Below, one piece after another: positions 1 through 45,629 of a stretch of DNA of 45,629 nt. The stretch comes from Anaerolineae bacterium (GTDB lineage: Bacteria > Chloroflexota > Anaerolineae > Aggregatilineales > Phototrophicaceae). Each line of letters begins with the position of its first letter. Within the stretch, counting starts at the first letter, position 1. Location of the stretch: NCBI GenBank assembly GCA_030950085.1, contig JAUZRW010000048.1:1-45629 (forward strand), in the 5' to 3' direction. Below the pieces are notes generated by a model. That model searched no databases and was not told the DNA's origin. It saw nothing but the letters and a program-made list of their open reading frames with translations. Position numbers and translations under genes: made by a program.

Positions 1-606
1 GTTGCCTTACTGGAATTTTTCTTCCTGAAAGCGCAATTGCCGCGGTTGGTCATTATTGGTTTGCTGATTGCCATTGTGGGAGGGCTATTCATTGGATTTG
101 GCGGTGCATCAGGTAGTGAAACATCTGTAACTGTGGATAGACAACGAGATTTTATCGGCGGGGCATTATCGCTTGTGGGGGCTGTTTCATTCGCAGTCTA
201 TCTGATTATTGGGCGCAATCTGCAAAGTTCGGACAAGTTATCCATTATTCCCTATATTTGGTTGGTCTATGGTTCAGCAGGTCTCATTTTAGCGATTCCT
301 GTCATTTTCACCCAAACACCCTTAACGGGCTACCCCACGATGGCTTATATCTGGCTGATAGCAACTGCCATTGTCCCGCAATTAGTCGGACATTCTTCAT
401 TGAATTACGCTGTGGGTTATATGCCAGCAACCCTCGTGAGCATGATTACCCAACTCGAACCGATTGGCAGTGCGATTCTGGCGTATTTCATCTTTAACGA
501 ACTTCCGCTACCGCTTCAAATCTTCGGCAGCATGATTATCATCTCTGGTGTGATACTTGCTACGATTGGACAACGTAGCCGCAAACAAGGAACATCAGCG
601 CCCTAA
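1..606 (+). CDS. EamA/DMT-family transporter, C-terminal part (5' end outside window)
   Basis: The reading frame is open from base 1 to the TAA at 604-606, so this is the last 201 codons of a gene that starts upstream. The product is strongly hydrophobic, with about six membrane segments. It ends in the typical second EamA repeat: a VGHSSLNYAVGYMPATLVS stretch, then LEPIGSAILAYFIFNE and a final hydrophobic helix. Family members are ten-helix inner-membrane exporters of amino acids, sugars or other metabolites; the substrate cannot be told from sequence. The last 12 bases overlap the end of the convergent solute-binding protein gene. The family is fairly certain, the substrate unknown. Confidence 0.85.
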   Translation, partial: VALLEFFFLKAQLPRLVIIGLLIAIVGGLFIGFGGASGSETSVTVDRQRDFIGGALSLVGAVSFAVYLIIGRNLQSSDKLSIIPYIWLVYGSAGLILAIPVIFTQTPLTGYPTMAYIWLIATAIVPQLVGHSSLNYAVGYMPATLVSMITQLEPIGSAILAYFIFNELPLPLQIFGSMIIISGVILATIGQRSRKQGTSAP

Positions 607-2349
607 ATTAAAGCCAAGATAGGTACTACTGCCGGGATAAATCCCCATTTGTGGAGGACTTTCATCTGGGAGCAGTACCGGCGCTAATACAGTAGCCAAT
701 GTGCCATCGCGTAGAAACTCTTGCAGTGTGTAGTCAACTAAGAGTCGAAAATCAATGTCATTGCGTGGCACTGCAAATGTCAGGTATTCGCGGCTATACC
801 AACGTTCTCCAAATTCAAATTCACCTGTATTAAATTGGTAAATCGGCAATAGTAATAGACTATCGCCATACAAAACATCAGCATTGCGGTCATCAAGAAT
901 GGTGATAGCTGCCCGTTCTTGGGTTGTTTCAAAAAAGCGAAGTGGGACATTGATACTGCCACCCCACGCATCAGCCCTGTCGCGTGCGCCTTCATCACCA
1001 ATAATCGTTGCCACAATCCGCCCCCGTAATTCGTTAAAACTACGGATGTTGCGGTCAGCAGAAGCCATAAGCCTATCGCCATGCAGCAAATAAGGCTGAC
1101 TGAAATCTACCCGTGCTGTAAGTCCCCAATCCGGCTCAATACCAACTGTTAAATCAGCCTGACCGGATTCAATTAGGGCGATAGCATCACCTTGTATAAA
1201 TTCAATTTGTACGCCCCAACGTGCTGCCATTTGCTCAACGATACTACGATTAACTTGTGCGATACGCTGTAAATTGGGCGCTAATGTACTTGGGTCTTGC
1301 ACGCCTGCTATCCGTAAAACACCGCCACTTTGCAAACGTGGGATAACATAGCCCTGTGGAAATGGAATATCTGTGCCGAATTGTGATAGTTGTGGTGTAT
1401 CACCAACATTGTTGTATATGGGTAGTGCGTCAAAACTGAAAGGTTCGCCGGGGAAATAGGTACTATGCAATTGCTCAAGTGTACTTCGTGAACCTATTTC
1501 AGCATCGGATAATAAATATTGTAGTGTGCGATTGACGAGATTCCGCATGTAGACATCTTGGCGCAACAACGCAACAGCATAAGGTTCTTCGGAAATGGCA
1601 TCGTCTAATAGCGTTACTGCATCCGGTTGATTGGCTGAAATACGAATCAAACGCGAGTCACGGGCGACAATAGCATCAAGTTCACCAGCAAAAAGCGCAC
1701 TTAAGGCGCTATCAAGTATCAAATACGGTTGTGCCTGAATCGGGACTCCGGTACGATTTTGCCACGCATTGAGCGCAGTTTCGCCCTCTGTACCGATAAC
1801 ATAGCCAACAGGTCGATTTGCCAAGTTAAAAATGCTACTAAGATTATCATCAGAACGGACTAGCATTGCTTGTCGTCCAACGTGATAAGATTGACTAAAC
1901 TCAAATTGCGAATCGAGTTCACGGTCATGAACAATCGCGCCCATCAGCATATCCACATCACCGGAGCGCAACATTTCAAAGCGATTTTGGCGTGTTACTT
2001 GCACAAATGCAATTTCGATACCCCATGTCTCAGCCAGTTTCCGTGCTAAATCAGCATCAAAACCTGTCACCTCGCCACGAATATTATATTCGCCATAAGG
2101 GGCTTCATTGTAAAGAATGCCCACTCGTAGCAAGCCATCTGCTTGAAGCCGTGCGACGGTTGATGTCGAAGGTAGAATGTCTGTATTGGTAGATTCCGCT
2201 ATCGGTACAGGTGTCGGTGGTATGAGTGTTCCAACAGCCTCACCTGATTGTGCAATAGAAGCTGTCGCACTCAGCAGAATCAAGCACATAATTAGCAAAA
2301 CACTATAGGCAAGATGTCGGGGCATACTCATTAATTGACTGATTTTCAT
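595..2349 (-). CDS. Tandem family-3 extracellular solute-binding protein (two SBP_bac_3 domains)
   Basis: 584 residues. It has an N-terminal hydrophobic signal segment (about residues 14-33, cleavage plausible near SIAQS) and no lipobox cysteine, so it is probably exported and free. Two type-3 periplasmic-binding domains follow, at roughly 65-300 and 340-565. The first has the classic order: substrate-lobe start (VGILYNEAPYGEY), GFDADLARKLAETWG, a GDVDMLMGAI stretch and FSQSYHVGRQAML. The second (GGVLRIAGV, QADLTVGIEP, VDFSQPYLLHGDRLM) is more diverged. Single-domain relatives bind amino acids for ABC importers or act as sensor inputs. No permease gene is adjacent. The ATG overlaps the nadD stop codon by four bases (ATGA), so the two are co-transcribed. 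The ligand is unknown. Confidence 0.85.
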   Translation of the reverse strand: MKISQLMSMPRHLAYSVLLIMCLILLSATASIAQSGEAVGTLIPPTPVPIAESTNTDILPSTSTVARLQADGLLRVGILYNEAPYGEYNIRGEVTGFDADLARKLAETWGIEIAFVQVTRQNRFEMLRSGDVDMLMGAIVHDRELDSQFEFSQSYHVGRQAMLVRSDDNLSSIFNLANRPVGYVIGTEGETALNAWQNRTGVPIQAQPYLILDSALSALFAGELDAIVARDSRLIRISANQPDAVTLLDDAISEEPYAVALLRQDVYMRNLVNRTLQYLLSDAEIGSRSTLEQLHSTYFPGEPFSFDALPIYNNVGDTPQLSQFGTDIPFPQGYVIPRLQSGGVLRIAGVQDPSTLAPNLQRIAQVNRSIVEQMAARWGVQIEFIQGDAIALIESGQADLTVGIEPDWGLTARVDFSQPYLLHGDRLMASADRNIRSFNELRGRIVATIIGDEGARDRADAWGGSINVPLRFFETTQERAAITILDDRNADVLYGDSLLLLPIYQFNTGEFEFGERWYSREYLTFAVPRNDIDFRLLVDYTLQEFLRDGTLATVLAPVLLPDESPPQMGIYPGSSTYLGFNLGR

Positions 2350-2957
2350 GAATTATCCACTTTGTAGAGATTATGGTCATGAACATAAGCGAGGACAGCA
2401 TCCGGCACAAGATAGCGCACTTGCAGCCCTCTTTGTAGGCGTTCAACAATATGACTTGATGATAGCCAGATGCTCAATAAAGGCGTATTAACAATATCAA
2501 CACAATCAGACAAACCGAGCAGCGTCTCATCGTGCATATCTGCCGAAACATCTTCATCGCTGCGCCGCATAACAGCTAATCGAGCATGTTGATAAATTTC
2601 TCTAGGGCGTGTCCATGTTGGGAAATCGCGCAGATTATCGCCACCCATCAAGAAATACAGTTGGGCATCAGGAAATTGTGCTTGAACAAGCGGCAGCATA
2701 TCCGCCGTATAATGCGGACCCGGACGGTCAACATCAACTCGTGAAACCTCAAATTGCGGATTATCTTGTGTGGCTAATTGCAACATTGCCAAACGATGGC
2801 TAATACCACTTCGAGTTGAGGGCTTAAACGGTTGCTCACCCGCAGGGACAAATAACACCTTATCCAAGCCAATTGATTCAGCGGTATATTGTGCCAGAAT
2901 CAAATGCCCAATGTGTGGTGGGTCAAATGTACCCCCAAGAATACCGATACGTTGCAT
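2346..2957 (-). CDS. nadD: Nicotinate-nucleotide adenylyltransferase NadD
   Basis: Transfers AMP from ATP to nicotinate mononucleotide, giving deamido-NAD in NAD biosynthesis; cytosolic. The N-terminus has the nucleotidyltransferase signature GGTFDPPHIGHL (His15 and His18 of the HxGH motif). The C-terminus has SSSHIVERL followed by VRYLVPDAVLAYVHDHNLY, in the place of the usual ISSTxIR motif and YLVP tail. I place the start at the ATG at 2957, which overlaps the obg stop codon (TAATG) and gives 203 residues, normal for NadD. A GTG four codons upstream is possible but lies inside obg. The neighbours obg and nadD often sit together in bacteria. The 3' end overlaps the downstream solute-binding gene by 4 bases. 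Confidence 0.95.
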   Translation of the reverse strand: MQRIGILGGTFDPPHIGHLILAQYTAESIGLDKVLFVPAGEQPFKPSTRSGISHRLAMLQLATQDNPQFEVSRVDVDRPGPHYTADMLPLVQAQFPDAQLYFLMGGDNLRDFPTWTRPREIYQHARLAVMRRSDEDVSADMHDETLLGLSDCVDIVNTPLLSIWLSSSHIVERLQRGLQVRYLVPDAVLAYVHDHNLYKVDNS

Positions 2958-4225
2958 TAATCTGCCCACTCCAGTTCATATTCACCAATAAAAACCGTAT
3001 CACCGGGTACGGCACCAGCGTCTTTAAGAGCTTTGGTGACACCTAGAATCTCTAGGATTTTCTGGAAACGTAGCACCGCTTCATCATAATCCCAGTAAGT
3101 CATCGCTGCGGCACGCTCAATGCGCTTGCCCGTGACAATATAAGCACCATCAATACGCTTCTTAAGATTGAAAATTGGCTCATTATCTCCCAACGTATAG
3201 CGTTCTAGTGCGGCTGGCAAAGTTGATTTCATGTCTTCTGGTAGATTATCAATTTCCATGAAACTGCGTTGAATCACTTGCTGAACATTTTGATGTGCAA
3301 CCGCCGAAATCGGCATGACTTCAACGCCGCGCTTTTCGAGAGCCTCTTTTACGAGTGGGAAATATTCTTGTGCGTCGGGCAAATCCATTTTGTTAAAAAC
3401 CACAATTTGCGGCTTTTTCGCTAACGCTTCGTCATACAATGCGAGTTCGGTGTTTATCTGATTATAATCGGCTACGGGGTCATCACTCATGCCATCTATT
3501 ACATGAATGAGGACACGACACCGACTCACATGCCGTAAAAATGAATGTCCTAAGCCAATCCCTTGTGATGCTCCTTCGATTAAGCCCGGAATATCGGCAA
3601 ACACTAAATCTCGATGGTCATAAATCACAACACCGAGATTAGGTGCAAGGGTTGTGAACGGATAATCAGCAATTTTAGGTTTGGCATTACTCACAACAGA
3701 AAGCAGAGTCGATTTACCCGCATTCGGTACGCCAACTAGCCCGACATCGGCTATCAATCGTAATTCAAGCCGAATCCACATTTCTTCGCCGGGTGCGCCT
3801 TTTTCAGCAATACGTGGCGCACGGTTAGAGGCTGATGTAAAGCGCGTATTGCCTTTACCACCACGCCCACCTTTTAGCACGACTACAACATCATCAGGCT
3901 GCGCCAAATCTGCAATCACATCGTCTGTCGCTATATCTTTGATAACTGTCCCAACAGGCACATCAACAAAGAGAGTATCCGCGTTTGCACCTGTTTTATT
4001 GCTAGTGCCACCGCGTCCGCCGGCTTTCGCCTTAAAGTGAACATGCTGCTGGAAATAGTTCAGTGTATTCAGGTTGGGGTTAGCGCGAATCACAATATCG
4101 CCCCCTTTACCACCATCACCGCCATTGGGACCACCACGCGGCACATATTTTTCTCGGCGAAATGAGATAACACCTGCGCCGCCATCACCGCTTCGGATAT
4201 AAATCTTTACATCATCGACCAACAT
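2957..4225 (-). CDS. obg: Obg GTPase (ribosome-associated, CgtA/ObgE)
   Basis: Essential GTPase involved in late 50S ribosome assembly and stress control. Order of domains: a glycine-rich Obg fold (about 1-158, with GGPNGGDGGKGGD and KGGRGGKGN), a TRAFAC G domain with G1 GVPNAGKST, the G2 Thr-Thr pair, G3 DIPGLIEGAS, G4 NKMD and G5 SAVA, and a C-terminal OCT domain of about 80 residues ending ...GEYELEWAD. The family nearly always begins M-x-VDDVKI, so I choose the ATG at 4225. The frame extends to an ATG at 4273, which would add 16 residues unlike the family. No clear ribosome binding site precedes either start. The stop overlaps the nadD start. Confidence 0.96.
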   Translation of the reverse strand: MLVDDVKIYIRSGDGGAGVISFRREKYVPRGGPNGGDGGKGGDIVIRANPNLNTLNYFQQHVHFKAKAGGRGGTSNKTGANADTLFVDVPVGTVIKDIATDDVIADLAQPDDVVVVLKGGRGGKGNTRFTSASNRAPRIAEKGAPGEEMWIRLELRLIADVGLVGVPNAGKSTLLSVVSNAKPKIADYPFTTLAPNLGVVIYDHRDLVFADIPGLIEGASQGIGLGHSFLRHVSRCRVLIHVIDGMSDDPVADYNQINTELALYDEALAKKPQIVVFNKMDLPDAQEYFPLVKEALEKRGVEVMPISAVAHQNVQQVIQRSFMEIDNLPEDMKSTLPAALERYTLGDNEPIFNLKKRIDGAYIVTGKRIERAAAMTYWDYDEAVLRFQKILEILGVTKALKDAGAVPGDTVFIGEYELEWAD

Positions 4226-4332
4226 TTTGGGAAATCGCTGTCTGATATTTTGAACGTTTGAACTGCTTATCATACTTGATGGTGGTGTGCAGGGGTAGGT
4301 TCAACCATGACGTAGGGCAAGCGTCAGATAGT

Positions 4333-5328
4333 TCAACCATCAAATTCAGGTAAGCAATCGGGTTTTCCGGCGCGATACCATGCAATCGTGCGTTTTGCGC
4401 CCTCTGTAAAGCTAATCGTCTCAAATCCCAATTCTCGGCGTGCTTTTTCGCTTGTTACATGCCAGTCATTAAATACGTAGGAGCGCAAGCCAAGCGGCCA
4501 AAACGGTTCCCGTCGTGTCAAACGCGAGATAAAACTCAACAGGCGCGAAAAATTAATGCCGATAACAGCCGGTATATTCAAACGCGGCCAACGAATATTC
4601 GCTTCTTCGCAAATAATATCAAAGGCATCTCGATGAGCGATGGGGTCGTCGCAGATATTGTAGATTTCGCCACTTTTGCCCTCTGTTAACGCTAACAAAA
4701 TACCCTGTGCTGCATCTGCTATATAAATCGGAAAAATGCGGTAATGTCCACCGTCCATTTGCATAATGATTCCGCGCATAGGGTCAGCAAAAAATAAGCG
4801 ATTAAACGCATAATCACCCATTGGTCCATAAAAAGCACCCGGACGCAAAATAATAGTCTCAATATCTTGCTGCTGATGATGACGTTTGATAACTTGTTCG
4901 GCTTTAAGTTTCGATGCTTGGTAGGGGTCAGCCGGACGAGGCGGTTGTGATTCATCAATAATGCGATTAGGTTGTGGGTTGCCGATGACAGCAAGGGTCG
5001 ATATATAGACAAGACGCTTTACATGGGCGCGACTTGCTGCCGCCAGTAGATTTTCTGTTCCCGTGACATTTGTAGCTTCAAAATCGCCTGCCATGCGCCA
5101 CATACTAAACAAACCCGCAGCATGAACAACATAGTCGCAACCTTGCACCGCCTCTAGGTTTTCACCTGTACGCAAGTCGCCACAAACAACTTCCACATTA
5201 GGGTATTTACTTAGCCAATGATTCTCATCTGGCTGGCGCGTCAACACACGGAGTTGATATCCGGCTTTAGAGAGTGTGGGTACAAGATGTCGCCCTAAGA
5301 ATCCCGTGCCACCTGTCACAAAAATCAT
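4333..5328 (-). CDS. NAD(P)-dependent epimerase/dehydratase (extended SDR)
   Basis: 331 residues. The Rossmann motif GGTGFLG is at residues 6-12, the active-site motif YQASK at Tyr136-Lys140, and VVHAAG and VYISTLAVIG lie at the usual positions. This is the extended short-chain dehydrogenase family close to 3-beta-hydroxysteroid dehydrogenase, dihydroflavonol reductase and hopanoid-associated sugar epimerases. The substrate is not predictable. It lies upstream of obg on the same strand with a gap of about 60-107 bases, depending on the obg start, so co-transcription is possible but not shown. The start is the first ATG before MIFVTGGTGF, the normal N-terminus. Confidence 0.88.
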   Translation of the reverse strand: MIFVTGGTGFLGRHLVPTLSKAGYQLRVLTRQPDENHWLSKYPNVEVVCGDLRTGENLEAVQGCDYVVHAAGLFSMWRMAGDFEATNVTGTENLLAAASRAHVKRLVYISTLAVIGNPQPNRIIDESQPPRPADPYQASKLKAEQVIKRHHQQQDIETIILRPGAFYGPMGDYAFNRLFFADPMRGIIMQMDGGHYRIFPIYIADAAQGILLALTEGKSGEIYNICDDPIAHRDAFDIICEEANIRWPRLNIPAVIGINFSRLLSFISRLTRREPFWPLGLRSYVFNDWHVTSEKARRELGFETISFTEGAKRTIAWYRAGKPDCLPEFDG

Positions 5329-5631
5329 GAATCAGTGCCAATCTATAATTTGATAAATCAAACGCATTGTAACCTCGAATAAGCTGAAATACACTTAACG
5401 CGCTTACTTCAAGTTCTATTCAAACCTGAGTTTTGGATAAGGGTACAAATACAGAAAATGAACCGCCAAAACGCCAATGCGCCAAAAAAGCGGCGAAAAA
5501 GCTCATTTAACGCAATCTAGGCACTCAGAACTCAGCACTAGACACTTGTTTGGACTAGATTCTGCTTTGAAACAAACGGCATAGCTTAAACAAAATTCGC
5601 GTTATTCAAAGTTGAATATCATGTAGAGAGA
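5329..5631. other. Intergenic stretch with short repeats
   Basis: About 300 bases with no convincing gene. It holds C/G/A-rich low-complexity sequence (5461-5505, repeated gccaa/gcg blocks). It also holds a short heptamer-like repeat (cactcag, aactcag, cactag at 5522-5540) enclosed by a perfect 7-bp inverted repeat AATCTAG (5514-5520) / CTAGATT (5555-5561). No promoter could be assigned with confidence. Confidence 0.5.
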
Positions 5632-5994
5632 TTATGTGGAAAACATATCGAGGATGATATGACGTAAACGAGCAATTGCAACGGGGCGAATAACCGTCGT
5701 TACATTACTCATGGGTACTTTTGCTTGCTCGTCAATATCCATGATAACAATCGTGGGCAGAGTATCCAGATTAACACTCTCTTTGAGTGTGCCAAGCATT
5801 TTCCAAGCGTGCATATCTGATAATTGAATATCCATGACGAGGAAATCACACGGCTGGTCTTCTAGCAAATGAATAGCATCCCAGCCCGATTCGGCATGAT
5901 GAACTTCCATCTGCAAGTCTTCAAGAAGTTGTGACACAGCTTGCCGTTCATCTAGCTGGCGAACTGCCAAGACCACAATTTTACCTTCTGTCAC
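5632..5994 (-). CDS. Degenerate response-regulator receiver-domain protein
   Basis: About 120 residues, a stand-alone CheY-like receiver fold. The phospho-acceptor position is present (Asp55 in FLVMDIQLSDM). However, the acidic pair that binds Mg at the end of strand 1 is replaced by Ala-Val (KIVVLAVRQ), the conserved Lys before Pro in loop 5 is Arg (TVIRPV), and the Thr/Ser switch position is not obvious (PTIVIMD). It is therefore probably a pseudo-receiver that works without ordinary phosphorylation. I choose the GTG at 5994 with a GGGGGA ribosome binding site 8-9 bases upstream; a TTG at 5997 is equally placed. It follows the AAA ATPase gene on the same strand after about 100 bases. Confidence 0.8.
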   Translation of the reverse strand: MTEGKIVVLAVRQLDERQAVSQLLEDLQMEVHHAESGWDAIHLLEDQPCDFLVMDIQLSDMHAWKMLGTLKESVNLDTLPTIVIMDIDEQAKVPMSNVTTVIRPVAIARLRHIILDMFST

Positions 5995-6094
5995 CAATAC
6001 GTTCCCCCACTTAATATAGCACTAACCGATTGTTAAACATGAGTTTACAGCCTTGTGGGTACATAGGCTACCCCATATACCCACTAATAATGAC

Positions 6095-7507
6095 TTACAA
6101 TTCTACGAAATATGAATCAGCAGCACGGTCAATCAATTCTTTATTAGCGAGTGTATTCTCGACACCCAGATACCTAGCGATATCGCTCATCTGATTGAGC
6201 AAGTCTCGCGGATGCACAAAGCGCGGATTACGATTGAATTTGATATACCATTCTTTAATGAGGTAATTATAGCCTTTTTCGTCGAATGGGATTTTCTTAA
6301 GTTTGCACATCAATTCAAATAACTCATGGAATTGTTGTGGAGTCGGGTCGCCAACTTCAATTTTATATTTGATACGGCGCAAGAAGGCATCATCTACAAG
6401 GTCGGCTGGGTCAAGGTTCGTTGAAAAGATAATCATCACGTTAAAAGGCATTTGGATTTTGCGCCCATTACTCATGGTGAGGAAGTCGTATTTCTTTTCT
6501 AAAGGCACAATCCAGCGATTCAACAGTTGCACCGGACTCACTTGTTGCCGTCCAAAGTCGTCAATGAGGAACATGCCGCCATTAGCCTTAACTTGGTACG
6601 GGGCTTCGTAGAATTTACTGATAGGATTAAAAACTAAGTCAAGGCTTGCCATTTCCAATTCGCCACCGACAATGATGATGGGACGTTTAATACGAACCCA
6701 ACGTGGGTCACCGACCTCACCTGTCCCGTATTTTACCGCCCCTTGTTCATCAGAAAGTTTATGATTGACATAATCATAGATTTGAATAATTTGACCATCC
6801 ACATCAATGGCATACGGAATCCACATATCTTCACCAAGAATCACCCGCCCGATAGCCTCTGAAAGAGTCGTTTTGCCATTGCCCGGGGGTCCATACAAGA
6901 AAATTGAGCTGCCGGAGTTTGCAGCCGGACCAATCTTATCCAACATATCTTTATCGACAATAAGATTTTCCAAAACCTGACGCATATCAGATTCTGTAAC
7001 TGTTTGTTCGCCGCGTTTCTGGGCATTTATCGCATCAATATAGACTTGGAGTGGAACAGGTGCTGCACCTGCATATTGACTGCGTTCAATGGCTTCTAGT
7101 GCGCGTTCAATCCCTTTACCTGTAATTTCATAGCGATAGGATGATTCGCCTAAACCACCTGCGCCTAAAATCTCAATGAGTTTTTCGCGCTTACCAAACT
7201 CTAACACCTGGCCAACAATACCATTGAAGGGCAACTTCAATTCTGTAGCAATGGCATGACCGAGCATATCGCCACGGAAATACAACAGTTTAAGTGTCAT
7301 ATCGGACAGAACCAGCTTAGAAAGCCCTGTATCTTCAATATTTCGCAGGGGTTGTGGATTCCAACCACTATCAAGACCACCCGTTGGTTTCACACGTGGC
7401 GAGGTGTCAGTAGGTGGCGATGGGCGTGCCATGTTAGGGCGCGATGGGCGTTTATCACCTTTTTGTGGCGGACGATTTGAACGTAGAGGTTTAAGATTGT
7501 TAGACAT
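6095..7507 (-). CDS. AAA-family ATPase with disordered N-terminus and winged-helix-like domain
   Basis: 470 residues. Residues 1-55 are Pro/Arg/Ser-rich and disordered. Residues about 60-145 look like a small winged-helix region. The AAA module follows: Walker A GPPGNGKTT (206-214), Walker B GMFLIDDFGRQ (Asp-Asp instead of Asp-Glu), sensor-1 IIFSTNLDPADL with Asn364, and an arginine pair in DAFLRRIKY. A C-terminal helical lid ends with ARYLGVENTLANKEL and SYFVEL. It resembles uncharacterised Chloroflexota ATPases; the remodelled target is unknown. ATG start with GGGAG 8 bases upstream. Its neighbour downstream is the degenerate receiver gene, a possible partner by position only. Confidence 0.8.
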   Translation of the reverse strand: MSNNLKPLRSNRPPQKGDKRPSRPNMARPSPPTDTSPRVKPTGGLDSGWNPQPLRNIEDTGLSKLVLSDMTLKLLYFRGDMLGHAIATELKLPFNGIVGQVLEFGKREKLIEILGAGGLGESSYRYEITGKGIERALEAIERSQYAGAAPVPLQVYIDAINAQKRGEQTVTESDMRQVLENLIVDKDMLDKIGPAANSGSSIFLYGPPGNGKTTLSEAIGRVILGEDMWIPYAIDVDGQIIQIYDYVNHKLSDEQGAVKYGTGEVGDPRWVRIKRPIIIVGGELEMASLDLVFNPISKFYEAPYQVKANGGMFLIDDFGRQQVSPVQLLNRWIVPLEKKYDFLTMSNGRKIQMPFNVMIIFSTNLDPADLVDDAFLRRIKYKIEVGDPTPQQFHELFELMCKLKKIPFDEKGYNYLIKEWYIKFNRNPRFVHPRDLLNQMSDIARYLGVENTLANKELIDRAADSYFVEL

Positions 7508-7574
7508 TTATCAACTCCCGACTTTATAATCTAATTGAGTTGGCAATTTAGCGTGGTTATTATCAGTAATAACC

Positions 7575-7658
7575 TTAGGACTTACGCAGTTGACTGTTGC
7601 TTCGGGCGCACACGCGAGTATGCCCCTACGATTTTCGTCTCAAGTGCGTAACTTCTAA
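7575..7658. repeat. MITE-like interspersed element with terminal inverted repeats (copy 1)
   Basis: The ends are imperfect inverted repeats matching at 15 of 18 positions: TTAGGACTTACGCAGTTG at 7575-7592, and the reverse complement of TTAGAAGTTACGCACTTG at 7641-7658. The core TTCGGGCGCACAC...GCCCCTACGATT recurs at 24936-24990. It is too small to code for protein, so any mobility would need a transposase elsewhere. No clear target-site duplication was found. Confidence 0.65.
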
Positions 7659-7810
7659 ACCTAATTCGATTATGAAGGATAAATCATCTTGATTATAATA
7701 GCTCAAGTTTGGTAATGATGTAGCTATTGATGATAATTTCCTTCCCCCATCCAGTGATTCAGCATGGCATCATCATCAGTATATACTGGAAATATATTGA
7801 TATCATATTT

Positions 7811-7840
7811 TTGACGATTCGATGTGCCTGAGTATATTAT
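7811..7840 (+). promoter_or_regulatory. Candidate sigma-70 promoter for the MBL-fold hydrolase gene
   Basis: TTGACG (7811-7816), a 16-base spacer, then TATATT (7833-7838); an overlapping TATTAT gives an 18-base spacer. It lies about 40 bases before the ATG at 7879. Confidence 0.5.
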
Positions 7841-7878
7841 AAGGTTATGATGGCGAATCAACAAATTAAGGGGACAAA

Positions 7879-8517
7879 ATGATTGAAAACATTCAGTGGT
7901 TAGGTCACGGCAGCTTCCTGATTCAAGGACCACCGGTTATATATATAGACCCATGGCGTGTGGTGAGAAATACCTTCCACCCTGATGTTATCTTGATTAG
8001 TCACGACCATTATGATCATTGTTCTGTTGCCGATGTCAGCAAGTTACGGGGTTCAGAAACGATTATTATCGGTAACGAACGAGTTGCCGCGCAGATAGAT
8101 GAGACCACAGTGTTACGTCCATGGCAGAGCATCACAATAGATGACATCAGTATTAAGGCAATTCCAGCTTATTCGCCCGACGGAACACAACATCCGATTG
8201 AACATGGTGGATTGGGCTATGTTATCTCAATGAATTATTATGATATCTATTTTACAGGGGATACGAAAATCATTCCTGATATGCAACGTATCCATCCTGA
8301 CATTATTATCCTCCCGATTGACAATAATGACACACTCAACATCGAAGAAGCTGCACAAGTCGTAGAAATACTACGCCCACGTTGGGTCATACCCTCGAAT
8401 TGGGGGGCAATTGGTGAAGGCACATCACAGATTGACGCGCTACAGTTCAAGAAACTTGTTGGTGGGCGTGCTGAGGTTATTATTCCATCGACAAAAATAG
8501 CCAATGACGAGCAATAG
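7879..8517 (+). CDS. MBL-fold metal-dependent hydrolase (UlaG-like)
   Basis: 212 residues. The metallo-beta-lactamase motif SHDHYDHC gives His42, His44, Asp46 and His47. FLIQGPPVIYIDPWR precedes it, as in UlaG/YtfN-like Zn hydrolases, and the third metal motif is YFTGDTK. The late His usually found in the IPMHYG motif is Asn here (VIPSNWGAIG), so metal binding may differ. The true substrate is unknown; such proteins are often annotated L-ascorbate-6-phosphate lactonase-like, which I would not claim. ATG start with AAGGGGA upstream. It is a single gene between the divergent ATPase gene and the convergent clpX. Confidence 0.88.
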   Translation: MIENIQWLGHGSFLIQGPPVIYIDPWRVVRNTFHPDVILISHDHYDHCSVADVSKLRGSETIIIGNERVAAQIDETTVLRPWQSITIDDISIKAIPAYSPDGTQHPIEHGGLGYVISMNYYDIYFTGDTKIIPDMQRIHPDIIILPIDNNDTLNIEEAAQVVEILRPRWVIPSNWGAIGEGTSQIDALQFKKLVGGRAEVIIPSTKIANDEQ

Positions 8518-8523
8518 CAGCAA

Positions 8524-8560
8524 AAACGCCCTGCTAAAATGAGAGCGTTTCTGAATTTTT
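8524..8560 (+). terminator. Candidate rho-independent terminator after the MBL gene
   Basis: A short stem AAACGC (8524-8529) / GCGTTT (8545-8550) with a 15-base loop, followed by a T-run at 8556-8560. It sits between convergent genes. Confidence 0.45.
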
Positions 8561-8596
8561 CACTATTTATCGCTTGAAGATAAATTTGAAGATAGA

Positions 8597-9886
8597 TTAT
8601 GCCGCCGGTTGTGCAGGGTCACTACTATCGAATTCCCAAGCTAATTCTTTCCCATCTTTATCATAGATGGCAGGGCGTTTTTCCCCGTTGATAACATCAT
8701 CATCAATGACCACACGGCGAATAGTGTCGCGTCCGGGAACTTCAAACATCACATCAAGCAAACATTTCTCGATAATAGAGCGTAAGCCACGCGCACCTGT
8801 CCCGCGTGCCAGAGCTAAGTCTGCTGCTGCACCCAAAGAAGACTCTTCAAACGAAAGGTCTACATTATCTAACGACAGCAAATGCACATACTGACGGGTC
8901 AGGGAGTTCTTTGGTTCTGTCAAAATTTGCTTAAGGGCATCATGGTCAAGTGGATCAACACCCACCACCACAGGTAAGCGTCCGACAAGTTCTGGTATCA
9001 GACCATGTGAAATGAGGTCTTCGGGACTAATACGATGTAACAAATCGGCTGTATCGCGCTTGTTGCGGCTACTTGTACCAAAACCAAGTTGCCCTTTTGC
9101 ACCAATACGTCGCGCTATAACATCTTCGATACCATCGAATGTACCGCCACAGATAAAGAGAATGTTGCGCGTATCAATTTGCAAAAACTCTTGGTGTGGA
9201 TGTTTGCGCCCACCCTGCGGTGGGACATTTGCCGTTGTCCCCTCAATGATTTTCAGGAGTGCCTGTTGTACACCTTCACCAGAGACATCACGGGTAATCG
9301 ACGGGTTATCGTTAGATTTCCGCGAGATTTTGTCGATTTCATCAATGTAAATGATACCTTTTTCGGCTCGCGCAATATCGCCGTCTGCGGATTGAATCAA
9401 GCGCAGCAAGATATTTTCCACATCTTCACCCACATAACCCGCTTCGGTCAATGCAGTCGCATCCGCAATGCAAAATGGCACATCGAGAATACGAGCCAAC
9501 GTTTGTGCCAACAATGTTTTACCACTACCTGTCGGACCAATCACCACGATGTTACTTTTTTCAAGTTCAACATCAGTTGTTGCGAGGTCAGCTTGGATGC
9601 GTTTGTAATGGTTATACACCGCAACACTCAATACGCGCTTGGCGTAAACTTGCCCGACAACATATTCATCAAGATGCTTCATGATATCGCGTGGTGCAAG
9701 CAGATTATCAATCTGAAAATCTACATCTGAACGTTCGATAAATTCTTCGTCTGCCAGTAAATTGTGGCACAATTCCACACAGAAATTACAGATAAAGACG
9801 TTATCTGGTCCTGCAATCAGGCGGTCAACTTCATCATGGCTACGTCCACAAAATGAGCAGCGATGTCCTCCGGGTGGGTATGTCAC
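8597..9886 (-). CDS. clpX: ATP-dependent protease ATP-binding subunit ClpX
   Basis: AAA+ unfoldase that recognises substrates and threads them into ClpP. 429 residues. The N-terminal zinc-binding domain has Cys10, Cys13, Cys33 and Cys36 (CSFC and CNFC). Walker A GPTGSGKT is at 117-124, Walker B IIYIDEID at 178-185. The ClpP-docking loop is recognisable in [10 protein letters not shown], although the usual IGF tripeptide reads LGF. The arginine/sensor regions are [13 protein letters not shown] and [17 protein letters not shown]. The GTG start at 9886 shares bases with the clpP stop codon (TAGTG), so translation is probably coupled. Order tig-clpP-clpX as in many bacteria. Confidence 0.97.
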
Positions 9887-10500
9887 TAGGATTCTTCCTC
9901 GTTCTCAGCTTGCAATACTTGGTCAATCAAACCGTACTCTACAGCTTCTTGTGAGCTCTTGTAAATGTCGCGGTCGGTGTCTTTTTCAATGGTTTCGTAT
10001 GTTTGCCCAGTATGCGTTACGAAAATGTTATTCAGGCGTTCCTTCAAGCGCACAATCTCATTGGCTTGGATAACAATATCCGATGCTTGTCCTTGTGCGC
10101 CACCTAATGGTTGGTGCATATGGATAGTTGCGTTCGGTAGTGCCATCCGCATTCCATTAGCCCCACCTGTCAGTAGTACAGTACCAAAGCTGGCTGCCAA
10201 ACCAACCGCTACGGTACTCACAGGGGCGCTAATCAACTGCATCGCATCATACATTGCCATCCCTGCATATACTGCACCACCGGGCGAATTAATGTACATT
10301 TGCACGCGGCGGTCAGGGTCTTCGCGGTCAAGGAAAAGCAATTGTGCCACAACCAAATTCGCAACTTGGTCATTGATACCTGTACCGACAAAGATAATGC
10401 GTTCTTTTAGTAGTAGTGAGTATATATCATAAGCACGTTCTCCACGAGAACCTTGCTCAATGACCATCGGAATGACGCTCTGTGGATTCATCAGGTTCAT
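9886..10500 (-). CDS. clpP: ATP-dependent Clp protease proteolytic subunit ClpP
   Basis: Serine protease forming the double-heptamer chamber used by ClpX. 204 residues. The catalytic triad can be read: Ser104 in GLAASFG (the usual AASMG Met is Phe), His129 in IHMHQPLGG, and Asp178 in [13 protein letters not shown], the oxyanion/handle region and the ERLNNI handle helix are all present. An acidic tail (AENEEES) ends the protein. The start is the ATG at 10500. It lies 57 bases after tig and overlaps the clpX start, so the three form one proteostasis run. Confidence 0.97.
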
Positions 10501-10557
10501 GTTATTACGGCGTTGTATCGCTGTTGATACGCGCCTTACTCCTTTCGTGAGTAGCGT

Positions 10558-12204
10558 TTACTCAGATTTCTCTTCATCATCGGTTTCTGCTACATCTGAT
10601 GCAGTTTCGTCTTCTACAATGACTTCTGCTGCTTGCGCCTCAATTTCTTCCACCTCATCCTCAGAAACCGACGCGGTACTTGCCTCTTCTGTTGCTGCCG
10701 CCTCAATTTCAGAAACCGACGCGGTACTTGCTTCTTCTACGGGTATTTCGACTTCTTCCTCTTCGAGCGACTCGCCTTTTCCTATTTTGGCAAGCCGTGA
10801 CATGATGCGCCCATAGAGAAGGCGGCTAGCAATACTTGCACGCTGTTCTGGCGTATCAAAGAATTGACGAAATACGTCGGCTTGTTCTCCAAATTGAGAC
10901 AACATTTTCTCAATTTCAGCCTCAACTTCATCATCTTTCAGCGTGACACCTTCGGCTGTTATGACTTCTCCTAGAACCAATGAATGCTGCAAACCGGTAA
11001 TTGCCGCATCATGATATTCCTCATGAAGTTGCTCATGAGTAATCCCTAATACCTGCTGGTAGGTTTCGAGATTGAAACCTTTCTCTTGTTGTAATTGCAT
11101 ATCAAATTCATGAATCATCTCATGGATACGGTCAGTTAACATGGCATCAGGGAAGTTGACAGTGGCTTGCTCGACAATGGCATCTAACACCTTGTTAGCG
11201 TAGTCATCGTCTGTTTTCCGATTAGCCTCTTCTTGTAACTCTTCGCGTGTTCTGACACGCAATTGTAGCAATGTCAGAGGTTCATCATCTTTTTCAGTGA
11301 CTCGTGCCGCAAAATCATCATTGAGTTCGGACAAGGTCACAACTTGCACCTTTTTGAGCGTTATGTTGAAGCGAATCTTACGCCCACCGATATCAGCGTA
11401 ATCTTCATCATCCTCAGGGACAGTAAGTTCAAACTCGCGTTCTTCATCAACCGTTGCACCAAGCATCGCATCAATGAAACCGGGTAATAAGGGTTCGCGC
11501 TCTGGGTCAAGGCTTAGCACAGCATCATGACGGTGAGCAAAATTATCCCCTTTTTGTGGGATGGTGTTTTCGTCATCGTCGCTTGCGCTTGTTTCTTCCG
11601 TGTCATCTTCATTGCCTTCAATGTCTGTAGAATCCTCAGCTAGTGCATCTTCATCTTCCGCAGAGTCTACAACTTCTGGTGCATCATCCGCGAATTCACT
11701 ATGAATATCGACAGTAATTCGATTGTTGACCGCAACGGGCTGGTCGCTATCTTCTACAAGCGCCTGTTGCTGGCGTAATTGCTCTAATGCCTCATCCACT
11801 AACTCATCACTGACTTCCGAAACCTCATAGTCAATACGAATACTATGATAATCGCCTAGCTCAACTTCGGGCTGTAGCGGCACAGTGAAAACATATGTGG
11901 GCTGTGGTTCAAGGTCAAATTTTTCGATTGCACCAGAGGTATAGGGGTCAATTTCTGCTTTTTCCAGCACATCTTTATAAATTTCATTACCCAGATTCTC
12001 AATCGCACTTTCCATGATGGAAGATTCGCCGAGGAATCGTAGTACAATCTTATACGGCGCTTTCCCTTTACGGAAGCCGGGGATGCGATATTTTTTGGAG
12101 AGGGCGCGAGCAGCTTTATGCTTCGCTTGTTCCCACTTTTTGTCTTCGACTTCAACCGTTAGTCGAGCAACATGATTTTCAAGTCTTTCAGTTTGAATGT
12201 TCAA
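10558..12204 (-). CDS. tig: Trigger factor (ribosome-associated chaperone), enlarged
   Basis: Binds nascent chains at the ribosome exit tunnel and has a peptidyl-prolyl isomerase domain. 548 residues against about 430 in E. coli. The ribosome-binding loop GFRKGKAPYK is at 43-52. The FKBP-like domain (about 155-285) is interrupted by an acidic low-complexity insertion at roughly 171-216. The helical C-terminal chaperone domain runs to about 475. A further acidic tail contains two copies of EEASTASVSE 16 residues apart. Start: a TTG at 12204 with AAGGAAG six bases upstream; the N-terminus MNIQTERLENH fits the family. A minor leftward gap separates it from clpP. Confidence 0.95.
   Translation of the reverse strand: MNIQTERLENHVARLTVEVEDKKWEQAKHKAARALSKKYRIPGFRKGKAPYKIVLRFLGESSIMESAIENLGNEIYKDVLEKAEIDPYTSGAIEKFDLEPQPTYVFTVPLQPEVELGDYHSIRIDYEVSEVSDELVDEALEQLRQQQALVEDSDQPVAVNNRITVDIHSEFADDAPEVVDSAEDEDALAEDSTDIEGNEDDTEETSASDDDENTIPQKGDNFAHRHDAVLSLDPEREPLLPGFIDAMLGATVDEEREFELTVPEDDEDYADIGGRKIRFNITLKKVQVVTLSELNDDFAARVTEKDDEPLTLLQLRVRTREELQEEANRKTDDDYANKVLDAIVEQATVNFPDAMLTDRIHEMIHEFDMQLQQEKGFNLETYQQVLGITHEQLHEEYHDAAITGLQHSLVLGEVITAEGVTLKDDEVEAEIEKMLSQFGEQADVFRQFFDTPEQRASIASRLLYGRIMSRLAKIGKGESLEEEEVEIPVEEASTASVSEIEAAATEEASTASVSEDEVEEIEAQAAEVIVEDETASDVAETDDEEKSE
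10661..10738. repeat. Tandem 48-bp direct repeat inside tig
   Basis: The string TCAGAAACCGACGCGGTACT begins at 10661 and again at 10709, a period of 48 bases (16 codons), followed by nearly the same Ser/Glu codons. It encodes the duplicated EEASTASVSE blocks in the acidic tail and probably arose by slippage or unequal exchange. Confidence 0.8.
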
Positions 12205-12220
12205 CAGCCACTTCCTTCAA

Positions 12221-12255
12221 TGTAGAACGTAGAACCTATGTAGAACCTAGAACTT
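12221..12255. repeat. Heptamer-like repeat GTAGAAC in the tig leader
   Basis: gtagaac occurs at 12222, 12229 and 12240, followed by ctagaac at 12247. It is a short tandem heptanucleotide-type repeat just upstream of the tig ribosome binding site. No function can be assigned. Confidence 0.6.
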
Positions 12256-12331
12256 CTGTCTATTATAGCAATTTCTTAAGCCAGTGCGTGTAAAACTTGT
12301 GTTGGAAATTTACCGTGTTATATGAACACGA

Positions 12332-12351
12332 AAGGCGCACTATTGCGCCTT
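12332..12351 (-). terminator. Candidate terminator downstream of tRNA-Leu
   Basis: Perfect 7-bp stem AAGGCGC / GCGCCTT with a 6-base loop. On the minus strand it is followed by TTCGTGTTC, so the T-run is weak. It lies 12 bases past the tRNA 3' end. Confidence 0.5.
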
Positions 12352-12362
12352 ATCGAACTAAG

Positions 12363-12444
12363 TGAGGAAGGAGGGACTCGAACCCTCACCTCGTTAGAGA
12401 CATGATCCTAAGTCATGCGCGTCTGCCAATTCCGCCACATCCCC
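12363..12444 (-). tRNA. tRNA-Leu (anticodon UAG)
   Basis: The minus strand reads as a class II tRNA. The acceptor strand is GGGGATG, the D-arm TGGCGGAATTGGCAGACGCG. The anticodon stem CATGA/TCATG closes the loop CTTAGGA, with anticodon TAG at its centre. A short variable arm and the T-arm GAGGGTTCGAGTCCCTC follow. The 3' acceptor strand CTTCCTC pairs with one U-U mismatch and one G-U pair, with discriminator A. CCA is not encoded. The extended variable region and G-rich D-arm fit leucine. Confidence 0.93.
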
Positions 12445-12499
12445 AAAATTAGTTTAGCAAAATATTATAGACAAAGCAGCGCCACCCGACAAGGGACAA

Positions 12500-13099
12500 T
12501 CACTCAATTTCGATACTTTTGATGTCCTTAAAGTCGGCATCCTTACCTTGACTCAAAACAGTTGAAATAACCATCTGTGCGAATTGGAAAAGAGCTTGTA
12601 TCTGCCCCATTCGTTCAATGTAGAGTTCTGCAATTGCGCGGTCTTCATCAGACATTGATTCTTTTGATTGCGCTAATTTCTCGCTATTATGTTCAATAAT
12701 GCTGATGGCACGTTCAACGTCACGCATCTCACGACCACTGAGCAAATTAGAAATCACCTGCCAGAAGTCCGCTTCGGCTTCATAGTATTTGCGCCGTCCA
12801 CTACCGCCGCGTACCCAGACTTGGCGTACCATTCCCATATGCTCCAGTGAGCGCATATTCATACTCACACTAGCCTTAGAAATAGCGAGACGTGCCATCA
12901 TATCATCCAATGATAAGGGCTTCGGACTCAAGAGCACCGTCCCGTACAATTGCCCCATCATTTTGCTGAAACCGAAGTAATCCGCAAGTTGCCCTAACCC
13001 GTCCAACATACTATCATGGACGGTATGAAGTTGTGGGTTTGATTGCATACCACCTGTAGATTCGGTTTGTTCATCTGTCATGTCAATCGCCTTATCCAT
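12500..13099 (-). CDS. GbsR/MarR-type transcriptional regulator
   Basis: 199 residues. A MarR-like winged helix occupies about 35-105: the helices FGFSKMMGQLYGTVLLSPKPLS and MMARLAISKASVSMNMRSLE, then a wing with VWVRGGSGRRKYYEA. This is the layout of the GbsR family, which controls glycine betaine and other osmolyte genes in Bacillus. The regulated gene here is unknown and no choline/betaine genes are nearby. A C-terminal helical region probably dimerises. The ATG at 13099 has AAAGGGG seven bases upstream; that ribosome binding site lies within a small hairpin. An ATG six codons in is an alternative. Confidence 0.88.
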   Translation of the reverse strand: MDKAIDMTDEQTESTGGMQSNPQLHTVHDSMLDGLGQLADYFGFSKMMGQLYGTVLLSPKPLSLDDMMARLAISKASVSMNMRSLEHMGMVRQVWVRGGSGRRKYYEAEADFWQVISNLLSGREMRDVERAISIIEHNSEKLAQSKESMSDEDRAIAELYIERMGQIQALFQFAQMVISTVLSQGKDADFKDIKSIEIE

Positions 13100-13105
13100 A
13101 ACGTA

Positions 13106-13119
13106 GCCCCTTTCGGGGT
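13106..13119 (-). promoter_or_regulatory. Hairpin enclosing the ribosome binding site of the GbsR-like gene
   Basis: In the transcript the sequence CCCC-GAAA-GGGG forms a tetraloop hairpin of the GNRA type. The GGGG arm is the core of the Shine-Dalgarno sequence for the ATG at 13099. The structure could reduce translation. Read on the plus strand it also looks like a weak terminator (TTTTAT follows). Confidence 0.4.
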
Positions 13120-13222
13120 TTTATCTCGCCTTATGTGAAACCGCAAAGTGAGATAGAGTCTGTAGGTTCATCAAAGTCGCAATGTTAAGCACACTTTATT
13201 GATGCTTGTTCGGGGCAATGCC

Positions 13223-13750
13223 TTATGGTATTGGATTAATTTCAACAAAGGCAACTACCGTATCTCGCAACAATGCTGGGGCGCATTCCAACAAAATTTC
13301 ACGCGCCCGTTCAGCTTCATCAAAGGTAATGAATATCCGACCACTTCGCCCCCGAATAATGGTGAAGATGCCCTGCACACGAACGGCAAACTTATCCGTC
13401 AAACCTTCCTTTTCTAGCAATTCCTCAACTTCTTTCATTTTCGACTTAGGAAGTGTGGTATTGAGATAAAATGACCGTGTGGGTATTTGGGCAGCAATTG
13501 TTGGCAAGGGGGATAAATAGACCAACTCTGTATCGTAATCATCAACGACACCAGAATTCTTCAACTGGTTCAATTCCCAATCTGTAATAGCATTCCCATA
13601 ACGCTCAGAATCATAAGAATAATAGCGTCCGTTGACAAGCGCCTGAACGCGGTTCACTTCCCATTGTACAACAAATGTCCCGTCATCTAAGACAAAGATA
13701 CGGGTGCGCGGTACAGGAATGGTCTCTTGGCTATCGTAATCACTCATCAA
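13223..13750 (-). CDS. Conserved-looking hypothetical protein
   Basis: 175 residues, soluble, no signal peptide or membrane segment. The N-terminal half (IFVLDDGTFVVQWEVNRVQALVNG...) looks like a beta-rich sheet; the C-terminal half (KSKMKEVEELLEKEGL, GIFTIIRGRSGRIFITFDEAERAREILLE) looks like an alpha/beta domain. I do not recognise the family. The start may be the ATG at 13750 or the next codon. It is divergent from rex and upstream of the GbsR-like gene with a 123-base gap, so it may share a promoter region with rex. Codon use and composition match the neighbours. Confidence 0.75.
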   Translation of the reverse strand: MMSDYDSQETIPVPRTRIFVLDDGTFVVQWEVNRVQALVNGRYYSYDSERYGNAITDWELNQLKNSGVVDDYDTELVYLSPLPTIAAQIPTRSFYLNTTLPKSKMKEVEELLEKEGLTDKFAVRVQGIFTIIRGRSGRIFITFDEAERAREILLECAPALLRDTVVAFVEINPIP

Positions 13751-13890
13751 TTACACCTTAACTTTGGATGTTTTGCAGCATCTCTAATGCAAGTCTGTCG
13801 TATCTCTTTTAAGAATTGTAACAGAATATCGCTATTTTTTGTGCAATCAGACTTTGTTTGAACAAGCCATCACCTAAGACTATCATTGAT

Positions 13891-13908
13891 TTGTGCGATT
13901 TAGTACAA
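13891..13908 (+). promoter_or_regulatory. Candidate Rex operator overlapping the rex -10 element
   Basis: TTGTGCGATTTAGTACAA is an 18-base imperfect palindrome matching the known Rex layout (TTGTG, 8 bases, CACAA) except one base in the right half. It sits 51 bases before the rex ATG and overlaps a TACAAT hexamer (13904-13909) that could be the -10. Negative autoregulation is inferred. Confidence 0.55.
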
Positions 13909-13958
13909 TAAAACCATCTTAATACTCCTGACGAGTCCATATCAAGGAAAAACCTGTT

Positions 13959-14594
13959 ATGCCCTTGAAGTTGTCTGACCGCATTCCCGATATTGTCATT
14001 GGGCGTTTGCCATTGTATTTACGTGCGCTGACTCGCTTGCAGCAAAAAGACCGTGATATCACATCATCACACGAGTTAGGGCGGCGTTTGGGTATTAGCT
14101 CTGCACAAATCCGTAAAGACCTCTCGCACTTTGGCGGCTTTGGCAAACAGGGGACAGGTTATCAAATTGAATTTTTAGTAGATAAATTGCGCCAAGTCTT
14201 GCAAATCACACAGCAGTGGCAAGTTGCGGTTGTCGGGGCGGGTAATCTCGGTAGTGCAATCTCAAATTATGCTGGATTTACTGAACGGGGCTTCCATATC
14301 TCATGGTTGTTTGATGCTGACCCCACTAAAGTTGGCAAGCAAATTGGGGATTTCAAGGTGTTGCCACTTGATGACATGGAACAGATGGTCAAAGACAATA
14401 ATTGCCAGATTGCGATGCTTGCTGTTCCGGCAGAATACGCGCAAGAGGTCGCTAATAAGTTGGTAGAAGCCGGAGTGCGAGCGATTCTCAATTATGCACC
14501 GATTAATATCAATGTGCCTGAGCATGTGATGGTGCAATATATCGACCCAGTAGTCCATATGCAACATATGACTTATTATTTACGCGATGAATAA
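13959..14594 (+). CDS. rex: Redox-sensing transcriptional repressor Rex
   Basis: Senses the NADH/NAD ratio and represses fermentation and respiration genes. 211 residues. N-terminal winged helix with the family signature SSAQIRKDLSHFGGFGKQG. The Rossmann domain has GAGNLGSA (about 89-96). The C-terminal domain-swap helix includes HMQHMTYYLRDE. Length and motifs are normal. Start at the ATG before PLKLSDRIPDIVIGRL, which fits family N-termini. A candidate operator lies upstream. The gene is monocistronic, divergent from the 175-residue unknown gene and convergent with mreB. Confidence 0.96.
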   Translation: MPLKLSDRIPDIVIGRLPLYLRALTRLQQKDRDITSSHELGRRLGISSAQIRKDLSHFGGFGKQGTGYQIEFLVDKLRQVLQITQQWQVAVVGAGNLGSAISNYAGFTERGFHISWLFDADPTKVGKQIGDFKVLPLDDMEQMVKDNNCQIAMLAVPAEYAQEVANKLVEAGVRAILNYAPININVPEHVMVQYIDPVVHMQHMTYYLRDE

Positions 14595-14633
14595 GCCACA
14601 CACCATTAACCGTTAAACAAAACTCAGGTCAGT

Positions 14634-15647
14634 TTAGTAGGAACGTTCGGAGAGGCGGCGTAAAATTGCACGGTCATTTAGGGCGCGACCTGCCCCATTT
14701 GCCACCGTAATCAGAGGGTTATCTGCACGATAAACAGGTACTTTTGTCTCGCGTGTGAGAAATTCATCTATACCACGCAGCAATGCCCCACCACCCGTCA
14801 AGACAATTCCTCTATCAATAATGTCAGATGCGAGTTCGGGTGGCGTATTCGATAGCACATTTTTTACAACAGCCGAAATCTGCGCGAGTGGATCGGCAGT
14901 TGCTTCAACAATCTCTCCGGTTGTGATGGTCACAGTACGCGGCAAGCCACTGACATTATCGCGCCCTTGTACGTCCATTGTTAATTCTTCCGGTTGATTC
15001 ACAGCAGCGCCGACCTGAATTTTGACTGATTCGGCTGTTTGTTGACCGATTGCGAGATTGTACTTACGGCGAACGTAACTCATAATTGCCTCGTCAATGC
15101 GAATACCGCCCACACGTCCACTTTCAGCACGAATGATATTGTTCATCGTAATCACGGCTGCTTCCGTAATACCACCACCGATATTAACAATCATATCGCC
15201 CGCCGGTGTTCCAACAGGTAAGCCAGCTCCAATTGCCGCCGCCAGTGGTTCCCAGATGAGAAAAACCTCGCGTGCGCCTGCCGCCAGTGCAGCCTCATGA
15301 ACAGCACGTTTTTCGACACTTGTGACACCCCATGGCACAGAAACCATCAAAGTCGGGCGAAACAAGCGAATACGTCCGGCAATTTTGCCAATGAAATACT
15401 CCAACATGGCTTCAGTTACTTCATAATCAGCAATCACGCCATTTTGCAAGGGGCGAATAATTTGGATATCTTCTTCATCGACACGCCCTATCATCTCGCG
15501 TGCCGGTTGACCAAAATCGACAATGCGTTGCTCTTCAACCATCAATGCCACCAGTGATGGTTCTTGCAAGACAATCTGCCCATTCTCATATATCAGAACA
15601 TTGACTGTTCCGAGGTCAACTCCAAGTTTTTTGGCAAATAACGCCAT
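14634..15647 (-). CDS. mreB: Rod-shape determining protein MreB/Mbl
   Basis: Bacterial actin that organises cell-wall growth under the membrane. The start ATG at 15647 gives MALFAKKLGVDLGTVN, the normal N-terminus; the frame runs five codons further to a TTG. 337 residues. The actin-family phosphate-1 motif is LGVDLGTVNVLIY, the phosphate-2 motif NIGGGITEAAVI, and the adenosine motif GIVLTGGGALLRGID. The catalytic Glu region (IWEPLAAAIGAG) is present. No mreC or mreD gene is nearby; downstream is rex on the other strand. Confidence 0.95.
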   Translation of the reverse strand: MALFAKKLGVDLGTVNVLIYENGQIVLQEPSLVALMVEEQRIVDFGQPAREMIGRVDEEDIQIIRPLQNGVIADYEVTEAMLEYFIGKIAGRIRLFRPTLMVSVPWGVTSVEKRAVHEAALAAGAREVFLIWEPLAAAIGAGLPVGTPAGDMIVNIGGGITEAAVITMNNIIRAESGRVGGIRIDEAIMSYVRRKYNLAIGQQTAESVKIQVGAAVNQPEELTMDVQGRDNVSGLPRTVTITTGEIVEATADPLAQISAVVKNVLSNTPPELASDIIDRGIVLTGGGALLRGIDEFLTRETKVPVYRADNPLITVANGAGRALNDRAILRRLSERSY

Positions 15648-15704
15648 GACACACACTTTCAACTACTACGTCGCAACAAACGCTATACGATAATTATAGC
15701 CTAC

Positions 15705-15737
15705 TTAAAAATCAACGCCCGACTTTTTATCGGGCGC
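15705..15737 (-). terminator. Terminator of the atpAGDC operon
   Basis: CGCCCGA (15716-15722) and TCGGGCG (15730-15736) form a perfect 7-bp stem. Read on the minus strand it is followed by TTGATTTTTA. It lies just past the atpC stop codon. Confidence 0.75.
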
Positions 15738-15767
15738 TAATCGTTGTTTTAGAATGTGAAACGTAGA

Positions 15768-16217
15768 TTATTCGCGGTCATCTTGGTCAACAATCCGCAT
15801 CATACTCCCACGATTGCGAACTTTATTGCTGACTTTCAATTGCAGTTCAGCACGTCGCAGTTGAAGCACCGCCTCACGGTTATCTTCATCCGGCACGCCT
15901 TCTTGCATTAGTTGTTGGGCGCGTTCACGGGCAGCACGCGCTTTTTCTTCATCAATCGCAAATGAAGAATCAGCCAAGTCTGCCAACACGACTACTTTAT
16001 CAGGGCGCACATCCACAACGCCGCCATAAATCGCAAAACGTTCTTCGGCATTTCCTTTGCGAATGACTAACTCGCCAAAACCCAAGGTCGTCAGTACAGA
16101 GACATGACCGGGACGAATCCCCATCTCGCCTTCGATACCGGGTAGGGAGATACTATCAACTTCAGTATCTTCAAAAACCTTACGTTCCTGCGTCACAAGT
16201 TCGACATGAATAGGCAT
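15768..16217 (-). CDS. atpC: ATP synthase F1 epsilon subunit
   Basis: Inhibitory and coupling subunit of the F1 rotor stalk. 149 residues: an N-terminal beta-sandwich (VDSISLPGIEGEMGIRPGHV, VRKGNAEERFAIYGGVVDV) followed by the two-helix C-terminal domain (EKARAARERAQQLM, EAVLQLRRAELQLKV) that can insert into the alpha-beta hexamer. The last 15 residues are charged and slightly longer than common forms. It follows atpD by 18 bases and closes the operon, with a terminator beyond. Confidence 0.95.
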   Translation of the reverse strand: MPIHVELVTQERKVFEDTEVDSISLPGIEGEMGIRPGHVSVLTTLGFGELVIRKGNAEERFAIYGGVVDVRPDKVVVLADLADSSFAIDEEKARAARERAQQLMQEGVPDEDNREAVLQLRRAELQLKVSNKVRNRGSMMRIVDQDDRE

Positions 16218-16235
16218 TACAGCATCTCCTAGAGC

Positions 16236-17663
<1,428 letters not shown>

Positions 17664-17687
17664 CTATTGTTTTCTCCTTATTACCCG

Positions 17688-19034
17688 TTACTTTTTGGAG
17701 TCCGGTCTACGACCCGCGACTAATGTATCTTGAAATGCTTGCAATCCATCCCAATCGCCTTGCGCTGCGTATTGCGCTTGTTCTGCCCATGTCCCAAGAC
17801 TCGGTGCAAGGCGCATTCCGGCAGCTTCTACTGCTTGACGCAAGGTATCTTCACTAGAGTTTGCTAATTTTGCAAAGGTATCAATACTCGCATTAATCAA
17901 TGCTTGCGCCATCTTCTTGCCGATACCTTCTATCTTGGTCAAGTCATCGGCTTTTGCTGCCTGCTTGGGACTTATCTTTTTCGGGGTGGATTTTGCTTTT
18001 GGTGCTGATTTCTTAGGGGTCGCAACAGTTTGTTTCTTGCCATCTGCGACACTCGTAGATTTACTAGCACCATTACCATTACTAGCTATTTTAACCTGCG
18101 CGGCTTTCTTAGCTTTCTCCATCGCTTTAAGCGACGATTCCAAAGCACTCGCACCACCCACAATATCCAGAATTTCGTTGGTAATAGCAGCTTGACGCGC
18201 CTTGTTGTATTCGAGTGTCAAATCACCCACCAAGCCAGAGGCATTGTCAGTTGCATTGTGCATCGCTGTCATACGGGCAGCATGTTCACTAGCCTGTGAT
18301 TCGAGCAGAGCTTGATACAACTGAATTTCAGTAAAACGCGGCACCATTTCTTCCAGCACGCCTTCAGCACTCGGTTCATACTCGTAGTTAATCACACCTT
18401 CACTGACTTCTGGCGCTTCTTTTACATATTCACTAGCAGCTTGATTCGCTGTGGAATCGGGTGTCAGTGGCAACCACCCTAGCACGACTGGACTTTGGGT
18501 TAACATATTGATGAAGTCTGTATACGCTAGTAGCACTTCATCAACATCACCTTGTATAAATGTGTCGATAGCAACACGCGCAATCGGTGCAACATCAGAA
18601 ACACTCGGGTTTGCTGGCAAGTCACTAAATTCGGCAATGATATCTTTGCCCATGCGAATCAGTGTATCGCGCCCCTTGCGTCCAACTGCGAGATATTTCA
18701 CGGGCTTACCAACGCGCTCTTCAAATCGTTGGACGACACGCAAAATATTCGAGTTGTATGCACCTGCCAAACCTCTATCTGAGGTGATGATAACGACCAA
18801 CACGCTCTTGGTTTCTTCGCGTTGTGCCAACAAAGGGTGCGGTATTTTACCTTTGATTGCACTTTGCACATTAATCAAAATTTCCCATGCTTTTTCCGAA
18901 TAATTACGGCTGGCAAGGGCGCGTTCTTGGGCGCGTCGTACACGGGATGCTGATACAGCCTCCAATGCACGGGTAATCTGTGCGATATTACGCACACTGC
19001 GAATTCGATTTTGAACATCTCTTGCAGAAGGCAT
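17688..19034 (-). CDS. atpG: ATP synthase F1 gamma subunit fused to a C-terminal helix-hairpin-helix domain
   Basis: Central rotor shaft of F1. Residues 1-297 are a normal gamma subunit: N-terminal PSARDVQNRIRSVRNIAQIT, the Rossmann-like middle (VVIITSDRGLAGAYNSNI) and the C-terminal helix ITNEILDIVGGASALE, where gamma usually ends. Here the chain continues by about 150 residues. There is more helix (KAMEKAKKAAQVK), then a Lys/Pro/Ser-rich linker (about 317-362). Residues about 363-440 resemble a helix-hairpin-helix domain (LTKIEGIGKKMAQALINAS, TWAEQAQYAAQGDWDGLQAF). From memory, this kind of domain is appended to ribosomal protein L21 in some bacteria. The start is the ATG at 19034 with AAAGGAG seven bases upstream; a TTG is one codon earlier. 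Confidence 0.93.
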   Translation of the reverse strand: MPSARDVQNRIRSVRNIAQITRALEAVSASRVRRAQERALASRNYSEKAWEILINVQSAIKGKIPHPLLAQREETKSVLVVIITSDRGLAGAYNSNILRVVQRFEERVGKPVKYLAVGRKGRDTLIRMGKDIIAEFSDLPANPSVSDVAPIARVAIDTFIQGDVDEVLLAYTDFINMLTQSPVVLGWLPLTPDSTANQAASEYVKEAPEVSEGVINYEYEPSAEGVLEEMVPRFTEIQLYQALLESQASEHAARMTAMHNATDNASGLVGDLTLEYNKARQAAITNEILDIVGGASALESSLKAMEKAKKAAQVKIASNGNGASKSTSVADGKKQTVATPKKSAPKAKSTPKKISPKQAAKADDLTKIEGIGKKMAQALINASIDTFAKLANSSEDTLRQAVEAAGMRLAPSLGTWAEQAQYAAQGDWDGLQAFQDTLVAGRRPDSKK

Positions 19035-19068
19035 CAAACGTCTCCTTTCTCGTTAGCGACGGAGCAAC

Positions 19069-20571
19069 TTAACTCCATGTCTCGGTAAACGTCTTGACAG
19101 CACTTTCTAATTCGCTCTTTGTTTCATCGGAAATACCATCTTTAGATTCACTACGAACTTTCTCTGCAAGCGCCGTAAATTGAGTATGGAATGCTCGCAA
19201 GAAATCGACTCGCCATGCGTTAACACGCTCAACCGGAACTTCATCCAAAGAACCATCCGTACCAGCCGCAATAACCGCAATTTGGTCTTCAATCGGCATC
19301 GGCTCGTATTGTGCTTGTTTGAACAACTCATTCAAACGCAAGCCACGTTCAAGCTGTGACTGTGTATCTTTATCAAGGTTCGAGCCAAATTGTGCAAATG
19401 CTGCAAGGTCACGGAACTGAGCCATCTGCATTTTGAGACCACCGGCTACTTTTTTCATCGCCTTAGTTTGTGCAGCACTCCCGACGCGGCTCACGCTAAT
19501 ACCTGTGTTCAATGCGGGTCGCTGACCAGAGTTAAACAATTCACCTTCAAGGTAAATCTGACCATCGGTAATCGAAATCACGTTGGTTGGAATAAATGCC
19601 GACACATCGCCTAAGAGTGTTTCAATCACGGGGAGAGCCGTCAAGCTACCCCCACCACGCTCATCACTGAGTTGGGCAGCACGTTCTAGTAGGCGGCTAT
19701 GGAGATAGAACACATCGCCGGGGAAAGCCTCGCGTCCGGGTGGGCGGCGTAGCAACAATGAAACCTGACGATAAGCATTAGCATGTTTGGACAGGTCATC
19801 ATAAATGCAGAGGGCATCCATACCATTTTCCATAAACCATTCGCCCATTGCACACCCTGCATAGGGGGCAATATATTGGAGGGCGGCAGCTTCGGATGCA
19901 GTCGCTGTCACCACAATGGTATATTCCATTGCACCTGCTTCTTCGAGCGTTGCGACGATACGGGCAATCTCACCACGACGCTTGCCGATAGCGACATAAA
20001 TGCAGTAGAGGTCTTCACCCTTCTGGTTCATGATGGTATCCGTGCCAACAGCTGTTTTACCTGTTTGGCGGTCTCCAATAATCAATTCGCGCTGACCACG
20101 ACCCACTGGAATCATAGAGTCAATGGCGAGTAGACCTGTTTGTACGGGACGGTCAACACCTTTACGTTCCATCACACCCGGCGCGATACGCTCAATATCA
20201 TAATATTCATCAAATTCAATCGGACCCTTACCATCAACAGGATTACCAAGTGCGTCCACAACGCGACCTAGCAAACCTTTACCGACTGGCACAGAGGCAA
20301 TACGCCCTAGAGGAGAAACAACATCCCCTTCCTGAATATCATCATAGTCACCCAAGATGATGACACCCACATTGTCTTTTTCGAGGTTGAAGGCGATGCC
20401 TGCGACCCCGTTTTGGAAGCGCACTAATTCGTTATAGCGCACATTCTCAAGTCCACTGATGCGTGCAATACCGTCGCCGACGACTTGGACATAGCCGACT
20501 TCAACTGCATCAACAGACGTTTCATAGCCTTCAATTTGCTTAAGAATAGAATCGTAGATACTTTCCGCCAT
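19069..20571 (-). CDS. atpA: ATP synthase F1 alpha subunit
   Basis: Non-catalytic nucleotide-binding subunit of F1 and first gene of the operon. I place the start at the ATG at 20571 ([17 protein letters not shown]), with AAGGAG six bases upstream, giving 500 residues; the frame itself continues to 20628. P-loop [10 protein letters not shown], the [24 protein letters not shown] region (in part), and the [21 protein letters not shown] segment with the arginine finger are all present. Upstream lies a divergent intergenic region with a good promoter. The Fo genes (a, c, b) and delta are absent here. Confidence 0.98.
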
Positions 20572-20909
20572 TACAGGCTCCTTCAATTTGTGTAAATGTG
20601 TAGAACAGTTATAAACAGATAGCCACACACGCCATCTGTTGGAAATCCTGAATGAAATTTTGGTTGTGCAGATTGGTTAAAAACCACGAATGCAGTCTCT
20701 ATTGGCACAAAATCGCCCCTGCATTGTAACAGCAAGAAGGTCAGTTGTCCACATTTTCACAAACCAAGATTTTACACGAATGAACAAAACCATATCGGTA
20801 GCTTGCACAATTATCAAGATACAAAAAAATTCACTATTTCCGCTACTAGATTCATACCCCACAGCGATTACAATGAGGGCAAAGATTCACCATATAGGCA
20901 GAGGAAACG
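20572..20909. other. Divergent intergenic region between atpA and the proline dehydrogenase gene
   Basis: About 340 bases. It holds the 5' leader and promoter of the atp operon (20723-20751, minus strand) and, at its right end, the ribosome binding site of the proline dehydrogenase gene. Rightward and leftward short frames here have no family features. I see no RNA gene. Confidence 0.6.
20723..20751 (-). promoter_or_regulatory. Candidate sigma-70 promoter of the atpAGDC operon
   Basis: On the minus strand TGGACA (20751-20746), exactly 17 bases, then TACAAT (20728-20723). Transcription would begin near 20715, leaving a leader of about 145 bases before the atpA ATG. Confidence 0.6.
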
Positions 20910-21839
20910 TTGTCAATGCTCAAACAATCACTTTTGTATTTATCGACTGCGGCATGGGCGCAAAATATCGCTACCAATTGGTCAGTTGCCAAACGTGTAG
21001 CTCGCCGATTTGTAGCAGGCGAAACAATGGATGATGCTATTGCTGTCACACACACGCTCAACAACAAGGGAATTGAGGTCACATTAGATTTTTTAGGGGA
21101 AAGTGTCACCAGTGAATCGGACTCAGAAGCCGTCATCACAACTTATCTACAATTACTAGACCGCATCAACAGTGAACAGCTAAAATCGAGTGTGTCTATC
21201 AAGCTGACACACATTGGCTATGATATCAGTGAAGATTTAGCCGTACATAATTTACGTAAAATTTTGCAGCGTGCCAAAGCATACGCTATCAAAATCACGA
21301 TTGATATGGAAAGCACAGTCTATACCGATGCCACAATTCGCATTTATCGTACCATGCGCGATGAATATGATTTCGACAATGTAGGGACTGTGATTCAAGC
21401 CTATTTACGCCGCACAGAGGCAGATATCAAAGCACTTGCCAGCGAAGGCTCACGGATTCGGCTCTGCAAAGGCGCTTACCTTGAAGCGCCTGAACTCGCC
21501 TTCCCTGAAAAAGCGGCTGTTGATGCCAATTATGTCAAAATGGCAGATTTATTTTTGGATGCAGACAATGGCAATGGCTACCTTGAATTTGCTACTCACG
21601 ATGAAAGTATGATTCAATCGGCATTGAACATCATCGAAAAACAGAATATCTCTGCTGAGAAGTATGAATTTCAAATGTTGTATGGGGTGCGGTCTGACCG
21701 CCAGCAAGAACTCGCTGATGCAGGTCATAAAATGCGCGTTTATGTGCCATTTGGAGAGTCATGGTATCCCTACTTTGTGCGCCGATTAGCCGAACGCCCC
21801 GCGAATTTGTGGTTCTTCATGAAGAGTCTATTTCGTTAA
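20910..21839 (+). CDS. Proline dehydrogenase
   Basis: FAD-dependent oxidation of proline to pyrroline-5-carboxylate. 309 residues, the size of stand-alone monofunctional enzymes. Features of the TIM-barrel ProDH family: LDFLGESV (first strand), SIKLTHIG, KITIDMES, VIQAYLRRTEAD, RIRLCKGAYLE with the conserved KGAY, FATHDE, FQMLYGVR, and VYVPFGESWYPYFVRRLAERPAN near the C-terminus (in part: YPYFVRRLAERPAN), where the two arginines bind the substrate carboxylate. The frame may begin at the TTG at 20910 (AGAGG five bases upstream) or the ATG at 20916. The last 22 codons lie in a duplicated segment. Confidence 0.93.
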   Translation: MSMLKQSLLYLSTAAWAQNIATNWSVAKRVARRFVAGETMDDAIAVTHTLNNKGIEVTLDFLGESVTSESDSEAVITTYLQLLDRINSEQLKSSVSIKLTHIGYDISEDLAVHNLRKILQRAKAYAIKITIDMESTVYTDATIRIYRTMRDEYDFDNVGTVIQAYLRRTEADIKALASEGSRIRLCKGAYLEAPELAFPEKAAVDANYVKMADLFLDADNGNGYLEFATHDESMIQSALNIIEKQNISAEKYEFQMLYGVRSDRQQELADAGHKMRVYVPFGESWYPYFVRRLAERPANLWFFMKSLFR

Positions 21840-21922
21840 TTCAGTATACGAAAAGTAGCCGAAACAGCCCTTTTCTCTGCTAGGAAAATTTTATCGCCGA
21901 AAGGGGCTTATCAATCGGACTT
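21774..21922. repeat. 149-bp direct repeat, copy 1 (3' end of the proline dehydrogenase gene and downstream hairpin)
   Basis: About 92% identical by eye to 22678-22827. It covers the last 22 codons and stop of the proline dehydrogenase gene, the following spacer, a hairpin and the last codons of the convergent DUF433 gene. Similarity stops sharply on both sides. Confidence 0.9.
21866..21908. terminator. Hairpin after the proline dehydrogenase gene
   Basis: AGCCCTTTTC (21866-21875) pairs with GAAAGGGGCT (21899-21908), 10 bp with one G-U pair. No T-run follows, so termination efficiency is uncertain. It lies between convergent genes and is also present in the second repeat copy (22770-22813). 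Confidence 0.45.
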
Positions 21923-22213
21923 ATTTTCGTCGCTTCGCTGGCGCAGCTTTGTGAGCGTGTCGGTTTCAACATTATCATCTAGGGCTGCTTTTTCAATGCG
22001 ATTTTGTATTCGTTGTTCAATATCATCTTGATGCTCATAGTAATAAGCCAGTGCGCCATGCAGTTGTACACGGTTAATTTTGAGCCAATCAAGAATCTCT
22101 TGCTCTGTATAGCCGCCCGTGTAAGCATGTGCTACTGCCTCAACGTGAATACGAGTGCCAAAAACGACGGCACTACCCATTTCATTAATTTCTACATATT
22201 TTGTCGCTTCCAT
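21911..22213 (-). CDS. DUF433-type protein (probable antitoxin)
   Basis: 100 residues. The first 70 fit the DUF433 family of small HTH-like proteins: YVEINEMGSAVVFGTRI (usually a GxPxVxGTRI pattern), VEAVAHAYTGGYTEQEILDWL, and QLHGALAYYYEHQDDIEQRI. Such proteins are usually encoded beside DUF5615 PIN-like proteins and are taken as antitoxins; the role is inferred. ATG with GAGG seven bases upstream. The start follows the stop of the frameshifted DUF5615 gene by 9 bases. The stop and last three codons lie inside the direct repeat. Confidence 0.8.
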   Translation of the reverse strand: MEATKYVEINEMGSAVVFGTRIHVEAVAHAYTGGYTEQEILDWLKINRVQLHGALAYYYEHQDDIEQRIQNRIEKAALDDNVETDTLTKLRQRSDENKSD

Positions 22214-22222
22214 CTTTTAACC

Positions 22223-22607
22223 TCACTCTGTCAAATAGTGTATTCGGTTGTAGATATCATCTTGCAGTGTCCCCGCACCACCTTCAATCAGTGCATCTAA
22301 TTCTGTGCAGAAACGAACAATGATACCAATCGCGCCTGTGTTCTGATACTTTGCCGTCGCTCCCCAGACAATGCCAAAATGTAATTTTCCATTTGCAATC
22401 CATTGAGCATGATATACTAAAAAATCATCATCAAGTAGTGAGTAAGGTTTCTTCGCGCTGTATAGCAAGTTCCAATACTGAGGTGTCTTGAAATTTTTGA
22501 TTTGCAAGTCCCAGTTCATGGATTGATGTTGCAGTGACTCCATTTTGACGTAAAGCCTCTGCCACACGCGGATTGATTTGCTCATCAATCAAAAAATGGA
22601 TTGCCAC
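22223..22607 (-). pseudogene. DUF5615 PIN-like protein (probable toxin), frameshifted
   Basis: The first part reads from a GTG at 22607: VAIHFLIDEQINPRVAEALR, then QNGVTATSIHELGLANQKFQ and LAIQREETLLTT, followed at once by TGA. The remaining part (LDDDFLVYHAQWIANGKLHFGIV...) lies in the neighbouring frame. The break is at about 22433-22434. Removing one base there restores LLTTDDDFL, the conserved acidic motif of the family. DUF5615 proteins have a PIN-like nuclease fold. The downstream frame alone is open from 22588 but its first 60 residues are out-of-frame nonsense. An assembly error could also explain the break. Confidence 0.85.
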
Positions 22608-22677
22608 AAATTATGCTTTCTATCGAGACCAGTAATTTATGTCTATATTATCATGAATTCTAGTTTTACAGAGAAAG

Positions 22678-22827
22678 TTTGTGCGCCGCCTAACCGAACG
22701 CCCTGCGAATTTAAGGTTTTTCATGAAGAGTCTATTTCGTTAATTCAGTATACAAAAAGTAGCCGAAACAGCCCTTTTCTCTGCTGCGAAAGTTTTATCG
22801 CCGAAAAAGGGCTTATCAATCGGACTT
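22678..22827. repeat. 150-bp direct repeat, copy 2 (relic of the proline dehydrogenase 3' end)
   Basis: Second copy of 21774-21922 with about a dozen differences. It still reads VRRLTERPANLRFFMKSLFR followed by TAA in frame, matching the true C-terminus except Ala to Thr and Trp to Arg. It also carries the hairpin AGCCCTTTTC / GAAAAAGGGCT. No start codon or body of a proline dehydrogenase gene precedes it. Confidence 0.9.
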
Positions 22828-22902
22828 GGTTGCATCACAAATGCACGCCAGATAATTCGATTTCATCTAAGGTGCTGAAATGCTAAAAGACTGACACGCT
22901 CC

Positions 22903-23721
22903 CTAATCTTCTTCGCCGAGTTCCATAGACCGTTGATACGCTGCCCAGACTGCTTCGGCAACTGCTGTCCGAAAACCTTGTTTTTCCATCTCAAACAAAC
23001 CGGCTGCGGTTGTTCCGCCGGGGCTGGTCACATTATTTCGTAGAATCGTCGGGTGGGTATCGGAATCAATGGCATATAAAATCGACCCTTTGAAGGTTTG
23101 TAGCACCAGTTTTTCCGAATGTTTGCGGCTAAACCCCATACGGACTCCGGCATCAACCATTGATTCGATGAACATAAAGACAAAACCGGGACCACTACCA
23201 CTTAATGCCGTTGCCATATCAAGGAAACGTTCATCATCAACATAAATATCTTCACCTAATGCCGATAGAATCGCCTGTGCTTGGCGCTTATGTTCGTCCA
23301 TCACCTCGTAGGTGGCTGTCCACACGCTGATGCCTTGTCCGATTTGTCCCGGTGTGTTGGGCATGGCACGTACAATACGCGAATTATGGACATCTTCAGC
23401 AATACTGCGGATTTTGATACCTGCAACAATGCTCAATATCAACGGAATCGAATCCGCACGACCACGAATTTCATGTAAGGCACGTTCTAACTGCTGCGGC
23501 TTGACACATAAAACCAATACATCAGCATTTTCTGCCGCTTCGACATTGCTCGTGGTATAGCGGATACCGAGTTTATCGACCAATTCTTTCCCACGCGGTT
23601 CATGGGGGTCAGACGCGATGATTTGTTGTGCTGTCACTAAATTGCGCTCTATCATGCCAGCAATCATCGTGCCGCCCATGATGCCTGCCCCAATGAAGGC
23701 GACGTTATACCCCTCAAACAT
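22903..23721 (-). CDS. proC: Pyrroline-5-carboxylate reductase
   Basis: Reduces pyrroline-5-carboxylate to proline with NAD(P)H, the last step of proline biosynthesis. 272 residues. N-terminal Rossmann motif VAFIGAGIMGGTMIAGMI, VLVLCVKPQ, VRAMPNTPGQIGQG, and the C-terminal signature SPGGTTAAGLFEMEKQGFR, with ALSGSGPGFVFMFIESM in the dimer region. The length is normal and the ATG start fits. It sits 6 bases downstream of the MenC-like gene on the same strand, so the two are probably co-transcribed. The proline-degrading gene is nearby on the other strand. Confidence 0.96.
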   Translation of the reverse strand: MFEGYNVAFIGAGIMGGTMIAGMIERNLVTAQQIIASDPHEPRGKELVDKLGIRYTTSNVEAAENADVLVLCVKPQQLERALHEIRGRADSIPLILSIVAGIKIRSIAEDVHNSRIVRAMPNTPGQIGQGISVWTATYEVMDEHKRQAQAILSALGEDIYVDDERFLDMATALSGSGPGFVFMFIESMVDAGVRMGFSRKHSEKLVLQTFKGSILYAIDSDTHPTILRNNVTSPGGTTAAGLFEMEKQGFRTAVAEAVWAAYQRSMELGEED

Positions 23722-23727
23722 AATCCA

Positions 23728-24882
23728 TTACCCTAACTGATATGATTTCTCTTTTTCCCATGTGGCAACTGCTTCTTCCAGTCTATCGCGTTGCACCTCA
23801 ACACCGATACCTATTCCATCGGCAACCGCTAATGTACTCTCCTCACCGAGTACAAACGGCGGTTCAGTCAAATCAGGGTCAAAGTAACGGTCTGTCGCGC
23901 TAATATCAGACGGCATGGTCACAGCAGGCAATGATGCCAAGGATATATTCGCTGCACGCCCAACGCCAACTTCTAACATACCCCCAACCCACAACGGCAG
24001 GTCATGTTCAACACAAACATTATAAATATCAAGGCACTCAGCAAAGCCACCGACACGCGCAGGTTTCAGATTCAGAATGCCAATTGCCCCAACTTCAATT
24101 GCCAAGCGCAAATCATTGACATTTTTGATACTTTCATCAAGGCAGATAGGCGTTTTCATCCGTTTGGCAAATTTGCTGTGTTCGTAAATATCATCATGAC
24201 TCAATGGCTGCTCAATCATCAGCAAATCATAGTCATCCAATTGTGCCAGATGGTCAGCATCGGCAAGAGTATAAGCACTATTAGCATCTAACATAATCAT
24301 CGTATCGGGATAGCGATTGCGCGTTGCCTTCGCAATATCAATATCCTGACCCGGCTTAATCTTTAGTTTGATGCGGTTATAACCTTGTCCCACGCGCTTA
24401 TCAATTATGGCAAATAAATCATCCATCGTGGGTTGCAAACCGATACTGACACCGACAGTTGCTTTGCCTCGTGATTCATGCCCATCAGGTAGATATGAAG
24501 CAAGCAAATCCGTCAAGCGCAAATCATTAGCCTTGGCAAAAGCATCCCATACAGCCGCTTCTAGCCCATGTTTAGCATGTTCGTGATAGCGAATGACACG
24601 CAAAATCTCACGTATTTCTCGTGGGTCGGTAATCGTCTTACCCTTTACTAGCCCTAGCATATAATTATGAAGAATATGATGCGCTGTTCCCATTGTTTCC
24701 CCTGTATAGCCGGGGTCAGGCGCGGCAGAACATTCTCCCCAACCTGAAATGCCGTTTTCCGTCACTACCTCTATAGCAATAGCACCCTTATACGGTTCCA
24801 TGCCAAAACTTGTCCGCAGGGGTTCAACCAGTGGTAGCGCAATCGGATACAGTTTAATGTCTTTTATCGAAATAGATTTCAT
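23728..24882 (-). CDS. MenC-like enolase-superfamily enzyme (o-succinylbenzoate synthase / N-succinylamino acid racemase)
   Basis: 384 residues. The muconate-lactonising subgroup layout is clear: KLKIKPG with the KxK catalytic lysines, metal ligands in MLDANSAY, MIEQPL and CLDESI, and the second catalytic Lys in LNLKPARVGG. The capping domain is at the N-terminus (LRTSFGMEPYKGAIAIEV). This is the OSBS/NSAR family, whose members make o-succinylbenzoate for menaquinone or racemise N-succinyl amino acids, or do both. No other men genes are in the window. The adjacent GNAT gene favours the racemase role; this is an inference from known gene neighbourhoods. Confidence 0.88.
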   Translation of the reverse strand: MKSISIKDIKLYPIALPLVEPLRTSFGMEPYKGAIAIEVVTENGISGWGECSAAPDPGYTGETMGTAHHILHNYMLGLVKGKTITDPREIREILRVIRYHEHAKHGLEAAVWDAFAKANDLRLTDLLASYLPDGHESRGKATVGVSIGLQPTMDDLFAIIDKRVGQGYNRIKLKIKPGQDIDIAKATRNRYPDTMIMLDANSAYTLADADHLAQLDDYDLLMIEQPLSHDDIYEHSKFAKRMKTPICLDESIKNVNDLRLAIEVGAIGILNLKPARVGGFAECLDIYNVCVEHDLPLWVGGMLEVGVGRAANISLASLPAVTMPSDISATDRYFDPDLTEPPFVLGEESTLAVADGIGIGVEVQRDRLEEAVATWEKEKSYQLG

Positions 24883-25025
24883 GTTTCATTCTCGCTTCTT
24901 TTATGTATTTGAAATTCTTTGATACCCGTATATAAGGCTTAGGCAATTGACCGTTTCGGGCGCACACAAGGGTACGCCCCTACAATTCTTGCTTGGATTT
25001 TTTCTAGTATTCTTGTAACTCTACC
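24883..25025. repeat. Intergenic stretch with interspersed element core (copy 2)
   Basis: At about 24936-24990 the sequence gcttaggcaattgaccg, then TTTCGGGCGCACACAAGGGT and ACGCCCCTACAATTCT, matches the core of the element at 7575-7658 with small gaps. The GGGCG...CGCCC arms can pair. The outer terminal repeats seen in copy 1 are not conserved here. Confidence 0.6.
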
Positions 25026-25868
25026 TCATGTAAAATCAAATGTGCCATCGTCGTGGGTGAATACATAGAATACCCGATTTTCAAGTCGCGTAAAATCAGT
25101 AGCAATGTATCTCGCCTCTAAAAGATGCTGGAAACTCAATCGCACATGGTCGCGCCAACGTTGTGCTAAGTCGGAGTCAATATTGATAATAGGTTGAAAC
25201 TCAATCGGTATTTCAAGCCGAATGATTGCGTGCTTCGGCAAACGAAATTCTTGTGGAACAAGCAAACCATTCGGCGAGAGACTGACGACGTTTGCCACAG
25301 GAGTGTTACTCAGGTCTAATTCAGGGTGATTTTTTACATGAGGGTGGCGCACCCACCAATTCATGACAAGACGGTCTGCGCCTAATACCGAATCAGCCGA
25401 AGCCATCCCAAAGTAATCTTCAAAATATTTCTGCCCCACAGCCCCTAGTTTATGCAGATTCAGGTAAGCGTTGCGCGAAAGTAGTGGGTCAAATGTCCAT
25501 GTCACCAATTGGATGCCGTGTTGTCGAGCATACTTTGCTTGTGCCAATTTGAGATTTTCGCCAATTTTGTGACCACGATATTGCGGCAAAACAACCATCC
25601 GTTTTGACATAATTAACATTCGCTCTGGAGCATTTTGATGATTTTCGCATTTGATATCCGCCCCTAGAAAACCGAGCAACATTCCAACCATTTTATCACC
25701 CACAAACGCGCCATGAAGATGACCGCCATAATTTGTTATTGAGGTCAACATATGACTTGGCACTAAATCACCCATATTTTCACCCCAATAGACCTTCTGC
25801 AAGTCTACAGCGGCTGCCATTTCCTCTGGCGTATATAACCTACGAATTGTAATTTCAACACCCGTCAT
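25026..25868 (-). CDS. GNAT-superfamily N-acyltransferase (COG3375-like)
   Basis: 280 residues. N-terminal GNAT fold with the acyl-CoA binding segment in MVVLPQYRGHKIGENLKLAQA, preceded by a strand with HGAFVGDKMVGMLLGF. WTFDPLLSRNAYLNLHKLGA follows, a stretch typical of the predicted acetyltransferases found beside MenC/NSAR genes. In Geobacillus a GNAT neighbour of NSAR is a succinyl-CoA:D-amino acid N-succinyltransferase. The same role here is plausible but unproven. About 140 bases, including a repeat core, separate it from the downstream MenC-like gene. Confidence 0.85.
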   Translation of the reverse strand: MTGVEITIRRLYTPEEMAAAVDLQKVYWGENMGDLVPSHMLTSITNYGGHLHGAFVGDKMVGMLLGFLGADIKCENHQNAPERMLIMSKRMVVLPQYRGHKIGENLKLAQAKYARQHGIQLVTWTFDPLLSRNAYLNLHKLGAVGQKYFEDYFGMASADSVLGADRLVMNWWVRHPHVKNHPELDLSNTPVANVVSLSPNGLLVPQEFRLPKHAIIRLEIPIEFQPIINIDSDLAQRWRDHVRLSFQHLLEARYIATDFTRLENRVFYVFTHDDGTFDFT

Positions 25869-25879
25869 AACTCAAATTC

Positions 25880-26839
25880 CTATATTTCGCGTGGTCGGCG
25901 GCGAAAAGTATAGCGTATCCTATCAATCAAATGGTTTTTCTCCGGCAAATAGGTCAATAAGGTATCCTCAATACGACGCGGACGAAAACCAAAGTGGTCA
26001 TAGACATTACCCAGTGATGTTGTGCGATTTGTTGCCAGAATATCCAACCACTGTGGCGACATTAGAGTGCGCCGAAAAATGCGACTATATATCCCCGTGA
26101 GAAAACGCATCAAATACGGCGGCACAGGAATAATTAGGCGCGGCATACGTGTGACCCTCATAATCGTCAGCAATAAATCTTCAAATGTAATAAATTCAAT
26201 GCCAGCAACTTCAATTGTGTTGTCTACCGCGTTGATAGATTCTAAACAGAGTTTAACGCACTTTACGAGGTCGGCAATATAAATAGGGTGTAAAGCAATC
26301 TCGCCCTGTCCCGGCATCAGGTAAAATATTGGATTGCTACTGAGCATCATCGCAATATGATTGATAAAGGCATCATCTTCACCAAATACAATACCCGAAC
26401 GCAAAATCGTGTAGGCAAGACCACTATTACGGATAACCTCTTCAACTTGCCCTTTGATACGATGCAAAACATAAGCTGATGAGGGCGCAGCACCCAAATG
26501 ACTGATATAGATAATACGCCCCACACGCGCTGACCGTGCAACTGAAATCAAGTTACGAGTACCTGATAATTCGATACGTTCAAGATTCCGTTCGCGCCCC
26601 CACCACATGGCACTTTCTAGGTGAATGATGGTATGTACACCTGTCACCGCACGGAAAACAACTTCATCGTCCAGTAAATCACCGATAATGACTTCCGGCA
26701 CATGCTCTGCATCGCTATCCCAAGGCAAATGTCGAGCGCGAGTTTCGGTCAATAAGCAACGAACAGGTAATCCATCTGCCAGTAATTGTTTGACGACGTG
26801 CCGCCCAATGAATCCAGTTGCTCCAGTTATGAGTATCAT
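25880..26839 (-). CDS. Atypical SDR, NDUFA9/NmrA-like NAD-binding protein
   Basis: Start ATG at 26839 (MILITGATGFIGRHVV) giving 319 residues; the frame is open to 26890 but the extra residues do not fit the family. The Rossmann motif is GATGFIG. The usual YxxxK is replaced by YVLHRIKGQVEEVIRNSGL, as in atypical SDRs related to the complex I subunit NDUFA9. AYTILRSGIVFGEDDAF and a C-terminal region with a possible amphipathic helix follow. The catalytic role is doubtful. It lies 11 bases upstream of the GNAT gene on the same strand, so it is likely in that transcript. Confidence 0.82.
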   Translation of the reverse strand: MILITGATGFIGRHVVKQLLADGLPVRCLLTETRARHLPWDSDAEHVPEVIIGDLLDDEVVFRAVTGVHTIIHLESAMWWGRERNLERIELSGTRNLISVARSARVGRIIYISHLGAAPSSAYVLHRIKGQVEEVIRNSGLAYTILRSGIVFGEDDAFINHIAMMLSSNPIFYLMPGQGEIALHPIYIADLVKCVKLCLESINAVDNTIEVAGIEFITFEDLLLTIMRVTRMPRLIIPVPPYLMRFLTGIYSRIFRRTLMSPQWLDILATNRTTSLGNVYDHFGFRPRRIEDTLLTYLPEKNHLIDRIRYTFRRRPREI

Positions 26840-26874
26840 AAAATGACGTGGGTATCCCTTATACACGTTGACTA

Positions 26875-26883
26875 TGCTATAAT
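26875..26883 (+). promoter_or_regulatory. Candidate extended -10 promoter for fabF-fabH
   Basis: ATGCTATAAT: TG one base before TATAAT (26878-26883) is the extended -10 pattern, and no good -35 is visible. It lies about 150 bases before the fabF start, in the gap divergent from the SDR gene. Confidence 0.4.
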
Positions 26884-27031
26884 TTCTCAAGCATCATGAC
26901 TAGATAAAAACCGCATTATATCATGGAAGATTCACGCTAACACCCCATTGAACAAGCAACCAATTGATAGTTAGTGTGTTTTAACATTCCGAGCAAGCAA
27001 GCGCATTTAATGTACCGTAGGAGGGTCATAG

Positions 27032-28288
27032 GTGGAAAAAAGACGTGTCGTGATTACTGGTTTGGGTATTCTCAGTCCTGTCGGGAATTCCGTAGATGAG
27101 GTCTGGCAAAACATCTCGGCGGGCAAGACCGGCATTGACACTATCACACAATTTGACTATACAACTGTCCAGAATCATATGGCGGGTGAAGTAAAGAATT
27201 TTGATGCAGAGGCTCTATTAGGACGTAAAGAAGTTCGGCGGACTGACCGTGTAACACAGTTCGCAGTTGCCGCCTGTCGTCAGGCAATGGAAGACAGTGG
27301 CTTAGAAGTCACAGAGGAAAATCGATTCAAAATTGGCTGCATCGTTGGCAGTGGTATCGGTAGTATCATGTCATTTGCAGAAACCGTACTCAACCTTAAT
27401 GAAAAAGGGCATCGGGGCGTAAGTCCACTGGCGATTCCACGCATTTTGATTGATAGCAGTTCCGGTAAGGTCTCAATGGATTTGGGTCTTATGGGTCCGA
27501 ATTTTTGTATTACAACTGCGTGTGCAACAGGCAACAATGCCATCGGCGAAGCCACAGAAATAATCCGACGTGGACAGTGCGACGCGATGTTAGCCGCAGC
27601 CACTGAAGCCGCCGTTGCCCCTTTGACAATCGCAGGTTTCAACAATATGAAGGCATTATCAAAGCGTAATGATGAGCCCCAAAAAGCATCGCGCCCCTTT
27701 GACCTTGACCGTGATGGATTCGTTCCCGGCGAGGGGTCAGGGTGTCTTGTCCTAGAGGAGATGCACCATGCTTTAGAACGCGGTGCGAAGATTTATGGTG
27801 AAGTGTTAGGCTATGGTCATACATCTGATGCCTATCACCCCACAGCACCGATGGCAACAGGTGAAGGTGCAGCACAAGCGATGTTATACGCGCTGGAAGA
27901 TGCTGAAATTACGGCTGCCGATATTGATTACATCAATGCACATGGCACCAGTACACCTCTCAACGATTCAGCAGAAACCAACGCTATGAAACGGGCATTA
28001 GGCGAGCAAGCCTATAATATAAGCATCAGTTCCACAAAATCTATGACCGGACATCTACTTGGGGCTGCTGGAGCTATTGAAGCAGTATTCAGCATCCTTG
28101 CGATGCAAAACAACTTTATCCCACCCACAATCAACCTAGATACACCTGACCCCGCGTGTGACTTGAATTACACACCGAATGAAGGGGTTGAGCGCGAAGT
28201 CAATGTCGTGATGAGTAATGCTTTTGGCTTCGGCGGACATAATGCGGTCGTTATTATGAGCAGGTTCACACACAATGGCAAGCAATAA
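27032..28288 (+). CDS. fabF: Beta-ketoacyl-ACP synthase II
   Basis: Condensing enzyme that elongates fatty acids with malonyl-ACP. 418 residues. Catalytic Cys164 in TTACATGNNAIG, His304 in NAHGTSTPLND, Lys336 and His341 in STKSMTGHLLGAAGA, and the glycine-rich tail NAFGFGGHNAVV. The GTG start has a strong AGGAGGG six bases upstream. The last 14 bases overlap the fabH start in another frame, so translation is coupled. An acyl carrier protein gene is not present nearby. Confidence 0.96.
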   Translation: MEKRRVVITGLGILSPVGNSVDEVWQNISAGKTGIDTITQFDYTTVQNHMAGEVKNFDAEALLGRKEVRRTDRVTQFAVAACRQAMEDSGLEVTEENRFKIGCIVGSGIGSIMSFAETVLNLNEKGHRGVSPLAIPRILIDSSSGKVSMDLGLMGPNFCITTACATGNNAIGEATEIIRRGQCDAMLAAATEAAVAPLTIAGFNNMKALSKRNDEPQKASRPFDLDRDGFVPGEGSGCLVLEEMHHALERGAKIYGEVLGYGHTSDAYHPTAPMATGEGAAQAMLYALEDAEITAADIDYINAHGTSTPLNDSAETNAMKRALGEQAYNISISSTKSMTGHLLGAAGAIEAVFSILAMQNNFIPPTINLDTPDPACDLNYTPNEGVEREVNVVMSNAFGFGGHNAVVIMSRFTHNGKQ

Positions 28289-29477
28289 GAAGCACCTCAC
28301 ACCAACACCCTCTGCAACTGGGATATATGCCCATATTGTGGGGTGGGGTATGGCTGTGCCAGAAAACATCATGACCAATGATGATATGGCATCCATTGTT
28401 GAAACCAACGATGAATGGATTCACTCACGCACTGGAATCAGAGAGCGACGCATCGCTTCAGAGAAAGAATCCACCGCGACGCTTGGTTATCGCGCTGCCC
28501 AACGCGCACTTGAAGTCGCCGATATTCTTCCTGTCGATATCGACCTGATTATCGTTGCGACTTCGACACCTGAGCATATTTTTCCTAGCACTGCCAGCCT
28601 GATTCAAGATTGGCTTGGTGCGAGCAAAGCAGGCGGTTTTGACTTAAGTGCTGCTTGTTCGGGCTTTGTTTACGCCCTCAATATGGCAGCACAATCTATC
28701 AAATCCGGTAGTATTCAGACGGCAGTGGTCATCGGGGCAGAAACGATGAGCCGTGTACTCGATTGGCAGGATAGAGGGACTTGCATCTTGTTCGGCGATG
28801 GCGCTGGCGCAGTTGTATTGCGTGCTAGTACCCAACAAGGTGGCATCTTATCGAGTGTTCTTCGTAGCGATGGCGGCGGTGCTGATTTACTCTGTATCCC
28901 CACCAATAATGTCCGTGACCTAAATGGACATAAAGTTCAGAAAATGTTTATGGTCGGTAGCGAAGTATTTAAGTTCGCCACCCGTGTCGTCAATCAGAGT
29001 ATCCGCGAGGCTGTAGACCTTGCCGGTATCCAATTAGAAGACATTGACCTGATTGTGCCACATCAAGCGAATATGCGAATCTTGCAAAGTGCGGCACGTA
29101 AACTAAAAATCGACCTTGACCGCTTTATGAGCAATGTTGACCGCTATGGCAATACATCCGCAGCCTCTATCCCAATTGCGCTGTGCGAAGCGGTTGAACA
29201 AGGTAGAATTCATGATAATGATTACCTTGCATTTGTTGGTTTTGGCGGCGGCTTATCATGGGCTTCTATGGTCTTACAATGGGGCGTTCCTGAGCCGGAA
29301 CAACATACCACTCGATTAGGTCAACAACGTCGTCAGTTGTCATACACATTGGCACGCTGGCGTAATCGTATCAACAAAGTCCGTCGCAATGTCAGCCAAT
29401 TCTTCAATCGTATTCGTCCCAATGCAGGTCGTATCTTCCGCTTACAGAGAAAAATTGAGCAAGACGAAATATTATAG
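28275..29477 (+). CDS. fabH: Beta-ketoacyl-ACP synthase III with basic C-terminal extension
   Basis: Starts fatty acid synthesis by condensing acyl-CoA with malonyl-ACP. Core residues about 17-338: TNDEWIHSRTGIRERR, Cys128 in DLSAACSGFVYALN, His263 in VPHQANMRI, and Asn293 in RYGNTSAASIP, then the terminal GFGGGLSWASMVLQW, where FabH normally ends. A further 60 or so residues (about 341-400) are rich in Arg, Gln and Asn, with RWRNRINKVRRNVSQFF-like amphipathic helices. The ATG at 28275 overlaps the end of fabF. The extension is unusual and may bind the membrane or nucleic acid; this is speculation. Confidence 0.93.
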   Translation: MASNKKHLTPTPSATGIYAHIVGWGMAVPENIMTNDDMASIVETNDEWIHSRTGIRERRIASEKESTATLGYRAAQRALEVADILPVDIDLIIVATSTPEHIFPSTASLIQDWLGASKAGGFDLSAACSGFVYALNMAAQSIKSGSIQTAVVIGAETMSRVLDWQDRGTCILFGDGAGAVVLRASTQQGGILSSVLRSDGGGADLLCIPTNNVRDLNGHKVQKMFMVGSEVFKFATRVVNQSIREAVDLAGIQLEDIDLIVPHQANMRILQSAARKLKIDLDRFMSNVDRYGNTSAASIPIALCEAVEQGRIHDNDYLAFVGFGGGLSWASMVLQWGVPEPEQHTTRLGQQRRQLSYTLARWRNRINKVRRNVSQFFNRIRPNAGRIFRLQRKIEQDEIL

Positions 29478-29490
29478 TCCATCTCAATTC

Positions 29491-29541
29491 TTAACTATTC
29501 CTATCTCAATTATCGTGCATAATTAGCTTAGGAATAGTTAA
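29491..29541 (+). promoter_or_regulatory. Long two-step hairpin between fabH and the receiver gene
   Basis: TTAACTATTCCTA (29491-29503) and TAGGAATAGTTAA (29529-29541) form a perfect 13-bp stem. Inside, AATTAT / ATAATT form a further 6-bp stem around CGTGC. No T-run follows. The ribosome binding site AGGAG (29545-29549) of the next gene begins four bases after the hairpin. Possible roles: operator, attenuator or mRNA stabiliser. Confidence 0.6.
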
Positions 29542-29550
29542 ATTAGGAGC

Positions 29551-29937
29551 GTGGTGGTGATGGATGCGAAAATCCTTTATATTGAAGACAATCCTATGAA
29601 TATGCGTTTGGTTCGCAAAATGTTAAAGATGGGGGGCTTCGGTATGTTTGAAGCAATCTCTGGAACAAGCGGACTTGAGATGGCGGAGCAAATCAAACCG
29701 GATATTATCTTACTCGATATCAACCTGCACGATATTGATGGTACAGAAGTCACCACACGCTTGAAGCAAAATCATGAGCTACAGCATATTCCCATAATTG
29801 CTGTCACAGCGAATGCGATGTACGGTGATAGAGAGCGATTCCTTGAGGCTGGTTATGATGGCTATCTTTCAAAACCTCTCAACAGGCAAGTATTACTCGA
29901 AACAGTAGAAGGATTCCTCGATAAACAAAAAACGTAA
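29551..29937 (+). CDS. Single-domain response regulator (CheY/DivK-like)
   Basis: 128 residues, one complete receiver domain: acidic pair Glu12-Asp13 in ILYIEDNPMNMRLVRKML, phospho-acceptor Asp56 in IILLDINLHDIDG, switch Thr in IIAVTANAMYGDRERF, and the conserved Lys in GYLSKPLN. No output domain. The start is uncertain: GTG codons at 29551, 29554 and 29557 and the ATG at 29560 follow AGGAG. Such proteins relay phosphate or signal by protein contact; no histidine kinase is nearby. A hairpin precedes the gene and a liv-operon terminator follows it. Confidence 0.9.
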   Translation: MVVMDAKILYIEDNPMNMRLVRKMLKMGGFGMFEAISGTSGLEMAEQIKPDIILLDINLHDIDGTEVTTRLKQNHELQHIPIIAVTANAMYGDRERFLEAGYDGYLSKPLNRQVLLETVEGFLDKQKT

Positions 29938-29958
29938 GCATATCATAGCTAAGGCAGC

Positions 29959-29990
29959 AAAAAGGGCGTATCACTCACAATATGCCCTTT
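29959..29990 (-). terminator. Terminator of the liv operon
   Basis: AAAGGGC (29961-29967) pairs with GCCCTTT (29984-29990), extended by four further pairs including one G-U. On the minus strand a TTTTT run follows. It lies 26 bases past the livF stop codon. Confidence 0.75.
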
Positions 29991-30015
29991 GCAACTATAC
30001 GTTAGTCAATATAGG

Positions 30016-30762
30016 TTATGCCCAGAAAGCCTTTTCGAGGTCAGTAAATTCTTCGGCTGGTCCATCAAACTTATTGCGTCCCAAATCTAAAACATACACA
30101 TAATCTGCGATTTTCAGTGCTTGCCGAATCTCTTGGTCAACTAGCAATATCGTTAAACCATCACGGTCTCGCAAATCAGTCAACATGCGGTAGACTTCTT
30201 CACTGAGTAACTTCGCAAGCCCTGCTGTAGGTTCATCAACCAAAATCAATTGTGGGTCAGTCATCAAAGTGCGCCCAATTTCTACCATCCGTTGCTGACC
30301 ACCTGAGAGATTACCAGCATTTTCTTTGCGCTTTTCACGCAAAATCGGGAAGCGTTGATAATTTTCTTCAATTTTCTCTGACATACGCTCTTTATCATCG
30401 CGGAATGTCCATGCACCCATCATTAGATTCTCTTCAACCGTCATGTGCTGGAAGACACCGGGTTGTTGTGGGATATAACTAATGCCAAGGCTGATAAGTT
30501 CGTGCGTTCGTATACCAATAACATCAGAATCCTTGAAGATTATTTCCCCAGAATGGGGTTTCAGAAAGCCGTAAATCGCTTTCAATAATGTCGATTTTCC
30601 AACACCATTTGCACCCAGAATCGTTGTGATTTTGCCCATTTCGGCTTGGAGATTGAGACCGCGTAAGATATGTAAATCGGCATAATAACCGACATATAAA
30701 TCACGGATATCGAGCATCACATCTGTTTTAACTTTTTCAGCATGGGGATTGTCTAGTACCAT
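30016..30762 (-). CDS. livF: Branched-chain amino acid type ABC transporter, ATP-binding protein LivF
   Basis: One of two cytoplasmic ATPases of the importer. 248 residues. Walker A GANGVGKST, Q-loop region SYIPQQPGVFQHMTVEENL, signature LSGGQQRMVEIGRTL, Walker B LILVDEPTAGLA and switch LLVDQEIRQAL (the usual His replaced by Gln as in LivF). The ATG shares bases with the livG stop (TAATG). It is the last gene of the operon; a terminator follows. Confidence 0.93.
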   Translation of the reverse strand: MVLDNPHAEKVKTDVMLDIRDLYVGYYADLHILRGLNLQAEMGKITTILGANGVGKSTLLKAIYGFLKPHSGEIIFKDSDVIGIRTHELISLGISYIPQQPGVFQHMTVEENLMMGAWTFRDDKERMSEKIEENYQRFPILREKRKENAGNLSGGQQRMVEIGRTLMTDPQLILVDEPTAGLAKLLSEEVYRMLTDLRDRDGLTILLVDQEIRQALKIADYVYVLDLGRNKFDGPAEEFTDLEKAFWA

Positions 30763-31493
30763 TACTCATCCTCCTCATCTGCACCGAGATAAGCCTCAAT
30801 CACGATAGGGTCATTTTTGACTTCACCCGGCAAACCGTCTGCTATCAATGTGCCAAAATCTAGCACCAAAAGCCGCTTACTGAGTTCAAACACCGCACCC
30901 ATATCATGGCTAATCAAGATAATTGCCTTACCTTCATTATGTACACGGTCAATATAGCCATAAATTGTTTCTTGTAAACGTGGATGAACTCCTGCAAATG
31001 GTTCATCAAGAATGATGACGGCGGGGTCAAGCATTAATAGGCGTGCGAGTTCCAATAACTTTTGTTGCCCACCACTGAGCGCCCGCCCATATTCGTTTGT
31101 GAGGTGACTTATCGTCAAGAATTCCAGCACATCATGCACTTTCTCTTCCAGCATATTGCGATTGGCACTAGGATTCATCGCCAATGCTGGAACAAGCATA
31201 TTTTCCATGACTGTCATGCGACGCAATGCGCGTGTCACCTGAAAAGTGCGTCCTAATCCGGCATTTGCCACCTGAAAAGGTTTCAGACCATCAATACGTT
31301 TGCCATTCAAGTGGATTGTGCCACTACTTGGTCGCAACATCCCACTCATCATATTGACCAATGTTGTTTTACCTGCCCCATTAGGTCCAATGAGACCGAT
31401 AAGTTCCGCCCCTTCAACACGAAAGGTCACATTGTTGACAGCCCGATTACCACCAAAGTTTTTAGTGACATTCTCTAATTGCAAATCAATCAT
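30762..31493 (-). CDS. livG: Branched-chain amino acid type ABC transporter, ATP-binding protein LivG
   Basis: Second ATPase of the importer. 243 residues. Walker A GPNGAGKTT, GLGRTFQVTRALRRMTVMENML around the Q-loop (in part GLGRTFQVTRALRRMTV), signature LSGGQQKLLELARLL, Walker B VIILDEPFAGVH, switch ISHDMGAVF. Relative to LivG of E. coli the loop after the Q-loop is short. The ATG overlaps the livM stop by one base (TGATG). An acidic tail GADEEDE ends the protein. Confidence 0.93.
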   Translation of the reverse strand: MIDLQLENVTKNFGGNRAVNNVTFRVEGAELIGLIGPNGAGKTTLVNMMSGMLRPSSGTIHLNGKRIDGLKPFQVANAGLGRTFQVTRALRRMTVMENMLVPALAMNPSANRNMLEEKVHDVLEFLTISHLTNEYGRALSGGQQKLLELARLLMLDPAVIILDEPFAGVHPRLQETIYGYIDRVHNEGKAIILISHDMGAVFELSKRLLVLDFGTLIADGLPGEVKNDPIVIEAYLGADEEDE

Positions 31494-32800
31494 CAGGCAT
31501 TATCCTCTGCTAGGGTGTCATCGTCAGAATCGTTGCGGATAGACACTGTTTCTTGCAAATCAGCATCCCGACCAGAGAACCATTGCAAAATTGGGTACAA
31601 CAAGCCATTTCGCATATAGCGCAAGGTCAAAACCATGATGATGCCAAAAACAGCAAAGCGCCAAAACCCTGTATTCCATGTTGAGGGTGTATTCGTAATA
31701 TTAGTTCCCAGTAAAACAATCACAATAGCAGCGACGATATAGCCTGACCTGAATCGCATTTTATATGCTTTAATTCTCTCGTGATTTTCTGCCCATGCCC
31801 CAACAAGCCCAACAGCCAGTGCTAATATGAGCAAGGTCATCAAGCCAACAACACCTCCATCAAAGGTAATAGTAACAGGTAGAGAAACTTGACGCAGATT
31901 TTCCAACAGGTAGCGCGAGATGAATGCACCTGCCGCCGCACCGAGTAGGCTTTCCATCCCACCAATAACCGCATAGGCAATCACTAATGACATTTGTAGA
32001 ATTTCGAGTTGTTCTGGGATGACACGTTCCGAACCGACATCACTAAAGAAAACAGAGCCAGCAAGCCCCACAATCATACCTGTGATGACAAAAATGATGA
32101 TTTTGTAGAAAACGACATTGACACCTAACGAAGATGCAGCTTCTTCATCTTCGCGCATCGCCCGTAAAAACATACCAATCCGCGAGTTAGAAATCCAATA
32201 CATTAATGCCAACGACAAAACCAACAAACCAAACATAATATAATATTCGATTCGTCGTGCAGCATCGACATCACTCGTCACGACAAGCCGCCGCAACGAG
32301 AGACCATTCGAGCCGCCGGTATAATCGTATTCTGTCAGCATCACAATGCGGAATAATTCAGAGAAGGCAATCGTAAATAGCGCCAGATACGATGACCGTA
32401 ATCGGAGTAAAAGCCAGCCTATCACCAAACCCACTAATCCGGTCACAATCGTACCGATTAAGATAGCAACGAGTGTCGGGAAACTAGCCCCTTCTATGCC
32501 TAGAAAACCAATGCCATCGCGTGCAATTAATCCTGTAACATAGGCACAAATTCCCATAAATGCCATGTGTCCAAAAGAGAATTGTCCGGCGATACCCGCC
32601 AACAATGCCCAACTAGATGCCAATATCGCATAGAAAAAGCCACTTATAAACACGGTTTTCGCATAATTCGACTGTGACGAATCTTGGGGAAACCACAGAA
32701 AATACAAGACTAAAAAGCCCAGTAAAATATAGCCAAGATTCTGCCGACCAATAGATTTATCAATCCTTGTTTCGATTGGTTGCAATAGAGCTTTGAACAT
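31493..32800 (-). CDS. livM: Branched-chain amino acid type ABC transporter, permease LivM (long form)
   Basis: Inner-membrane permease. 435 residues, longer than typical LivM. The core has SWALLAGIAGQFSFGHMAFMG, the coupling region (MREDEEAASSLGVNVVFYKI, contacts the ATPases) and VIGGMESLLGAAAGAFISRYL. After the usual end there are about 90 more residues with one or two extra hydrophobic segments (GYIVAAIVIVLLG, FWRFAVFGIIMVLTLRYM) and an acidic cytoplasmic tail. Its start is directly next to the livH stop, so they are co-translated. Confidence 0.92.
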   Translation of the reverse strand: MFKALLQPIETRIDKSIGRQNLGYILLGFLVLYFLWFPQDSSQSNYAKTVFISGFFYAILASSWALLAGIAGQFSFGHMAFMGICAYVTGLIARDGIGFLGIEGASFPTLVAILIGTIVTGLVGLVIGWLLLRLRSSYLALFTIAFSELFRIVMLTEYDYTGGSNGLSLRRLVVTSDVDAARRIEYYIMFGLLVLSLALMYWISNSRIGMFLRAMREDEEAASSLGVNVVFYKIIIFVITGMIVGLAGSVFFSDVGSERVIPEQLEILQMSLVIAYAVIGGMESLLGAAAGAFISRYLLENLRQVSLPVTITFDGGVVGLMTLLILALAVGLVGAWAENHERIKAYKMRFRSGYIVAAIVIVLLGTNITNTPSTWNTGFWRFAVFGIIMVLTLRYMRNGLLYPILQWFSGRDADLQETVSIRNDSDDDTLAEDNA

Positions 32801-34051
32801 TTATAACTGCTCCCGTCCAAATAAGCCAGTGGGTTTTAGCAATAATACGAGTGCAAAAATCACCAGCGCAAAAGCCTCTTTATACGCCGCGCCCTTACTC
32901 GCATCAGGATGACACCCTGCACCCACAGCTTCCACAATACCAACAATTAAGCCGCCAAATAAGGCACCGGGAACCGACCCCAACCCTCCTAAAACAACAA
33001 TGACATAAGAGCGTCCTGCCATTTCTGCGCCCAAATAAGGCACCCATGAGAAAATCGGGACTAATGCCGCGCCCGCCATACCTGCCAGCATTGCACCGAT
33101 ACCAAAAGCCAGCGTATTCATCGTAATCGGATTAATACCCGTTACAGCAGCCGCTTGCTTATCCATACTCGTTGCCCGTAAAGCGCGACCTGTCCATGTC
33201 CGTTGTAGGAAGTAAAGCAAGACAAAAATCAGCAAAATGCCAATCACCATCACAACACCTCTATCAGCGATGACGTTAACCGGCCCAAATGTGATATCGT
33301 CAGTGATGGAGATACGGTCAAACTGAAAGCGCCGAGTTTCGAGGTAACGTGTTGCGCGTATCGGAAATGGGCCCGCGACAGCAAGTGTGAGGTATTCAAT
33401 AAAAAAGCCAAAGCCGAAAGTAATCAAAATGGCATATTCAGCCGCCCGCTCAATCAAGCCTTCGTGCATAGGACGCAAGAACAAACGCTCAAAAACAACA
33501 CCGATAATGAAAACGAGTATACCCGCAACCGGAATACCCCAGATAGGATTAACGATAATCTCAGTTCCCATAGCATTTGTTAATGCAGCGGACATCCTAT
33601 CAAGAAAATAATATGAAAAGTAGCCCCCAATCATATAAAGCTGCCCATGTGCAAAACTGATAATGCCCTGAACAGAGTAAATGAGGGTTAAGCCAACAGC
33701 CATGAGCGCATAAATTGAACCAATGACGATTCCATTGACACTCTGCTGGGTCAAATAAGTTGCATTATAAGGCGCAACAACACATAAATTATCTGGATTC
33801 GCCCGTGCAAACATGGTATATAGCACACCAAAACTTAAGACCGTCAGACTAATCATCCAGATTCGATTAAGTTTCGGGGTGTAGTACCATAATAAACCCA
33901 CTAAGGGTCCGGCAACAAAACCGCTCAACGCAGCGCCCGTTGTCGAATTCGTATCATCTAATCCAAGATTACGATAACGTTTCGGTACGAAATATGCCCC
34001 GATTCCTGCGAAAAAGAAAGCAAACATCAACCATAAAACAACAAAATTCAT
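32801..34051 (-). CDS. livH: Branched-chain amino acid type ABC transporter, permease LivH (long form)
   Basis: Inner-membrane permease. 416 residues; ordinary LivH is near 300. The canonical part starts at about residue 108 (VNGIVIGSIYALMAVGLTLI, SVQGIISFAHGQLYMIGGYF). It continues through AVTGINPITMNTLAFGIGAMLAGMAG and VPYLGAEMAGRSYVIVVLGG, ending ...KPTGLFG. The first 105 residues add two or three hydrophobic segments with a loop (YVPKRYRNLGLDD-like) before them. It is separated from livK by about 340 bases holding stem-loops. ATG start. Confidence 0.92.
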   Translation of the reverse strand: MNFVVLWLMFAFFFAGIGAYFVPKRYRNLGLDDTNSTTGAALSGFVAGPLVGLLWYYTPKLNRIWMISLTVLSFGVLYTMFARANPDNLCVVAPYNATYLTQQSVNGIVIGSIYALMAVGLTLIYSVQGIISFAHGQLYMIGGYFSYYFLDRMSAALTNAMGTEIIVNPIWGIPVAGILVFIIGVVFERLFLRPMHEGLIERAAEYAILITFGFGFFIEYLTLAVAGPFPIRATRYLETRRFQFDRISITDDITFGPVNVIADRGVVMVIGILLIFVLLYFLQRTWTGRALRATSMDKQAAAVTGINPITMNTLAFGIGAMLAGMAGAALVPIFSWVPYLGAEMAGRSYVIVVLGGLGSVPGALFGGLIVGIVEAVGAGCHPDASKGAAYKEAFALVIFALVLLLKPTGLFGREQL

Positions 34052-34392
34052 TCATGAAATCCTTCATAATTAATGGGGGAAGTTTCAAAATCTATCAAAA
34101 TATAAGTGAGCATTTGATAATGCGAAAATATGGCAATTTCACACTGAAGGCTTACCCCAACGTGCTTAATATTCACCCAACAATGCCATTGAGTAGAGTC
34201 TGCAAAGAATTTGGAAAACGAAGTCCATTTGTACGGGAGAAGCATATTTCTCCCCTGCAAAAAGACTTTTAGGACTCTACAATGAAACTAACGGGAGATT
34301 CATAGAGGCACAAACATCATGTACCTCTACGAATTTATTGCCCAATTAAATTTCTAACTGGCATAATTGGATAATTGTTGACAAACACTATG
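34052..34392. other. Intergenic region between livK and livH with stem-loops
   Basis: About 340 bases with no gene. Two hairpins are clear: GGGAGAA-GCATAT-TTCTCCC (34235-34254) and TAGAGG ... CCTCTA (34303-34329). The first belongs to a small repeat also seen at 39436-39460. Both could stabilise the livK message or reduce transcription into livHMGF. Confidence 0.6.
34229..34254. repeat. Interspersed hairpin repeat (copy A)
   Basis: TTGTACGGGAGAAGCATATT followed by TCTCCC. It matches copy B at 39436-39460 (TTGTACGGGAGAGGCATATC then TCCTC), and GCAAAG precedes both at a similar distance. Confidence 0.6.
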
Positions 34393-35742
34393 TTATGGGG
34401 ATGTCCCCGGCACAACATAACTTGTCCCATGTGTCTGATAGGCAGGAGGCCAAACAACGGCGGCATCTAAACTGCTCTGACCCGCTTCAAAGTATTGCAT
34501 GACCGTTACGATTGGATCTGGCCATTGATGCCACATAAAGTCCGGCACATCTTCTGGGATTTCTGGATTGTGCGTACCATATGTGAAGTAATAATTACCT
34601 TGCGACAGTTCAATGTCGGTTGTTTCAAGTGCAAGAGCGATTGCAGCGCCATCAGTATATGTACCCGCACGTTCCATTGCATCAGCGAGAATCCATACAC
34701 TATCATATGCTTCCATAGCGAAACTGGCAACGATGTCACCAAATTCTTCTTCATAGGCAGCATTTAATTCAGCAGCCGTATCATTGAATAGCGAGGGGAT
34801 AATACCCACGCGAGTGAAAGCACAGTAGTTGCCATCTGGTACAGTATTCCAGTATTGTTCACTCTGGAAAGCAATCTGATTAGTCACGCAGATTGTATCT
34901 TCATTAGGCGCAATACCGAGTTCTGCCATTTGTTGAGTGACGTTGAAAGATGTTTCGCCTGTAACCAAGATACGGATGGCATCAGGTGGGTTAGCACGCG
35001 CTTGAATACGGCTCAGGACAGGGACAAAATCTTCTGTACCGAGTTCAATATCGAGCTTTTCTGTCGTAGCACCAGCAGCTTCCATCCGTGCAATTTCATC
35101 AGCAGCAGCCGGTTGACCGTAATCTGTATTCTCAACAATGAAAACAATGTCTTGAACACCAAGCGCAATAAACCAATCAGTTGCAGCACTACCCACCATT
35201 GAGCTAGAAGGCGCAACGCGGAAGATATAATCAATACCCGCTTCATTGGTAGTGATACGCGCTGGTTGATTGTCATAGTCAGCGATGCCATTAGCACTCA
35301 CATTATCATTCCAAGGCTCAGAGAAAACTGTCGGAATTGAATTTTCTTGCATAACACCCATAGTTGCGAGACCCACGGCGCTATGATAAACACCAACCAT
35401 ACCGACAACCCCATCTTCCAAAATGAGACGTTCGGCAACAGCTTGACCACGCTCTGGACTACCTTCGGAATCACCTAAAACCACTTCGATTTGATAATTC
35501 ACGCCATCAATGCTGATACCACAAGCTGCATTAACATCGGCAACCGCTTGTTGGAAAGCCCAATCCATCGCTACACCACCGGCAACCGCACCCGGCGCAG
35601 ACATCGGCGCGAGACCGCCAAAGCGAACGATTTCGTCAGCGAAGTTGCATTCTTCTTGTGCGCTAACCATGCTCAATGGCAGCGACAACAAGAGTATCAG
35701 CACTACTGACAGTGAAATGAACACGTAATTACGTTTTTTCAA
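34393..35742 (-). CDS. livK: ABC transporter substrate-binding protein (LivK-like)
   Basis: Exported binding protein of the importer. I choose the TTG at 35742, seven bases after AAGGAG, giving MKKRNYVFISLSVVLILLLS, a clean signal peptide cleaved near SMVSA-QEE (about 449 residues). The frame is open to 35778 but the extra residues precede the ribosome binding site. The mature part is a type I periplasmic-binding protein: FGGLAPMSAPGAVAGGVAMD, VVLGDSEGSPERGQAVAERL, GVYHSAVGLATMGVM, VENTDYGQPAADEIAR. Ligands of the family include branched-chain amino acids, amides and urea; the ligand here is not predictable. Confidence 0.92.
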   Translation of the reverse strand: MKKRNYVFISLSVVLILLLSLPLSMVSAQEECNFADEIVRFGGLAPMSAPGAVAGGVAMDWAFQQAVADVNAACGISIDGVNYQIEVVLGDSEGSPERGQAVAERLILEDGVVGMVGVYHSAVGLATMGVMQENSIPTVFSEPWNDNVSANGIADYDNQPARITTNEAGIDYIFRVAPSSSMVGSAATDWFIALGVQDIVFIVENTDYGQPAAADEIARMEAAGATTEKLDIELGTEDFVPVLSRIQARANPPDAIRILVTGETSFNVTQQMAELGIAPNEDTICVTNQIAFQSEQYWNTVPDGNYCAFTRVGIIPSLFNDTAAELNAAYEEEFGDIVASFAMEAYDSVWILADAMERAGTYTDGAAIALALETTDIELSQGNYYFTYGTHNPEIPEDVPDFMWHQWPDPIVTVMQYFEAGQSSLDAAVVWPPAYQTHGTSYVVPGTSP

Positions 35743-35987
35743 AATTTTGCTCCTTGTATTGTTAATAATAATCACCAATCAGATTAATCTACGACTATTA
35801 GACGACCTCAAAATAAGAATCTATCAAGTATCATCATCACCTACCCATATCATGCCTGCCTCAAATTTTATAAATCTAGCACAGCACATAGATTTTTAGT
35901 GGTTTCGCAATTAATCCAAACAAGAGGATAACGTACATGCCGTAATGTTGCCAGTTCATTATTGAGCAAACGACATAACTAAGTTCA

Positions 35988-37250
35988 TCAAGTGAGCCAA
36001 TCGACCAGAGCATGAATGCCTTGTGACATATGGGCGCAATGAACATCAAATAATTCTTGGTCTGGTATCGCCCCCTTGCTTTGTGAAATTGCCTGTTGGA
36101 TAGCAATGCCACTAAAATCAACATAAGCTAACCGAGCCGTCAAATCACTTGGGGAGATTCCAAACGCTGTGCCGGGTAAGAGCGCCACACCTGTTGTTTC
36201 TAAGAGTCTTAAGCATAAATCAGTGTCCGTCTGGATACCACGCCCCGCTAATTTTTCACGCAAAGGACTAAAATCAAGCAGGAGATAAAAGCCACCTTCT
36301 GGCGGATGTACTGCAATGCCATTCTGCGACAATATTTGCTGGATATGATTGCCTACTCTGCTTAAGATATGATGTTGTTGTTGCAGATGATGGTCTGTAA
36401 CATCATCCCAAACATAAGCCTGACAAGCGGCAACCTGTATCGGCGTTGGCGCACAAGAAAATGTCTCCGAGGCAATGCCAAGAATAGCATCTACAAAGGC
36501 TACAGGTGCGTCCTTAGGTAAAATTTGGACACCTAAACGCCAACCTCCTGCTCCACACCATTTTGATAGCCCTGTCGTTGTCACGGTGCGCTCTGGATAA
36601 TATTGAGCGATAGATATATGCTGCCCTTGATGATGTAAACAGGCATAGATTTCGTCAGAAATGACCCATGCTTGATGTTTTCGCAACACATGAGCAATAT
36701 CTTCAAGTTCAGTCGCCGTATAGGTCAAGCCATCAGGATTGCCCGGATAATTTAGAATAAGTATCTTACTCATATCTGCATACTCGTCCTGAGAGAGAAT
36801 TGCTTCAAGAGCTGCTGGTGTAATATGCCAACGTCCTTCAAATGTTGTGGGAATCCGATGAACGTGATGCCCTATTAGCTCGGCTTGCGGCGCATATGAA
36901 ACCCACGCCGGAGTCGGTATGAGAACAACGGCTGATTCAAACGCCAGCAAAGTATTAAACAGGAGTATTTTTGAGCCAGAGCCAACATAAACTTGTTGTG
37001 CATCAATAGCATAACCATCCACATGGCTATGAAAACTCGCTATTTCTTGACGTAATTCTACCAAACCTTGCACTGGGGCATAATCTTTTCGGTGGGCAGA
37101 TTCTTGTAGAGCCTGCTGTACCCGTATTGGTGGCATAAAAGGTGATTCTCCAAAGCCCATCCGGTAAACGGTCTGTCCCTGTGCGGCACGTAGCCGAGAC
37201 TGTTCATTTAAGCGTAAAGTCGGTGATTTCGGCGTTGTTTTGAATGTCAT
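35988..37250 (-). CDS. Class I/II pyridoxal-phosphate aminotransferase
   Basis: Start ATG at 37250 (MTFKTTPKSPTLRL) with AGGA upstream, giving 420 residues; the frame is open to 37277. Fold type I features: FGESPFMPP, DYAPVQGLVELRQEIA, the PLP-stacking region PTPAWVSYAPQ, NYPGNPDGLTY, VISDEIYACLHH with the PLP-binding Asp and Tyr, and the Schiff-base Lys in TTGLSKWCGAGGWRLG. The substrate-carboxylate Arg is probably in LTARLAYVDFSG. It resembles aspartate/aromatic aminotransferases; the specificity is unknown. It is transcribed toward livK but 245 bases separate them. Confidence 0.88.
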   Translation of the reverse strand: MTFKTTPKSPTLRLNEQSRLRAAQGQTVYRMGFGESPFMPPIRVQQALQESAHRKDYAPVQGLVELRQEIASFHSHVDGYAIDAQQVYVGSGSKILLFNTLLAFESAVVLIPTPAWVSYAPQAELIGHHVHRIPTTFEGRWHITPAALEAILSQDEYADMSKILILNYPGNPDGLTYTATELEDIAHVLRKHQAWVISDEIYACLHHQGQHISIAQYYPERTVTTTGLSKWCGAGGWRLGVQILPKDAPVAFVDAILGIASETFSCAPTPIQVAACQAYVWDDVTDHHLQQQHHILSRVGNHIQQILSQNGIAVHPPEGGFYLLLDFSPLREKLAGRGIQTDTDLCLRLLETTGVALLPGTAFGISPSDLTARLAYVDFSGIAIQQAISQSKGAIPDQELFDVHCAHMSQGIHALVDWLT

Positions 37251-37337
37251 TAGCTTTCCTAATTTCTTGTTTAACAAATTATCTATGATAATACTCTAGC
37301 ACTTGCCTTACTTTGCCATTCTGCATGAGGCGCAGTG

Positions 37338-37355
37338 AAACCCCGAAAGGGGCTT
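37338..37355 (-). terminator. Candidate terminator after the small membrane protein gene
   Basis: On the minus strand AAGCCCC-TTTC-GGGGTTTCAC: a 4-5 bp G/C stem with a short T-run. It lies 9 bases past the stop codon at 37364. Confidence 0.5.
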
Positions 37356-37363
37356 GTTATTTA

Positions 37364-38179
37364 TTATCCACCTGAATTGGGTGTTGGTGTCAGTGTTAAG
37401 GGTGGGTCGGTGATATACACATTGACCATACAAGAAGCTACCAGCGTATTTGTAATATCAAAGACCGTTAAACGAAACAAATAACGCCCCGCTTCATACG
37501 TCGCAGGCAAAAATTCGCTAAATTCTGACATTTGCTGAATGGGATTCGTAATTGTATCGACAACCACATATTGGTCATTGGTACTGGGTCCGCTAATTTC
37601 GAGTTTGGCACTAGAAAAATTATCTGTGAAAGCTGTACCACGCACTGTTGTTGGATAGAAAATAATCATCCCATTAGCAGGGATTTCCAGGTTGGCGCGG
37701 TCATCTAAGCATCCTTGTATTGCAGGTGGATTCGGGATGATTGTGCCGACAGGTGTTGGGGTTAATGTCGGCGTTGGGATAAAGCCTGTATCGCTGACTC
37801 CGCCCGGTGGTGTCCCAATCTCTAAATCAAGCCCCCCTTCACCAATAGGCGGCAGTGTCGGTGTGCGGAAGTCACCATCACTTACTTGCCCGATATCTTG
37901 CTGGGCAAGCAAATCATCCAAATCTCTTTCTTTTTCAAGATACGGAACAGCTTGCACCTGTACACCCGCCAGCAAAATAGAGATTTCAAGCGCAATGATG
38001 ATAACAGTAACAGCAGCTGCTTGGCGATTACGCGCCAAATCTTGCTCTAACTGAAAAAAAGTTGAGCGTAATTCATCGCGTGCTTGTAAAAAGCGCCAAC
38101 CCTGATAAACAATCACTACACCCATCAAGATATAGAGTGGTATTGCCAGCCATTCTAGCATGAAGAAAAACCATGTCAT
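37364..38179 (-). CDS. Hypothetical membrane-anchored protein with Thr/Pro linkers
   Basis: 271 residues. Two hydrophobic segments (about 5-28 and 54-75) enclose a charged loop (QARDELRSTFFQLEQDLARN). After the second, a Pro/Thr-rich linker (PTPTLTPTPVG) leads to a beta-rich domain of about 100 residues (NLEIPANGMIIFYPTTVRGT, YEAGRYLFRLTVFDITNT) that looks like an immunoglobulin/fibronectin-type fold. The end is another TPTP tail. The outside-facing domain probably touches the cell surface. Its ATG overlaps the upstream purine nucleoside phosphorylase stop by four bases. Function unknown. Confidence 0.8.
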   Translation of the reverse strand: MTWFFFMLEWLAIPLYILMGVVIVYQGWRFLQARDELRSTFFQLEQDLARNRQAAAVTVIIIALEISILLAGVQVQAVPYLEKERDLDDLLAQQDIGQVSDGDFRTPTLPPIGEGGLDLEIGTPPGGVSDTGFIPTPTLTPTPVGTIIPNPPAIQGCLDDRANLEIPANGMIIFYPTTVRGTAFTDNFSSAKLEISGPSTNDQYVVVDTITNPIQQMSEFSEFLPATYEAGRYLFRLTVFDITNTLVASCMVNVYITDPPLTLTPTPNSGG

Positions 38180-39018
38180 GCGCTAAAACCTCGTAATACG
38201 CCTTTCAGTATCGTTGCCAGACGCGGCACAATCACTTTGCCGGCTTCCAAAACTTCTTCATGATTCGTTTCAACATCGCTATCAACAGCATCAATCGCCA
38301 CGTTCGTAATCCCTGAACAAGCCATTACTCGCATTCCGGCATGACGCGCCACCAATACCTCATGAACAGTAGACATGCCAACAGCATTCGCGCCCATTGT
38401 GCGGAACATACGAATTTCTGCTGGAGTCTCAAAGGCTGGACCAGAAACCGCCACATAAACCCCCTCATGGAGTGGGATATTATCATCTGTCGCAATAGAG
38501 CGTGCAAGTTGACGCAAATCTCGGTCATAGGCTTGTGCTAGACCAACAAAACGTGCGCCAATGGTCTCATCATTTGGACCCAATAGCGGCGTGTGTCCTG
38601 CAAGACCGGGAAAGTTGATATGGTCATTAATCAGCATCAAATCCCCAACACTGAAAGACGGGTCAATTCCGCCAGCAGCATTGGTTAAGATGACAGTTTT
38701 CACACCCAAAAAGTGCATCACCCGTATCGGGAATGTCACTTGCTGCATGGTATAACCTTCATAGAAGTGCGCTCGTCCTTGCTGTGCAATGACAGTCTGC
38801 CCTTCTAACTTGCCGATAACAAGTTGTCCACTATGCCCATGAACAGTCGAAACGGGCCAACCGGGAATCGCCTCATAAGGAATCGCAATCCGGTCTTCTA
38901 ATGTATCTGCCAAAGTCCCCAATCCTGACCCCAAGACAAGACCAACATCTGGCATTAATGAGCTATGTTCCCGTATAATAGAAACAGCTTGTTCATAATC
39001 AGTGCGCGTATAGGACAT
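38176..39018 (-). CDS. Purine nucleoside phosphorylase
   Basis: Phosphorolysis of inosine or guanosine to base and ribose-1-phosphate (purine salvage). ATG at 39018 preceded by AAAGGAG; 280 residues; the frame extends to 39198 but the extra residues are unlike the family. Features of the trimeric PNP type: VGLVLGSGLGTLAD, TVHGHSGQLVIG, QQGRAHFYEGYTMQQVTFP, LTNAAGGIDPSF, VYVAVSGPAFETPAEIRMFR, GANAVGMSTVHE and the base-specificity Asn in SGITNVAIDAV. Stop overlaps the next start. Confidence 0.94.
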   Translation of the reverse strand: MSYTRTDYEQAVSIIREHSSLMPDVGLVLGSGLGTLADTLEDRIAIPYEAIPGWPVSTVHGHSGQLVIGKLEGQTVIAQQGRAHFYEGYTMQQVTFPIRVMHFLGVKTVILTNAAGGIDPSFSVGDLMLINDHINFPGLAGHTPLLGPNDETIGARFVGLAQAYDRDLRQLARSIATDDNIPLHEGVYVAVSGPAFETPAEIRMFRTMGANAVGMSTVHEVLVARHAGMRVMACSGITNVAIDAVDSDVETNHEEVLEAGKVIVPRLATILKGVLRGFSA

Positions 39019-39166
39019 TTGAACTCCTTTAGTTTCTCTCGTATTCTGATTATAGCGAAGATAAGCGGCTAGATTAAAGTGCATATTCTTGTAAAAATAT
39101 GTTACAAAAGTAAAAAATCTATTATAATGCGTAATAAGTCCTTGTGTTAAGTGGAGTTGATGCTTT

Positions 39167-39406
39167 ATGATTATCAGTCCTGAACGTGTCATGCACAATT
39201 ATGCTCAAGCGTATGAAAAACTCTATAATCGTCGTCCGCGTGATTTGCGTGCAGTAGATAGCCACTGGGTTATTGTCAATGGTGCGCGGATGCGGACTAA
39301 CGAGCTAGAAATCCTCACAAAACAACTTTTACTAGAGTATAAACAAAGTATGCGCGATAGGCGCAGCATTGTCTCGCGTTTGATTCGCTGGTTCAAAACC
39401 ACTTAG
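39167..39406 (+). CDS. Small hypothetical protein
   Basis: 79 residues, basic, with no membrane segment. Sequence features: PERVMHNYAQAYEKLYNRRP (N-terminal helix), DLRAVDSHWVIVNGARMRTN (a beta-hairpin-like stretch) and LEILTKQLLLEYKQSMRDRR, ending with RLIRWFKTT. I do not recognise the family; the pattern suggests a small DNA- or protein-binding protein. TGGAG precedes the ATG by about 10 bases. It is divergent from the PNP gene. A hairpin follows at 39426-39450. Confidence 0.65.
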   Translation: MIISPERVMHNYAQAYEKLYNRRPRDLRAVDSHWVIVNGARMRTNELEILTKQLLLEYKQSMRDRRSIVSRLIRWFKTT

Positions 39407-39425
39407 GAAACTGATGTTACGCAAA

Positions 39426-39460
39426 GCCTCTCCTTTTGTACGGGAGAGGCATATCTCCTC
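39426..39460. repeat. Hairpin and interspersed repeat (copy B) after the small unknown gene
   Basis: GCCTCTCC (39426-39433) pairs perfectly with GGAGAGGC (39443-39450) around TTTTGTACG; the segment 39436-39460 is the second copy of the 34229-34254 repeat. It can act as a terminator for the gene ending at 39406, although no T-run follows. Confidence 0.55.
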
Positions 39461-39638
39461 ATTAGCACAATGCACAATTTAGGTTCAACTGTGTGATATC
39501 AGTTAGGCAAGGTGGAGACTAAACCATTTTCGTTAAATTTTTCAAACCAACTTTCCCCTCAGACAAGCATCACATTTTAGATAGATTCAGTATACTATTG
39601 ACCAATATAACAATTGACACGTTGAAATGGATTAGCTT

Positions 39639-41708
39639 GTGGACGACCTTCGGCGACAACTACAAATTGCCCTAGCCGCATTTTTGATTATTATCCCATT
39701 AGGGACACTCGGTTTCACGGTGATTGAGAAATGGTCTGTACTCGATTCTTTGTATGTGACAGTGATAACCTTATCAACAATTGGCTATGGTGATATAACA
39801 CCTGAATCTGCCGAAAGTAAAATTTTTGCTATTATACTGGCAATTTCTGGTTTAGGTGCTTTTGCCTTTGCAGGTCAGGCAATCGTCCAATTCGTGACAA
39901 GCCCCTTACTGCGTACTGCCCGCCAAAAACGCCAAACTCAGCGCACCATCGACAAACTCAATCATCATTACATCATCTGTGGCATGGGTGAAATGGTGGA
40001 TAAAACAATTGAGTATCTATTGCAGGGTGCAAATGCTCGCCGAAACGCGACTCGCGCACGGCGATATGAACCGATTGATAATTTCCTTGACCGCATTTTT
40101 GGGGATGATGAGCATGGGCATAATCTATGGCTACGTCGTCCATTACAACGCATCATCTTTTTTATCATTGACCGCTTCAGCACACAATCAACTATTCTCG
40201 ATGTGGTTGTCGTGATTACTCAAGATAAGGCTTATGCAGAGCGTCTGCGTAATGATGACTTATTAGTCTTAGAGGGTAATCCCACAGATGATACCCTGTT
40301 AGTCAGTGCTGGCATTGCACGCGCTCAAGCATTGATGGTATTGCTTGAAAATGACACCGAAACCTTACTAGCTGTTCTGACAGCCCACAATCTTGCTCCG
40401 ACATTGCAAATTTCAGCCGCCGTTCTTGATGATGACCTCAGCACAAAAATGACCCGTGTGGGTGCAAACATCATCGTAACACCCTATGATACAGCCGGAC
40501 AATTTCTAAACAATGCAACCTTACGCCCCGCAGTAGCAGATTTTTTCAATGGACTATTATTTGAATACGGTATCGACTATCGCTTGACTCAACTCGATTT
40601 ACTGGATGATTCACCATGGATTGGTCAAACCATTGGGGCATTGCAATTGCGAGAACAATATAATACAGGTGTTATTGGCATCCGCTATGAAGATGCCCAT
40701 TTTGGTTATGCCCCGTCCGCCCAACATGTGCTGCAAGAAGATGAAATACTGATTGTTGTCGCACCATCACACCAAGTCGAAGGTATTAAGCGAAAATGTC
40801 GCGGCAAAAAGGTAAAGTCGCACATCGCATTATGGCAAGCATTACCCAAGCAAAACGACCCCATCCGCAGCGAAAATACTTATTCATTGATTGAATCCGA
40901 GCAAGCTATTGAAGGTATGTCGAAGCACTTTATTATTTGTGGAAGTGACCGTGTAGCACGTAGTGCCATTAGTCGGCTCAATCCAGAGCGCCCGTTCGTT
41001 ATCCTCAGCCATGACAATACATTGACCAGTGAACTTCTCAAGCGTGGTTTCCGTGTGGTACATGGCTCGCCTTCATCAGAAGAAACCTTGATAAAAGCAG
41101 GGGTTCATCGCGCACAAGCTATCATGGTTGCGCTCGAAAAGAAGGCAGATAGTATTTTGACAATATTGAGTAGCCGTGCCTTAAACAAGCATATTCTCAT
41201 TACAGCAACCGCCAATACTGATGATATGATAGATAAGCTAGAACGTGCTGGTGCAGACCGAGTTGTCAGTCCATTCCATGTCGCAGCCCGTTTCATCTTA
41301 CTGACTACAACACGCCCTGAATTAGCTGATTTTGTCAATTATGTGCTGTTCAACTATCATACAGGACTCGAAACGACTGAAATTTACATGGAAGATTCAT
41401 CTGATTGGATTGGGAAATCTATCAGTGATTTGAAACTTGGCAAGCGATTTGATGCCGGTGTGATTGGTGTCCGTACCAGTGACCGCCAAACATTTATGTA
41501 TGCCCCGCCTAGCACCCATGTGATTGAAGCCCATGAGGTTCTGATTATTGTCACACCGATGAAAAATTCAGATGCCCTTGCTAATGATGCTCATGGGGGG
41601 GCTGTTCATGCGCCTAGCACACTGCGTAACCGTGTATTGCAAAGTACAAGATGGACACCAGACCAAGTTCAGGAATTGTTGAAACAAGCACGAGACCAAA
41701 GAAGTTGA
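39639..41708 (+). CDS. Potassium channel with two RCK (TrkA-N/TrkA-C) modules
   Basis: 689 residues. Two transmembrane helices (about 7-28 and 61-85) flank a pore loop with the selectivity filter TIGYGD (47-52). RCK1: Rossmann half from HYIICGMGEMVDKT (110), interrupted by an insertion of about 55 residues (131-187), then VVVVITQDKAYAERL; TrkA-C at about 320-376. RCK2: HFIICGSDRVARSA (430), lacking the GxGxxG pattern; TrkA-C at about 590-645. Such channels gate K flux by ligand or Ca binding to RCK domains. One polypeptide with two RCK modules resembles BK-type and GsuK channels. GTG start; an in-frame stop is just upstream. Confidence 0.92.
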   Translation: MDDLRRQLQIALAAFLIIIPLGTLGFTVIEKWSVLDSLYVTVITLSTIGYGDITPESAESKIFAIILAISGLGAFAFAGQAIVQFVTSPLLRTARQKRQTQRTIDKLNHHYIICGMGEMVDKTIEYLLQGANARRNATRARRYEPIDNFLDRIFGDDEHGHNLWLRRPLQRIIFFIIDRFSTQSTILDVVVVITQDKAYAERLRNDDLLVLEGNPTDDTLLVSAGIARAQALMVLLENDTETLLAVLTAHNLAPTLQISAAVLDDDLSTKMTRVGANIIVTPYDTAGQFLNNATLRPAVADFFNGLLFEYGIDYRLTQLDLLDDSPWIGQTIGALQLREQYNTGVIGIRYEDAHFGYAPSAQHVLQEDEILIVVAPSHQVEGIKRKCRGKKVKSHIALWQALPKQNDPIRSENTYSLIESEQAIEGMSKHFIICGSDRVARSAISRLNPERPFVILSHDNTLTSELLKRGFRVVHGSPSSEETLIKAGVHRAQAIMVALEKKADSILTILSSRALNKHILITATANTDDMIDKLERAGADRVVSPFHVAARFILLTTTRPELADFVNYVLFNYHTGLETTEIYMEDSSDWIGKSISDLKLGKRFDAGVIGVRTSDRQTFMYAPPSTHVIEAHEVLIIVTPMKNSDALANDAHGGAVHAPSTLRNRVLQSTRWTPDQVQELLKQARDQRS

Positions 41709-41721
41709 AGTTTTCAGTATG

Positions 41722-43110
41722 TCACCAAGAGGCATCAGGTTTGCGAAAAAGAGGGTTAATCTGCTGCAATCCTGCTTTACGACGTTCAGCGTGATAACCA
41801 GCCAGTGTATTAATATCGCTGAGGATAGTATCTGTTTTGACCTTAAGATACGTTATATTGTCGTGGAGCATATCAAATAAGTCGGAAAGTGATTTTGTTT
41901 GTCGTCTATCGAGAATTTCTGACCAATAACGCCGCGCTATCAGCATCGGGTAGCCACGCATTGTTTGAAATGTCGGAATGAGAAAATCGCCCTGACCTTC
42001 AGAATAAGCCTTCAACAAGCGATACACAACTTTCGGTTCAATACGCGGTTGGTCAGCTAAAACAATCATTGCCGCTGAGACGTTTTCAGGCATCGCCCGT
42101 AGCCCAACACGCAATGATGACAACCTATCGCCCGTTTTGTAGCCCCTATTATGCACAACTTTCACATCCATTGCTTTAGCGCGACTCTTCACCAATGCTG
42201 CATCATGTCCTGTCACGACACTCACAAAATTCAGTCGTGATTTTATCAACTGCACAATAATGTGTTCAATAATCGTCCGACTACGTGTCCATGGTAAGAG
42301 TACCTTCGGCATATCCATATGTTCAGAGGCACTCGCCGCTAGTACCATTGCCCCTACAGGGCGTTGAACTTCTAATACAGGGTCAGCCGCCCGAATTGAA
42401 CCCAAGGCAACACCATTAAAACGGGGCGATTGCAAAGCCAATTTTGCAATGAGACGCGCCCTACCGCGCAGATACCCTTCGTTTGGAGTCTGATTAATAA
42501 AGGCAACGACTCGTGCTTTGTCAGGGATTCCCTGTAAGCCGAGTTCTGCATCGCGCAGCACTTGTGCAATCCATGGCGAACGAACACGGCTACTGGGGTA
42601 GAATCCATACTTATCTATCATCGCTTGTGAATTATAAATATTCTCATCATCCAATGGTTTATCTAAGGCACTTAAAGAGGCTATTGGAATAACCAAAGAG
42701 GCTTCTTTCGGGATAGCGGGTTCATCAGCATAAGGCGCTTTCAACGGCTTACCTTCTGAACTGTCGGCTTCAATCAGCAAAACATCGCTATCGACTGTAT
42801 CGAGTACCTGTTTTGTCCATTCGATAGAGGGTCCATAAACCTTGCCAGCACATATCACATCGTATAAAAACACAAAGCCGTATTCAGACAAAGCTGCTGA
42901 AATAGCTTCGGGTTTCATATTGTAGTACATGGCATGGGGCATCAATGCCAGTTGTTCTTCTTCAATTACAGTTGTTGTCGTCGCTAGAACACGCCAGCCG
43001 GATTCTATCAACTCATAGCCCATGCCGATGAGTGCGGATGTCTTGCCACCTGCGCCTATGAATGCAACCACATCGCCGCGTGCGACCTCAAATGCTTGTT
43101 GGAATTTCAT
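41722..43110 (-). CDS. YqeC-MocA fusion (molybdoenzyme cofactor maturation)
   Basis: 462 residues. Residues 1-235 are YqeC-like: P-loop IGAGGKTSALIGM (17-29), LATTTTVI, LLIEADSSEGKPLKAP. Residues 250-455 are a MobA/MocA-type nucleotidyltransferase: LAASASEHMDMPKVLLPW in place of the LAAGxSxRMGxxK signature, VVTGHDAALV, GDRLSSLRVGL, IVLADQPRIEP and FQTMRGYPMLIARRYW. The family transfers CMP or GMP to molybdopterin and is linked with xanthine dehydrogenase-type enzymes. ATG preceded by AAGGTG. No molybdoenzyme gene is in the window. The altered signature is odd and could affect nucleotide binding. Confidence 0.87.
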   Translation of the reverse strand: MKFQQAFEVARGDVVAFIGAGGKTSALIGMGYELIESGWRVLATTTTVIEEEQLALMPHAMYYNMKPEAISAALSEYGFVFLYDVICAGKVYGPSIEWTKQVLDTVDSDVLLIEADSSEGKPLKAPYADEPAIPKEASLVIPIASLSALDKPLDDENIYNSQAMIDKYGFYPSSRVRSPWIAQVLRDAELGLQGIPDKARVVAFINQTPNEGYLRGRARLIAKLALQSPRFNGVALGSIRAADPVLEVQRPVGAMVLAASASEHMDMPKVLLPWTRSRTIIEHIIVQLIKSRLNFVSVVTGHDAALVKSRAKAMDVKVVHNRGYKTGDRLSSLRVGLRAMPENVSAAMIVLADQPRIEPKVVYRLLKAYSEGQGDFLIPTFQTMRGYPMLIARRYWSEILDRRQTKSLSDLFDMLHDNITYLKVKTDTILSDINTLAGYHAERRKAGLQQINPLFRKPDASW

Positions 43111-43188
43111 GTATCACCTTACGAGAATTGTTTCCAACGGGTTTGTTTAGCATCATCATATCATTAATTTGTGAAGGAACAAATAACA

Positions 43189-44934
43189 CTAACAGCCGAC
43201 ATTGCCTTGCAAGCGCCTCATTTCAACAACGAAAATACGGCGCAAAATGGCAATCGCTGTCGCATAGGCAGGTTCAATCCCTGTATAACTCATACTACCC
43301 GCACCGAGATTCTGCCCATGCTTCATCGGTGTATCAGAGCCATAATGCAAAAAACCAATATCAAAAGGCACTTGGTATAGATTCACGATTTCATTGGAGG
43401 GATGCCGTTTGGGTCGGAAAGCCTCATAAACAGCCGATAGATAGGGACCACCTTCCATTTCAATATCCGTGTAGCCTTCACGATAAAATACCGACATATA
43501 GCCTGAATTTTGCAAATATGTCCCTAGTGCCGTGACCGCTTTCTGATTATCCATCACGTTTCCCAGCGACATATAAGGCTTCACATCTTCGGCACAAAAT
43601 ACATTGTCGAAAAGATAGGTATTTTGCGAATGTTCGTCATGGATAACATTGGGAATCATCACATCGCCAATCCGCCCATTCAATGTGGCTGCTTTGCCCA
43701 AAATATAAACCCCCTGCAAACGACTCGTTGTGCGCTCACTAATCCGACTCAGCATTTCATAAGCTGCCATGCCAAGGGGGTAATCAATATTGAGAATAAG
43801 GGCATTACTTTGGCTTAAAGCAGTCATGTCTCCTAGCAAAAGACGTTTATCCATCCAATCATTGTGGAGGGTGCTTACATCAATAACCTGTGCCTCAATC
43901 TCAAAACCATGCTTATTCGGCACACGGTAAATCCCGACACTGCGTTCATCGGCATGAATTTGTTCGATTGCCCCAGATTGCGTATCAGATAAATATTTAC
44001 CCAAAACGTAATATAAAAAATTTTCGAGGCTTTTTTGGGGATGTTTCTGGATATCTTCATATTCTAGGAGCAAGGCTTCGTAGTTATAGTCCTTAACATA
44101 GTCAAGCAAACTTTGCTCATGACGATGCGCGAAACCTGTGAGCAAATTGACAAGCGAATGAGTATTGGAAGATACAAAATATATCGGATGTTGCTCAACA
44201 TCGGGTCCATCGGCTTCAAGAACCGCTTGGCGCATTTCTTCCCACCAAGATGCCGTTGCCCTACGATAATCTGCCAGCGAACCGGAAATCAGTGCGATGC
44301 CAATGTTTTTAGGGTTTCCTGCAACCTGCAACAAGGTATCGACAAATTCATCCTGCCACACAATTTCCAAGCGTTTCAAATCCGCACGTTCCATCCGTAA
44401 CAAGTCCGATAATCGTTCGATATCAGATTCGCTCAATCGTGTTTCTTGCCCACGCCGTTGTTCCAAAAATTGCCGTGCTTGAGTATCTTTTAGCAATAGG
44501 TGTAGCTTATTCCACTCGATTTGATACGCTGTGAGAATCGGTACAAGGTCATCAATATCAGAGCGGCTCGCAATGTAGACAACCAATGTTGATTTGCCGT
44601 CAAATAAAGTACGGCGACGACGACCCGGCGCATAAACTCGTGTCCACTGCGAAATTTCATGATAGCCAGCATCTACAAAAGATTGTTCAGTTTGCCCTAT
44701 TAAAACAAGATTGCTTTCTTTGATGCACGGCGGCAAACGCAAAGCACTATACAAAAGAGAAGAAACATCCGGCTGCAACTTTGCTGCCCCAACGTGCAGT
44801 GACGATTGCATAGCAATGTGACTTTCGACCAACGTTTCTATCTGTATTACACCACTAGAGCGCAGCAGCGAATAATACGTCCGCATGTACAATTGAATTT
44901 CTTCGCCGCCTGTTTTCGGTACAGTTCTTTCCAC
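43189..44934 (-). CDS. Large uncharacterised protein with phosphorylase-like C-terminus
   Basis: 581 residues, soluble. The N-terminal 340 residues are mixed alpha/beta with a charged helical stretch (LRMERADLKRLEIVWQDEF, NPKNIGIALISGSLADYRRA). Residues about 375-560 carry elements like nucleoside phosphorylases: LILNIDYPLGMAAYEML, VYILGKAATLNGRIGDVMIP, YTDIEMEGGPYLSAVYE (compare the EMEG motif), and DTPMKHGQNLGAGSMSY. I believe there is a DUF for this family but cannot name it with certainty. The start is a GTG at 44934 without a clear ribosome binding site; an ATG 16 codons in is an alternative. It lies upstream of the YqeC-MocA gene on the same strand. Confidence 0.75.
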   Translation of the reverse strand: MERTVPKTGGEEIQLYMRTYYSLLRSSGVIQIETLVESHIAMQSSLHVGAAKLQPDVSSLLYSALRLPPCIKESNLVLIGQTEQSFVDAGYHEISQWTRVYAPGRRRRTLFDGKSTLVVYIASRSDIDDLVPILTAYQIEWNKLHLLLKDTQARQFLEQRRGQETRLSESDIERLSDLLRMERADLKRLEIVWQDEFVDTLLQVAGNPKNIGIALISGSLADYRRATASWWEEMRQAVLEADGPDVEQHPIYFVSSNTHSLVNLLTGFAHRHEQSLLDYVKDYNYEALLLEYEDIQKHPQKSLENFLYYVLGKYLSDTQSGAIEQIHADERSVGIYRVPNKHGFEIEAQVIDVSTLHNDWMDKRLLLGDMTALSQSNALILNIDYPLGMAAYEMLSRISERTTSRLQGVYILGKAATLNGRIGDVMIPNVIHDEHSQNTYLFDNVFCAEDVKPYMSLGNVMDNQKAVTALGTYLQNSGYMSVFYREGYTDIEMEGGPYLSAVYEAFRPKRHPSNEIVNLYQVPFDIGFLHYGSDTPMKHGQNLGAGSMSYTGIEPAYATAIAILRRIFVVEMRRLQGNVGC

Positions 44935-45017
44935 AAGAAAAAGCGGCTTCTAGCCATGACGAATCCACAGAAAACCGCTTTACTCCTTTCAAGTATTGAG
45001 TCATTATTCCATTGGTA

Positions 45018-45428
45018 TTACTGATTTTTCTGTCGATTAGCTTTTTTCATTTTGGCGTGCATTTGTGCCTTACGCCGTTTAGCCCGTAGACGTTCTGCAT
45101 CCATCTCTTCTTTTTCTCTCTTCAAGGTACTTTCAGATGTTTCTTTACGATTCTTCGGCTTGGGTGCAAACACTGCAAAGACCATCGAAAAAACACCAAT
45201 AAGCACAAGACCAATACCAAAGGCGACAACATATTCCATGACAGAATCTTCTGGTAAGCCTGTCGTATTGGTCAAGAGGTTTGATTTAACGAAGGCATAA
45301 ACAGAAGCCCGTCCAAAATACCCGACAGCCCCTGCAATGCCTATTAGTATGAGACCAATAATCGGATAATAGGGCTTAAGAGGGTCTTTCCTTTTAGCTT
45401 CGTACTTTCTACGATAGTCACTGCTCAT
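45018..45428 (-). CDS. Small membrane protein with basic coiled tail
   Basis: 136 residues. N-terminal basic segment (SSDYRRKYEAKRKDPLK), hydrophobic helix 1 (YYPIIGLILIGIAGAVGYF), a loop with SNLLTNTTGLPEDS, hydrophobic helix 2 (YVVAFGIGLVLIGVFSMVF), and a strongly charged C-terminal region of about 45 residues (STLKREKEEMDAERLRAKRR) likely to form a helix in the cytoplasm. Both ends are predicted inside. Family not recognised. It is separated from the 581-residue gene by 83 bases. Confidence 0.75.
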   Translation of the reverse strand: MSSDYRRKYEAKRKDPLKPYYPIIGLILIGIAGAVGYFGRASVYAFVKSNLLTNTTGLPEDSVMEYVVAFGIGLVLIGVFSMVFAVFAPKPKNRKETSESTLKREKEEMDAERLRAKRRKAQMHAKMKKANRQKNQ

Positions 45429-45629
45429 GATAAATTCTCCTCACTCCAATGTTCCTGATAATTTGTAATTTGATGAATTGGATTGTGACATCACATAGCC
45501 ACAGCTTCAGTGTAGCAGATTATACAATGCAACGGTCATTAACGTTATTCAAAAACAGTGTCAACCATGATGTTTAATAGCGAACCATCAAGAATTTTCT
45601 AAAGCATCTACCTCTAACACGGTATAAGG

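Follow-up and report, generated by a model that had tools for sequence, protein, structure and literature searches.

A full-length DUF6909 protein of Anaerolineae, predicted to contain a nucleoside phosphorylase-I domain, as a proposed purine nucleosidase

What is the function of the 581-residue protein encoded close to the end of an Anaerolineae contig? The gene is located at positions 43189 to 44934, on the minus strand, of the window, by which we mean the whole 45,629-nucleotide stretch analyzed, and we propose here that its product is a purine nucleosidase. The original prediction, made from the sequence alone, had described an uncharacterized protein with phosphorylase-like elements. The open reading frame is real, begins with a GTG codon, and encodes a full-length member of the Pfam family DUF6909 (PF21850), with no difference found: the family model matched residues 32 to 568 (E value of 2.8e-219; 729.3 bits versus a curated cutoff of 27). 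The term "uncharacterized" is therefore apt for the function, which is undescribed, but not for the family, which is already catalogued. No paper was found in literature searches under DUF6909 and PF21850, NCBIfam gave no match for the window protein, and neither phmmer nor hmmsearch matched DUF6909 to PDB sequences at an E value of ≤10. The GTG start is credible because VERTVP at the beginning of the protein aligns with M(D/E)RTVP of its relatives. Met1, Arg3, Thr4, Val5, and Pro6 were nearly invariant in a 57-row alignment (A1; 57 of the 81 proteins, namely, the window protein and those from 56 of 80 genome loci, with near-duplicates and the fragment L093 omitted). ATG was the start codon at 76 of the 80 genome loci, a count that leans towards agreement since the codon nearest to the start of the window protein was chosen. 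DUF6909 is single copy in the window genome, the sole other match being at chance level (E value of 0.149).

We modeled the whole protein with AlphaFold2 from the 57-sequence alignment and obtained a pLDDT of 87.6 and a pTM of 0.89. A Foldseek search of the model against PDB gave 590 matches at an E value of ≤0.001, the first of which was an AMP nucleosidase (2guw; E value of 6.5e-8), and the best 50 of the 590 were all nucleoside phosphorylase-I (NP-I) enzymes. Among the 50 VIA matches listed, Z scores ranged from 16.3 to 17.6 over 202 to 243 residues, with an rmsd of 2.9 to 3.9 and 7 to 13% identity; 8sws, for example, aligned over 239 residues with an rmsd of 3.4 and 8% identity. The top VIA matches (best Z of 17.6; rmsd of 3.4 over 239 residues) were purine nucleoside phosphorylases (PNPs), not AMP nucleosidase. 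Thus, approximately residues 219 to 575 are predicted to adopt the NP-I fold. The alignments of these 50 matches started at model residues 218 to 249 and ended at residues 567 to 578, implying that the NP-I domain begins near residue 219; we assign it to residues 219 to 581 (positions 43192 to 44280, minus strand). It would contain a mostly helical insertion at about residues 268 to 334 (positions 43933 to 44133, minus strand), with limits estimated from the secondary structure of the model. The unrelated fold that the original prediction had named as its refuting outcome did not appear, and the two motifs on which that prediction relied, GDVMIP (residues 423 to 428) and DIEMEGGPYLSA (residues 490 to 501), are indeed present. 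The phosphorylase-like part that it had confined to the C-terminal third was borne out in kind but not in extent, since the predicted domain is considerably larger.

The Pfam model for NP-I proteins, PF01048, matched neither the whole protein nor residues 219 to 581 at an E value of ≤10, a range in which the HMMER filters discard most matches above an E value of about 0.1, whereas E. coli Amn, used as a control, did match it. DUF6909 would accordingly be an NP-I protein invisible to the standard family model. PNPs and uridine phosphorylases of PF01048 have the same fold as that predicted for DUF6909 (VIA Z of about 17), although DUF6909 falls outside PF01048 and is about twice as long. E. coli DeoD has the same order of VEME and SD but no SDxP. 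The 5'-methylthioadenosine/S-adenosylhomocysteine (MTA/SAH) nucleosidase MtnN, a hydrolase of the superfamily, resembles DUF6909 in fold, as enzymes of its type are among the Foldseek matches listed, and the E. coli protein also has VEME followed by SD; however, it has SDVA instead of SDxP, comprises 232 amino acids without an N-terminal domain, and has no profile similarity to DUF6909.

Does the predicted domain retain the residues of an enzyme? According to a cryo-EM report on Klebsiella AMP nucleosidase (KpAmn), N205, W383, M404, E405, and D428 serve the base and sugar; R381 and K436, together with H188/Y189 from the apposed chain, contact the phosphate; a conserved and poorly resolved loop (residues 435 to 443) lies over the active site; and more distant homologues retain only M404, E405, and D428 (PMC9584410). 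We paired AMP nucleosidase with DUF6909 by manual alignment, based on strand order and shared blocks rather than on coordinate superposition. In this pairing, N205 corresponds to Asn257, M404-E405 to Met493-Glu494, and D428 to Asp534, and all four are identical in all of 110 DUF6909 sequences (a set that omits L022, L031, and L093 and includes two Persicobacter proteins). Asn257-Thr-His259 (positions 44158 to 44166, minus strand) follows the first NP-I strand, and His259 is likewise invariant in the 110 sequences. The putative ribose-binding block, Glu492-Met493-Glu494, is encoded at positions 43453 to 43461 and Ser533-Asp534-Thr-Pro536 at positions 43327 to 43338, both on the minus strand. 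Besides, Gly413, Lys414, Gly423, and Asp424 in the GKAATLNGRIGD block (residues 413 to 424; positions 43663 to 43698, minus strand) are invariant in 110/110. A conserved Gly-rich loop, residues 537 to 548, comes directly after Ser533-Pro536 and has a pLDDT below 50.

The invariance of these catalytic-type residues points to an enzyme rather than a sensor, and DUF6909 is very probably an enzyme of the NP-I superfamily. The original prediction had favored a nucleoside- or nucleotide-sensing protein, that is, a ligand-binding sensor or regulator which keeps the NP-I pocket without catalysis. The large conserved extra domain with its invariant arginines would suit such a role, and so would the scarcity of recurrent neighbors in other Chloroflexota families described below. 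A pure binder, however, would not need Met493, Glu494, and Asp534 all to be invariant, and a Pfam search at an E value of ≤10 revealed no domain other than DUF6909; we therefore find the sensing role unsupported and quite improbable.

If DUF6909 is an enzyme, which bond does it cleave, and in which substrate? When the GT and SDxP blocks were used as anchors for a manual alignment, Tyr479, Ser481, and Asn542 fell opposite R381, W383, and K436 of KpAmn, respectively, and in the window protein no His-Tyr pair that could be a counterpart of H188/Y189 was seen ahead of the first strand. Since R381 and K436 are not matched, the phosphate of a nucleotide would need to be held otherwise in DUF6909, and Lys414, His259, or basic residues near positions 539 to 541 may be candidates for this. 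Arg24 and Arg87 of E. coli PNP, which we take to be its phosphate-binding arginines, pair in a manual alignment with S/A/C260 and V/I/L/A411, respectively, in all 110 sequences. The lack of arginine at both positions argues for hydrolysis over phosphorolysis, although this argument depends on the register because the invariant basic residue His259 adjoins the position paired with Arg24.

We thus give a probability of roughly one-half to the full proposal that DUF6909 is an NP-I enzyme which, like AMP nucleosidase, cleaves the N-glycosidic bond of its substrate, a purine nucleotide or nucleoside, by hydrolysis. Protonation of the purine ring would fall to Asp534 and binding of the ribose to Met493 and Glu494, and Asn257 would be placed by the base and sugar. 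The attacking group would be water, not phosphate, and the conserved flexible loop (residues 537 to 548) may fold over the active site. For the N-terminal domain, which has many invariant arginines, we propose binding of an anionic ligand; this site would either be regulatory or contribute to the active site of a neighboring subunit. Finally, in Anaerolineae-type bacteria, the released base might feed a xanthine-dehydrogenase-like enzyme encoded around DUF6909.

Alternatively, DUF6909 might be an enzyme of this fold, either a phosphorylase or a hydrolase, whose substrate is a purine nucleoside that is unphosphorylated or unusual (xanthosine, inosine, or a methylthio- or deoxynucleoside) and not AMP-nucleosidase-like. 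This is consistent with the same fold evidence, in which VIA ranks PNPs at the top, with the unmatched phosphate contacts of AMP nucleosidase, and with the purine phosphorylase gene and the xanthine-dehydrogenase-like enzyme in the neighborhood. Nevertheless, four PF01048 enzymes are already encoded in the window genome, the presumed phosphate arginines of phosphorylases are missing in the manual alignment, and an ordered block pattern, described next, is common to AMP nucleosidase and absent from 48 other NP-I sequences. We consider such a nucleoside-specific enzyme somewhat unlikely.

How close, then, is DUF6909 to AMP nucleosidase? A link to known NP-I families based solely on sequence was pursued and rejected, as the phmmer and hmmsearch searches of PDB sequences found no match and neither hhalign nor hmmsearch with shuffled sequences gave a signal above controls. 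The hhalign probability for DUF6909 versus AMP nucleosidase was 0.4 to 0.6%, and E. coli Amn, the PNP of the window, and a nine-member Amn profile did no better than the control profiles. With hmmsearch, the best real AMP nucleosidase scored 8.2 bits (E value of 0.11), and one of 1,140 shuffled sequences scored higher; with the full profile, the best one scored 7.1 bits and two shuffled sequences scored higher. Searching in the reverse direction brought no improvement. Kinship with AMP nucleosidase therefore rests on the fold and on ordered motifs. The pattern G[KH][ACS][AG].L..GD, GT, [DE]ME, and SDxP, in this order, which was composed after both families had been viewed, occurred in all 110 DUF6909 sequences and all nine AMP nucleosidases, in none of 48 other NP-I sequences (45 PNPs, DeoD, MtnN, and Udp), and in none of 31 PNP-type open reading frames. 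It was also absent from 429 unrelated control proteins and 14,500 shuffled sequences, and the 3,765 frames of at least 150 residues from 191 sources yielded it solely in DUF6909 and the nine AMP nucleosidases. Another 17 DUF6909 loci were not part of the 110 (copies fetched again excluded), and 16 of them had the pattern, the exception being L137, with ST in place of GT and the remaining blocks kept.

The resemblance also concerns architecture: in the long form of AMP nucleosidase, found in Proteobacteria and carrying AMNp_N (PF10423), the NP-I catalytic domain likewise stands behind an extra N-terminal domain. Further likenesses are the putative counterparts, paired by hand, of N205, M404, E405, and D428 and the conserved loop after SDxP, which is poorly ordered in KpAmn and of low confidence in the DUF6909 model. 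In contrast, DUF6909 lacks AMNp_N and significant profile similarity, and the phosphate-contact residues and W383 are unmatched in the manual alignment. AMNp_N was not detected in the window protein, although the E. coli Amn control matched it; the short AMP nucleosidase of Bacteroidota is also without it. In Chloroflexota, it was found in 0 of 101 genomes, a test to which the short Amn form would be invisible. DUF6909 probably works like AMP nucleosidase, yet we do not class it as one.

The N-terminal domain comprises residues 1 to 218 (positions 44281 to 44934, minus strand). Residues 1 to 224 predicted alone gave a fold with a pLDDT of 89.9, and Arg66, Arg105 to Arg107, Ser125, Asp129, Glu140, and Lys143 are invariant in 110/110. 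Foldseek with this domain alone found nothing at an E value of ≤0.001 (best, 0.17). The best VIA Z was 3.8, and NP-I enzymes made up 43 of the 50 matches listed; both matches to long AMP nucleosidases aligned the domain from their residue 172 or 182 on, outside AMNp_N. These matches are too weak to name a fold, nor do they provide evidence of a new one, and the original impression of an N-terminal part without resemblance to known enzymes holds within the limits of these searches.

DUF6909 was found in 139 of 400 genomes drawn evenly from Chloroflexota, the phylum of the window, and in none of 14 named control genomes. Among GTDB genomes, 442 stretches encode relatives, of which 80 were kept, 78 of them with Chloroflexota names. 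In a hand count of the genomes listed for four families picked for size or nearness, DUF6909 was present in 9/9 (f5), 23/23 (f31), 28/29 (f30), and 0/24 (f2), and other families, e.g., f25, were mixed. Presence is thus close to all-or-none by family in the four counted, and DUF6909 resembles a core gene transmitted vertically within families. Two plasmid homologues were found outside Chloroflexota, in Persicobacter (Bacteroidota), one of which has 26% overall identity to the window protein and scores 219 bits against DUF6909. No relative was found in phage records and viral contigs. A conflict-system reading, with NP-I as the effector, was considered and set aside, since it does not agree with an occurrence that is family-wide and mostly single copy. 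As a separate observation, loci L088 (labeled Pleurocapsa minor, a cyanobacterium) and L060 (labeled Bacteroidetes) encode DUF6909 proteins 56% and 60% identical to that of the window, respectively; this identity is as in Chloroflexota, and the labels or bins are probably wrong.

A broader proposal is that DUF6909 is a second, independently elaborated nucleosidase for AMP or another purine 5'-nucleotide, which replaces classical Amn in much of Chloroflexota, is regulated by an unprecedented N-terminal domain, possibly a decayed NP-I half, and is coupled in Anaerolineae to xanthine-dehydrogenase-like purine oxidation. We regard this as tentative and rather doubtful. What we have is no new kind of system but a good lead to the function of an already catalogued DUF. 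It nonetheless offers a function that can be tested for a Pfam family nearly fixed in several Chloroflexota families and, if true, would fill a gap in their purine metabolism, either by controlling the AMP pool or by supplying bases to the xanthine-dehydrogenase-like enzyme.

Do neighboring genes accord with a role in purine metabolism? Neighborhoods were counted at 79 of the 80 loci (DUF6909 was not called in L101), with gene families formed by BLAST linkage and paralogues merged. A gene for a fused FAD/2Fe-2S subunit was located one or two genes upstream of DUF6909 at 69 of the 79 loci, and a gene for a molybdopterin-binding large subunit was located one or two genes downstream at 66. DUF6909 lay between the two at 62 of 79 loci, or 52 of the 60 where both sides reached at least about 3 kb, and one or both flanking subunit genes were missing in 17 of 79 relatives. 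At an example locus, the top-scoring models for the subunits were those of xanthine dehydrogenase, but the scores did not reach the naming cutoffs; hence, the enzyme is termed xanthine-dehydrogenase-like. Anywhere in the 79 loci, we found a YqeC-MobA fusion (53 loci), CofD, of F420 synthesis (46 loci), PNP (45 loci), XdhC (31 loci), and an SsnA-type aminohydrolase (24 loci).

In the window, the gene 78 bases downstream of DUF6909 (positions 41722 to 43110, minus strand) encodes a fusion of YqeC with a MobA-like nucleotidyltransferase, by family name a factor of molybdenum/selenium hydroxylase maturation, and a PNP gene of the inosine/guanosine type is found 4 kb downstream (positions 38179 to 39198, minus strand). 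Upstream by 83 bases is a gene for a 136-residue protein (positions 45018 to 45428, minus strand) that has no Pfam match and looks like a membrane protein; its family was directly upstream of DUF6909 in 20 of the 80 neighborhoods, window included. The window is the entire contig and ends 201 bases past this gene. The best matches to the hydroxylase subunits in the window genome were on two other contigs, C253 and C68, and the xanthine-dehydrogenase-like enzyme thus appears to be split over separate contigs. On C68 (L124), the FAD-FeS subunit gene is next to genes for an amidohydrolase and a luciferase-like protein; on C253 (L125), a histidine phosphatase gene is near the molybdenum subunit gene.

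The arrangement raises the possibility that DUF6909 is a dedicated partner, i.e., a maturation factor or an extra subunit, of the flanking xanthine-dehydrogenase-like molybdenum enzyme. Its position between both subunit genes and the frequency of XdhC and the YqeC-MobA fusion nearby would fit such a partner. However, DUF6909 was called in 16 of 18 regions from other Chloroflexota families (another frame was chosen in L140 and L143), and the hydroxylase arrangement was absent from these 16 loci, although in one of them, L128, an FAD-FeS gene occurs upstream at a distance of three genes. No neighbor family occurred in three or more of the 16, and one adjoined DUF6909 in two. Co-occurrence of DUF6909 with molybdenum hydroxylases is uninformative because MoCoBD_1 was present in 338 of the 400 genomes; conversely, at least five genomes (G004, G009, G032, G045, and G063) have DUF6909 but no MoCoBD_1 match, which indicates that the molybdenum-hydroxylase pathway is not required. 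A dedicated partner is therefore very improbable. The association with purine oxidation, although strong in one lineage, is thus not essential to DUF6909.

Some further features of these neighborhoods were observed. In three Anaerolineae relatives (L033:1-7940, L044:1-8500, and L048:1-8500), F420 genes precede the hydroxylase cluster, namely, those for CofE, CofD, CofC, a luciferase-like oxidoreductase, and a nitroreductase, and L048 also has an SsnA-type aminohydrolase gene. Between the luciferase-like and XdhC genes, L033 encodes an 822-residue protein (L033:3987-6455) that matches neither Pfam nor NCBIfam and whose family was present in 25 of 80 neighborhoods. Beside the purine phosphorylase gene, the window encodes a 271-residue protein (positions 37364 to 38179, minus strand) with hydrophobic N-terminal stretches and Thr-Pro-rich parts. 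Pfam gave no match to it, and PDB gave none better than an E value of 0.04; its family was near DUF6909 in 41 of the 80 neighborhoods, window included. Convergent with the YqeC-MobA gene is a gene for a 689-residue potassium-channel protein with two TrkA-N stretches and TrkA-C (positions 39639 to 41708, plus strand), and this family was found near DUF6909, on the opposite strand, in 39 of the 80 neighborhoods, again counting the window.
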